Source: Alphaproteobacteria bacterium (GTDB taxonomy: Bacteria > Pseudomonadota > Alphaproteobacteria > Puniceispirillales > Puniceispirillaceae). From it: a stretch of DNA of 45,584 nucleotides. Of this stretch, positions 1 to 45,584 are shown piece after piece. Positions within the stretch are counted from its first letter, which is position 1. Every line of letters begins with the position of its first letter. The position numbers and the translations under genes are program-made. Below the pieces are notes generated by a model, which was not told the DNA's origin, made no database searches, and was given only the letters and a program-made list of their open reading frames with translations. The stretch is taken from contig RGCC01000003.1 of the NCBI GenBank assembly GCA_009919335.1, positions 1 to 45,584 of the forward strand, read 5' to 3'.

Positions 1-332
1 GGCATAAATTTTGCCATATCTTCATTGGGTGGGTTATCTTGCTCTTTGCCAATCCATTGGGCAAATTGAGCGGTCATCTGGCTGGCATCAGCAGGCGTGA
101 TCCCAGCAAAATTTTCAATTAACAGCCCCGCACCAGCCTCGCATAACGCACAGCCGCGGACTTTGATGCCGATCTGGCTGATTGCGCCATTATCCAGCGT
201 GAAAGAAACATCAACACGGTCACCGCAGGTAGGGTTGTCACGGCTGGCCTGAAACGGTGCTGTGGGGTCTAGCTCACGCGTTCGCGATAGTTTAGCAAAT
301 TCCAGAATCTGTTTCTGATAAAGCGCGTCCAA
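1..332 (-). CDS. IscU/NifU-like iron-sulfur cluster scaffold protein (3' part cut by window)
   Basis: About 110 residues can be read on the minus strand from a TTG at 332 to the window edge, and the C-terminus lies outside. The reading shows an N-terminal LYQKQILEFAK helix, a CGDRVDV motif (the cluster-binding Cys-Gly-Asp of the NifU N-terminal/IscU fold) near residue 38, and a second cysteine pair in GCALCEAG near residue 63. These are the usual cluster ligands of the scaffold that holds a nascent Fe-S cluster before transfer to apoproteins. The start is uncertain: the frame stays open upstream, but no ATG or GTG with a Shine-Dalgarno sequence is visible, and the TTG leaves about 30 bases after the upstream 45-residue gene. 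Family assignment is firm. Which cysteine desulfurase it serves cannot be seen. Confidence 0.75.
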   Translation of the reverse strand, partial: MDALYQKQILEFAKLSRTRELDPTAPFQASRDNPTCGDRVDVSFTLDNGAISQIGIKVRGCALCEAGAGLLIENFAGITPADASQMTAQFAQWIGKEQDNPPNEDMAKFM

Positions 333-361
333 AAATCTGGTTCCCGCGTGAGCTGTTAAAA

Positions 362-499
362 TTATCCGGCTTTGGTGATTAACAAAAACACCGAAACTGC
401 TGCTGAAACATAAGTGGCGACAATGAGCCAGTGCATTGACATATAGACGTTTTCTTCAGGCACGTGGGCTGGGCGTGGTTTATTCGCTGATGAAGCCAT
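362..499 (-). CDS. Small single-pass membrane protein, 45 aa, function unknown
   Basis: An ATG-to-TAA frame on the minus strand encodes a 45-residue protein. Residues 1-20 are polar with several Pro and Ala (NKPRPAHVPEENVY), followed by one hydrophobic helix (about residues 23-41) and a short KAG tail. It lies about 30 bases upstream of the Fe-S scaffold gene on the same strand, so co-transcription is likely. The layout recalls small single-helix accessory subunits of respiratory complexes, but I do not recognise a family, and it does not match the aa3-type oxidase subunit IV pattern I know. A GGGG-containing stretch about 8 bases upstream of the ATG could serve as ribosome-binding site. Confidence 0.5.
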   Translation of the reverse strand: MASSANKPRPAHVPEENVYMSMHWLIVATYVSAAVSVFLLITKAG

Positions 500-749
500 T
501 GGTGGATCCCCCGACATTCTTAAAATCAATTTAGACCTGTTGTTGTCATAGCCCGAGGATAGGCCAAAAACAAGCCATTTGCGTTTGATTTCCAGAAAAA
601 TTGGCAGCGGTTTTTTAATAATTATTCATTTTGTTAAAAAAATGATTATTTTCAAGTTCGGGTGTTGAAGCCCAGAAAAAACCCCTCTAGGCTCTTCGCT
701 GGTTTACACAAAAAAAACGTATTCTCGAGAAAGTGATCCCCCAAATCTT
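500..749. other. Divergent intergenic region with an AT-rich imperfect inverted repeat
   Basis: This 250-base gap separates the minus-strand genes from the plus-strand antiporter operon, so both promoters should lie here. The stretch 617-652 is very AT-rich. Bases 621-632 pair with 639-650 at 10 of 12 positions around a 6-base loop. This could be an operator for a dimeric repressor or simply promoter melting sequence. I cannot assign a regulator. No RNA gene is apparent. Confidence 0.3.
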
Positions 750-1283
750 ATGCGTTTCCTGATCTTGTTCATAACTCTCTTGGCCGGTTGGCTGCTGATG
801 TCGGGCTATTATAACGGCCTGTTGATTGGGCTTGGCGTCGCGAGTTGCTTGCTTTGCGCCTGGCTTAGCCTACGCATTGGGGCAATTGACCGTGAGGGGC
901 TTCCAACCCATTTATTTTCCAAATTACCTGCCTATCTGGTGTGGCTAATCGGCGAAATCATTTCATCAAATATTGCCACCGCCAAAATCATCCTGCGCGG
1001 AACATCGGATCCAGAGTTATTTGAGGTGCCGGCCAATCAGAAGACCGCGGCAGGCCTCGCCAACTACGCTAATTCCATTACCCTTACACCCGGCACTGTA
1101 ACAGTTGACATTGACGAGGCTAAAACAGGGCCAAGCCGGTTTTTAGTGCATGCGCTTCATCCGCAATTTGGCGATGATGTGCGCAGTGGCGATATGGATC
1201 AGCGCAATTGCGCGCTTGAGGGCGATACAGCAAATATCGCACTTCAGCCTGCCAGAAACGCAGCTAGGAAACCTGCCAAATGA
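750..1283 (+). CDS. mnhE: Mrp/Mnh antiporter subunit E
   Basis: This is the first gene of the antiporter operon, 177 residues. Two hydrophobic segments at about 4-42 are followed by a third at about 60-80 and a cytoplasmic domain with the family-typical SITLTPGTVTVDID stretch near residue 110 and FLVHAL near residue 132. MnhE/MrpE is a small membrane subunit of the multi-subunit cation/proton antiporter. It is needed for assembly or activity rather than forming the ion path itself. The C-terminus carries a basic Ala/Lys/Arg tail that goes beyond the usual end of the family. It overlaps mnhF by 4 bases (ATGA), so translation is coupled. The ATG start fits the family N-terminus. Confidence 0.9.
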   Translation: MRFLILFITLLAGWLLMSGYYNGLLIGLGVASCLLCAWLSLRIGAIDREGLPTHLFSKLPAYLVWLIGEIISSNIATAKIILRGTSDPELFEVPANQKTAAGLANYANSITLTPGTVTVDIDEAKTGPSRFLVHALHPQFGDDVRSGDMDQRNCALEGDTANIALQPARNAARKPAK

Positions 1284-1558
1284 TGATGATTGTTGCGATG
1301 ATCGCCTGTGCGGTGTGTTTGGTGATGGCGCTCGTGCGGACTGCATTAGGGCCAACAGCTTTTGACCGTGTGCTTGCCGTGAATGCGATTGGCACGCTGA
1401 TTATTCTTGGCATCTCACTGCATGGGTTTGTGATGGGACGCCCAGAATTTGTCGATATCGCGCTGCTTTACGCGATTTTGAATTTTATTGGCACCTTTGC
1501 GGTTTTAAAGATTTTCAGCACAGGCTCGCTTGGTGATAATTCCGCGGGGTCGAAATGA
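1280..1558 (+). CDS. mnhF: Mrp/Mnh antiporter subunit F
   Basis: A protein of 92 residues with three transmembrane helices, the expected size for MnhF/MrpF. The segment with RTALGPTAFDRVLAVNAIGT around residues 20-40 is the family signature (a G-P-T-x-x-D-R-V core). It is a small membrane subunit of the antiporter complex in the inner membrane. It overlaps mnhE and mnhG by 4 bases each (ATGA junctions), which implies stoichiometric, coupled translation. Confidence 0.92.
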   Translation: MMMIVAMIACAVCLVMALVRTALGPTAFDRVLAVNAIGTLIILGISLHGFVMGRPEFVDIALLYAILNFIGTFAVLKIFSTGSLGDNSAGSK

Positions 1559-1989
1559 TGGATATGCTCATCACCATCCTGTCCGGCCTATCAATTGCCA
1601 TTGGCGTGATTGCGTTATTGATTGGCAGCCTTGGCCTTATTCGCCTTCCAGATGTTTTTTGCCGAATCCATGCGGTAGGGATGATTGATACTGCCGGGGC
1701 CAGCTTTATTATTCTGGGTATGGTAATCCATCAAGGCTATAGCCTTGTCAGTGTTAAATTGCTGCTTATTGGTGTTTTCCTATTTTTCACCAGCCCAATT
1801 GCAACGCATGCGGTCGCGCAGGTTGCGCATAAGATGGGGGTAAAACCTGTTGGACGAGACCTCATCAAAAAAGCACCGGCCGCGCCTGTAGTTAAAAATG
1901 GGCCAACGAAAAATGGTTCAGCGAAAAATGCTTCAGTCAAGAATACCGGCACCAAAGCGTCAGCGGCTAGCGCGAAAAGGAAATCATAA
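1555..1989 (+). CDS. mnhG: Mrp/Mnh antiporter subunit G with extended Lys/Ala tail
   Basis: Residues 1-95 form the three-helix MnhG/MrpG fold, with IGSLGLIRLPDVFCRIHA near residue 24-40 and FFTSPIATHAVAQVAH near 77-92, both family hallmarks. A tail of about 45 residues follows, made of Lys, Asn, Ala, Thr and Ser with repeated K-N-G/A-(P/S)-x-K units. The DNA of the tail consists of imperfect short repeats. The usual MnhG is about 100-120 residues, so the tail is an addition, probably cytoplasmic and disordered. The gene overlaps mnhF by 4 bases and ends on the A of the next start codon (TAATG). Confidence 0.9.
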   Translation: MMDMLITILSGLSIAIGVIALLIGSLGLIRLPDVFCRIHAVGMIDTAGASFIILGMVIHQGYSLVSVKLLLIGVFLFFTSPIATHAVAQVAHKMGVKPVGRDLIKKAPAAPVVKNGPTKNGSAKNASVKNTGTKASAASAKRKS

Positions 1990-2501
1990 TGGCCGGTTTA
2001 ATCATTAATATCTTTCTGCTAGCGCTGCTGGTCCTTATCGCAGTTATGGTGGTTCGCTCGGGCCGTCTTTACGCGGTTATTGTCATGTCAGGCGCCTATT
2101 CGCTGACGTCAGCGGCGATGTTTGTCAATCTGGACGCGGTTGATGTTGCGTTCACCGAGGCCGCGGTAGGCGCAGGTATTTCGACAGTGTTGTTCCTTGC
2201 CGCGATGGCTTATGTGCCAGCGGACGAAAAAAGTGGCAGCGCGCTTCATATCCCTAATGTTGTGACCACAGTTTTGGCTAGCTATCGCGGCTTTGACACG
2301 CTTGGCGAGACGATCGTTGTCTTTACTGCCGGTCTTGGTGTTTTGATGCTCTTGGCGGGATTCACCCGAACCGGGCGGATAAACCCCGTCCCGGCAAAAA
2401 CTGGGTCGGCGAAAACTGGGCCGGCGAAAAGAGTTGCGGCGAAAAAAGATAGCGGCAAGTCAAAATCATCATCGGCCACGCCGAAAGGGAGCAAGGTATG
2501 A
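1989..2501 (+). CDS. MrpA C-terminal-like antiporter subunit (DUF4040, MbhD/MbhE-like)
   Basis: A protein of 170 residues corresponding to the C-terminal part of MrpA, which many alphaproteobacteria encode as a separate gene. Residues 1-80 match the DUF4040/MbhD region, including DAVDVAFTEAAVGAGIST around residue 48-66. Residues about 95-125 match the MbhE-like segment with FDTLGETIVVFTAGLGVLMLL. A short basic tail built from K-T-G-(S/P)-A-K repeats ends the protein, echoing the tail of the preceding mnhG product. It is an inner-membrane subunit of the cation/proton antiporter. It overlaps mnhB by 4 bases. The ATG shares its A with the mnhG stop codon. Confidence 0.85.
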   Translation: MAGLIINIFLLALLVLIAVMVVRSGRLYAVIVMSGAYSLTSAAMFVNLDAVDVAFTEAAVGAGISTVLFLAAMAYVPADEKSGSALHIPNVVTTVLASYRGFDTLGETIVVFTAGLGVLMLLAGFTRTGRINPVPAKTGSAKTGPAKRVAAKKDSGKSKSSSATPKGSKV

Positions 2502-2926
2502 AACAAAATCCTGTTTTCCGAGTCGTTGCTAAAATTCTGTTTGCGCCCATCATCATGTTTGGACTTTACGTGCAGTTTCATGGCGATTTTGGCCCCGGCG
2601 GCGGGTTTCAGGCCGGGGTAATTATTGCCGCTGCATTTATTCTTCACGCGCTTGTTTTTGGGCTAGAGGCGGGACGTCAGGTTATTTCGGCCCGGGTCAA
2701 CCTGTGGATGATGGCGCTTGGCGTGACGATATACGGCGCGGTTGGTATCGTCTCGATGGCCAAAGGCGGGCTTTTTCTGGATTATACCGCGCTTACCGGA
2801 TCGGTCGCATCGGGCCAGCATATCGGCATTATCCTTGTCGAATTTGGCGTTGGTCTGACTGTAACAAGCGTCATGCTGGCATTGTTCCATGCGTTTGCAG
2901 GTTTTGTTGAGGATCGCGCAAAATGA
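2498..2926 (+). CDS. mnhB: Mrp/Mnh antiporter subunit B
   Basis: A protein of 142 residues with four predicted helices. The strongly conserved MnhB/MrpB signature GDFGPGGGFQAGVI lies at residues 28-41, just after YVQFHG. MnhB is one of the small hydrophobic subunits of the complex that exchanges monovalent cations for protons. Length is typical. The start ATG overlaps the previous stop, and the stop overlaps mnhC (ATGA). It is tightly embedded in the operon, and co-translation is expected. Confidence 0.93.
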   Translation: MKQNPVFRVVAKILFAPIIMFGLYVQFHGDFGPGGGFQAGVIIAAAFILHALVFGLEAGRQVISARVNLWMMALGVTIYGAVGIVSMAKGGLFLDYTALTGSVASGQHIGIILVEFGVGLTVTSVMLALFHAFAGFVEDRAK

Positions 2927-3327
2927 TTGAGCAATTAGCAGGAAGCTGGAACCATATTATCGTCGTCATTTTGATGATGATTGGTTTGTTTTTGGTGATC
3001 GCCCGCACAAACTTAATCAAAAAGCTGGTCGGGCTGTCGATCTTCCAGACTTCGGTTTTTATTTTCTACATATCTCTTGGCAAGGTGGCGGGTGGCACGG
3101 CGCCAATTCTTGATGGTAATCCTGACACATTATATTCAAATCCATTGCCGCATGTTTTGATTCTGACCGCGATTGTGGTTGGGGTTGCAACGACCGCGCT
3201 GGGTCTTGCTTTGATCCTTCGTATCAACGAAGCCTTTGGCACTATTGAAGAAGATGAAATCATCGAAGCCAAGGCACGTGAATCTTTGCCACGGCCAAAA
3301 CGTCCAACAGGTGAGGCAGCAGAATAA
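2923..3327 (+). CDS. mnhC: Mrp/Mnh antiporter subunit C (NuoK-like)
   Basis: A protein of 134 residues homologous to complex I subunit NuoK. Three transmembrane helices are visible, with NLIKKLVGLSIFQTSV near residue 30 and the family signature ALTAIVVGVATTALGLAL-type segment near residue 82-100 (read here as LILTAIVVGVATTALGLALI). The sequence NPLPHVLILTAIVVG is characteristic of MnhC/MrpC. It forms part of the membrane arm of the antiporter. Its last base is shared with the start of mnhD (TAATG). Confidence 0.93.
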   Translation: MIEQLAGSWNHIIVVILMMIGLFLVIARTNLIKKLVGLSIFQTSVFIFYISLGKVAGGTAPILDGNPDTLYSNPLPHVLILTAIVVGVATTALGLALILRINEAFGTIEEDEIIEAKARESLPRPKRPTGEAAE

Positions 3328-4823
3328 TGGGGGCCGCTATTATTACGAATTTACCCGCATTGCTTGTTGTGGTGCCGTTGTTACTAGCACCGGTTAGCGC
3401 GCTTTTACCATCGGCTCATCTTGCTTGGATGTTAACGCTGATCGGGGCGGGCAGTTCTTTCATTGCGGCCTTGATGCTGCAGTCGATCACCGAGACCGGT
3501 GTGCGTATCAGTTATCACCTCGGTAATTGGGAGCCACCATGGGGCATTGAATTTGTTGTAGATTCTGCAACTAGCTTGACCCTTGTGGTGATGACCGGCC
3601 TTGGATTTCTTGCCACGTTGGCAGCGCGCCGGCTTGTCGCAAGCGAAATTAACGATAAAGACAGTGGAAAATTCTATGCCGCATGGATGCTGGTAAGCGG
3701 CGGTCTTTTTGGCCTCGTCCTGACGGCTGATGCCTTTAATTTGTTTGTTTTCCTTGAAATATCAGCGCTATCGTCAGTAATTTTGATCGGCATGGGGGCT
3801 GGCACTGATCGGCGTGCGCTTGTTGCTGGCTATCATTATCTGGTGATCGGTGCGGTTGGTGCCACCTTTTATGTGATCGGCGTTGGCTTTATATATGCGA
3901 TGACCGGTACGCTGAATATGGGTGACATGGCCGCCCGTATTCCCGAAGCCGGCGGCAATGCGGTGCTATATGTCGGTTTTGGTTTCATGGTTGCCGGCAT
4001 GTTGGTGAAAGCGGCAATTTTCCCGGTCCATATCTGGTTACCCGCCGCCTATAGCTACGCCCCGTCAGCGGTGTCAACTCTGCTTGCAGCGATCGCCACC
4101 AAGGCCGCACTTTATGTATTGGCGCGAATCCTATTCACAATTTTTGGCGGCGTCCCCGAGATTGTTGATATTGCGGTGACGAACGTAATTGTTCCATTGG
4201 CGATTGGCGGCATCTTTGTCGGCACGATCATGGCGATTTACGAGGCCGATATTAAAAAGATGTTTGCGCATTCATCGGTGGCACAAATCGGCTATATCGC
4301 GCTTGGTCTTGGGCTAGCAACGCCAGCCGGGATCAGCGCCGGTTTTATCCATATCGGTAATCACGCGCTGATCAAAGGCGGTATTTTTATGGCGATTGGC
4401 GGATTTGTTGCGGCGCTTGGTGCACGGGCCAGTCTGGACAATATAACCGGCATTGGCCGCCGGATGCCGTTGACCGCAACCGCGTTTCTGATTTGTGGGC
4501 TTAGCCTTGCCGGACTGCCACTAACCGCTGGCTTTATCTCAAAGCTCTATCTGGTACGGGCAATTCTTGAGACCGAATCATACCTCATTCTGGCACTTGT
4601 GCTGATCAGCAGCGCCCTGTCAGTCGTCTATCTTTGGAAGATCATGGAGGTCATGTGGATGCAGCCCGCACCAGTACGATCACCAAAACTAGTGGAAAAT
4701 CCGGCGATTTACCTGCCGCTTTGGATTGTTGCTTTTGGCAATATATGGTTTGGCATTGATGCAAGCTGGCTGGTTGCTGCGGCGCGCTTCGCTTCGACAG
4801 CCTTGTTAGGAGGCGGGGCATGA
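3327..4823 (+). CDS. mnhD: Mrp/Mnh antiporter subunit D (first NuoL/M/N-like subunit)
   Basis: A protein of 498 residues with about 14 hydrophobic helices, the proton-conducting antiporter fold shared with NuoL, NuoM and NuoN. Key family features include NLFVFLEISALSSVIL near residue 133 (Glu of the conserved transmembrane helix), KAAIFPVHIWLPAAYSYAPSAVSTLLAA around 228-253 (conserved Lys and the PxHxWLPxAxxxAPxxVS motif), and KKMFAHSSVAQIGYI around 308-322. All Arg codons that I checked are CGN type, unlike the third antiporter subunit downstream. It begins on the last base of the mnhC stop and overlaps the next gene by 4 bases. Confidence 0.93.
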   Translation: MGAAIITNLPALLVVVPLLLAPVSALLPSAHLAWMLTLIGAGSSFIAALMLQSITETGVRISYHLGNWEPPWGIEFVVDSATSLTLVVMTGLGFLATLAARRLVASEINDKDSGKFYAAWMLVSGGLFGLVLTADAFNLFVFLEISALSSVILIGMGAGTDRRALVAGYHYLVIGAVGATFYVIGVGFIYAMTGTLNMGDMAARIPEAGGNAVLYVGFGFMVAGMLVKAAIFPVHIWLPAAYSYAPSAVSTLLAAIATKAALYVLARILFTIFGGVPEIVDIAVTNVIVPLAIGGIFVGTIMAIYEADIKKMFAHSSVAQIGYIALGLGLATPAGISAGFIHIGNHALIKGGIFMAIGGFVAALGARASLDNITGIGRRMPLTATAFLICGLSLAGLPLTAGFISKLYLVRAILETESYLILALVLISSALSVVYLWKIMEVMWMQPAPVRSPKLVENPAIYLPLWIVAFGNIWFGIDASWLVAAARFASTALLGGGA

Positions 4824-6280
4824 TGTCACTTCAAACTGCAATGCTGGTTGGATTGTTGGCGCCTCTTGTCGTCGCGCTATTGACCCCATTTTTGGCGGTT
4901 CGCCACGTCTGGCGCGATGCTGCTGGCCCGATTGGCGGTGTAATCACCTTTATCGCCGCCCTTGAAGTTGCGATGGCGGTTCTTGACGGTCAAACGCCGC
5001 GCCTGTTTGTTGCCCAAATTGCCGAAGGTCTGGCGATCGAATTCGCGGTGACGCCGCTTGGGGCTATTTTTGGTCTTGTTGCCTCCGGCCTCTGGATCCT
5101 TGCCGCGCTCTATACGGTTGGCTATATGCGTGGCAATCACGAAAAATATCAGACGCGTTTTGCCGCCTTTTATGCCGTTGCTGTTCACGCCGCGATGGCT
5201 GTTGCGTGGTCGGGCAATCTTCTGGTGCTGTTTATCTTCTATGAAATTCTAACCTTTTCGACCTATCCGCTTGTAACACATAAAGAAAGTGCCGTTGCCC
5301 GTAACGCGGGGCGGCTCTATATGAGCATCCTTGTCGGGACATCTGTGGTGCTGTTACTGCCCGCAGTTGTGTGGGTCTGGTTCAGCACAGGAACCCTAGA
5401 TTTCAGGCCCGGCGGCTATCTTGCAGGGCAAATTGATCCGGCGATGGCACCGATATTGTTAGGACTTTTTGCCTTTGGCGTTGGCAAGGCTGCGTTGATG
5501 CCGATCCACCGCTGGTTACCAGCCGCGATGGTGGCACCGACGCCGGTGTCGGCTTTGCTGCACGCGGTTGCCGTTGTTAAGGCCGGTGTCTTTACCATTC
5601 TGACCGTTGTTGTTTATGTGTTTGGCATTGATTTTCTGGCCGAAACTGGCGCGGCGGACTGGCTTGTTTGGCTTGCTGCTTTTACCATTCTGGCGTCGAG
5701 CATGGTGGCAATCACCAAGGATGATATCAAGGCCCGCTTGGCCTATTCAACGATCAGCCAGCTATCCTATATTATTTTGGGAGCGGCGATTGCATCCTCG
5801 CTGGCGGTGCAGGGTGCGGCCTTGCATATTGTCATGCACGCGGCAGGTAAGATTACCTTGTTTTTCTGCGCTGGTGCGATCTATGTGCAGGCCCATCTTA
5901 CAAAAATCTCTGAACTTGACGGGCAGGGGCGCGAGATGCCATGGGTGTTTGCCGCCTTTTTCATTGGCGCATTGTCTATTATCGGCATTCCACCACTTGG
6001 CGGCAGCTGGTCGAAATTCATGTTGATGGTTGGTGCGGTTGAAGCTGGCTACCTTGTAATCCTTGCGGTTTTGGGGCTGTCGTCGCTGTTGAACATATAT
6101 TACCTTCTAGAGCCCTTATCGCGGGCATTTTTTCGAGAAAAAACAAAAAATGTCGAGGTGAAATTTCATCCCCTCGTGGTGATACCACCGGTTCTCACCG
6201 CATTAATCTCAATCGGTTTGTTTTTCTATGACGAAATATTTTTAGACCTCGCGATACTTGCGAGCAGAGGGCAGCAATGA
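4820..6280 (+). CDS. Second NuoL/MnhD-like proton antiporter subunit
   Basis: A protein of 486 residues in the antiporter-like family. Helix motifs include LLVLFIFYEILTFSTYPLV near residue 134 (conserved Glu), KAALMPIHRWLPAAMVAPTPVSALLHA around 222-248 and KARLAYSTISQLSYIILG around 305-322. It is encoded in coupled fashion between mnhD and the 81-residue gene, with 4-base overlaps at both ends. It probably replaces or supplements the N-terminal part of MrpA, since no full-length MrpA is encoded here. From about position 6110 (the last 55 codons) AT content rises and an AGA arginine codon appears, marking the left edge of the atypical segment discussed in the findings. Confidence 0.88.
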   Translation: MMSLQTAMLVGLLAPLVVALLTPFLAVRHVWRDAAGPIGGVITFIAALEVAMAVLDGQTPRLFVAQIAEGLAIEFAVTPLGAIFGLVASGLWILAALYTVGYMRGNHEKYQTRFAAFYAVAVHAAMAVAWSGNLLVLFIFYEILTFSTYPLVTHKESAVARNAGRLYMSILVGTSVVLLLPAVVWVWFSTGTLDFRPGGYLAGQIDPAMAPILLGLFAFGVGKAALMPIHRWLPAAMVAPTPVSALLHAVAVVKAGVFTILTVVVYVFGIDFLAETGAADWLVWLAAFTILASSMVAITKDDIKARLAYSTISQLSYIILGAAIASSLAVQGAALHIVMHAAGKITLFFCAGAIYVQAHLTKISELDGQGREMPWVFAAFFIGALSIIGIPPLGGSWSKFMLMVGAVEAGYLVILAVLGLSSLLNIYYLLEPLSRAFFREKTKNVEVKFHPLVVIPPVLTALISIGLFFYDEIFLDLAILASRGQQ

Positions 6281-6522
6281 AAAACGATATATCAACTAAT
6301 TTAAAAATCATGGGCGCGAGGTCAAAACTAGTTTTGATCATTTTATCTCTGATATTGCTAGTTCTGGAGTTCGTTTTTCATCGCCACGCTGAAGTCGAAA
6401 TAGAAGCACTGGTTTTTTTTCCTGCTCTATATGCGTTTGTTGTCTGTATCGCCATTGTTTTGGGTGGAATAGTTCTCAGAAAACTTATCATGCGTAAAGA
6501 GGATTACTACAACAATGGCTGA
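6277..6522 (+). CDS. Small two-helix membrane protein of the antiporter operon, 81 aa
   Basis: A protein of 81 residues with two hydrophobic helices (about 17-34 and 43-68) separated by a loop, ending in the charged sequence RKLIMRKEDYYNNG. Small proteins of this design, with a C-terminal R-K/R-E-D/x-Y-Y motif, are found between MnhD-like genes in alphaproteobacterial Mrp-type clusters. The role is unknown, and an assembly or accessory subunit is likely. The gene overlaps its neighbours by 4 and 8 bases. It lies wholly inside the segment of different codon usage. Confidence 0.8.
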   Translation: MKNDISTNLKIMGARSKLVLIILSLILLVLEFVFHRHAEVEIEALVFFPALYAFVVCIAIVLGGIVLRKLIMRKEDYYNNG

Positions 6523-8215
6523 CCTGTTTACAAACATCCCGCCCGGGTTAATCATGGTCGTTCTGGCCATGCCGATAGCCTTTGTGCCACACCATTACCG
6601 GCAATTTTGTCTACTTTCGGTTATAGCCATATCCGCTTTTTCTATGACAGCCGGCTCCGGTGTTCACTGGGAAGTTGAGGTTTCTGGATTCAATTTGATT
6701 TTAAACAGGGCAGATCACCTTACTCTGCCTTTCTCTATCGTGTTCCACATTGCAGCCGCACTGAACGTAATCTACGGATGGCACGAACCAAAACCTTTAG
6801 AACATTGCAGTGGCTTGGCTTATGCAGGCGCTGCCATCGCTGCGATCCATGCGGGGGACTTGTTCTCGCTCTTTATTTGGTGGGAATTGACTGCGGTTAC
6901 CTCTGTCTTTTTGATTCTGACAAGTGGTTCCCTCCAATCCAAACAGTCCGCAATGAGATATCTAATCATTCAAGTATTATCTGGGATGTTCCTTCTAAGC
7001 GGTGCCGCTTTACTCTTTCAAGATAATGGATCACTCGCGTTCGAAAGAATGAGCCTTGACTCGATTGGGGCTTGGTTAGTGTTTATAGCGTTTGGGATAA
7101 AGGCTGCCTTCCCACTGCTCAACGGTTGGCTACAAGACTCTTATCCAGAGTCGACCGTTATTGGAACCGTTGTGCTCTCTGCATTCACAACAAAGCTAGC
7201 TATCTATGCATTAGCAAGAGGGTTTCCTGGAACGGACATTCTCATAGTCATTGGCTGTATTATGACGATGTTCCCTGTATTTTTTGCGGTTATTGAAAAT
7301 GACATGCGGCGTGTTCTGTCTTTCAGTTTGAACAATCAGCTTGGGTTCATGGTTGTTGCGATTGGTGTTGGAACAGAGCTAGCAATCAATGGTGCGGTGG
7401 CACATGCCTTCGCGCACATTATTTACAAGGGCCTCCTTTTTATGAGTATGGGAGCGGTACTTTATAGAGTGGGAACGATAAAGGCATCTGAGCTTGGTGG
7501 ATTATATAAGATGATGCCGTTGACCTGCATCTTCTGCATCATTGGTGCTATGTCCATTTCAGCATTCCCACTTTTTAGTGGTTTTGCAGCAAAGTCTCTT
7601 ATCATGTCGTCACTCGGATACGAGGGCTTGACGTTCGCCTACTTGATTTTGTTGGCCGCTTCAGCAGGCGTTCTGCATCATTCTGGTATCAAAATTCCCT
7701 ATTTTGCGTTTTTTGGTCATGATGGTGGTCATCAAGTTAAAGAAGCGCCGCTTGGCATGCTTGTTGCGATGGGTATGGCTGGTGCTTTGTGTATTTTAAT
7801 TGGGGTTCTACCGTCGGTATTCTACTCCATTTTACCTTACAATATCGATTACAACCCTTATGATGCGGGGCATGTACTTGCGCAGTCACAATTGTTGATA
7901 TTTTCAATACTCGCATTCGCATTTTTAATGACGTTTAAGATATATCCGCCTGAGTTGAAATCTACTGTATTGAATTCTGATTGGTTTTACCGGCGGCTGG
8001 CACCGGCGGTTGGCCTGCCACTACTGCGCGGCATAATGCTGGTATGGGGCAGTTTCTTGTGTCAGATGCGCGGCTTTATCAACGCAATCTGGGATACGCT
8101 TGACCGGATCATGCACAGCCCCTTAACCGGCCCAACGGTAAGCGGCCGCGCGGTGTTGATACAGGCGGGGTTGCTGGCGTTACTGCTGTTGATTGGCTAT
8201 GTTGCCGCTGGCTAG
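6515..8215 (+). CDS. Third NuoL/MnhD-like proton antiporter subunit
   Basis: A protein of 566 residues and the last gene of the antiporter operon. It shows LFIWWELTAVTSVFLIL near residue 119 (helix with conserved Glu), KAAFPLLNGWLQDSYPESTVIGTVVLSAFTTK around 196-228 (the counterpart of the PxHxWLPxA helix but with divergent residues), and RRVLSFSLNNQLGFMVVAIG around 265-284. Through about residue 488 the gene uses AGA/AGG for most arginines (5 of 8 counted) and looks AT-richer. The last 78 codons abruptly return to the CGN style of the genome. This suggests a recombination boundary inside the gene, although the frame is intact and the protein looks functional. Confidence 0.87.
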   Translation: MADLFTNIPPGLIMVVLAMPIAFVPHHYRQFCLLSVIAISAFSMTAGSGVHWEVEVSGFNLILNRADHLTLPFSIVFHIAAALNVIYGWHEPKPLEHCSGLAYAGAAIAAIHAGDLFSLFIWWELTAVTSVFLILTSGSLQSKQSAMRYLIIQVLSGMFLLSGAALLFQDNGSLAFERMSLDSIGAWLVFIAFGIKAAFPLLNGWLQDSYPESTVIGTVVLSAFTTKLAIYALARGFPGTDILIVIGCIMTMFPVFFAVIENDMRRVLSFSLNNQLGFMVVAIGVGTELAINGAVAHAFAHIIYKGLLFMSMGAVLYRVGTIKASELGGLYKMMPLTCIFCIIGAMSISAFPLFSGFAAKSLIMSSLGYEGLTFAYLILLAASAGVLHHSGIKIPYFAFFGHDGGHQVKEAPLGMLVAMGMAGALCILIGVLPSVFYSILPYNIDYNPYDAGHVLAQSQLLIFSILAFAFLMTFKIYPPELKSTVLNSDWFYRRLAPAVGLPLLRGIMLVWGSFLCQMRGFINAIWDTLDRIMHSPLTGPTVSGRAVLIQAGLLALLLLIGYVAAG

Positions 8216-8258
8216 GCCGGGGTTTGATCAATCGGTTATGTGCTTGTGCCGTTCTGGG

Positions 8259-8768
8259 ATGGCGTCAGCCAGCGTTGCGGTAAAATTTCTGCGATGTGGA
8301 TGGCTTGGCCTCGTCATATTGCTGTTGCAGGCCCTATGGCTAGCACCAGTTGCCGCGGATGATGTTTTAAGGGCACCCGATTATACCAGCGGCAGTATAA
8401 TGCTGTTGCAGGGTGGACAGCAGACGCCCTTAAAGTTTGATGTACGCTTTGCCCAAACGCCTGAACAGCACAGATTTGGGCTGATGTTCAGCCCGCCATT
8501 GGCGCCGCAAAGCGGTATGCTGTTCATCTTTGAAGATGCGGCGCCGCGGTCATTCTGGATGAAAAATACGCCTATCGCGCTTGATATGCTGTTTTTTGCG
8601 GCTGATGGCAGGCTCGTCACGACAATTGCCAACGCCGCGCCCCATAGCCTAACGCCGCGCCGATCAAAGATACCTGCAAAATATGTTTTGGAAATTGGCG
8701 ACGGTGAGGCGAGCCGGTTGGGCCTTGGGGCAGGGACGCGCCTCCAGCTTCCGCTTGTCAGTGAGTAA
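8259..8768 (+). CDS. Secreted DUF192 family protein
   Basis: From the ATG at 8259 the product has 169 residues. The N-terminal 33 residues are a signal peptide (basic VKFLRCG, hydrophobic LVILLLQALWL, then APVAADD). The DUF192 domain follows, with FDVRFAQTPEQHRFGLMF near 57-74, GMLFIFEDAAPRSFWMKNT near 85-103, the invariant W-M-K-N-T core, IALDMLFF, and KYVLEIG near 144. DUF192 proteins are small periplasmic or secreted beta-rich proteins whose biochemical role is not settled. The frame is open upstream to 8193 inside the antiporter gene, with further ATGs at 8193 and 8238. I chose 8259 because it begins the signal peptide. No ribosome-binding site clearly decides. Confidence 0.8.
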   Translation: MASASVAVKFLRCGWLGLVILLLQALWLAPVAADDVLRAPDYTSGSIMLLQGGQQTPLKFDVRFAQTPEQHRFGLMFSPPLAPQSGMLFIFEDAAPRSFWMKNTPIALDMLFFAADGRLVTTIANAAPHSLTPRRSKIPAKYVLEIGDGEASRLGLGAGTRLQLPLVSE

Positions 8769-8863
8769 AATCCTGCAGCTTCATTCAAAAAAGTAAAATA
8801 AATCGTATTTTGCACGCGATGAATGCTTGAAATTCCGTAACAGGGGGGATATGAAAGCAGCGT

Positions 8864-8940
<77 letters not shown>

Positions 8941-9190
8941 TTTCCCAAATATCTCTTTTATTGCTGCTACAGTCTGCCGTCGGATTTTGCTGTCTTATTG
9001 CGCATCACGAGGTGATTTGTCCGCTCGTTTGGAGTGCCGGCTAGATCCGAGACCCGTAACTATGGCCTAATCATAGTGGTAATTGACAATCAGCCTTGCC
9101 AAACTTGGATGAATGTGGCTTTTAAAAAAGGGCGGCAGTCGTTATTCACCAAATTCCGCCAAGTGACCGTCTTAAAAGGATGAGGTTTTT

Positions 9191-9994
9191 GTGAGTAGCC
9201 CAATCGAAAAACAAAATAGTCTCGAACTGCGGGATATTCATAAAAGCTATGATGGGCTGGCCGTCCTGCGCGGGGTTAGCCTTACCGCAAAGCCGGGAAC
9301 GGTAACGTCGATTATTGGATCATCGGGATCTGGAAAATCGACGCTATTGCGCTGTGCTAATCTTTTGGAAACCAGTCAGGGCGGCGATATTATTTTTGGC
9401 GGTGAGGCATTGCGCTGGCAGGCCGAGGGTGAGAATAGGCATCCCGCCGACAAGGCGCAGGTTCGGGCACTTCGCCAACGTGTTGCAATGGTGTTTCAGC
9501 AATTTAACCTGTGGACACATATGACGATCTTGGACAATGTGATCGAGGCGCCAGTAACCGTTCTTGGCAAAAACCGCAATGATATGCGCGAGATCGGGCG
9601 CGAATTATTGGCCAAGGTTGGCATTGCTGATAAGGCGAATGCTTGGCCTGCAATGTTGTCAGGCGGTCAACAGCAACGTGCCGCCATTGCGCGGGCATTG
9701 GCGATGAACCCCGAGGTTATCCTGTTTGATGAGCCAACATCCGCCCTTGACCCAGAGCTTGAGGCCGAAGTTGTCGAGGTGATTTTGCAGCTGGCGCGTG
9801 ATGGCCGCACGATGATCATGGTCACACATGATATGCAGCTTGTTCGCGATATTTCCGACCATGTGATCTTTTTACATGAAGGGCTGGTTGAAGAAGAGGG
9901 CAATGCGGCCGATATGTTCACCGCACCAAAATCGTCAAGATTAAGCCAGTTTTTGCGTTCTGCTGTTACAATTGACAATAAATCTGCTAGATAG
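9191..9994 (+). CDS. Polar amino acid ABC transporter, ATP-binding protein (HisP/GlnQ type)
   Basis: A protein of 267 residues starting at GTG after an AGGATGAGG ribosome-binding stretch. Walker A GSSGSGKST is at about residues 43-51, the Q-loop in VFQQFNLW near 101, the ABC signature LSGGQQQR near 156-163, Walker B VILFDEPTSALD near 176-187, and the switch His in VTHDM near 211. The E-G-E-N-R insertion and length are typical of the HisP/ArtP group that drives uptake of basic or other polar amino acids. It is the first gene of a four-gene operon with binding protein and two permeases. The substrate cannot be read from sequence. The 250 bases upstream (8941-9190) should hold the promoter. Confidence 0.92.
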   Translation: MSSPIEKQNSLELRDIHKSYDGLAVLRGVSLTAKPGTVTSIIGSSGSGKSTLLRCANLLETSQGGDIIFGGEALRWQAEGENRHPADKAQVRALRQRVAMVFQQFNLWTHMTILDNVIEAPVTVLGKNRNDMREIGRELLAKVGIADKANAWPAMLSGGQQQRAAIARALAMNPEVILFDEPTSALDPELEAEVVEVILQLARDGRTMIMVTHDMQLVRDISDHVIFLHEGLVEEEGNAADMFTAPKSSRLSQFLRSAVTIDNKSAR

Positions 9995-10067
9995 ATTTAT
10001 AACGCGTGTCACCTTTTGCTGTATCGGGACTATTGCGGAATAAACCACAACAATCAGGAGTGTAACG

Positions 10068-10790
10068 ATGAAATCACTTTTATTTGCCGGTGTGCTGGCC
10101 GCACTTAGCATCAATATTGCAAATGCCGACACAATCCGTATGGGCACAGAGGGCGCATACCCTCCCTATAATTTTATCAATGACAAAAAAGAAGTTGATG
10201 GGTTCGAGCGCCATCTTGGTGATGAGCTGTGCAAACGCGCAAACCTTACCTGCGTTTGGGTGGTAAATGAGTGGGACTCAATCATCCCGAACCTGTTAGC
10301 AGGAAACTATGACACCATCATTGCCGGGATGTCGATCACTGACGAGCGCGATAAGGTTATTGATTTTACCGAGGCTTATTATCCGCCTGCACCATCATTT
10401 TACGTCGCGCTTACGGGGTCTAATGTGAACCTTAAGGGCGGTGTTATCGCCGCACAAACCGGCACAATTCAAGCTGGTCATGTGGCGGCTAGTGGGGCAA
10501 CCCTTGTTGAATTTGCAACACCTGATGAGACGATCGCTGCGGTTCGCAATGGCGAGGCTGATGCAGTGCTTGCTGATAGCGATTATCTTGCACCAATCAT
10601 TAAAGAATCTGCTGGCAAGCTGGCTCAGATCGGCGAAGTCTATCTTGGCGACGGTATCGGCATGGGCGTTCGCGAGTCTGATAGCGCGCTAAAGGAAAAG
10701 ATGAACAAGGCGATCCAATCGATGAAACAAGACGGCTCATTGAACAAATTGCTGGTCAAATGGTTCGGTGCTGACGTCAAAACCTACTAA
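10068..10790 (+). CDS. Periplasmic amino acid-binding protein of the ABC transporter
   Basis: A protein of 240 residues with a signal peptide (MKSLLFAGVLAALSINIANA, cleavage likely after ANA) and then the type II periplasmic-binding fold of family 3. Visible signatures are GTEGAYPPYNFIND near residue 27, VDGFERHLGDELCKRANLTC near 43, and IAGMSITDERDKVIDFTEAYYPP near 89-111, which covers the ligand-binding Arg of the SITxxR motif. The ligand is likely a polar amino acid such as arginine, ornithine, lysine or histidine (inferred from family). A ribosome-binding AGGAG precedes the ATG. The gene is followed by a stable hairpin within the operon, a common way of giving the binding protein mRNA extra stability. 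Confidence 0.92.
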   Translation: MKSLLFAGVLAALSINIANADTIRMGTEGAYPPYNFINDKKEVDGFERHLGDELCKRANLTCVWVVNEWDSIIPNLLAGNYDTIIAGMSITDERDKVIDFTEAYYPPAPSFYVALTGSNVNLKGGVIAAQTGTIQAGHVAASGATLVEFATPDETIAAVRNGEADAVLADSDYLAPIIKESAGKLAQIGEVYLGDGIGMGVRESDSALKEKMNKAIQSMKQDGSLNKLLVKWFGADVKTY

Positions 10791-10906
10791 TGACCAAATC
10801 TTCTAACATCACAGAACCGGCCAGCAATTATATGTTGGCCGGGGTACCTGTCCGGCGTAAGAGTGACTGGAAAACCTCGCTTTGCGCTGCGGCCGGCGCG
10901 ATTTAG
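10790..10906 (+). CDS. Possible 38-aa ORF between binding protein and permease genes
   Basis: An ATG that overlaps the stop codon of the binding-protein gene (TAATG) opens a frame of 38 codons ending in TAG 9 bases before the permease start. The product is hydrophilic with no recognisable domain. The start-stop overlap hints at translational coupling, but the same DNA carries the intercistronic hairpin at 10817-10842, so the frame may be fortuitous. Confidence 0.22.
   Translation: MTKSSNITEPASNYMLAGVPVRRKSDWKTSLCAAAGAI
10817..10842 (+). promoter_or_regulatory. Intercistronic stem-loop in the ABC transporter operon
   Basis: Bases 10817-10826 pair with 10833-10842 over 10 positions (one G-U) around a 6-base loop, and the outer part is GC only. 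No T run follows, so this is not a terminator. Its place directly after the binding-protein gene fits an mRNA-stabilising or processing hairpin that sets a higher level of binding protein than of permeases. Confidence 0.55.
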
Positions 10907-10915
10907 GCGGGCCTT

Positions 10916-11803
10916 ATGTTTTCCGTCTGTACCGATCCTTCGCTGCTTTCCGGTTTTGATTGGTTTGCCTGTTATCTGACAACGCCGAAGCATCTCACAT
11001 TTTTTGGATCATTCTTTTTAGTCCTGCTGCTCATTGCGGTCGTTGCCCCCGTTGCGCTAGGTCTTGGATTTGCTGCTGCGGTTGCCAGTCGGTCAGCGTC
11101 ACCGTTTTTATCGCTTCCGGGGCGGGGTTATGTTGCGCTGGCGCGGGGCGTTCCTGACATCGTGTTTTTCCTGTTTGTACCTATTGCGCTCGATCAGGCT
11201 TTTGAATATCTGCGTTATCTTATGATTTGCCCTGATCAACCGGGCGGGGTCTGGCAGGGCAATGATTTCATCGTCTGCAGTGCCGCGAAATTGCCGCTCT
11301 CCACTGCTGCACCAATTTGGCATAGCGTCTATGGATTTGGGCTTGCCGTCATTTCGTTTGGCATTGTTTTTGGTGCATTTGCCGGCAATGTGCTGGTCGG
11401 GTCTTTTAAGGCTGTTCCCATCGCGCAAATTCAGACAGGTGCCAGTTTCGGCATGACGGATTCGCAAATTTTCCGCCGAATATTGGTGCCGCAAATGTGG
11501 GTCTTTGCCTTGCCCGGCCTATCTAACCTCTGGCAAATTCTAATTAAAGCAACGCCGCTTTTGTTCCTATTGGGTTTGCAGGATATCGTCTATTGGGCGC
11601 GCGAGCTTGGCAGTTCCAAGACTGGTATTTATGCCTATCCTCATCCGGATTGGCGATTATATTATTTCGCATTTCTACTGATCTTCTATCTTGGCCTTAC
11701 CGCCGTCAGTGAGGCCGCATATAAGCGTCTCATGGCACGATTGAGCCACGGGCAGGGGACGATTGCCAGTGCTGGCAAAACGTCTCTTCGAGGCGGGGTC
11801 TAA
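10916..11803 (+). CDS. Amino acid ABC transporter permease (HisQ type)
   Basis: A protein of 295 residues with about six hydrophobic helices. The cytoplasmic EAA loop is seen as GASFGMTDSQIFRRILVPQ around residues 178-196, the site of contact with the ATPase. The GVPDIVFFLF stretch near residue 79 corresponds to the conserved RGxPxxxxLF helix start of polar amino acid permeases. It carries an insert (residues about 103-130, CPDQPGGVWQGNDFIVCS) between helices that is larger than in E. coli HisQ. The ATG start lies behind GGCGGGCC. It pairs with the next permease to form the inner-membrane channel. Confidence 0.88.
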   Translation: MFSVCTDPSLLSGFDWFACYLTTPKHLTFFGSFFLVLLLIAVVAPVALGLGFAAAVASRSASPFLSLPGRGYVALARGVPDIVFFLFVPIALDQAFEYLRYLMICPDQPGGVWQGNDFIVCSAAKLPLSTAAPIWHSVYGFGLAVISFGIVFGAFAGNVLVGSFKAVPIAQIQTGASFGMTDSQIFRRILVPQMWVFALPGLSNLWQILIKATPLLFLLGLQDIVYWARELGSSKTGIYAYPHPDWRLYYFAFLLIFYLGLTAVSEAAYKRLMARLSHGQGTIASAGKTSLRGGV

Positions 11804-11807
11804 GGGC

Positions 11808-12650
11808 ATGAGCAGTTGTTTTGAAACGATCCAAGCCTATGGATTGCGCGCCATTGGAATCGGTGAGCGACTTTTACCTAAAACCGATATTACCTTATGT
11901 GAACAGATGGTGCTTATCGGTTCTGGGCTGATCTGGAATATCTATTTTGGCATTTTGGCAACCGGATTTGGCTTTTGGTTTGCGGTCTTTTTATCACTTG
12001 GTCGGGCAAGCCCGCTTGCCATCCTGCGCGTGGCGGCGGCTGGATTTGTGTTTCTGTTTCGAGGCTCGCCATTATTTATCCAGTTTTTCTTTGCTTATGA
12101 GGCCTTCGTGCTTTTGCCAAAGGTTGGGCTCACGCTTGACCTTGGCGTTGTTGTTATTGATGCAACTACAGGCTGGCTGACAAAAGCATGGGCAGGCGCG
12201 CTTTTTGTGCTGTTTTGCAATACCGCCGCCTATTCGAGTGAGATTTTCTCGGGCGCTATGCAGGCTGTACCAAATGGGCAAATCGAGGCTGCACGCGCTA
12301 GCGGGATGACCAAATTCCAAATATTCCGCCGGATTATGTTTCCGAACATGCTGCGCCTTGCGTGGCCTGCCTATATGAACGAAGCGATATTTCTGTTCCA
12401 TTCAACGACATTGGTCTTTTTCTCTGGCTTTCCGGCATGGCGCCAAGAAGGTGATGCGCTTTATTACGCGTCATATTTTGCCGAAAAAACCTTTAACCCG
12501 TTCGTTCCTTATCCGATCGTCGCAGTCTATTTCATTCTGATAACCCTCATCATTATCGGTTTTTTCAGCGTTACCGGCAGCTATTTAAACCGCTCAGTTC
12601 CGCAACAACGACGGGTCAAGCCGCGCTTTCGGCCATTACTCTGGCGTTAG
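11808..12650 (+). CDS. Amino acid ABC transporter permease (HisM type)
   Basis: A protein of 280 residues from the ATG at 11808, four bases after the previous stop. The frame is open back to a TTG at 11763 inside the upstream gene, but the ATG gives the usual N-terminus. Signatures are FLFRGSPLFIQFFFAYEAF around residues 79-97 (the RGSPLxxQ helix) and the EAA loop EAARASGMTKFQIFRRIMFP near 161-180. With the preceding permease it forms the heterodimeric channel. The gene ends 16 bases before the convergent DUF3445 gene, with no obvious terminator between. Confidence 0.87.
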   Translation: MSSCFETIQAYGLRAIGIGERLLPKTDITLCEQMVLIGSGLIWNIYFGILATGFGFWFAVFLSLGRASPLAILRVAAAGFVFLFRGSPLFIQFFFAYEAFVLLPKVGLTLDLGVVVIDATTGWLTKAWAGALFVLFCNTAAYSSEIFSGAMQAVPNGQIEAARASGMTKFQIFRRIMFPNMLRLAWPAYMNEAIFLFHSTTLVFFSGFPAWRQEGDALYYASYFAEKTFNPFVPYPIVAVYFILITLIIIGFFSVTGSYLNRSVPQQRRVKPRFRPLLWR

Positions 12651-12665
12651 GCGCATATCTAGCTG

Positions 12666-13544
12666 TTATTTGCGGGCGGCGGGTATTCCAGCAGCGCGGC
12701 GGATAGCATCCAGATACAGTGACGCCCCTTTATAGTGCCTTTGCGCGTCCGGCAAATCCTCGAGCAACTGTCCAAGCGACGCCAACGCCCCCTCAACCCC
12801 CACCCAATCGCCAAGCGATTCAAGATTGGTGCGGATGGTGAATAGAATATGCCCCGATTTTGGCAATTTGCGCAGTGTCTGCCGTTCAATGCGGACAAAA
12901 ATATCATCGATTTTGGTGGCGTTATCGCTACTCGGACGGGCGCTCCGCTGCGGGGTATAAAGGTTTTGATCTATTTGCAAAGACCAATTGAAGCGACAGC
13001 TGATTGGGCCTGATTTCATGTTATTAAAAAACCTATTAACCGGCGTCTCTAATCTCTTGTCATAATCTGGAACCGGCGCATGGACAGCCGACATTGGCTT
13101 TGCGATTTTGTCGGTTAAAACCCAATGCGCCGGAAAGGCGATGGCGCCCGCACTTAGAACCCAATCAGGTTCTGTTGCACCAGCAGTCATCACCGGACTT
13201 ATAATCGCCAGATCTTCTGGAATTGAACGCGCGGCAGCTTCTAAAGGGTGAAGATCACCGCGGGCCGGCAGCGATATATCCAAATAATCTTGTGCATATG
13301 CAGTTATCAATTCCCAGCATTCCTGCGACGCATCATCACCAAGATCAATGGCCGCAAACACATCACCTAAAACTTCATCAAATAACTTATTTTTAAGGGC
13401 TATCTGCTGGACTCTGCTATGGCTATTGCCGAAAATATCATCATGCGGCAACCATTCGGCCTCTGGACAAAACTGCAGTCCCATTTTCAGGCTGGTGCCT
13501 AATCTTTCCCAAATGGGTTTCTTGCCATTCATCACTTGTGCCAC
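12666..13544 (-). CDS. DUF3445 family protein (haem-dependent oxidative N-demethylase-like)
   Basis: A protein of 292 residues. The C-terminal half carries the signature of this family: FNWSLQIDQNLYTP near 195, then RSARPSS, DDIFVRIERQTLRKLPKSG near 223 and LFTIRTNLE near 244. Family members include haem-containing dimethylamine monooxygenase subunits and N-demethylase-like proteins. The reaction of this one is not known, and removal of methyl groups from small methylated amines is a reasonable guess in a marine bacterium. It stands alone, convergent with the ABC transporter, and has no neighbouring flavin or ferredoxin reductase. Confidence 0.8.
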   Translation of the reverse strand: MAQVMNGKKPIWERLGTSLKMGLQFCPEAEWLPHDDIFGNSHSRVQQIALKNKLFDEVLGDVFAAIDLGDDASQECWELITAYAQDYLDISLPARGDLHPLEAAARSIPEDLAIISPVMTAGATEPDWVLSAGAIAFPAHWVLTDKIAKPMSAVHAPVPDYDKRLETPVNRFFNNMKSGPISCRFNWSLQIDQNLYTPQRSARPSSDNATKIDDIFVRIERQTLRKLPKSGHILFTIRTNLESLGDWVGVEGALASLGQLLEDLPDAQRHYKGASLYLDAIRRAAGIPAARK

Positions 13545-13663
13545 CCAGTTAGACGCCTGATTAGATATTGAAAGTTTGCGGCATCAAGATCATCACTGCA
13601 ACTCCATAAGCTCTGTTTGACATCACCAAACCGCAGGAGCGCTGGACAGGATTGGGGTTGGAG

Positions 13664-14434
13664 CTAGGCTTTGGACGGTACAAACAAATAATCCGTAGCC
13701 TCGCCAATAGCTGAAACCTGATCCCAGCCATAACTGTCAGTCAACACATAAGCATCATAACCAGCGCCAATAAATTGCGCAAAGATATCAGCAGCTGAGC
13801 CGGCAAAATTGTCGGCGCGCCCCTGTACCAGCTCAATAAACCAAATTGGCCGCATTTGATGTAATAGGTTGGGCGCACCATCCAGCACAAATTGTTCCGC
13901 GCCCTCTACATCAATTTTAACGATGTCAACATTCGTGATGGCCTCATCACTGAGCACATCATCCAGCCGTCGTGCCGTTACCGTCTCAATAAATGCGTGC
14001 GCACTATCACCGCCCCCGATATGCGAAAGCCCAACCCGAAGTGACCCTGACTTTTTCACCGGCGTTTTTAACTGAACCTCTGCATCCTGATGACTGAGCG
14101 CGAGTTTACGGCAGCGCACAGCAGACAGATTTGAGGTCACAATTTCCAAGATCGAATAGACGTAATTCGATGGTTCGATTGCCAGCACGAGTTTTGGCTT
14201 ATTGGACGCCGCCACAAACGCCTTGGTAAACAGACCAACATTCGCACCAACATCTATGATCACCGGTTTCTGGGTGTCGCACCTTGACATGATTGCGGCA
14301 ACCAGCTGTGTCATTCTCTGGCTACGCTTGGTCTTTGACAGCAGGCCAAGCCACCTAATTTTTTGCGGAATGGAGTAGGATTTATTGAAAAGAACTGAAC
14401 CAAAAGCCACGAAAAAAAACCTGTAACAAAACAA
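13664..14434 (-). CDS. FkbM family SAM-dependent methyltransferase
   Basis: A frame of 256 residues. The methyltransferase fold begins near residue 59 with VIIDVGANVGLFTKAF (the glycine-rich SAM loop), followed by LAIEPSN near 85 (acidic residue binding the ribose), and VDIVKIDVEGAEQFVLDGA near 168-186, the hallmark of the FkbM family. Members methylate sugars, polyketides or surface glycans, and the substrate here is unknown. The N-terminus is unsure. The open frame can begin only at a TTG (14434), yet an ATG-started hydrophobic frame (14499 to 14311) runs into the same region and would join in frame by a one-base slip on the T8 tract at 14412-14419. Later internal starts are possible too. 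The gene has no linked glycosyltransferase. Confidence 0.8.
   Translation of the reverse strand: MFCYRFFFVAFGSVLFNKSYSIPQKIRWLGLLSKTKRSQRMTQLVAAIMSRCDTQKPVIIDVGANVGLFTKAFVAASNKPKLVLAIEPSNYVYSILEIVTSNLSAVRCRKLALSHQDAEVQLKTPVKKSGSLRVGLSHIGGGDSAHAFIETVTARRLDDVLSDEAITNVDIVKIDVEGAEQFVLDGAPNLLHQMRPIWFIELVQGRADNFAGSAADIFAQFIGAGYDAYVLTDSYGWDQVSAIGEATDYLFVPSKA
14412..14419 (-). other. Homopolymer T8 (minus strand), candidate frameshift site
   Basis: Eight A on the plus strand (T on the coding strand) at the N-terminal region of the FkbM methyltransferase gene. In the upstream ATG frame the tract reads as a U UUU UUU slippery heptamer in the phase needed for a -1 shift into the methyltransferase frame. 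A single-base gain in the tract would have the same effect. Confidence 0.4.
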
Positions 14435-14610
14435 AATAAGAACACAGATACAGCTATAATACAGAACAGGCCGAGCCGGAAGGCGATTATCGCTGTCATC
14501 GCGATTGTCGGCCGTGCCGCATCATAAAATTAGGCTTTTCGTGCGCAGCATTTAAACCTATAAATATCACATTGCCGGTATTGGCGCTGTTTAAAACGAT
14601 CGAGGCTGAA

Positions 14611-14928
14611 ATGACCGCAAAAATTTACAAACCCAGCAAAACGGCGATGCAATCGGGCCGTAAAACCAAAATTAGCCGCGGGTGTGAATGGGTTCTGGCC
14701 TATACGCGCAAAAGCCCAGCCAAACCCGATCATTTAATGGGGTGGCAATCATCATCTGATACGGCGCGTCAGGTGCGGATATATTTTCCTGATATGGAAT
14801 CGGCGGTCACCTATGCCGAGGCGAACGACATTGACTATGTGGTGCAAGCACCGAAATCACGCCGTGTAAAGCCAAAGGCCTACGCCGATAATTTCGCCTT
14901 TACCCGAAATGGTGCTTGGACACACTGA
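14611..14928 (+). CDS. NDUFS4-type accessory subunit of respiratory complex I
   Basis: A protein of 105 residues from the ATG at 14611, which has GAGG five bases upstream. The longer open frame from 14572 lacks this support. Motifs match the ETC complex I NDUFS4/18 kDa family: ARIYKP-like AKIYKPSKTAMQSGRKTKISRGCEWVL at residues 3-29 (read in two pieces), LMGWQSSSDTARQVRIYF near 43-60, and a C-terminal YADNFAFTRNGAWTH. In alphaproteobacteria and mitochondria this subunit sits on the peripheral arm of NADH:ubiquinone oxidoreductase and stabilises it. It is encoded apart from the nuo operon, as is usual, and is followed by a hairpin and tRNA-Arg. Confidence 0.92.
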   Translation: MTAKIYKPSKTAMQSGRKTKISRGCEWVLAYTRKSPAKPDHLMGWQSSSDTARQVRIYFPDMESAVTYAEANDIDYVVQAPKSRRVKPKAYADNFAFTRNGAWTH

Positions 14929-14930
14929 AA

Positions 14931-14969
14931 ACGGGATCTCGGGGGTGAAGACCCTACGGCAAATCCCGT
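14931..14969 (+). promoter_or_regulatory. Hairpin between the NDUFS4-type gene and tRNA-Arg
   Basis: ACGGGAT (14931-14937) is perfectly complementary to ATCCCGT (14963-14969), with an inner GGG/CCC pairing. It starts 2 bases after the stop codon. No run of T follows, so it may be a processing or 3'-protecting structure ahead of the tRNA rather than an intrinsic terminator. Confidence 0.4.
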
Positions 14970-15017
14970 CTGGACAAAGCTGGTAAAAACCGGCACAACC
15001 AAGCGCATCTTTTAAAA

Positions 15018-15094
15018 GGTTCCGTAGCTCAACTGGATAGAGCAGCTGACTTCTAATCAGCAGGTTGGGGGTTCGAGTCCTCCCGGAATCGCCA
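15018..15094 (+). tRNA. tRNA-Arg (TCT)
   Basis: A 77-base cloverleaf including an encoded CCA. Acceptor GGTTCCG pairs with CGGAATC (one G-U), discriminator G. The anticodon loop CTTCTAA contains TCT. This tRNA reads AGA and AGG codons, which are rare in most genes of the window but frequent in the 6.1-8.0 kb segment. Confidence 0.97.
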
Positions 15095-15147
15095 TTATCC
15101 CTGCGAAAAATAGCTTCAAAAAAATGCGAGACATTGTTGGCGGTTGC

Positions 15148-15423
15148 TTAAAAAGGCAGAAAACCTCTGATCAATGGCAAGAAAGCGAGCAGTTTTTGAA
15201 GCAAGCCCATGACGCTGATACCAAATCGTGGCAACACAAAGAACACAATGCCAGCTATCACCGCGCCAAATAACAAAACAGGCAGCAGGCTTGGCTTGCT
15301 TGGTCTTGCTTCTGCGTCTAGCACCTTTCCATCAACCACATCATCACTCTTCTTGGAGAAGAGCTTTGATAAAAGTAATCCAATGGCGATGCCGACAGCG
15401 GCTAAAATTATTAATCTGATCAT
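15148..15423 (-). CDS. Small membrane protein with two helices, 91 aa, function unknown
   Basis: From the ATG at 15423 the product has 91 residues. There is an N-terminal helix (MIRLIILAAVGIAIGLLLSK), a charged loop of about 28 residues with KKSDDVVDGKVLDAEARPSK, a second helix (about 49-67), and a hydrophobic C-terminal helix ending in RGFLPF. The frame runs open to 15501, but the upstream part is not protein-like. The gene is transcribed towards tRNA-Arg. The general form recalls the membrane anchor of DnaJ-like proteins in alphaproteobacteria, but no J domain is present, so I leave it unassigned. Confidence 0.6.
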   Translation of the reverse strand: MIRLIILAAVGIAIGLLLSKLFSKKSDDVVDGKVLDAEARPSKPSLLPVLLFGAVIAGIVFFVLPRFGISVMGLLQKLLAFLPLIRGFLPF

Positions 15424-15815
15424 TGCGTAGATGTTGGGTTTAGCCCCACAAAAATCAACTGCATTATTGCTGTAAAGGTGAGGGGGGGCAAGAAATCGCA
15501 CCCTTGATCACTCGATATTAAGTGTTCTCAAATTTTTTTGCAAAAAAAGCCCGCGCCAAATTAGCTGTAGGCTTTGTTACGACTGTAGCATTTTGACAAC
15601 CGCACTTTGTTTACAGATAAAAACAACCAACAATGTTGTTTGCCTGCCTATTGATGCTTGGTTGCGGTTTATGGACTATAGCACTCTGGTGATTGAGGAC
15701 CTATAGCAACCTACTTTGTGTATTTATGTATATAAGTCCTTAAAAAACTCGGCAGTGCGGCATTTTGGGTGGCGCTGCAAAAAACGCATCATATTCATGC
15801 AAAAACAAGCCTTCT
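15424..15815. other. Gene-free region with a possible promoter
   Basis: I see no coding frame here. TTGACA at 15593-15598 followed after 16 bases by AGATAA (15615-15620) is a fair sigma-70 promoter pointing right. Just beyond lies a short palindrome (AACAAC 15622-15627, GTTGTT 15635-15640, with an inner CAACA-A-TGTTG). It could start a longer precursor of the predicted small RNA or act as an operator. This is suggestive only. Confidence 0.25.
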
Positions 15816-15844
15816 TTGCATAATGATTTACCGCTAAACAATAA
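15816..15844 (+). promoter_or_regulatory. Putative promoter of the predicted small RNA
   Basis: TTGCAT at 15816-15821 and CAATAA at 15839-15844 are separated by 17 bases. The predicted start is at about 15851, where a G-rich run begins, which fits the 5' end of the structured RNA described next. Confidence 0.4.
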
Positions 15845-15850
15845 CACCTA

Positions 15851-15985
15851 GGGAGGGGGTCCGGTGGTTATCAGGAATTGCCATCGGGCCTTACCTCTCT
15901 ACGACACCCAAATTCATTTCCTCCAGCCGAATTTGGACTAACCGGCCTCACTGCCTTCCTCCCCCAGGCAGTGGGGCCTTTTTTT
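15851..15985 (+). ncRNA. Predicted trans-acting small RNA with anti-Shine-Dalgarno loops (AbcR/CcsR-like design)
   Basis: About 135 bases with no coding frame, a promoter in front and a strong intrinsic terminator behind. Three hairpins can be drawn by hand. First: 15858-15867 with 15881-15890 (10 pairs, two G-U), 13-base loop containing AGGA. Second: 15908-15915 with 15929-15936 (8 perfect pairs), 13-base loop ATTTCCTCCAGCC. Third: 15944-15955 with 15967-15978 (12 pairs, one G-U), loop TTCCTCCCCCA, followed by seven T. Two of the loops therefore expose CCUCC, complementary to ribosome-binding sites, as in AbcR, suhB/alpha-r and CCUCCUCCC-motif (CcsR, 'cuckoo') RNAs of alphaproteobacteria. 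The G-rich 5' end can alternatively pair with the terminator loop. The family match is by design, not by sequence identity. Confidence 0.55.
15944..15985 (+). terminator. Intrinsic terminator of the predicted small RNA
   Basis: A 12-bp stem (15944-15955 with 15967-15978, one G-U pair), an 11-base C-rich loop, and a T7 run at 15979-15985. This is one of the strongest terminators in the window, yet no protein gene ends here, which is what drew attention to the RNA upstream. Confidence 0.85.
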
Positions 15986-16133
15986 GCAAAAAATCACTTT
16001 TAAGATTCACAAACCCTCTATTCTGTGATTCACTCGTCCGATGATTGAAAAAGTGGCAAAAGAAGCTGCGGTGACTTCATCAACGCTGTAGCTCTTTTCT
16101 AATGTCTATTTTTTTTTAAAAAATGTTGGGAGA

Positions 16134-16304
16134 ATGACTTTGTTTTTAGCGACGAATGCAATCCGAGAAACGCGTCACACACGCCAGTCAAAGCCATTCA
16201 CGGTCATCCGCACCGTCGATAGAGCCCTCAAAGTCGGGGCTTTGATTGCTGCAATGTCGATTATTGCTGCCTGCAGCGGTGTCCCGCTGATACCGGGAAT
16301 TTAG
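16134..16304 (+). CDS. Small predicted lipoprotein, 56 aa
   Basis: An ATG six bases after TTGGGAG opens a 56-codon frame ending in TAG. Residues 1-30 are basic (RETRHTRQSK), then a hydrophobic stretch LIAAMSIIAAC with the lipobox IAAC at residues 45-48. Lipidation on that cysteine would leave a mature peptide of only nine residues (CSGVPLIPGI minus none). This is odd, since the basic leader is unusually long and the mature part tiny. It may be a real tiny lipoprotein, a secretion signal remnant, or a fortuitous frame. It lies between the small RNA and a second tiny lipoprotein gene. Confidence 0.4.
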   Translation: MTLFLATNAIRETRHTRQSKPFTVIRTVDRALKVGALIAAMSIIAACSGVPLIPGI

Positions 16305-16426
16305 CAATCATAATCATAGTATCAATTTTGAGAATTACCGGCATCTTTACTGTTTCATCTATTGACTTTAACCCCCAGTCTGTGACCCAATCACTAATCA
16401 AATTTTATCTTTATTAGGGGTTAATT

Positions 16427-16537
16427 ATGAAAAAATCTGCACTAACAATCGTCCTTTTAGCCAGCTGCCTTGCCTTTGGCGCATGCTCCAGCTATCCAAC
16501 ATGGGTTCCAGAATGGGCGCAAGTTGGCGCTAAATAA
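16427..16537 (+). CDS. Tiny lipoprotein, 36 aa
   Basis: An ATG behind AGGGG encodes 36 residues: MKK, a hydrophobic stretch (ALTIVLLASCLAF), the lipobox FGAC with cysteine 20, and a mature peptide of 17 residues (CSSYPTWVPEWAQVGAK) with two Trp. It has the form of the entericidin-like and other very small lipoproteins that are often missed in annotation. The ribosome-binding site and classical signal peptide make it convincing. Its function is unknown. It lies about 220 bases before the threonate dehydrogenase gene, with its own spacing, so it is probably a separate transcription unit. Confidence 0.65.
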   Translation: MKKSALTIVLLASCLAFGACSSYPTWVPEWAQVGAK

Positions 16538-16760
16538 TCCCCATTGAAATCCGCCCCGACGTCGTAATGCGCATCTAGGTTGCGTCTTATTGCGGCTTGC
16601 ATAACTTCGTTGGCGGCGTTTAGCGACCTCGATAGCACAGCGGTTTTCCTGTGCTATTGTTGTTTGTGCTATAATTTGGCGCATCTATGACCGAACGCAG
16701 CGGCCAACGCTATATTGCCATTAATTGAGGCGGCGGCGCGAAACACGAGGATTAATAACC

Positions 16761-17660
16761 ATGTCAAAACAAGTGATTTCCGTTTTTGGGCTTGGCTCAA
16801 TGGGGTTTGGCGTGGCGTGCTCGGCACTGGCTGCCGGCCATCATGTCTATGGATTTGATGTCAATCCGGATAGTCAGTCCAAATTCATTGCCAAGGGCGG
16901 CGATCAGGCGGTGGTCGCCGATGCGGGCGCGCAATCAGATGTTGTTGTTTCAGTGGTGCTAAACGGTGCGCAAACCGTTGATATTCTGTTTGGCGATAAT
17001 GGCATTGTGCCGCATATGCGCCCGGGTAGCGTGGTGGTCTCTTGTGCAACCGTGGCACCTGATCTGGCGCGTGATCTGGCTGCACGATGCGACGCGTTCC
17101 AAATCTTATATCTTGACGCCCCGATATCTGGCGGCTCAGTAAAGGCGGCCGAGGGCGCGCTCACCATGATGGCGTCCGGCAGCGCATCAAGCTTTGACGC
17201 GGCAAAACCGACGCTTGATGCCATTACCCAAACTGTTTACCGGCTTGGCGATGAGGCTGGTGCTGGATCGGCGATGAAAGCGGTTAACCAGCTATTGGCC
17301 GGGGTGCATATCGCGGCCATGGGCGAAGCGCTGACATTTGGCATTAGCCAGGGCGTCGACGCGGCGCGCATTGTCGAGGTGATTTCAAAATGCGCCGGCA
17401 CGAGCTGGATGTTTGAAAATCGTGCACCGCACGTTGTTGATGGTGATTACACACCACATTCCGCAGTAAATATCTGGCTCAAAGACCTTGGCATTGTGTT
17501 GGATGTGGCAAAGGGGTCGAACTTTTCTGCGCCTCTGGCCGCCGCTGCTTTGCAGCAATTTGTCGCTGCTGCCGGGCAAGGGCTTGGCCGTGAGGACGAT
17601 GCCGCAGTTGCCAAGGTTTATGCCCATAATGCTGGCATCAGTCTACCAAAGGCAAAATAA
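16761..17660 (+). CDS. ltnD: L-threonate dehydrogenase-like member of the 3-hydroxyisobutyrate dehydrogenase family
   Basis: A protein of 299 residues from the ATG at 16761, with GAGG about ten bases upstream. The NAD-binding fold opens with VFGLGSMGFGVACSALAAGHHVYGFDV at residues 6-32. The substrate-binding motif DAPISGGSVKAAEGALTMMASG lies near 114-135, and the catalytic lysine is in MKAVNQLLAGVHIAAMGEAL near 172. The C-terminal helices contain GTSWMFENRAPHVVDGDYTPHSAV near 213-236, characteristic of the LtnD group that oxidises L-threonate to 2-dehydrothreonate. The usual partners (OtnC, OtnI, OtnK) are not in the window, so the physiological substrate may differ. It is convergent with sseA. 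Confidence 0.78.
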   Translation: MSKQVISVFGLGSMGFGVACSALAAGHHVYGFDVNPDSQSKFIAKGGDQAVVADAGAQSDVVVSVVLNGAQTVDILFGDNGIVPHMRPGSVVVSCATVAPDLARDLAARCDAFQILYLDAPISGGSVKAAEGALTMMASGSASSFDAAKPTLDAITQTVYRLGDEAGAGSAMKAVNQLLAGVHIAAMGEALTFGISQGVDAARIVEVISKCAGTSWMFENRAPHVVDGDYTPHSAVNIWLKDLGIVLDVAKGSNFSAPLAAAALQQFVAAAGQGLGREDDAAVAKVYAHNAGISLPKAK

Positions 17661-17686
17661 ACGGCATTATTTACGCACCCAGATGA

Positions 17687-17716
17687 CAAAAAATTAGCTA
17701 CCAAAAAATTAGCTAC
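17687..17716. repeat. 15-bp perfect tandem repeat at the convergent gene end
   Basis: The 15-base unit CAAAAAATTAGCTAC occurs twice back to back (17687-17701 and 17702-17716). The right copy contains the stop codon of sseA, and the left copy is in the spacer. Looks like a recent slippage duplication. Confidence 0.9.
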
Positions 17717-18575
17717 CCGTTTCAACCGGCGCATCAGACGCGCCCCATTCACTCCATGATCCGTCATAGACAAAGACATTTTCATTGCCAAGAAGCGCCA
17801 GCCCCAGCGCAAGGCCGCAAGCAGTCACGCCCGAACCACAGGTAGTAATCACTGGACGGCTGGTTTCAATCCCGCCAGCGGCAAAGGCTGCAGCAATCTC
17901 GTCAATTGAACGCAAACCACCATCTTTATCAATGAGGCTGGCAATTGGCACATTTGAGGCACCGGGCATGTGACCGCCACGCAAACCGGCCCTAGGTTCG
18001 GGGTCAATGCCCGCAAAACGGCCGGGTGAGCGGGCATCTGCGATTTGCCCGGCAACGCCAAGCTCGACCAGATTGCGAAGGCTCTCCATCGGGATCATCT
18101 GTGCCCCAACGGGCGCCCGAACGCTAAAACTGCCTTTATCAACATTATTTGCTGGGCCGGATTCCGTTGGCCCAGAAATGGCAAGCCATGATTTGAGGCC
18201 ACCATCAAGAACACTAACCTTGTCATGCCCAAACAGGCGCAGCATCCACCATGCACGCGCTGCGCTTAAAAACACCGAGTCGCAATAGACAATCACATGA
18301 TCATCATTGTTGAGGCCAAGCAATTGCATCTCTGATTGGAACAGATCGGCAGAGGGAAGTGTATGCGGAAGAGGGGACGATTTATCAGCAATTCGATCAA
18401 TGTCAAACCGGCCTGATCCAGCGATGCGGCAGGCAAGATGTTCGTCATTCGCATTACGCCCCAATGTTGGCAGATGCGATGTTGCATCGAGGATTTTAAC
18501 CCCCGTTTTACCGAGATTTTCGACAAGCCATCCGGCGGTAACCGTCAATGGTGTTGAAGACGCTGAAGATGGCAT
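17709..18575 (-). CDS. sseA: 3-mercaptopyruvate/thiosulfate sulfurtransferase (tandem rhodanese)
   Basis: A protein of 288 residues with two rhodanese domains. The N-terminal domain (about 10-145) has YCDSVFLSAARAWWMLR in place of a catalytic cysteine loop and is structural. The C-terminal domain (about 165-285) carries DARSPGRFAGIDPEPRAGLRGGHMPGA and the active-site loop CGSGVTA with the catalytic cysteine, the signature of mercaptopyruvate sulfurtransferases. It transfers sulfur from 3-mercaptopyruvate or a similar donor to thiophilic acceptors. Its neighbour upstream on the same strand is cysteine synthase (65 bases apart), giving a small sulfur metabolism unit. Confidence 0.9.
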   Translation of the reverse strand: MPSSASSTPLTVTAGWLVENLGKTGVKILDATSHLPTLGRNANDEHLACRIAGSGRFDIDRIADKSSPLPHTLPSADLFQSEMQLLGLNNDDHVIVYCDSVFLSAARAWWMLRLFGHDKVSVLDGGLKSWLAISGPTESGPANNVDKGSFSVRAPVGAQMIPMESLRNLVELGVAGQIADARSPGRFAGIDPEPRAGLRGGHMPGASNVPIASLIDKDGGLRSIDEIAAAFAAGGIETSRPVITTCGSGVTACGLALGLALLGNENVFVYDGSWSEWGASDAPVETGS

Positions 18576-18639
18576 AAAAACCTCTTTTATAATCAGTTTG
18601 GAAACTTAGCGCTGCTCTGCTGGCAGACAAAGCGGACCA

Positions 18640-19644
18640 TTACAGCCAGCTTGGCACCGGCAAATTCTTTGATTTCAAAAATTCAGGGTTCCAGACCTTT
18701 GACTGATAACGCTGACCAGAATCGCATAAGATCGTAACAATCCGGTGACCCGGGCCCAATTCGCGCGCCATAGCGACAGCGCCCGCAACGTTAATTGCGG
18801 TAGAGCCGCCAAGATAAAGCCCCTCATTCTGCATCAGGTCAAAAATCAGCGGTAAGGCCTCGCTGTCATTCAGGCAGAACGCCATATCCACGGGAGCCTC
18901 GGCAAGATTGGCGGTGATTCGGCCTTGACCAATGCCCTCAGAAATCGAATTTCCGTCTGATTTCAATTCACCATGACGATAATAATTAAACAGTGCCGAG
19001 CCCTCGGGATCCGCAAGCCCTATTTTAATGTCCTTGTTCTTTTCTTTCAGAAATTTACCAACCCCGGCAAGTGTGCCACCAGATCCAACAGCGCAGATAA
19101 AGCCATCTACCAGCCCGTCAGTCTGATTCCATATCTCGGGGCCAGTGGTCTGGTAATGCCCCTGCAAATTCGCTGTATTATCAAATTGATTGGCCCAAAT
19201 CACCCCGCCATTATGCGTTGCCGACAGCTCTTTTGCCAGCGCTTCGGAATAACGCACATAATTGTTCGGATCCTTATAGGGCGCTGCTGGCACAAGGCGC
19301 AAATCTGCCCCGCATACACGCAAAACATCCTTTTTTTCCTGACTTTGGGTTTCCGGCATAACGATTACCGACTTATAGCCTTTGGCATTGCCAACCATGG
19401 TCAACCCAATACCGGTATTGCCAGCCGTGCCCTCAACGATCAGCCCACCAGGCCCGATAAGGCCGCGCGCCTCAGCATCCTCAATGATCGCCTTGGCCGC
19501 TCTGTCCTTAACCGATCCCCCTGGATTCATGAACTCGGCTTTTCCATAAATCTCACATCCGGTCATTTCCGAAACAGCCTTTAGACGGATCAACGGCGTG
19601 TTGCCAATTGCAGCAACAAATCCGGGAACATTGCTTTGCGACAT
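18640..19644 (-). CDS. cysK: Cysteine synthase (O-acetylserine sulfhydrylase)
   Basis: A protein of 334 residues, fold type II PLP enzyme. IGNTPLIRLKAVSE is near residue 13, the PLP lysine is in NPGGSVKDRAAKAII around 40-54 (Lys46), the sulfate-binding GTAGNTGIGL around 73, the phosphate-binding glycine loop VGSGGTLAGVGKFL around 186-199, and CDSGQRYQSKVW near the C-terminus. It forms L-cysteine from O-acetylserine and sulfide. The length is close to the CysK group with a short C-terminal extension. It is probably transcribed together with sseA. The promoter must lie in 19645-19965, shared with divergent sixA. Confidence 0.92.
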   Translation of the reverse strand: MSQSNVPGFVAAIGNTPLIRLKAVSEMTGCEIYGKAEFMNPGGSVKDRAAKAIIEDAEARGLIGPGGLIVEGTAGNTGIGLTMVGNAKGYKSVIVMPETQSQEKKDVLRVCGADLRLVPAAPYKDPNNYVRYSEALAKELSATHNGGVIWANQFDNTANLQGHYQTTGPEIWNQTDGLVDGFICAVGSGGTLAGVGKFLKEKNKDIKIGLADPEGSALFNYYRHGELKSDGNSISEGIGQGRITANLAEAPVDMAFCLNDSEALPLIFDLMQNEGLYLGGSTAINVAGAVAMARELGPGHRIVTILCDSGQRYQSKVWNPEFLKSKNLPVPSWL

Positions 19645-19850
19645 GAATTCACCTTTGTGGATTTTTAGTGCGATACCAGCCTACCAAGCGACAAGCAAAA
19701 ATGCACGAGATAGCGGGCGGAATAGTCGATAATGTAAAAGCCCGATATCATTTGTAAATCTAAAACTGCATTTCCTGTGATGGATCGCGCCATATTCGGG
19801 GTAATTCCATTCTTGGCAGGCTCTGTTGTTCGTGGCACCATCAGGCAAAG

Positions 19851-19888
19851 CCAGCGATCGTAAAAACGTCCAGCGATCGTAAAAACGT
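19851..19888. repeat. 19-bp perfect tandem repeat in the cysK-sixA divergent spacer
   Basis: CCAGCGATCGTAAAAACGT is repeated exactly (19851-19869 and 19870-19888) in the 321-base spacer between the cysteine synthase and phosphatase genes. GCGATCGT contains the palindrome CGATCG. The spacer otherwise shows no gene. Confidence 0.85.
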
Positions 19889-19965
19889 TAAGTGATAGCA
19901 AATGGCTCACACAAGCGGGGGCTCGGCGTAACAAAAGATAGGTAAAAAGGGGCATATAACCCATC

Positions 19966-20469
19966 ATGGCGCGCATCACACTCATCAGGCATGGCAAAGC
20001 CGAAACACCGATGGCCGGCAAGCAAGATATTGACAGGTCGTTGATTACCCGCGGCCAGCAAAACGCCGCAGCTGTTGGTGGCTTTATTGCCGCCCATAAA
20101 ATGCTGCCACAATTGGTATTAGTGTCTCCGGCCGTGCGCACCCGCGAAACCTATGAGCACATAAAACTGCACTGGCCTGATAATATTGAGGCCAAATATG
20201 TAGATGCGCTCTATGAAGCGTCGGCAAGCACATTGCTGCACGCAATCATTGATCATGCTGGTGATTTGTCAGATGTAGCTGTGATTGGGCATAATCCCAG
20301 CCTTGTCGTACTGCTAAATCATATGGTTGGTGACGGCCATGCCGAGCAAAACCTTGGCTATTTTCCAACCTGCTGTACTGCAGATATTGGGTTTGTCGCG
20401 CCCAAAATTTGCGACATTATTTCGGATGAAGGCAGGTTGCTGTCAATAAAACGGGCGCGCGATCTCTAG
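19966..20469 (+). CDS. SixA-type histidine phosphatase
   Basis: A protein of 167 residues. The N-terminal LIRHGKAE motif (residues 6-13) carries the catalytic histidine of the phosphoglycerate-mutase-like superfamily. Further features are LVSPAVRTRETYEHI near 51-65 and the second histidine in AVIGHNPSLVVLLNHM near 106-121, typical of the SixA branch, which dephosphorylates phosphohistidine in phosphorelays or sugar phosphotransferase proteins. A longer minus-strand frame overlaps its first part, but the conserved protein lies on the plus strand. It stands alone. Confidence 0.88.
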   Translation: MARITLIRHGKAETPMAGKQDIDRSLITRGQQNAAAVGGFIAAHKMLPQLVLVSPAVRTRETYEHIKLHWPDNIEAKYVDALYEASASTLLHAIIDHAGDLSDVAVIGHNPSLVVLLNHMVGDGHAEQNLGYFPTCCTADIGFVAPKICDIISDEGRLLSIKRARDL

Positions 20470-20579
20470 TTTGACTGGTCTTTGATTAGGTCATATACGC
20501 TGACGAGGCGCGCGACCGGAACCGGTTTCCCACACTTCCATAAATCATTCATTTTTGTAAATCATTGGGCTGTTGCCGC

Positions 20580-20607
20580 TTGACAGGTTTGTTTTAGCGT
20601 ATTAAAC
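20580..20607 (+). promoter_or_regulatory. Putative promoter of the his operon
   Basis: A consensus TTGACA (20580-20585) and TTAAAC (20602-20607) are 16 bases apart, about 40 bases before the yerC GTG. No histidine-rich leader peptide or attenuator-like pair of hairpins is visible in between, so control by YerC or another repressor is more likely than His attenuation. Confidence 0.45.
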
Positions 20608-20650
20608 CGCTATCACATTAAAGCATTAATCATTTCAGGATGAGGCGCTG

Positions 20651-20944
20651 GTGAAACGCGACCAGATAGACACGACGCATGAAGATGATCTTTTTGACGC
20701 CATTCTGGCGTTAAAAAACGCCGATGAGGCGCGCAATTTCTTTTACGACCTGTGCACGCCAACTGAATTAGAGGGGTTGATCGATCGATGGCGCGTTGCA
20801 CAAATGCTGGTGAAAAAGGTGCCGTACCGCAAAATTGCCGAGGAAACCAACGTGAGCACTGCAACAATCGTTCGTGTGGCCCGGTTTTTAAACAACGGTT
20901 TTGATGGCTATAAAACAATCATGCAAAGACAGGGTAAGTTATGA
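20651..20944 (+). CDS. YerC/YecD family TrpR-like regulator heading the his operon
   Basis: A protein of 97 residues starting at GTG five bases after GAGG. It has the TrpR-like helical fold: FFYDLCTPTELEGLIDRWRVAQMLVKKVPYRKIAEET at residues 32-68 in pieces, with helix-turn-helix KVPYRKIAEETNVSTATIVRVARFL. In several phyla this small DNA-binding protein precedes or joins biosynthetic operons, and here its TGA overlaps the hisG ATG, which argues for a role in regulating histidine synthesis. Ligand and operator are unknown. Confidence 0.85.
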   Translation: MKRDQIDTTHEDDLFDAILALKNADEARNFFYDLCTPTELEGLIDRWRVAQMLVKKVPYRKIAEETNVSTATIVRVARFLNNGFDGYKTIMQRQGKL

Positions 20945-21831
20945 GTGACGAAAAACGGCTGAAAATAGCCATCCAGAAATCGGGCAGACTTGCCGATATG
21001 TCGATACAGCTTCTGGAAAAATGCGGTATTTCGCTGGCCAAAAGCCGTGATCAGCTTTTATGTCGTGCGCAGAATTTCCCGTTAGATATTTTTCTCGTTC
21101 GTGATGACGATATTCCGGCGTTTCTGGCAACCGATGTTTGCCAACTCGGCATTTTAGGGCAGAACGGCCTGTTGGAAAAGCAGGCGCTTGGCAATGGTAA
21201 ATTTGCCGGACTTCGCCAGCTATTGCCGCTTGGCTATGGCAAATGTCGCCTGTCGATTGCTGTGCCACATGATTTTGATTACCAGTCAATCAGCTCACTT
21301 AAAGGCAAGGTTATCGCGACATCATATAAGGGGTTATTGGCACAATATCTTGCAGATCACAAAATTGACGCAGACATTGTAACGATGCAAGGCGCTGTTG
21401 AGGTGGCACCAAGAACACATCTTGCCGATGTGATTTGTGACCTTGTGTCAACTGGCAGTACCTTGGCGTCGAACGGCCTTGTAGAAAAGGACATCATCCT
21501 CGAATCACAGGCGGTGCTTGTGAGCAATCAGATTGATGATCCCGACATTGCCGCATTGGCCGAAAAAGTCACATCGCGCATTAAGGCGGTGCTGCGCGCG
21601 GAAAACAGCCGCTATATCATGCTGAACAGCCCAATTGACTCGCTTGACGCGATCAAGGCAGTGCTGCCCGGCTCGCAATCTCCAACAGTCATGCCGCTGC
21701 AGGGCCGCGATGATATGGTTGCAGTTCACGCTGTCTGCGAGGAGGGGGTGTTCTGGGACACGATGGAAGATCTGAAAGCCAATGGCGCTAATTCCATTCT
21801 TGTTGTTCCCATCGAAAAAATGCTGGATTAA
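20941..21831 (+). CDS. hisG: ATP phosphoribosyltransferase, long form
   Basis: A protein of 296 residues, first enzyme of histidine biosynthesis (ATP + PRPP to phosphoribosyl-ATP). Residues 1-225 hold the catalytic domain, with [23 protein letters not shown] near 8, [15 protein letters not shown] near 162-176 (PRPP-binding loop), and residues 226-296 form the C-terminal regulatory domain ([26 protein letters not shown]). This is the homohexameric long form found in enterobacteria, which is feedback-inhibited by histidine on its own. Most alphaproteobacteria use the short form plus HisZ. It overlaps yerC by 4 bases. The usual next gene, hisD, is missing. Confidence 0.95.
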
Positions 21832-21835
21832 CACC

Positions 21836-23512
21836 ATGACAAGCAATTCACTCTCTGAAATGACAGCAATCTGTCAACGTGCGCGCCCGGAAATTCTGGC
21901 TATGGCTGGTTATGTTTCAGCGCGGTCACTGCAATTACCAGGCAGCCAGACCATCTTTCTGGACGCCAATGAATGCGCCTATGAGCCTTTTGTTGGTGCC
22001 AGCGGCCTGTCACGTTATCCGGCGCAGCAGCCCCAAGCACTAGTCGATGGATTCTGCCGGTGGCTTGACGTTTCATCGCGCAATCTGACGATTACCCGCG
22101 GCGCGGATGAGGGTATTGATTGCCTGATGCGGGCCTTTTGTGTTCCGGGGGTTGATAATATCGTGATCTGCCCGCCAACCTTTGCGATGTATGCTCAATC
22201 GGCGATGTTGCAGGGTGTGGCCGTAAAATCAGCCATGTTGGACAGCGATTTTGGCCTTGATCTGAAAGCAATTGCCAAGGCCGTCGATGCGAATACTAAA
22301 ATGATTTTTGTATGTTCGCCAAATAATCCGACTGCCAACTTGATGGATGCGGCGGCAATCCATAGCCTTTGCGAAGACTATGCCGATAGGGCATTGATTG
22401 TCGTCGACGAGACCTATATCGAATTTAGTGATCAGCCAAGCATGATTGCCAAGCTGGATCAATTTGCCAATCTGGTGGTGTTGCGAACCTTATCCAAATC
22501 ACATGCGGCAGCGGGTTTGCGGTGCGGTGCGGTGGTGGCGCGGGCTGATATCACTGGCTTGTTGCAAAAAGTGTTGGCGCCATATCCGTTGGCGGTGCCA
22601 GTAACGCAGGCGGCATTGACCATTCTTAAGCCCAAAAACACCATGAAATTGGCTGAAAAGCGGGCTGATATTATTGCGCGCCGTGATGTCTATGCGCGGC
22701 AGATGGCACAATGTGGCGATGTTTTATCGGTTCTGCCGTCAGATGCAAATTATCTGTTACTGATTGTTCGCAATGCCGCTGATTTTTGCGAAAGGGCGCG
22801 CAATGCAGGCATTATCCTGCGCGATCAGTCGCACCAGCCCGGACTGGAGAACGCGGTTCGTATCTCGGTTGGCAGTGAAACTGAGATGCAGCGACTGCTG
22901 GCGGTAATGTCGAGCGAGGCTACAGAGGCCTTGCCAGAACAACGCCGGTTTAGCGTCACCCGAAAAACCAGCGAAACCGCAATTTCAGTTACCGTCAATT
23001 TAGATCAGGCTGGCCCGGTTAAGATTAATACTGGCGTTGGTTTCTATGATCATATGCTGGATCAGATTGCCAAACATGGCGGGTTTTCGCTTGAGCTGGA
23101 ATGTGATGGTGATTTGCATATTGATCCGCATCATTCGGTTGAAGATTGCGCGATTGCGCTTGGACAGGCTATCCGCGGTGCGCTAGGCGACAAGCGTGGG
23201 ATTGGCCGTTATGGGTTTTTCTTGCCCATGGATGAGTCACTGGTAAAGGTTGCGCTTGATTTCGGCGGTCGCTTCTATCTGGATTTCAAGGCTGATTTTC
23301 CCGAAAGCAATGTTGGCGATTTGCCCTGCGATATGGTGCCTCATGTGTTTTATTCGCTGGCTGAACATATGCAGGCCAATTTGCATATCGAGGTAACTGG
23401 CGAGAACACGCATCACATGGTTGAGGCCTGTTTTAAGGGGTTTGGCCGCGCGTTGCGTCAGGCTATCCGTATCGAGGGTAACGAGATGCCCAGCACAAAG
23501 GGAACATTATGA
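21836..23512 (+). CDS. hisCB: Fused histidinol-phosphate aminotransferase / imidazoleglycerol-phosphate dehydratase
   Basis: A protein of 558 residues from the ATG at 21836, four bases after hisG. Residues 1-360 are a complete His[13 protein letters not shown] near 36, [16 protein letters not shown] near 81, [10 protein letters not shown] near 158, and the PLP lysine in [16 protein letters not shown] near 214. A linker of about nine residues leads to a complete HisB dehydratase domain (370-558) with [19 protein letters not shown], the metal-binding [22 protein letters not shown], and a C-terminal [18 protein letters not shown]. The two domains catalyse consecutive steps: dehydration of imidazoleglycerol phosphate, then transamination to histidinol phosphate. 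In E. coli the dehydratase is fused instead to histidinol phosphatase, which is absent here. Confidence 0.93.
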
Positions 23513-24102
23513 TCGCGATTATCGATAGCGGCGGGGCAAATATCGCCTCGGTTCAATTTGCGCTGGAACGTCTTGGGGCGGCCTCTATATTAACCGACGA
23601 TGCCGCCACCATCCGATCCGCCGATAAGGTTTTACTGCCAGGCGTTGGGGCAGCGCCGGTGGCGATGCAGCGTCTTGCGCAAACCGGGCTTATTGACTGT
23701 ATCCGCGAATTGACCCAGCCAGTTTTGGGAATTTGCCTTGGAATGCAGCTGTTATTTGCGCGTTCAGCCGAGGGTGACACGCCGCTTTTGGGGCTTTTTG
23801 CGGCAAATTGTTCAGGCTTCACACCAGCGCCCGGCCGGTCGGTGCCACATATGGGATGGAATCGGCTTGCCCGTCAGCAAGATCACCCCCTATTGGCCGG
23901 CATTGACGACGGCGCACATGTCTATTTTGTGCATAGTTATTTTGCGCCAGTGACGTCCGATACCGTTGCGGCATCGTCGTATGGCGATGATTTTACCGCG
24001 ATTGTCGCCAAAAATAACTTTATGGGATGCCAATTTCACCCCGAACGTTCAGGGCCGGTTGGCGCGCAGATTTTACGCAATTTTCTGGAGATGCCATCAT
24101 GA
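23509..24102 (+). CDS. hisH: Imidazole glycerol phosphate synthase, glutaminase subunit
   Basis: A protein of 197 residues, class I glutamine amidotransferase. [21 protein letters not shown] opens the protein, the nucleophile cysteine lies in [11 protein letters not shown] near residue 79, and the catalytic His/Glu in CQFHPERSG near 178. It supplies ammonia through the HisF barrel. It overlaps hisCB and hisA by 4 bases each. HisH and HisF are in the same operon with only hisA between, as in enterobacteria. Confidence 0.95.
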
Positions 24103-24824
24103 TCATTTACCCCGCAATTGACCTGATTGGCGGTGCAGTTGTGCGTTTGCATAAGGGCGATTTTGATCAATTAACAACCTATGGCGATGACCCTGTGGCG
24201 GTTGCGCAATCCTATGCTGATGCGGGTGCTGACTGGTTACATCTGGTGGATCTTGATGGTGCAAAAAACCCTGATAACCGGCAGATTGATCTGATTGCAA
24301 AGATTATCAGCAGCACCGGCCTAAAGGTACAGACAGGTGGCGGCATTCGGTCATTCGACGATGTTGCTGCACTGGTTGACGCTGGCGCAAGCCGGATCGT
24401 AATCGGCAGCCTCGCAGTTCGTGACCCTGCCACCACCAAAGGTATTTTTGCCGCTTTCGGAGCTGAGAAAATTTGCCTAGCTGCCGATGTGATTTGGCAA
24501 AATGACGGGTTTTATATTGCGGTTTCTGGCTGGCAAGAGGCCAGCAGCCTGTCTTTATTTGATTTTATCGAAACCTATCAAGACGACGGACTTCGTCATG
24601 CACTTTGCACCGATATTGATCGTGACGGCACATTAACCGGTTGTAATCGCGACCTTTATCAAGAAGTAAAACAAAAATATCCGCAAGTGCAATTGCAAGC
24701 ATCTGGCGGGGTCAGCGCGCTAGCCGACCTTGATGGATTGACCGCCGATGGGGTGATTATTGGTAAGGCGCTCTATGAGGGGCGCTTTACCGTTGCCCAA
24801 GCATTGGAGGCGGTCGCATGTTAA
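24099..24824 (+). CDS. hisA: Phosphoribosylformimino-AICAR-P isomerase
   Basis: A protein of 241 residues from the ATG overlapping the hisH stop. The frame is open further up inside hisH, but the barrel starts here. [21 protein letters not shown] carries the first catalytic Asp (residue 8), VQTGGGIRS near 79, [11 protein letters not shown] near 172 the second catalytic Asp, and the phosphate-binding QASGGVSAL near 203. The sequence style, for example [19 protein letters not shown] and LQASGG after YPQV, is strikingly like the E. coli enzyme, supporting a gammaproteobacterial-type operon. Confidence 0.95.
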
Positions 24825-25585
24825 CCAAACGGATTATCGCCTGTCTTGATGTTAAAGACGGCCGCGTTGTGAAAGGCGTGCAATTTCGTAACCATGTTGA
24901 TATGGGCGATATTTTAGACCTTAGCCAGCGTTATGCCGACGAGGGCGTTGACGAATTGGTGTTCTATGACATTACCGCCAGCAGTGATGGGCGCGTTGTC
25001 GACAAGGGCTGGGTTAATCAGATTGCCCGCCGGATTAACATTCCTTTTTGTGTGGCCGGCGGTATTCGCACGATTGCCGATGCCAAAGCGATCCTGAATG
25101 ATGGCGCCGACAAAATTTCGGTAAATTCACCTGCTTTGGAACGGCCTGAATTTATCTCCGAACTGGCTGCCAGTTTTGGTACACAATGCGTTGTTGCTGG
25201 TATTGATAGCAGGCGCGAAGGCGATAAATTACATGTTTATCAATACACTGGGGATGAAACTAAAACCATTAAGTCAAAACGGGATACAGTGTCATGGGCA
25301 CGCGAACTTACCCGCCTTGGTGCTGGTGAGATCGTGTTGAACTGCATGAATAATGACGGCGTTCGTCAGGGTTACGACATTGAACAGCTTGCGGCGGTGC
25401 GTGCTGCGGTAACTGTGCCGGTTATCGCCTCGGGCGGGGCCGGAGACTATGCTCATTTTGCCGATTTATTCCGGCAAACCGATATTGATGGCGCATTGGC
25501 AGCATCGGTATTCCATAGCGGTAAAATTCCCATTCCGGACTTAAAAGCCTATCTGAAATCAGCAGCAATCGAAGTGCGAGTTTAG
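24818..25585 (+). CDS. hisF: Imidazole glycerol phosphate synthase, cyclase subunit
   Basis: A protein of 255 residues, beta-alpha barrel. [20 protein letters not shown] holds the catalytic Asp11, [13 protein letters not shown] near 47, [14 protein letters not shown] near 76, the second catalytic Asp in [14 protein letters not shown] near 135, and the phosphate site [13 protein letters not shown] near 201. It closes the imidazole ring and releases AICAR. Sequence details ([23 protein letters not shown]-like HVYQYTGDE) are of the enterobacterial HisF type. It overlaps hisA by 7 bases and ends 2 bases before hisIE. Confidence 0.95.
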
Positions 25586-25587
25586 TC

Positions 25588-26199
25588 ATGCCAGATATAA
25601 ATCTTGATCAAATTGACTGGGATAAGGGCGACGGGCTGGTACCAGCCATCATCCAGAACTCATCGAGCGGTCAGGTGCTTATGCTTGGCTATATGAATCG
25701 TAATGCGCTTGAGCAAACGCTGAGCAGCGGTAAGGTAACTTTTTTCAGCCGCTCAAAGAATCGGCTATGGACAAAGGGCGAGACCTCGGGCAACTGGCTT
25801 GATTTCATCAGTGGTGAAATTGACTGCGATGCCGATACAATCCTCATTCAGGCGCGCCCGCAAGGCCCAGCTTGCCATACCGGCACAAGAACCTGCTTCA
25901 ATGATTCCACGCCCAGCAATATAGTTTTTCTGGATAAATTAGCAGCGCTGATTGCCGAACGTCATAAGACCATGCCTCACGGCAGCTATACCACCAGCCT
26001 ATTTACCGAGGGCAAGGCCCGCATCGCCCAGAAGGTCGGCGAAGAGGGGGTGGAACTGGCATTGGCACGAATGAAGGATGAAAGCAAAGAAATGGCGAAT
26101 GAGGCGGCTGATTTGCTGTTCCATATGATGGTGTTGCTAGAAGATGCCGGCCTATCATTAGCCGATGCGGTAACGGTTTTAGAAGCGCGCCACAAATAG
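25588..26199 (+). CDS. hisIE: Bifunctional phosphoribosyl-AMP cyclohydrolase / phosphoribosyl-ATP pyrophosphatase
   Basis: A protein of 203 residues with two domains. Residues 1-115 are HisI: VLMLGYMNRNALEQTL near 31, FFSRSKNRLWTKGETSGN near 52, and the zinc/metal ligands in EIDCDADTILIQ and GPACHTGTRTCF. Residues 116-203 are HisE, with ARIAQKVGEEGVELALA near 148 and NEAADLLFHMMVLL near 172. It carries out steps 2 and 3 of the pathway. Fusion of HisI and HisE is usual in enterobacteria, whereas most alphaproteobacteria have two genes. It is the last gene of the operon. No intrinsic terminator follows. Confidence 0.95.
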   Translation: MPDINLDQIDWDKGDGLVPAIIQNSSSGQVLMLGYMNRNALEQTLSSGKVTFFSRSKNRLWTKGETSGNWLDFISGEIDCDADTILIQARPQGPACHTGTRTCFNDSTPSNIVFLDKLAALIAERHKTMPHGSYTTSLFTEGKARIAQKVGEEGVELALARMKDESKEMANEAADLLFHMMVLLEDAGLSLADAVTVLEARHK

Positions 26200-26208
26200 G
26201 CAGCAAAC

Positions 26209-26238
26209 ACACCGAAACACACCGAAACGCACCGAGAC
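26209..26238. repeat. Three copies of a 10-bp unit after the his operon
   Basis: ACACCGAAAC occurs twice (26209-26218, 26219-26228) followed by GCACCGAGAC (26229-26238), ten bases after the hisIE stop. It is a short tandem array, with no coding or hairpin role visible. Confidence 0.75.
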
Positions 26239-26248
26239 ATAAAAAAAA

Positions 26249-26428
26249 TCACTTGGGTGGCGCAATGCAACGCCCAGAATTAACTGTGGCAAGCTCACCC
26301 TCCACATCCGCTCCGAATACAGACCCAAGCGGAAGTGCAAACAAAAAGACTGACGCCGCATCACCGGTAGCAGCGTTATTTTGCTGTTTCGTAAGAGCGT
26401 TCATCTGAGCTTGCTTTTGCGCCAACAT
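26249..26428 (-). CDS. Possible small ORF, remnant of an alphaproteobacterial family
   Basis: A frame of 59 codons from the ATG at 26428 (open up to a TTG at 26446). It begins with a helical MLAQKQAQMNALTKQQNNAA, then GDAASVFLFALPLGSVFGAD and a C-terminal EGELATVNSGRC. This resembles the C-terminal core of small lipoproteins common in alphaproteobacteria, with a pattern of QQN-x2-A-x-x-DA, a hydrophobic stretch, and E-A-E-L-A-x-x-K-G-E, but the expected N-terminal signal and lipobox are absent. It could be an N-terminally lost remnant, and the ribosome-binding site is poor. Confidence 0.35.
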   Translation of the reverse strand: MLAQKQAQMNALTKQQNNAATGDAASVFLFALPLGSVFGADVEGELATVNSGRCIAPPK

Positions 26429-26560
26429 CGTTCTCGCGCAAGACAACCCCTTTTAATTGGCAGAGGGGACTGCAGTGGGTGCAACCGTGCTAGCCCTCGA
26501 AGTTAACAGTTGTGATGTCCGCATTTATTTTTTTTAGGCAATGGCTAAAAAGCGTTTTTT

Positions 26561-26772
26561 TATCGCTTGCCCTTTTTTGATCGTCAAAGATCAATCGCTT
26601 GCCCTAGTTAGACAAACGTCAAACACCAGCAAACCAATGATCACGCCCTGTCACAGCGGTATCAAGCGATAACAGAGGGTTGTGCGAGGGCTAAGGTTAT
26701 GGTTGACCCAAATCAAGCGATGGACTTCACGCATAATCGCGTGACGAAATCGGCCCAGAGGGGCAAGCGATT
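26561..26772. repeat. Five dispersed CAAGCGAT motifs in both orientations beside tRNA-Asn
   Basis: The gene-free region 26429-26833 holds the octamer CAAGCGAT or its complement at 26562-26569 and 26594-26601 (as ATCGCTTG), 26663-26670, 26714-26721 and 26764-26771. The two outer types extend to a 12-base perfect inverted pair, 26593-26604 with 26761-26772. The same octamer also occurs in the anticodon arm of the adjacent tRNA-Asn (26865-26872). No coding frame was seen between them. Confidence 0.8.
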
Positions 26773-26833
26773 AGATAGCTTTCATCCAGTGACGAAAACT
26801 TAGTTAAACCACTGATTTTACGGAAGAAAGAAA

Positions 26834-26908
26834 TGGCTCCCCGGGACGGATTCGAACCGCCGGCCAAGCGATTAACAGTCGCTTGCTCTACCGCTGAGCT
26901 ACCGGGGA
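26834..26908 (-). tRNA. tRNA-Asn (GTT), overlapping the end of mnmH
   Basis: A 75-base cloverleaf on the minus strand with encoded CCA. Acceptor TCCCCGG pairs with the 3' complement, discriminator G. The anticodon stem AAGCGA/TCGCTT encloses GTT. The first 21 bases are also the last six codons plus stop of mnmH on the same strand: the TAG stop is bases 19-21 of the tRNA, in the D loop. Confidence 0.97.
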
Positions 26909-27976
26909 ATAGTGCCTTGCCAAGCGTTCAGCGAGCTTGCCGGCAAGCCGGTGGATATCGTCATCATCAAGCGCGGTTGCTGTGAGCGCTAGAATATCGG
27001 TCAGCGGCCTCGATGCAGTTGAGCGCGCATAGGACGGGTCATAATGCGTTTCGAGCAAGCTGCGAACAAAGCGGCTCCAGTCACCGGTCTTAATCATGTC
27101 CTGCCATTCGGCAAGGGTTGCCGCGCTATAGCGATGGCGAAGCCCCATAAGCAGTTCCATCACGTTTTCATGCTGTTCAATAATGTGATGATAATCGCGC
27201 TGCAGAAAGGCGATACGCGCGTCAATGGGGGCAACAAGGCTGACACGGCTTGCTTGCCGCATAGACGCCCATAGGGCAGCTGGAACGTGTATCTGGCCAA
27301 TCTTGTTGCTTTCAGCCTCGATAAAAACTGGCCGTGCCGGATCAAATTTCAACATGACCGACAGCAAATGTGATTCAAACAGCCGCTGGGCAGGCTGCGG
27401 CGACCCCGGTTCGCTGCCAAGTAACGAGCCGCGATGATTGGCAAGTGCCTCAAGATCCAAGACCTGCATACCCATAGTTGCAGCTGCCCGTAAAATATGG
27501 GTTTTGGCGGTACCGGTTGCGCCCGATAACACAATCAGCCGAAACCGCGCTGGCACGTCATCCAGCTGATCCAAAACGGTCTTGCGATAGGCTTTGTAGC
27601 CCCCCTCAATGACTGTGCTGTGCCAGCCAATATCGCTGAAGATGCGCGCCATCGCACCGCTTCGCTGACCACCCCGCCAGCAATAGATCAGCGGCCGCCA
27701 ATCACGGTCTTTCGTGGCAAGCTGGCTTTGCAGATGTGCGGCAATGTTTTTCGCCACAAGTGCCGCCCCGGCGCGTTTGGCCTCAAACGGGTTTACTTGT
27801 TTGTAGAGGGTGCCAATTTGCGCGCGCTCATCATCATCAAGCACCGGCAGATTAATCGCGCCCGGCATATGATCATCAGCAAATTCAGCTGGTGAACGCA
27901 CGTCAATAATGCTGTCAAAACTGGCTTTTTTGATCACATCCAGATCGGCCGAAATGCGATTAATGGGTGTCGACAT
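26888..27976 (-). CDS. mnmH: tRNA 2-selenouridine synthase
   Basis: A protein of 362 residues. Residues 1-130 are a rhodanese domain with IIDVRSPAEFADDHMPGAINLPV and the catalytic cysteine in IYCWRGGQRSGAM near 98. Residues 135-362 hold a P-loop domain with SGATGTAKTHIL near 151. This enzyme (SelU/YbbB) converts 2-thiouridine at the wobble base of tRNA-Lys, -Glu and -Gln to 2-selenouridine by way of a geranylated intermediate, using selenophosphate. The selenophosphate synthetase gene lies 62 bases upstream on the same strand. The C-terminal HYSPVAQR and stop are encoded within the 5' end of tRNA-Asn. Confidence 0.93.
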   Translation of the reverse strand: MSTPINRISADLDVIKKASFDSIIDVRSPAEFADDHMPGAINLPVLDDDERAQIGTLYKQVNPFEAKRAGAALVAKNIAAHLQSQLATKDRDWRPLIYCWRGGQRSGAMARIFSDIGWHSTVIEGGYKAYRKTVLDQLDDVPARFRLIVLSGATGTAKTHILRAAATMGMQVLDLEALANHRGSLLGSEPGSPQPAQRLFESHLLSVMLKFDPARPVFIEAESNKIGQIHVPAALWASMRQASRVSLVAPIDARIAFLQRDYHHIIEQHENVMELLMGLRHRYSAATLAEWQDMIKTGDWSRFVRSLLETHYDPSYARSTASRPLTDILALTATALDDDDIHRLAGKLAERLARHYSPVAQR

Positions 27977-28038
27977 TTATTCGGCCTCACAGCAAAAAGA
28001 GATTATCTGGGTATATCGCATCATTTTGGCAAAGCCTC

Positions 28039-30378
28039 TCAATGATCGCTCGTTTGGGGCAATTTACCGGTTAACATGATGCCATCATGGCTGCATTCAA
28101 GCCTGCCAATAACCGCAGCGGCAATACCATCACCCCGCAATTCATCAATCAGCCTTGTTGCGGCGTCTAACCGGAAAACACCAAGCAAGCCACCACTGGT
28201 TTGCGGATCAAACAGGGTTTCAATATGCGCAGCAAAATATCTGGCAGCCGCATGATCAATCTGACGGGAATTCAAAACCACCGCCGCGCGGTTTTGATCA
28301 TGCAGGCTTGACCTAATGCCAGACGATATCAGCGTTAGCGCACCATCAAGCACGGGCAGGGCGGCAAGGTCAATCATGCACCCCCTAGCCCCCACGCGAA
28401 GGCTTAGGTTCTGGGCGTGACGCGCCAACCCGAAACCAGTGATATCGGTCGCGCCAATAGCCCCTTTTTCAGCGAATTTCTGCGCAGCAATCATGTTTGA
28501 TTTCGCCATCTGGGCGATTGCGGCATCGACCCATTCAGCTTTGGCAACGAGCTGCATCTGCCCCGCCATAATCACTCCGGTACCAATCGGTTTTGTTAGC
28601 ACCAGAACAAGATCATCCAGACTGTCATCGCCGTGAGCGGCTTGAGCGGCTTTCGTGGCTTGCGCCGCTATCTCGGCCTGACAATATCCGGTGACGGAAA
28701 ACCCGACCGATAGCGCACCGCCTTCACTGGTATGACCGCCATTTAGCCGGACCCCATCTTCGCTTAGCGCGCATAACCCGCCAGCAAGAATTTGCGTCAA
28801 TTGATTGGTCTGGATCGTCAAACTGGCTTCGGGAAGGTTAATAATTGCCAGCGCCGAGGTTGGCGTTGCCAATGCCGCATAAAGATCACTCAACGCATGA
28901 ACAGCGGCGATCCGGCCAAGCAAAAACGGATCAGAGACAATTTCCGACAAGACATCAACCGATTGCACCAGCTTGCTGCCGGCCGGCGGCGCATCCATCA
29001 TCGCGGCATCGCTCTCAATCCCCTGATCTGGCATCAATGCACGCTCGGCACCCTGTGATATCGCTAAATTTACAGCATCTTCCAGCGCGGTCGCCAAAAC
29101 TGCGTGACTAGCCTTGGCTGCACAGCCAAGACACCGCATGGCCGCATAGGCTGGATCATTGGCACGCGAGCCCGATCCGGCATCATCCTTGGCGTCTTGC
29201 TGGATATTTTGACCGCCATCAAGTCCTGCAAATGGCGCCGGCGCAGGCAAGGCGGGCATTGATAGATTCTGATATTTCGCCATAAACCGCCGGTCGATCC
29301 AGTATTTCAAGGCCAAAAACCAGTCCGCCTTAACGCCGAATTGCCCCCAAGATGCAATTGCGCCGCCATCAGCACAGCCAATGATGGCAAGGTAGCGTTT
29401 TTGCGCAGCCCATTTTTTCAACCTGCTCCCGTGCAGATATTTGCGCAAATTCTTGGCCAGAACCGGCCCGGCCCGTACCGCAAAAACACCTGCCTTTGGC
29501 CGCGGATCAGCCTCAATCGTCGCAATGTCACCAGCTGCAAAAATATAGGGGTGGCTTGTTGATTGCAGCGTTTGCCGAACCGCAAGGAAGCCATTTTTAT
29601 CACGCGTAAGACTGGTCGAACTCAACCAGCGCGGCGGGCGCACTGCCGATACCAGAAACCCGGCGTCAAATTCCTCAAACTTATCACCAAAGTGCAAACG
29701 TCCAGCCTCGACGGTATCTACCTCACATCCCAGCCGAAGCCGAATATCAGCTTTATGCAACGCCGCAAGCATAAGCTGGCCAGCACGAGGCGACATTTGT
29801 GACAGCAATTTAAGCGAGCGGCTATAAAGCGTCATTTGCGGCACAACCCCATGGCTTTGCCAGCGTTTCCTGAGCGCCAAGGCCAATTCGCACCCAGCCG
29901 CGCCGCCGCCAATTACCGCAATCCGTTTTGGCAAGCCATCAGCGCGCAAACCATCAAAAGCCTGCTGGAATTTGGCAATCGGTTTTACCGGTATCAGATG
30001 ATCAACGGCTCCCTTAATTGCGTCTAAATCAGGCTGTCCACCAATATTAATTGATAACAAATCAAAATGCAGCGGTGGCCGATCGTCAAAGAACAGCGTG
30101 CGACCATCAGCATCAATGCCGCTGCAGGGCGCCACAATCAGCCTGGCCCCGGCAAACTGGGCCAGATGGGCTAGGTCAATGTGCAAATCATCATCGTCCC
30201 ACACACCTTCAACATAGGCCGGAAGCATACCGGAATAGGGCGTGCGTGTCGTTGCAGTCACAATCGTTAGCCGCAAACCCGGAACCGGATTCATCGCAAA
30301 GCTTTTGATTGCGGCGATTTGTGCATGGCCGCCACCAAGAAAGACCAGATCGGCCAAAATGGGAGGTTCGCGTTCCAT
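28039..30378 (-). CDS. selD: Fused pyridine nucleotide-disulfide oxidoreductase / selenophosphate synthetase
   Basis: A protein of 779 residues. Residues 1-370 form a type II NADH dehydrogenase-like flavoprotein: VFLGGGHAQIAAIK (FAD) near 12, RIAVIGGGAAGCELALALRK (NAD) near 152, and IFAAGDIATIEADPRPKAGVFAVRAGP near 302. A linker of about 40 residues leads to SelD (about 414-779), with LGCAAKAS supplying catalytic Cys419 and Lys422 (E. coli Cys17 and Lys20; the second cysteine is Ala), the GATDITGFGLARH glycine loop and FDPQTSGGLL near the C-terminus. It makes selenophosphate from selenide and ATP. The flavin domain might reduce a selenium compound to feed SelD (inference). Such fusions are known in bacteria. 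It is partnered with mnmH. Confidence 0.94.
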   Translation of the reverse strand: MEREPPILADLVFLGGGHAQIAAIKSFAMNPVPGLRLTIVTATTRTPYSGMLPAYVEGVWDDDDLHIDLAHLAQFAGARLIVAPCSGIDADGRTLFFDDRPPLHFDLLSINIGGQPDLDAIKGAVDHLIPVKPIAKFQQAFDGLRADGLPKRIAVIGGGAAGCELALALRKRWQSHGVVPQMTLYSRSLKLLSQMSPRAGQLMLAALHKADIRLRLGCEVDTVEAGRLHFGDKFEEFDAGFLVSAVRPPRWLSSTSLTRDKNGFLAVRQTLQSTSHPYIFAAGDIATIEADPRPKAGVFAVRAGPVLAKNLRKYLHGSRLKKWAAQKRYLAIIGCADGGAIASWGQFGVKADWFLALKYWIDRRFMAKYQNLSMPALPAPAPFAGLDGGQNIQQDAKDDAGSGSRANDPAYAAMRCLGCAAKASHAVLATALEDAVNLAISQGAERALMPDQGIESDAAMMDAPPAGSKLVQSVDVLSEIVSDPFLLGRIAAVHALSDLYAALATPTSALAIINLPEASLTIQTNQLTQILAGGLCALSEDGVRLNGGHTSEGGALSVGFSVTGYCQAEIAAQATKAAQAAHGDDSLDDLVLVLTKPIGTGVIMAGQMQLVAKAEWVDAAIAQMAKSNMIAAQKFAEKGAIGATDITGFGLARHAQNLSLRVGARGCMIDLAALPVLDGALTLISSGIRSSLHDQNRAAVVLNSRQIDHAAARYFAAHIETLFDPQTSGGLLGVFRLDAATRLIDELRGDGIAAAVIGRLECSHDGIMLTGKLPQTSDH

Positions 30379-30423
30379 CTTTAACGTGCTTTGGGCTCAA
30401 CCGGCCTTTTCTGTTGCGTCGGG

Positions 30424-30930
30424 TTAACCACCGTCATACTGGCCAAGCTTGCCCTTATAAAAGGCCGCTGGCTTGCCATCAGACTGTTTGATTGACATGA
30501 CTTCACCCACAAAAATAGTGTGATCACCACCATCATACTCCGCCCAAGGCCGGCATTCCAGACTTGCCAGAGATTGCGCCAAAAGCGGTTGTCCATAGGG
30601 GCCAAAATCCCAATCACAATTGGCAAATCGGTTGTTTTCAGCACCTGAAAAAACCTTGCATAGATCCAACTGATCTGCCGACAGGATATTTACCGCAAAA
30701 CCGCCAGCGCGCTTGAACAACGCCAATCTCTCATTCCGGTTATCAAGTGACCACAGGATCAGCGGCGGCGTCAATGAAACCGAATTGAACGAATTTACCG
30801 TCAGACCATATGGAACATTGTCAGGCCCGGTCACGGTGACAATTGTAACCCCGGTTAAATATTGACCCATTGCCCCCCGCAATGCCGCGCTTGCCACAGA
30901 TTGATCGCTGGAAATAGCAGGTTTTGTCAT
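30424..30930 (-). CDS. Flavin reductase-like domain protein
   Basis: A protein of 168 residues of the FMN-binding split-barrel flavin reductase family. The N-terminal LRGAMGQYLTGVTIVTV is the family opening (residues 17-33), then GLTVNSFNSVSLTPPLILWSLDN near 42-64, FAVNILSADQLDLCKVFSG near 78-96, and the C-terminal GDHTIFVGEVMSIKQSD with the substrate-binding His. Such proteins reduce FMN or FAD with NAD(P)H, usually for a partner monooxygenase. No monooxygenase is adjacent. It lies 45 bases upstream of selD on the same strand, so co-transcription with the selenium genes is possible. Confidence 0.88.
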   Translation of the reverse strand: MTKPAISSDQSVASAALRGAMGQYLTGVTIVTVTGPDNVPYGLTVNSFNSVSLTPPLILWSLDNRNERLALFKRAGGFAVNILSADQLDLCKVFSGAENNRFANCDWDFGPYGQPLLAQSLASLECRPWAEYDGGDHTIFVGEVMSIKQSDGKPAAFYKGKLGQYDGG

Positions 30931-31055
30931 TAAGGCCTCACCATAGGAAAAAATAAACGGCAGTATCGCAACCCTTGGATTACCGAAAATCCGATCAAAA
31001 CCGCAGAGGTTACCGAATACCGCTGATAGCTTCTAGCACGCCGAACCCAAGGTCG

Positions 31056-31973
31056 TCATCTAGGCTTGCGAAAGTTTCTGAAAATCGTCTTGATCTGGCG
31101 TTCTGATACCACTTCTGCAAGGACAACAGCCAGAAAAATCAGGATACAACCAAAAACCGCCAGCAGAACAAGCGTCTCGCCAAGTAACCACCAGCCAAAA
31201 AAAGCAGCAAATACAGACTCAAGTGACAGGATAAGGGCTGCCGCGGGGGCGGTGGTGTGACGCTGCGCCACAAGTTGGATGGTAAAGCCAAGCCCCACCG
31301 CGACAATGCCAGCAAAGGCGAGCTGGGGTAACATCGGCAAAAAATCACCCGGTGCTGGCGCCTCAAGCGGCAACATCACCAATCCGGCGATGAGCGCGGT
31401 CACAATCGATTGCAGTACTGACAGCTGAAACGGGGCATTTATTTTTGTCATTACTGACTGGATCAACAAGATATGTCCGGCCCAAAAGAACGCACCACCG
31501 ACGATCAGCAAATCACCAAATTGCGCTGATAGACTAGACGTGCCAGATAGAAGGAAACTACCAACCAACGAGATAACGACAGCAGGCCAGATATTCATCG
31601 CCACATAACGGCGCAAAAAAACTGCTGCAATCAATGGCACTAGCGGCACATAAAGCGCTGTTAGAAACGCCGCATTGGCAACATTCGTGTAAATAAGTGC
31701 GGTTTGCTGAAGCCCGATCCCGCCAAACATAAAAAGACCCAGCCCAAAGGCGCCCCAACACAGCCTGCGATCCTTAACCATAGCCGACATGAGGCTGACC
31801 TTGCGCGCCTCCCAAATAGCCAACGGCACCAGCACCAGCGTGCCAATGACATAGCGGCCAAAGGTAAAGCCCATCGGCCCGATGGTTTCCATTCCAGTCT
31901 TTTGCGCAATAAACGTCGCGCCCCAAAACAGGGCCGCGCAGCACATAAGGACATTTGCCATCGTGCGCGACAT
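31056..31973 (-). CDS. EamA/DMT superfamily permease
   Basis: A protein of 305 residues with ten hydrophobic helices in two EamA repeats (about 5-137 and 147-287). The first repeat begins with NVLMCCAALFWGATFIAQKT and contains GPMGFTFGRYVIGTLVL. The second contains GGAFFWAGHILLIQSVM and ends with SLESVFAAFFGWWLLGE, a common EamA signature before the last helices. The substrate is unknown, and relatives export amino acids or other metabolites. It stands alone between the flavin reductase (minus) and tRNA-Cys (minus). Confidence 0.9.
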   Translation of the reverse strand: MSRTMANVLMCCAALFWGATFIAQKTGMETIGPMGFTFGRYVIGTLVLVPLAIWEARKVSLMSAMVKDRRLCWGAFGLGLFMFGGIGLQQTALIYTNVANAAFLTALYVPLVPLIAAVFLRRYVAMNIWPAVVISLVGSFLLSGTSSLSAQFGDLLIVGGAFFWAGHILLIQSVMTKINAPFQLSVLQSIVTALIAGLVMLPLEAPAPGDFLPMLPQLAFAGIVAVGLGFTIQLVAQRHTTAPAAALILSLESVFAAFFGWWLLGETLVLLAVFGCILIFLAVVLAEVVSERQIKTIFRNFRKPR

Positions 31974-32145
31974 TCCATCTCCAATCCAATTTCATTCAGC
32001 AAATAGGCCAAGACGCCGCGATCATATCATCACGCAATGGTGCCTGCACCAATGCGCCTGCACCCATGCGCCTGCAAAAGCACCCTTGCGTCTGCTGGGC
32101 AATCGCCCCGAACGGCAACTGCAATCCTAAACATAACAGAAAAAA

Positions 32146-32219
32146 TGGAGGCCCGGACCGGAATTGAACCGATGTACACGGTTTTGCAAACCGCTGCATA
32201 ACCACTCTGCCACCGGGCC
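32146..32219 (-). tRNA. tRNA-Cys (GCA)
   Basis: A 74-base cloverleaf on the minus strand with encoded CCA. GGCCCGG pairs with CCGGGCC, discriminator T, anticodon loop TTGCAAA with GCA. It is upstream of the EamA gene. Confidence 0.97.
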
Positions 32220-32386
32220 GCAAGAAGGCTATGCGCCGGTGATATACGATGATTTTGATCAGGTCAACGATCTAAACTATCTGCATAGTCGAATCCGGTC
32301 GCAAAATTAGAAAGTTCTAATTCAAAAGTTAATGCTGATAATTTTACTGTGCTTTGAAAAACACAATCGACGCGAGATGCAGCCCC

Positions 32387-33379
32387 GTGACAAGACACCG
32401 ACGCAACCAGTTTGATCGCCCTGTAGCAGCAGGATTTTCCCTTGTCGAATTGATGATCGCCATGACATTACTGGCATTGGTAAGCGTTGTTGGCCTTCAG
32501 ATCATGCAGCTAAGTGAGACCAGCTTTACGCAAGGCAGAACCCAACTCAACATTCAGCAAAAAAATCAGGCGATCAGCGCCTTTATCAAAGATGACTTCA
32601 AAAATGAAACGCTTGGCGATCTGGCCTTTGACACAGGCACCGGCTTTCATTTTTATGATTTTTACAAAGCCACAAAATCTCCCTATGGGTACAGCGATGC
32701 GTTTACCGAAACAGCAAAGCTGCCAGACAGCAAATGCGGCCTCAAACCATATGTTGCAACGATCACGTCAGCCGAGGAACAGGATTTCATTCAGCAGAAA
32801 ATGCATTACAGCAGCGTTCATAAGGGCTGGGAAAGTGGGTGGATTGGCGGCTCTGCCTCGCCGACAAATGGATGGGCATGGGATAGCGGGCCAGAGGCCG
32901 GGCAAAAGTTCTGGCAGGGCGGCCCGTTTGATTACGGAATACGAAAATCTGATGATGCCGAATTGCGCGTCACAAGTGTGGCACCTGAACAGGTTGATCC
33001 GCTTTATTCGACAGTGCCTGACCGCGTTGCGTTTCGCCGTAAAAAAAACGTCTGGTCAAATCCGCTCGATGAATTTCACTATAATAATTTTTCTTACGGG
33101 CTGTTGGGCAGTGACACTTGTAACGATCCAAAAAACCTCGGCTATTGCCAGCCACTGCAATCCAGATTTCAAACGCGCCTTGGGACGGTGGGCGGACCCG
33201 GGCAGGGGCTGTGGTTTGCGATGAGTGACAATCTCTATCCATGCCGCGGCAAATGGCTTTTCAGCATTTGCGGCCATTACTTCGAGTGGGGCGGGATGAG
33301 CAACGATCCCGACATTACAATCGCCAATCGCGTCGCAGTTGATGTTGCAACACACCGCGAATATTGTCAGCTTGAATAG
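32387..33379 (+). CDS. Prepilin-like protein with a C-type-lectin-like body
   Basis: From a GTG at 32387 the product has 330 residues (the frame is open to a TTG at 32354). Residues 1-16 are a basic leader ending in Gly, followed by FSLVELMIAMTLLALVSVVGLQIM with Glu at position 5, the type IV prepilin/pseudopilin N-terminus cut and methylated by prepilin peptidase. A helical stretch to about 90 matches minor pilins. The rest is unusual: GWESGWIGGSAS, NGWAWDSGPEAGQKFWQGG, several cysteines, FEWGG and a final EYCQLE. The Trp/Gly spacing and terminal cysteine recall C-type-lectin-like folds. It is a single gene with no pilus cluster beside it. Adhesion or binding at a pilus tip is a guess. Confidence 0.6.
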   Translation: MTRHRRNQFDRPVAAGFSLVELMIAMTLLALVSVVGLQIMQLSETSFTQGRTQLNIQQKNQAISAFIKDDFKNETLGDLAFDTGTGFHFYDFYKATKSPYGYSDAFTETAKLPDSKCGLKPYVATITSAEEQDFIQQKMHYSSVHKGWESGWIGGSASPTNGWAWDSGPEAGQKFWQGGPFDYGIRKSDDAELRVTSVAPEQVDPLYSTVPDRVAFRRKKNVWSNPLDEFHYNNFSYGLLGSDTCNDPKNLGYCQPLQSRFQTRLGTVGGPGQGLWFAMSDNLYPCRGKWLFSICGHYFEWGGMSNDPDITIANRVAVDVATHREYCQLE

Positions 33380-33467
33380 CTATCATTCTAGCCGTATAAC
33401 GGGGTAAGGACCTGCGCGGCATTTCGGCAAATGCAGGAAAAAAAGATGACCCACCACAAAATCAACA

Positions 33468-34148
33468 ATGAGTGACCACAAGATGAACCAGACCGCGTTT
33501 GAAACCGCCCGCAAAATGATGGTCGATTGTCAGATCCGCCCGTCAAAAGTTACCGACCAAAAGGTACTAGATGCGTTTTTGACAGTCCCCCGCGAGGCGT
33601 TTGTCGGCAAACATCAAAGAGCCGTTGCCTACATCGACGAAGACTTACCGCTACCGGGCGGGCGTATTTTGATGGAACCAATGGTTTTGGCCAGATTGAT
33701 ACAGGCGCTTGAGATCAGAGCTGGCGACAGTGTTCTGGTGGTTGGCGCCGGCAGTGGCTACGGCAGCGCCATCATCGCGCATCTTGCCGGATCGGTCATA
33801 GCCGTTGAGACCCGCGCACAGCTTGTTGAAAAGGCGCAAGAAATCCTTGTAAGCCACGGCGTTGACAATGCGGCTGTAATTAAGTCACGGCTTGTTGATG
33901 GCTATGCAGAAGAGGGGCCTTATGATCAAATTCTGGTTGAAGGCAGCGTTGAAATGATGCCCGAATCCCTGCTTCAACAGCTTGGCCCAAAAGGCAAGCT
34001 GGCGGCGGTATACCGTCCAGCCGACGCCCCAATTGGTGTGGCTAGTCTGTGGATGCGATCAGGCGGTAACTTTGTTCGCAAGCCACTTTTTGATGCTTGT
34101 GTGCCGAACCTCGATGAATTTAACAAAAAACCCGAATTTACCTTTTAA
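33468..34148 (+). CDS. pcm: Protein-L-isoaspartate O-methyltransferase family protein
   Basis: A protein of 226 residues (an ATG five codons in, at 33483, is a possible alternative start). MMVDCQIRPSKVTDQKVLDAFLTVPREAFVG at residues 16-46 in pieces is the N-terminal signature of the alphaproteobacterial Pcm group. The SAM-binding loop is VLVVGAGSGYGSAIIAHLA near 90-108, followed by VIAVETRAQLVEKAQ. It repairs isoaspartyl residues by methylation, or is a diverged relative. Its position directly before tolC is conserved in alphaproteobacteria. Confidence 0.88.
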   Translation: MSDHKMNQTAFETARKMMVDCQIRPSKVTDQKVLDAFLTVPREAFVGKHQRAVAYIDEDLPLPGGRILMEPMVLARLIQALEIRAGDSVLVVGAGSGYGSAIIAHLAGSVIAVETRAQLVEKAQEILVSHGVDNAAVIKSRLVDGYAEEGPYDQILVEGSVEMMPESLLQQLGPKGKLAAVYRPADAPIGVASLWMRSGGNFVRKPLFDACVPNLDEFNKKPEFTF

Positions 34149-34169
34149 AAAAGATTGGTAAAACAAATC

Positions 34170-35305
34170 ATGTCTATGCTGAAAATTCGCCAAAACATTA
34201 CCGCCGCGCTTTTGTTTGGATGCATGGGAATGTCTGCATCGCCAGCAATCGCGATATCGCTTGAAGATACGCTTCGTGCCGGTTTGGAAAACTCAACCGC
34301 ACTGGCAGCGGCGCGCCAAAGCTGGGTGGCCATGCGAGAAGCCATCGGGACCAACACAGCGACCAGTGATCTTACGGCCAGATGGTTGCGCTTCACGCGC
34401 AAAACCTAACCCGGTTAAAGGCGCATGTTGACGCATCGCGCATTCGCGTTGAAGCCGGCGCCGCAACACCAACGCGTCTGGCCGAGGCGCGGGCGCGGTA
34501 TGCGCGGGCGCAATCTGATGAAATACTGGCGAAAACGCGATTGACCAATGCCGAAGATAGCTATCGCTCGTTAACTGGCAGAAACGCCGGTGACCTTGGC
34601 AAACCATCCATCAGCGGTGACCTGCCGATTGACCTGCTGGACGCTGAAACAAGGGCGCAGGCTGACCATCCGGACATTTTGTCAGCACGTGCTGCCGAGC
34701 GTGCCGCCAATCAGGCGTTTAACACGTTGCAGGCAGGGGTTCGGCCAACATTGGCCTTGAGCCTGTCCGCCAACACCAAAGCCGCAACAGGCACTTCGCA
34801 AGACAAGGACGAACTCGCGGCTCAGCTGGTGTTTTCATCACCATTATTGTCGACTAATGCAACACGTTCAACAGCCCGCAAAGTCGCTGCCAGCTACAGG
34901 CAGGCAAAGCTAGACCGAGCCGAGGCGACGCGAAAGGTCGGAGTTGGCGCGCGTGAAGCGTTTCGGAACTGGGAGGCAACTGCAATCCGGCTTGCGGCGG
35001 TTTCAACCGAGATTGAGGCCTTCCGCTTGGTCGCCAAAGGAATTGCCAGCGAGGCGCAGTTTGGACAAAAGACCACGCTTGATCTGCTTGATGCGGAAAA
35101 GGATGTGAATGACGCTGAATTGAGCCTTGTGACGGCCGAGCATAATCAATTGCTGGCTGCATTCCGTTTAAAGGCTGCGATCGGCGGCCTTACAGCTGAA
35201 AAGCTGGGCCTTGGCGACGTTCTTGGGGCATTATCCGATATGCCTGCGCCGCAAAACCCGTTTTACACGACATTCCCTTTCCAGCGCCGAACCACCACCG
35301 ACTAG
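34170..35305 (+). pseudogene. tolC: tolC outer-membrane efflux gene with internal deletion and frameshift
   Basis: The first frame (34170-34409) gives a signal peptide (MSMLKIRQNITAALLFGCMGMSASPAIA) and the start of TolC, ISLEDTLRAGLENSTALAAARQSWVAMREAIGTN in pieces, then runs into an unrelated tail and stop. A second frame (about 34380-35305) takes up at VALHAQNLTRLKAHVDASRIRVEAG, the periplasmic helix region, and continues to the normal C-terminus with TTLDLLDAEKDVNDAELSLV. About 80 residues between the two (first outer-membrane strands and helix) are lacking, and the junction at 34374-34384 is out of frame. TolC forms the outer-membrane duct of type I export and efflux pumps. As read, the gene cannot make a full protein. 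Either a real lesion or an assembly error. Confidence 0.8.
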
Positions 35306-35812
35306 ATGGCGGTTTTTAAGGGGTTATCCGGTATTTTTGCGACTGGGCCGACCTCTTGGGTGCTGCACCGCCGTGAACCGCGAGGGGTTGGTGTTTTACA
35401 GCTAGGTGATGTTGTTTGGCGCGCCCCTGACACTAGCGAGGGAAATAGGACTGCCAGTAAGACTGCCAGTAAAAACACGAGTGAAACCATAAGTAAAATT
35501 GGGGCTAATGGTTATTTGCCGGACATTATCATCCTCGAGGATGTCGTGCTTAACCCCCGCGAAACGCATGAACCGGTTGAATGGCAAACCCCAAATGACC
35601 AAGAAAACCGTCTGGGAACCGACAGCAAACAGCCAGCCACATCGCAAGATTATTCCAGCCCAGTGCGGCATGACGCGCTGAAATCACGCCTTCGCCGTAA
35701 GCTTCATGCACAAATTGACCGTTGGCTTGACGAGAATATAGCTAATTTGGTTGATGATGCGTTGCAAGCCACCCCACAAAGTCGTACAAAACCTGTCGAT
35801 AAATCAAAATAA
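35306..35812 (+). CDS. Candidate divergent PopZ (DUF2497-like) polar organising protein
   Basis: A protein of 168 residues whose ATG follows the tolC stop directly. The N-terminal half has GVLQLGDVVWRAP and PDIIILEDVVLNP, two copies of a motif like the VLELTDxV element of PopZ, separated by a polar S/T/K/N stretch coded by short repeats. A disordered middle is followed by a C-terminal helix LRRKLHAQIDRWLDENIANLVDDALQ (residues about 125-150), which matches the oligomerisation helices of PopZ (pattern L-K-x-W-L-D-E-N-L-P-x-L-V). In many alphaproteobacteria PopZ is encoded between tolC and valS, exactly this slot. The usual N-terminal EEILASIRxII helix is missing, so this is either a diverged or an N-terminally altered PopZ. 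Confidence 0.5.
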   Translation: MAVFKGLSGIFATGPTSWVLHRREPRGVGVLQLGDVVWRAPDTSEGNRTASKTASKNTSETISKIGANGYLPDIIILEDVVLNPRETHEPVEWQTPNDQENRLGTDSKQPATSQDYSSPVRHDALKSRLRRKLHAQIDRWLDENIANLVDDALQATPQSRTKPVDKSK

Positions 35813-35926
35813 ACTCTTCATCTAGGGGTGATCACTTTAGATGATTAAATAGGCGTTTTAACATGACGACTGACAGGCACTCCGCATTTTTGTCGTCCAA
35901 CCAATAATAATGACCCATCTGGAACC

Positions 35927-38363
35927 ATGACCGAGCCAACCTTAGCAAAGACCTATGACCCGAAATCCATCGAAGCGAACTGGTATGAAACATGGCTAGA
36001 TAGCGGTCATTTTGCCTGCGCGCCTGACTCAAAGGCAACGCCCTACACGATTATGATGCCGCCGCCAAACGTGACTGGCAGCCTGCATATGGGGCATGCG
36101 CTGACCTTTACTTTGCAGGATTTGCTGATCCGGTATCATCGGATGGCTGGACGTGACACGTTATGGCAACCTGGCACCGACCATGCAGGCATTGCCACGC
36201 AGATGGTGGTCGAACGCCAGCTGGCTGCCCAAAACATTGCGCGCCGTGATCTTGGCCGTGACGCATTTATTGAAAAAATTTGGGAATGGAAGGCCGAGTC
36301 TGGCGGCATGATCCATAAACAGCTGCGCCGCCTTGGTGCGTCTGCCGATTGGCAGCGCGAACGTTTTACCATGGATGATGGCCTGTCGGCGGCTGTGATT
36401 AAAACATTTGTGCAAATGCATCGTGAAGGATTGATTTACCGCGACAAGCGTCTGGTCAATTGGGACCCGAAACTAATGACCGCGATTTCCGATCTCGAGG
36501 TCGAGCAGATTGAACAAAAAAGTTCAATGTGGCATCTTAAATACAAGATTGAAGGCACTGAAAACGAATATATTTCTATTGCTACAACGCGGCCTGAAAC
36601 AATGCTTGGTGATGGCGCGGTCGCGGTTAATCCTGACGATGAGCGTTACCAGCATTTGATTGGCAAGATGGCAATTTTGCCATTGTCAAACCGGCCAATT
36701 CCGATTGTTGCTGATGAATATGCCAAAATGGACAAGGGCTCAGGCGCGGTGAAAATCACGCCGGCGCATGATTTCAACGATTTTGAAGTTGGCCGCCGGC
36801 ATGGCCTGCCGCTGATCAATTTGATGACGGCAACAGCATCAATGGAATCGATTCCCGAAATCCCGGAAAAATATCAGGGGCTTGATCGTTATGACGCCCG
36901 CCGCCAGATTTTGGCTGATCTAGACGCCCAAGGGCTTGTTGAACGCGAAGAGATCGTTGAAAACGTTGTTCCGCACGGCGATCGGTCCGGCGTTGTTATC
37001 GAGCCTTGGTTGATGGATCAATGGTATGTGAACGCTGAAGAACTCGCCAAACCAGCCATTAAAGCGGTTGAAGAGGGTCGCACCAAATTTGTTCCTGAAC
37101 GCTGGAACAAGACCTATTTCGAATGGATGCGGAATATCCAGCCTTGGTGTATTTCGCGCCAGCTCTGGTGGGGACACCGGATACCAGCATGGTATGGCCC
37201 TGACGGACAGGTGTTTGTCGAGGCGAATGAGGCCGATGCCATTGACGCCGCCGCCAAGCATTATGGCAAGACGGTCCCGTTAACCCGCGATGAAGATGTC
37301 TTGGATACATGGTTCTCAAGCGGGCTATGGCCGTTTTCAACCCTTGGCTGGCCAGATCAGACGGCAGAATTAAAGCGTTATTATCCGGGTGATGTTCTGG
37401 TCACCGGCTTTGATATCATCTTTTTCTGGGTTGCCCGCATGATGATGATGGGCATGCATTTCATGGATGGTGAAGTGCCGTTCCGCGAGGTTTATATCCA
37501 CGCGCTGGTCCGCGATGAAAAGGGTCAGAAAATGTCCAAATCCAAGGGCAATGTTCTCGATCCGCTTGAGCTTATCGACCAATATGGTGCCGATTCCTTG
37601 CGCTTTACCTTGGCGGCAATGGCAGCGCAGGGACGTGACATCAAAATGTCGACAACGCGTCTGGAAGGCTATCGGAATTTTACCAGAGCTGATCAAGCCT
37701 AGTCTGAATGATGACAACGCCAGCGCTGCCGCCGAAACAAGGGCCACAGCCAGCACGATTTTGGCTGGAACCTTGCGTTTGCTGCATCCGTTTATGCCGT
37801 TCCTGACCGAAGAATTGAACCGTGAAATCTTTGCCAGTGACGATTTACTGATCGGTGCAAGCTGGCCCGCACCGCTTGGCGCAGATGAGGGCGATGCGGT
37901 CAGTGAATTGCGGTTTGTGATCCAACTCATTACCGAAATTCGTTATATCCGCGCTGAAATGAACGTTCCATTATCGGCCAAGCCGGTGCTAAATATCCGC
38001 GGTTGCACTGAACTTCAGCAGCGCGCAATTGACAACCAGCAGGCCGCCTTGCTGCGGCTTGCGCGCCTCGATGGCATCACAATCGTCGACAGCTTTGTCA
38101 ACGGCAGCGCGCGCGGCAGTGTCGATGGAATGGAAATCGGTCTTCCGTTAGCCGATATTCTGGATTTGACTGCCGAAGCGGCACGCCTCAACAAAGAAAT
38201 TGCCAGCGTTACTGGCGAAATTGAGAAAATAGCGAAAAAGCTCGACAATCCGGGCTTTATTGCGAAGGCTCCCGAAGATGTTGTGGCGGAAAACCGCCGG
38301 CGTCTTGACGAGGAAAATACACGCCTTAATGGCCTAACAGCTGCCTTGAAACGGCTTGGATAA
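35927..38363 (+). pseudogene. valS: valS, valyl-tRNA synthetase, broken by internal deletion and frameshift
   Basis: The first frame (35927-37702, 591 codons) encodes the class I core: [17 protein letters not shown] (HIGH motif as HMGH) near 44, the editing domain with [17 protein letters not shown] near 222, and [21 protein letters not shown] near 530 (KMSKS). It then stops seven codons after EGYRNF. The second frame continues from about 37683 with [31 protein letters not shown], and the C-terminal coiled coil to 38363. The part of the anticodon-binding domain between YRNF and ELIKP, about 75-90 residues in homologues, is missing, and the junction at 37680-37686 is out of frame. The enzyme charges tRNA-Val and is essential, so a sequence or assembly fault or a second copy elsewhere must be considered. 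Confidence 0.85.
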
Positions 38364-38385
38364 GCCCAAGACAGCGATCTGATAA

Positions 38386-38401
38386 GGCCGCGGATGCGGC
38401 C
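38386..38401 (+). promoter_or_regulatory. Short GC hairpin before ilvD
   Basis: GGCCGC (38386-38391) and GCGGCC (38396-38401) form a perfect six-pair stem with a four-base loop between the valS stop and the ilvD ribosome-binding site. There is no T run. It may attenuate read-through from valS or be incidental. Confidence 0.35.
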
Positions 38402-38426
38402 GGTGACTTTAAAGGAGAGTTTAAAA

Positions 38427-40157
38427 ATGCCTGACAGCATCAAGCCTATCGACAAAAGCAATCTGCCAAGCCGCCATGTTTCGGTTGGCCCTGAAAAGGC
38501 GCCACACCGTTCATATTACTATGCAATGGGCATGACCGAAGAAGAGATCAACCAGCCGCTAGTTGGTGTTGTATCAACATGGAACGAGGCCGCACCTTGT
38601 AATATCGCATTGGCCCGACAGGCGCAGGCAGCGAAACGCGGTGTTCGTGAACATGCTGGCACGCCGCGCGAATTCACCACGATTACCGTTACCGACGGTA
38701 TTGCGATGGGGCATGCGGGCATGAAGTCTTCGCTGGTCAGCCGTGAAGTTATCGCCGACTCGATTGAACTGACCGTGCGGGGACATTGTTATGATGCGAT
38801 TGTCGGGCTGGCTGGCTGTGATAAATCATTGCCGGGTGTGATGATGGCAATGGCGCGGTTAAATGTGCCATCAGTTTTCATGTATGGCGGCTCGATCCTG
38901 CCGGGACGGTTCAAGGATAAAGACGTAACCGTTCAGGATGTGTTTGAAGCGGTTGGCGCGCACGCAGCCGGCAATATGTCTGACGAAGATTTGCATGAGC
39001 TGGAATGCGTTGCCTGTCCAAGCGCAGGGTCATGTGGCGGCCAGTTTACCGCGAACACAATGGCGTGTGTTTCTGAGGCGATTGGTCTTGCGATCCCCGG
39101 TTCAGCCGGTGCCCCAGCACCTTATGAGTCGCGTGATGAGTATGCCTATCATTCAGGCCGGATCGTCATGGATTTGGTGCGGGCGAATTTGCGGCCGCGT
39201 GACATCCTGACCCGCAAAGCCTTTGAAAATGCCGCCACCGTTGTGGCAGCATCGGGCGGATCAACCAATGCTGGCCTGCATTTGCCAGCGCTTGCCTCAG
39301 AATGTGGCATTGATTTTGACCTGCATGACGTTGCCGAGATTTTCAAGAAAACACCGTATATCGCTGATTTGAAACCCGGCGGGCGTTATGTTGCGCGCGA
39401 TATGTACGAAATTGGCGGCGTACCGATTTTGATGAAAACCCTGCTTGATGGCGGTTTTCTGCATGGCGACTGCATCACCGTGACCGGCAAGACCATTGCC
39501 GAAAACCTAGCTGATGTGAAGTTCCCGACAAATCAGGATGTTGTCCGCACAACTGCAGATCCACTGTCGCCAACTGGCGGCGTTATTGGGCTTCGCGGCA
39601 ATCTGGCTCCAGAAGGCGCAATTGTAAAAGTCGCCGGTATGAAAACCCTCAAATTCACCGGCAAGGCGCGATGCTTTGATTGTGAAGAAGATGCGTTTTC
39701 CGCGGTTGAACGCCGTGACTACCAAGAAGGCGACGTTCTGGTAATCCGCTATGAGGGCCCAAAAGGTGGCCCGGGAATGCGCGAAATGCTGGCAACGACC
39801 GCCGCACTTTATGGGCAGGGCGCTGGTGACACGGTCGCCCTGATCACAGATGGGCGTTTTTCGGGCGCAACACGCGGTTTTTGTGTCGGTCATGTCGGCC
39901 CAGAAGCAGCTGTTGGGGGGCCGATAGGCCTATTGCAGGATGGTGACACCATCACCATTGACGCCGAAACTGGCACGATCGAGGTCGATCTTGACGAGGC
40001 CGAACTTGCCAAGCGCCGCGCCGCATGGCAGCCGCGCGGAACCGACTATAATTCGGGGGCAATCTGGAAATATGCACAGACTGTAGGCTCTGCCGAAAAA
40101 GGCGCGTTGACGCATCCGGGCGGCAAAGCTGAAACCCATATGTATGCCGACATCTAA
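38427..40157 (+). CDS. ilvD: Dihydroxy-acid dehydratase
   Basis: A protein of 576 residues from the ATG at 38427, which has a strong AAAGGAGAG site 6-7 bases upstream. The Fe-S ligand cysteines are in [14 protein letters not shown] near 56, [12 protein letters not shown] near 127 (CDKxxPG signature), and [22 protein letters not shown] near 196-217. The C-terminal signature [19 protein letters not shown] lies near 477. It dehydrates 2,3-dihydroxy acids in valine, leucine and isoleucine synthesis. It has its own ribosome-binding site and a terminator behind it. Confidence 0.96.
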
Positions 40158-40177
40158 ATCGTCGGGTGCATTTGAAA

Positions 40178-40210
40178 AAAAGCCGGGTCAGATTGATCCG
40201 GCTTTTTTAT
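40178..40210. terminator. Bidirectional intrinsic terminator between ilvD and xthA
   Basis: Bases 40180-40189 pair with 40195-40204 over ten positions (one G-U) around a five-base loop. A run of T follows on the plus strand (to 40208) and a run of A precedes (40175-40181), so it can stop transcripts from both convergent genes. It lies 22 bases after the ilvD stop. Confidence 0.92.
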
Positions 40211-40241
40211 TTCAGGCGCAATTGATATGAGATACGAGGCA

Positions 40242-41012
40242 TTAGGCGCGAAGCTGGCACCAGATAGGCGTATGGTCAGACGGTTTTTCCAACCCGCGCG
40301 GGGCACGATCAATGCCAACATCCTCAAGGCGATCAAGCGCCTCTGGCGAAAGCAGCAAATGATCAATCCTTACGCCGTGATCGCGCTGCCATGCGCCCGC
40401 CTGATAATCCCAGTAACTATAGAAAACCCCGCTGGGATTAAGGCTGCGCAGGGCGTCGGCATAGCCTTTGTGCAAGAGCTGGCGAAACGCCCCTCGGCTT
40501 TCCGGCCGGGTTAAGGCATCACCGGCCCATCCAGCCGGATCATAGCAGTCAATATCATCGGGAATAACGTTGAAATCGCCGCCAAGCACAACTGGCCTCT
40601 CATCGCCAAGCAATGTCATGGCACGCGCCTCAAGGCGCGCCATCCAGCCAAGCTTATAGTCAAATTTAGGGCCGGGGGCAGGGTTACCATTCGGCAGATA
40701 AATCGTTGCCACCCTCACGCCATTGATGGTTGCCTCCATATAGCGTGCCTGTTCATCCGCATTGTCGCCATCCAGCCCAATGACGACATCCTCAATGGGG
40801 AACCGGCTCGCAATTGCGACACCGTTATAGCTTTTCTGGCCATGAAAAGCGACGTGCCAGCCAAGGTCGGCAAAGGCTGAAACCGGAAAATTCACATCCT
40901 GCGATTTTGTTTCCTGAATTAACAAAACATCAGTGGTATCACCGGCCAACCAGCCAGTGACAATATCCAGCCGCGCCTTAATCGAATTCACATTCCAGCT
41001 AGCGATCCGCAT
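40242..41012 (-). CDS. xthA: Exodeoxyribonuclease III family nuclease
   Basis: A protein of 256 residues from the ATG at 41012, five bases after erpA. The longer frame to 41048 would overlap erpA. Motifs of the AP endonuclease/exonuclease III fold are MRIASWNVNSIKAR at the N-terminus (Asn7), LLIQETKSQD near 33 (metal-binding Glu), TIYLPNGNP near 106, GGDFNVIPDD near 143 (catalytic Asp-Asn), and the terminal KPSDHTPIWCQL (Asp-His). It cleaves at abasic sites and degrades duplex DNA 3' ends in base excision repair. Translated after erpA on the same mRNA. Confidence 0.94.
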   Translation of the reverse strand: MRIASWNVNSIKARLDIVTGWLAGDTTDVLLIQETKSQDVNFPVSAFADLGWHVAFHGQKSYNGVAIASRFPIEDVVIGLDGDNADEQARYMEATINGVRVATIYLPNGNPAPGPKFDYKLGWMARLEARAMTLLGDERPVVLGGDFNVIPDDIDCYDPAGWAGDALTRPESRGAFRQLLHKGYADALRSLNPSGVFYSYWDYQAGAWQRDHGVRIDHLLLSPEALDRLEDVGIDRAPRGLEKPSDHTPIWCQLRA

Positions 41013-41017
41013 TGCCG

Positions 41018-41398
41018 TTAAACAGAAAATGACGTGCCGCAACCGCATGATGCAGTTGCATTAGGATTGGTCACGGCAAAATATGACCCCATCAAATCCT
41101 GCACATAATCCAGTTCGGCATGGTCGATCAGTTCCAGCGACATATCGTCGACAACGACTTCTACCCCATATGCGTGAAAAACAATGTCATCATCGCTGCG
41201 GCTTTGATCAATGCTGAAATCATATTGAAAGCCCGAGCACCCACCGCCTAGCACGGCCACGCGGAAAAAGCTGCCGGCAGGCTCGCCCTCTAGCAATTGC
41301 GTAATCCGCCCTGCGGCAGCCTCACTAAGGCCAAACACACCCTGGTTTTGCGGTGCGGGTACGGCAGTATCAGTCGAAAAGTTATTTTGCTCGCTCAT
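41018..41398 (-). CDS. erpA: ErpA/IscA family iron-sulfur cluster carrier
   Basis: A protein of 126 residues. About 20 non-conserved N-terminal residues precede the A-type carrier domain: FGLSEAAAGRITQLLEG near 22, FFRVAVLGGGCSGFQYDFS near 44 with the first conserved Cys, and ASCGCGTSFSV at the C-terminus with the CxCG pair. A-type carriers deliver clusters to target enzymes. Here, ilvD (an Fe-S dehydratase) and complex I are likely clients in the cell in general, not by operon. Synteny with xthA and divergent dgt-argS is usual in alphaproteobacteria. Confidence 0.93.
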   Translation of the reverse strand: MSEQNNFSTDTAVPAPQNQGVFGLSEAAAGRITQLLEGEPAGSFFRVAVLGGGCSGFQYDFSIDQSRSDDDIVFHAYGVEVVVDDMSLELIDHAELDYVQDLMGSYFAVTNPNATASCGCGTSFSV

Positions 41399-41733
41399 TG
41401 CTTTGCCTGCCTTTGACGGTCATTGGCTTGGACGGCAACCCTAGGGGGCTTGCGCGCTTTTACGCCACTATCCGAATATGGCCCCAGATCGCGCACAAAT
41501 CAAGATCACATGCAGATCAGGATTACCCGATTAGCATCCGATGACGGGGTGGGCTGACCTGCGGAGTGATTGCGGTTTTTCTCGGCAACGCCTACAGTAA
41601 GCGCAGCGGATACAATAAACGCAGCGGATAGAGGCGATGGTCGGAACTGGCATTAACGATCTTGGATTTGTTCGTGTCATCGTCTGGAAGAGTGAGCCAA
41701 TCAAATGAACCAAATAGATGGGACAGGTGCCAA

Positions 41734-42936
41734 TTGACCGAAATTGTTGAACATCGCGCCCTCCAGCCTTATGCCTGCCACGGCCCGGCAAGTCGCGGCC
41801 GCATGCTTGATGAGCAGGAACATAATTCCCCGACTAGCCGCACCCCATTTCAGCGTGACCGTGACCGCATTATCCATTCCGGTGCGTTTCGCCGCCTCAA
41901 GCACAAGACCCAAGTCTTTGTTTACCATGAAGGTGATTATTTTCGCACCCGTTTGACCCATTCGCTGGAGGTTGCGCAGATTGCACGATCAATGGCACGC
42001 GCGCTTGGCTTGAACGACGATCTAGCCGAGGCTGTCGCGCTTGCACATGATCTCGGCCATACGCCGTTTGGTCATGCGGGCGAAGATGCTCTTGACCGGT
42101 TAATGGCCGATCATGGTGGATTTGATCACAACGAACAGACTGTGCGCGTTCTCACCCAGCTGGAACAGCGTTATGCCGGTTTCAATGGCCTCAACCTGTC
42201 ATGGGAAACTCTTGAGGGTGTCGTAAAGCATCACGGGGCTATCAAGGATCGCAGCAGCCTTCGGCCAGCGATTATCGCGGTGGATAAGGCGATGGATTTA
42301 CAGCTGGAGGCTCACTCATCGGCCGAAGCGCAACTTGCTAATCTGGCTGATGACATTGCCTATCTATCGCATGATTTTGACGATGCGCTGCGTGCCGAGC
42401 TGTTTCATATTGATGATATCCGGTCTTTACCACAGGTCGGAAAGGCCCTTGCAGATATCGAATCCCGTCATGGCAAGCTAGAACTCGGCCGCGTAACGCA
42501 CGAGCTGGTGCGCCGGCTTATATCGGTGTTTGTTGAGGATATGCTTGCTGTTTCCACCATTAACCTTGCCGCATTAAACGCCAAGACGGTGGATGATATT
42601 CGCGGTCACACCAAGCCGGTGATCGGCTTTTCCCCTGAAATGGCGGCAGACCTTGAGGGCTTACGAGCCTTCTTATTTAAAAATATGTGGCGGCATTACA
42701 AGGTGAACCGGATGACCAGTAAAGCAAAACGGGTGGTGACAGATCTGTTTGATTTGTTTATGTCCGAACCGAACACATTACCGAGTGATTGGCAGTTTTA
42801 TGAAAATCAGCCTTTGAGTGACATGACAAGGACAGATCGGGCTCGTATTATCGCGGACTATATCGCCTCGATGACCGACCGATATGCCATTGTCGAGCAT
42901 GAACGCCTGTTCGACCTCGGCCCCATTTTGAGATAA
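41734..42936 (+). CDS. dgt: dNTP triphosphohydrolase (dGTPase-like, type 2)
   Basis: A protein of 400 residues starting at TTG 41734, six bases after an AGG site. The open frame continues upstream to 41662 without protein-like sequence. The N-terminus has [28 protein letters not shown], and the HD domain motifs are [15 protein letters not shown] near 71-85 (first His), [19 protein letters not shown] near 102-120 (HD pair), and a later [16 protein letters not shown] near 206. It hydrolyses dNTPs to nucleoside and triphosphate and tunes dNTP pools. The gene precedes argS by 34 bases, as in many alphaproteobacteria. Confidence 0.93.
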
Positions 42937-42970
42937 TTCCCGCTTGCGGATAGAGAAAAGACCTGAATTG

Positions 42971-44701
42971 ATGAATATTTTTTCCTGCTTTGAAGCCGAG
43001 TTTCAAACGATTATCAGCAATCTCGTCGCCACCAAACAAGTGGTGGCTGGTCTTGATACCAGCCGGGTTGTTTTTGAATTGCCGCGTGATGAAAGTCACG
43101 GCGATATCGCCACCAATGCCGCCATGGTTCTGGCAAAACAGGCGGGGAAATCACCGCGTGACCTCGCCAGCTTATTCGCTAGCGAGTTGGAAAAGATTGA
43201 CGGGGTAATTGCGGTCGAAATCGCTGGGCCAGGCTTTTTGAACTTACGCATTGAAACACGTCTATGGACCCGCGAGATCGCCGATATTCTGGCAGCTGAC
43301 CTGCACTACGGAAAAAGCGAAATCGGGGCTGGAAAGCCGGTCAATATTGAATTTGTCTCGGCCAACCCGACTGGCCCCTTACACGCCGCCCACGCCCGCG
43401 GTGCGGTGATTGGCGACGCCCTAGCAGGATTGATGGAATTTTGTGGCTGGAACGTCACACGCGAATATTACATCAATGATGCTGGCGGTCAGGTCGATGT
43501 GCTCGCACGCTCAACTTATCTGCGCTATTGCGAGGCGCTTGGCCACGATATTGGCGAAATTCCTGCCGGTCTTTACCCGGGGTTATATTTGCGCGAGGTT
43601 GGCGAGGCGCTTGCGGCACGTGATGGTGATTTGTATCTCGACAAAGCCGAGGATGAATGGATTGCAACGCTACGCAGCTTTGCCATCGACGCCATCATGA
43701 CCGGGATCAAAACCGATCTGTTAGCGCTTGGCATTAAAATGGATCAATTCTCGTCTGAGCGCGCCTTGGTCAGCTCGGGTGCGGTACAACGCGCGATTGA
43801 TAAGCTGCAGCAGGATGGCCATCTCTATCAGGGCGTTTTACAGCCGCCAAAAGGAAAAGAGCCTGAAGATTGGGAACCGCGCGAACAATTACTGTTTAAA
43901 GCCAGCGCCTTTGGTGATGACACCGACCGGCCGTTGCAAAAATCGGATGGCACATGGACATATTTTGCTGCCGATGTGGCCTATCATCTCGACAAGCTGG
44001 ATCGCACAAAAGGCCCGTTGATCAATATTTTTGGCGCTGATCACGGCGGCTATGTCAAACGCATGACCGCAGCCGTTGCCGCATTGTCCGGCCAGCAAGA
44101 TATGCTCGATATCAAATTATGCCAGCTAGTCAATCTGCTTGATAATGGGCAACCGGTCAAAATGTCGAAACGTGCTGGCACCTTTGTCACGGTTGAAGAT
44201 GTGATCGCGGCCGTTGGCGCCGATGTCATCCGGTTTATTATGCTGACCCGTCGCAATGACCAGACATTGGATTTTGATTTTGCAAAAGTTACCGAACAAT
44301 CACGCGACAACCCGGTTTTCTATGTTCAATATGCACATGCTCGGGCTTGCTCGGTCATTCGCCAGTTCGAAAAAGACCAAGTCATTCCAGCAAGCGCAAA
44401 TCTTGATCTGATTAGTGATCCGGCTGAATTGGCTGTTGTTAAAATGCTTGTTGGCTGGCCGAAACTAGTCGAATCTGCCGCAATGGCGCATGAGCCGCAT
44501 CGTATTGCCTTCTATCTTGTTGATCTTGCTAGCCGGTTTCACTCATTGTGGAACGCCGGACGAGAGAACCCATCATTGCGCTTTATCTTGGATGATGATA
44601 CGCCAACAACTGCAGCGCGCATGCATCTTGTTCAGGCAACAAGTTTCGTTATTCGGACAGGTTTAAATGTGCTATCCATTAAAGCCTTAGAGGAAATGTA
44701 G
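42971..44701 (+). CDS. argS: Arginyl-tRNA synthetase
   Basis: A protein of 576 residues from the ATG at 42971. The N-terminal Add-1 domain (about 1-110) precedes the class I core [24 protein letters not shown] near 122-145, where the HIGH signature reads HAAH. The KMSKR-type loop is [14 protein letters not shown] near 395-408, and the DALR anticodon-binding domain fills the end, with [14 protein letters not shown] near 456. It charges tRNA-Arg, including the tRNA-Arg(TCT) encoded in this window. The longer frame from 42944 has no support. It ends 8 bases before the SPOR gene. Confidence 0.95.
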
Positions 44702-44709
44702 AGCGCGCG

Positions 44710-45584
44710 ATGAGCGATCAAGATCAACAGGTGAGTGGCGTCAATTGGGGATGGTTCGCCGTTCTTGCCAGCATTGTCGTCGTTGTTGGCATGACCACCT
44801 ATTTCATGCTGCCCGGTCTTATCTCAAAAACAGCGAGTGATGTAACCATTGTTAAGGCTGTTGATGGGCCGATCAAGGTCAAACCAGCCGAGCCGGGCGG
44901 CGAAAAAATTGATCATCAAGATTTGCTAGTTGTCGATATTCTAAAGGGCGGTAACAAATCAGACGCCCAAGTTGAGTCACTGCGCCCCGCCGCACCAAGC
45001 CCCGAGCCACCACCGGTCATTGAGACCGATCCAAATACCGAAATGCCCGCTGCGTCAGCAACGGCCGAGCCTAATCTGGCCATGCGCGCCGATCCGGCAA
45101 CGCCTGTCACGCCGCAGCCGGATACAGAGCCAAAAAAATCATTGCCGAAGACCAAGCCGGTCAAGGCCGATACACCGAAAAAGCCAAATAGCGATGACCC
45201 GGCGCAAATAGCGGCAAAGCCAGAGCCAGCCGCAAAATCTGAGGCTAAGGCAACCAATCAGTCAAAGGCAGAAAAAGCCGCCATATCGAAAATCAAAAAA
45301 CGCGTGATCGTCATTGAGGGCGAAACGCCGCTTTACATGATCCAGCTGGCCGCGTTTCGGAGTGCCGCTAAAGCCGATGAAATGGCAAAAATCCTGTCGG
45401 CTAAACACAAATCTCGACTGAGTGATGTCGAGCTTGAGACCATGCAGGTTGACACAGGCAGCAATGGTGTTTTTTACAGAATCGTAAGTGTGCCTTTGCC
45501 GCGCGCCGATGCGGATAAGATATGCGGCGTTTTGCGCCGGTCAGGCCAAGACTGTTTTCTGCGGAAATTCACCCAACCAAATCC
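44710..45584 (+). CDS. SPOR-domain membrane protein (3' end cut by window)
   Basis: An ATG eight bases after argS opens a frame that stays open to the window edge (291 codons). There is a short cytoplasmic N-terminus with NWGWFA, one transmembrane helix (about residues 16-38), then a long periplasmic linker rich in Pro, Ala, Lys, Glu and Thr (about 60-195), and an SPOR domain from about 210, with YMIQLAAFRSAAKADEMAKIL and FYRIVSVPLPRADADKICGVLRRSGQDCFL. SPOR domains bind denuded peptidoglycan glycan strands at division sites. The place after argS, usually followed by nagZ and scpAB, is typical of alphaproteobacteria. Confidence 0.9.
   Translation, partial: MSDQDQQVSGVNWGWFAVLASIVVVVGMTTYFMLPGLISKTASDVTIVKAVDGPIKVKPAEPGGEKIDHQDLLVVDILKGGNKSDAQVESLRPAAPSPEPPPVIETDPNTEMPAASATAEPNLAMRADPATPVTPQPDTEPKKSLPKTKPVKADTPKKPNSDDPAQIAAKPEPAAKSEAKATNQSKAEKAAISKIKKRVIVIEGETPLYMIQLAAFRSAAKADEMAKILSAKHKSRLSDVELETMQVDTGSNGVFYRIVSVPLPRADADKICGVLRRSGQDCFLRKFTQPN

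Follow-up and report, generated by a model that had tools for sequence, protein, structure and literature searches.

A putative nitrogen-linked small RNA with two anti-Shine-Dalgarno loops and a LysR-type box in SAR116 bacteria

Structure and conservation of the RNA element

The window analyzed here is a 45,584-nucleotide stretch of genomic DNA from a member of the SAR116 group (Puniceispirillaceae), and within it a gap without genes holds a predicted small RNA (sRNA) preceded by a candidate control region (Table 1). The sequence-only reading of this gap had proposed three hairpins, a very strong terminator, and the motif CCUCC in the second and third loops, and each of these was borne out. 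No credible open reading frame was found in 15851-15985, the longest having 41 codons from a TTG. Folding of the same interval recovered hairpins H1, H2, and H3 with an MFE of -63.3 kcal/mol, compared with -43.4 +/- 3.8 for shuffled sequences (z = -5.2; 0 of 200 shuffles were as stable), and CCUCC was exposed in both loop 2 and loop 3 of the MFE fold. A genome of the same species (G101, 2.40 Mb) holds a near-identical copy of the sRNA, and there H3 is the sole intergenic T-tailed hairpin whose stem has 8 bp or more and whose loop holds CCTCC; when the intergenic DNA of G101 was resampled ten times with a first-order Markov model, such hairpins numbered 0.0 on average. The analysis thus confirmed the hairpins, the terminator, and the CCUCC of both loops, and the element is, very probably, a genuine regulatory sRNA.

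Other parts of that reading fared less well. The first two loops had been described as equal in size at 13 bases, and loop 1 has 11 nt in the MFE fold. A promoter-like pair had also been claimed; a sigma-70 consensus scan of the plus strand just upstream returned no promoter, and a LysR-type box was found instead. Loop 1 does contain AGGA, as stated, while the suggestion that it mimics a ribosome-binding site found no support, since the loop is not kept beyond the two nearest species. Just 3' of the sRNA lie two very small lipoprotein-like reading frames of 56 and 36 amino acids (16134-16304 and 16427-16537), and a second strong terminator-like hairpin of 11 pairs (16630-16659) separates these small lipoprotein genes from a dehydrogenase-like gene.

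Table 1. Features of the sRNA locus, in window positions
Feature	Position	Strand	Details
Candidate LysR-type operator	15774..15790	+	GCTGCAAAAAACGCATC (TGCA-N6-GCAT, T-N11-A); -75 to -63 from hairpin 1
Promoter module	15772..15863	+	In G101 and G008, also in the promoter of a gene for a peptide-type solute-binding protein; ATGCAAA-N11-TTTGCAT at 15797-15821
Predicted sRNA	15851..15985	+	5' end predicted from where hairpin 1 begins and from the box spacing
Hairpin 1 (H1)	15851..15899	+	18-bp G-rich stem with 2-nt bulge; loop UAUCAGGAAUU at 15869-15879
Hairpin 2 (H2)	15908..15936	+	Loop AUUUCCUCCAGCC at 15916-15928; UUUCCUCC at 15917-15924
Hairpin 3 (H3) and intrinsic terminator	15944..15985	+	H3 at 15944-15978; loop UCCUCCCCC at 15957-15965; T7 at 15979-15985

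Two of the checks proposed with the sequence-only reading were a new covariance model built from SAR116 relatives and a search for compensatory changes in the stems; both came out in its favor. A DNA search located a copy in genome G008 that is 86% identical, promoter included, and a covariance model built from the window and G008 (R1) retrieved one member each from G035 and G023, which belong to a second genus. The member in G040 was added by a scan downstream of the LysR-type box, and a second covariance model (R2) added G030 as well as G027, which belongs to a third genus. The family thus comprises eight genomes in three genera, all with three hairpins and with CCUCC- or C-rich loops 2 and 3. 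The three-hairpin fold was obtained for all seven distinct family sequences, with z between -2.5 and -6.7 according to how much flanking sequence was folded; loop 2 reads UUUCCUCC(C), UUCCUCC, or a C-run, and loop 3 reads UUCCUCCCC(C), UCUCCUCC, UUCUCCCCC, or CCUCCCCCC. In the alignment of the family (A6), 94.4% of the consensus-structure cells pair. Both sides of the stem were altered in 11 of 24 pairs, a level reached in 0 of 500 shuffles (slid controls gave 0 to 2), and hairpin 3 showed compensatory changes in 7 of its 12 pairs. Hairpin 2 has the same position and a C-rich loop in all members by folding, with a stem that cannot be aligned across genera.

Among 385 Alphaproteobacteria genomes, no convincing member was found outside the Puniceispirillaceae, and within this group a detectable copy was present in only about 8 of 61 genomes, which indicated that the RNA is patchy or fast-evolving. 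Lower-scoring matches to R1, R2, and a further model, R3, were rejected, as they lacked both a box at the right position and the three-hairpin layout with CCUCC, and they resemble plain terminators, coding DNA, or opposite-strand sequence. The RNA family is unlisted in Rfam, and a literature search found no described sRNA for SAR116.

The upstream box and the genes that share it

The first element of the control region is the near-palindrome GCTGCAAAAAACGCATC. Its core, TGC-N7-GCA, occurs at -75 to -55 from hairpin 1 in 8 of 8 sRNA members, with 0.034 occurrences expected per 100 nt; since the models that retrieved four of these members did not contain the box, its presence serves as an independent confirmation. 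When up to two mismatches were allowed, the consensus GATGCAAAAAACGCATC was matched in 55 of the 61 family genomes and was rare with the pattern read backwards. About half of the best box sites examined fall in the divergent intergenic region between glnK-amtB, which encodes a P-II protein and a marine-type ammonium transporter, and a LysR gene with the Pfam domains HTH_1 and LysR_substrate. In G101, the two best box sites of the entire 2.4 Mb are the sRNA promoter and this glnK/LysR region. From position and motif type, we infer that the box is bound by the product of the LysR gene next to glnK, and under the control of such a regulator the RNA would probably be made during nitrogen limitation. 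Further box sites precede genes for urea UrtA (urtA), aminoethylphosphonate PhnS2 (phnS2), and cysteate sulfo-lyase, as well as a peptide solute-binding protein gene; urea, aminoethylphosphonate, and cysteate are plausible nitrogen sources.

The region between glnK-amtB and the divergent LysR gene carries a perfect GATGCAAAAAAYGCATC box across the family, at six loci inspected and at others. This suggests that a LysR regulator controls ammonium uptake, even though many family genomes also encode NtrC. The idea that SAR116 lacks NtrC was considered and rejected, because NtrC and a second, neighboring NtrC-family protein are encoded in genome G000 and in most of its genus.

The peptide-type solute-binding protein gene (C35 of G008; about 1160888-1161130 in G101) adjoins a gamma-glutamyltransferase-like gene. 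Its promoter and first transcribed bases are homologous to the sRNA promoter, which suggests that one arose by duplication of the other. A box-like intergenic site, GATGCAAAAATTGCACT, was also observed on the minus strand at 1171312 of G101, in a long stretch without called genes close by, and possibly marks a further unannotated transcript.

Candidate targets among solute-binding protein genes

The heptamer UUCCUCC is common to loop 2 and the start of loop 3, where its first U closes hairpin 3, and it is complementary to GGAGGAA. GGAGGAA occurred in 17 of the 2163 start regions of G101, and 15 of these 17 genes encode exported proteins, mostly solute-binding proteins; the genes were called by a purpose-written script and export was assigned by a simple signal-peptide or Tat rule, both of which are crude. 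Thirteen of the 17 carry solute-binding domains in Pfam (three DctP, three NMT1_3, three TctC, two SBP_bac_5, one SBP_bac_8, and one Peripla_BP_6), and the remaining four encode a protein that is TctC-like by eye, a small Tat protein, a TauD-family enzyme, and a glutamine-synthetase-domain protein. Where GGAGG was present without the following AA, 21 of 113 start regions belonged to exported genes (P = 3e-8). Among 614 heptamers in G101, GGAGGAA had the strongest association with exported genes (P = 5.6e-12), the next (P = 2.8e-5) being one that overlaps it.

The tail of 16S rRNA pairs with GGAGGU, not with GGAGGAA, so that the two As of GGAGGAA are left unexplained by ribosome binding alone. 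Moreover, since only 2 of the 17 genes are not exported, high expression alone is unlikely to be the cause. Simple duplex energies calculated for the loops separated exported genes hardly better than did those of the 16S tail; therefore, the heptamer test alone was used as evidence for targets. On the basis of these energies, glnK, amtB, the LysR gene, and the solute-binding protein gene that shares the sRNA promoter were rejected as top targets, and nitrogen-regulated binding proteins were not among the top targets either. The ntr operon, a strong target in S. meliloti, was likewise rejected here, because its genes pair weakly. The GGAGGAA bias was measured in G101, a genome with the sRNA, and could predate the RNA. 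In that genome, hardly any ribosome-binding sites with GGAGGAA belong to genes other than those for solute-binding proteins, a bias that may be of interest in its own right.

Relation to known RNAs and proposed function

A search of Rfam at gathering cut-offs returned only tRNAs, and the sub-threshold matches other than those to ar14 and sX13 were chance-like. Membership in a listed family of the AbcR or suhB type, as had been suggested from the sequence alone, was not upheld, for neither the AbcR (ar15) nor the suhB (RF00519) model gave a match up to E = 10. The anti-Shine-Dalgarno loops of AbcR silence ABC transporter mRNAs, with the LysR-type protein LsrB/VtlR as activator (PMC7486931, PMC10746234), and the vtlR/lsrB gene normally lies beside trxB (PMC7486931). 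Unlike AbcR1 and AbcR2 (ar15) of rhizobia, Agrobacterium, and Brucella, the SAR116 sRNA is not next to a trxB-linked LysR gene. It resembles sX13 of the Xanthomonadaceae (RF02232) in being a hairpin RNA with C-rich loops, and the terminator hairpins align at 22.4 bits; however, this score is below the cut-off of 50, hairpins 1 and 2 are unmatched, and the taxon is distant.

The closest known system is NfeR1/ar14 (RF02344, the 'cuckoo' RNA family) of Sinorhizobium meliloti. NfeR1 is a nitrogen-responsive, three-hairpin anti-Shine-Dalgarno RNA that is activated by the LysR protein LsrB through a TGCA-N6-GCAT box at -72 to -60, and transport mRNAs, chiefly those for ABC binding proteins, are its main predicted targets (PMC10746234). 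The SAR116 RNA is like NfeR1 in its three hairpins, its length (roughly 120 to 135 nt for the two), its anti-Shine-Dalgarno loops, its link to nitrogen, its predicted binding-protein targets, and its TGCA-N6-GCAT box, which lies at -75 to -63 in the window and within -75 to -55 in all eight members. In contrast to NfeR1, which has three identical CCUCCUCCC motifs, the SAR116 RNA carries UUUCCUCC and UCCUCCCCC in its loops, with CCUCC in loops 2 and 3 only, no anti-Shine-Dalgarno motif in hairpin 1, and the full CCUCCUCCC in none.

These likenesses raise the possibility that the SAR116 RNA is a diverged orthologue of ar14/NfeR1, related by descent rather than being an independent anti-Shine-Dalgarno lineage, and acting by the same mechanism. 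Although ar14 was the best sub-threshold match in Rfam (24.1 bits for the window and 30.1 for G008), and although the hairpin number, the box distance (PMC10746234), and the nitrogen link agree, we consider such descent unlikely. Both scores are well below the gathering score of 58.8 bits, and the same search recovered ar14 in an Ensifer genome at 96 to 117 bits; hairpin 1 departs from the rhizobial motif, and no member was found between SAR116 and rhizobia among the 385 genomes of the class. The activator also appears to differ, as trxB in SAR116 has no LysR neighbor and the best matches to LsrB in four SAR116 genomes were only 28 to 30% identical, so that the SAR116 LysR protein is not supported as an LsrB orthologue.

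A second alternative, that the hairpins form a cis-acting leader or attenuator controlling read-through into the downstream small lipoprotein or dehydrogenase genes, draws on the same-strand genes that follow (16134, 16427, and 16725) and is very improbable, given the very strong terminator, for which no alternative fold is evident, the distance of about 150 nt from it to the next start, and the different genes that adjoin the RNA in other genera. Least probable of all is that the RNA uses the AGGA of loop 1 to act as a CsrB/RsmY-like protein sponge or to mimic a ribosome-binding site, because it has a single such loop whereas Csr/Rsm RNAs carry several GGA loops, and in genera g10 and g4 the AGGA loop is missing from hairpin 1.

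Instead, the element is probably a trans-acting RNA, linked to nitrogen and under LysR control, that blocks the ribosome-binding sites of mRNAs for transporters in the manner of NfeR1 and AbcR. It has a conserved structure, an unpaired anti-Shine-Dalgarno sequence, its own terminator, and, in G101, complementarity to the start regions of a coherent gene set. The original proposal of an sRNA with two anti-Shine-Dalgarno loops is accordingly supported, as far as sequence comparison can carry it, by the compensatory stem changes, the conserved C-rich loops and box, and the heptamer match to binding-protein start regions. A LysR-type regulator, most likely the one divergent from glnK-amtB, would bind the box at about -75 to -63 and, under nitrogen scarcity, would activate the trans-acting sRNA of approximately 135 nt (15851-15985) together with the genes for ammonium, urea, and peptide uptake. 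UUCCUCC in loops 2 and 3 would then pair with the GGAGGAA in the ribosome-binding sites of certain mRNAs, chiefly those for periplasmic solute-binding proteins of TRAP, tripartite tricarboxylate, and ABC transporters, and lower their translation, so that the cell would reduce its other uptake systems during induction of the transporters that scavenge nitrogen. Computation established a conserved fold, the presence of the box together with the set of genes that share it, and the match of the loops to the start regions of binding-protein genes. The evidence for the structure and the regulon is strong, and that for the targets is good, though statistical in nature; both the signal and the sign of the regulation are inferred.

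More tentatively, SAR116 may have independently built a circuit of the NfeR1/AbcR type, in which an unrelated LysR protein switches on ammonium and organic-nitrogen uptake while the UUCCUCC-loop RNA silences binding proteins with GGAGGAA sites, making up a switch between carbon and nitrogen uptake. SAR116 is an abundant bacterial group of the surface ocean, and the sRNA may govern the choice of nutrients taken up under nitrogen scarcity. If the proposed function is true, the pairing of an anti-Shine-Dalgarno sRNA with a LysR box some 70 bp upstream would appear to be a recurrent circuit design beyond rhizobia. A named RNA, an operator, a candidate regulator, and a short list of targets would then tie the control of ammonium uptake to the choice of imported substrates, and post-transcriptional nitrogen control in oligotrophic marine bacteria would become directly testable.
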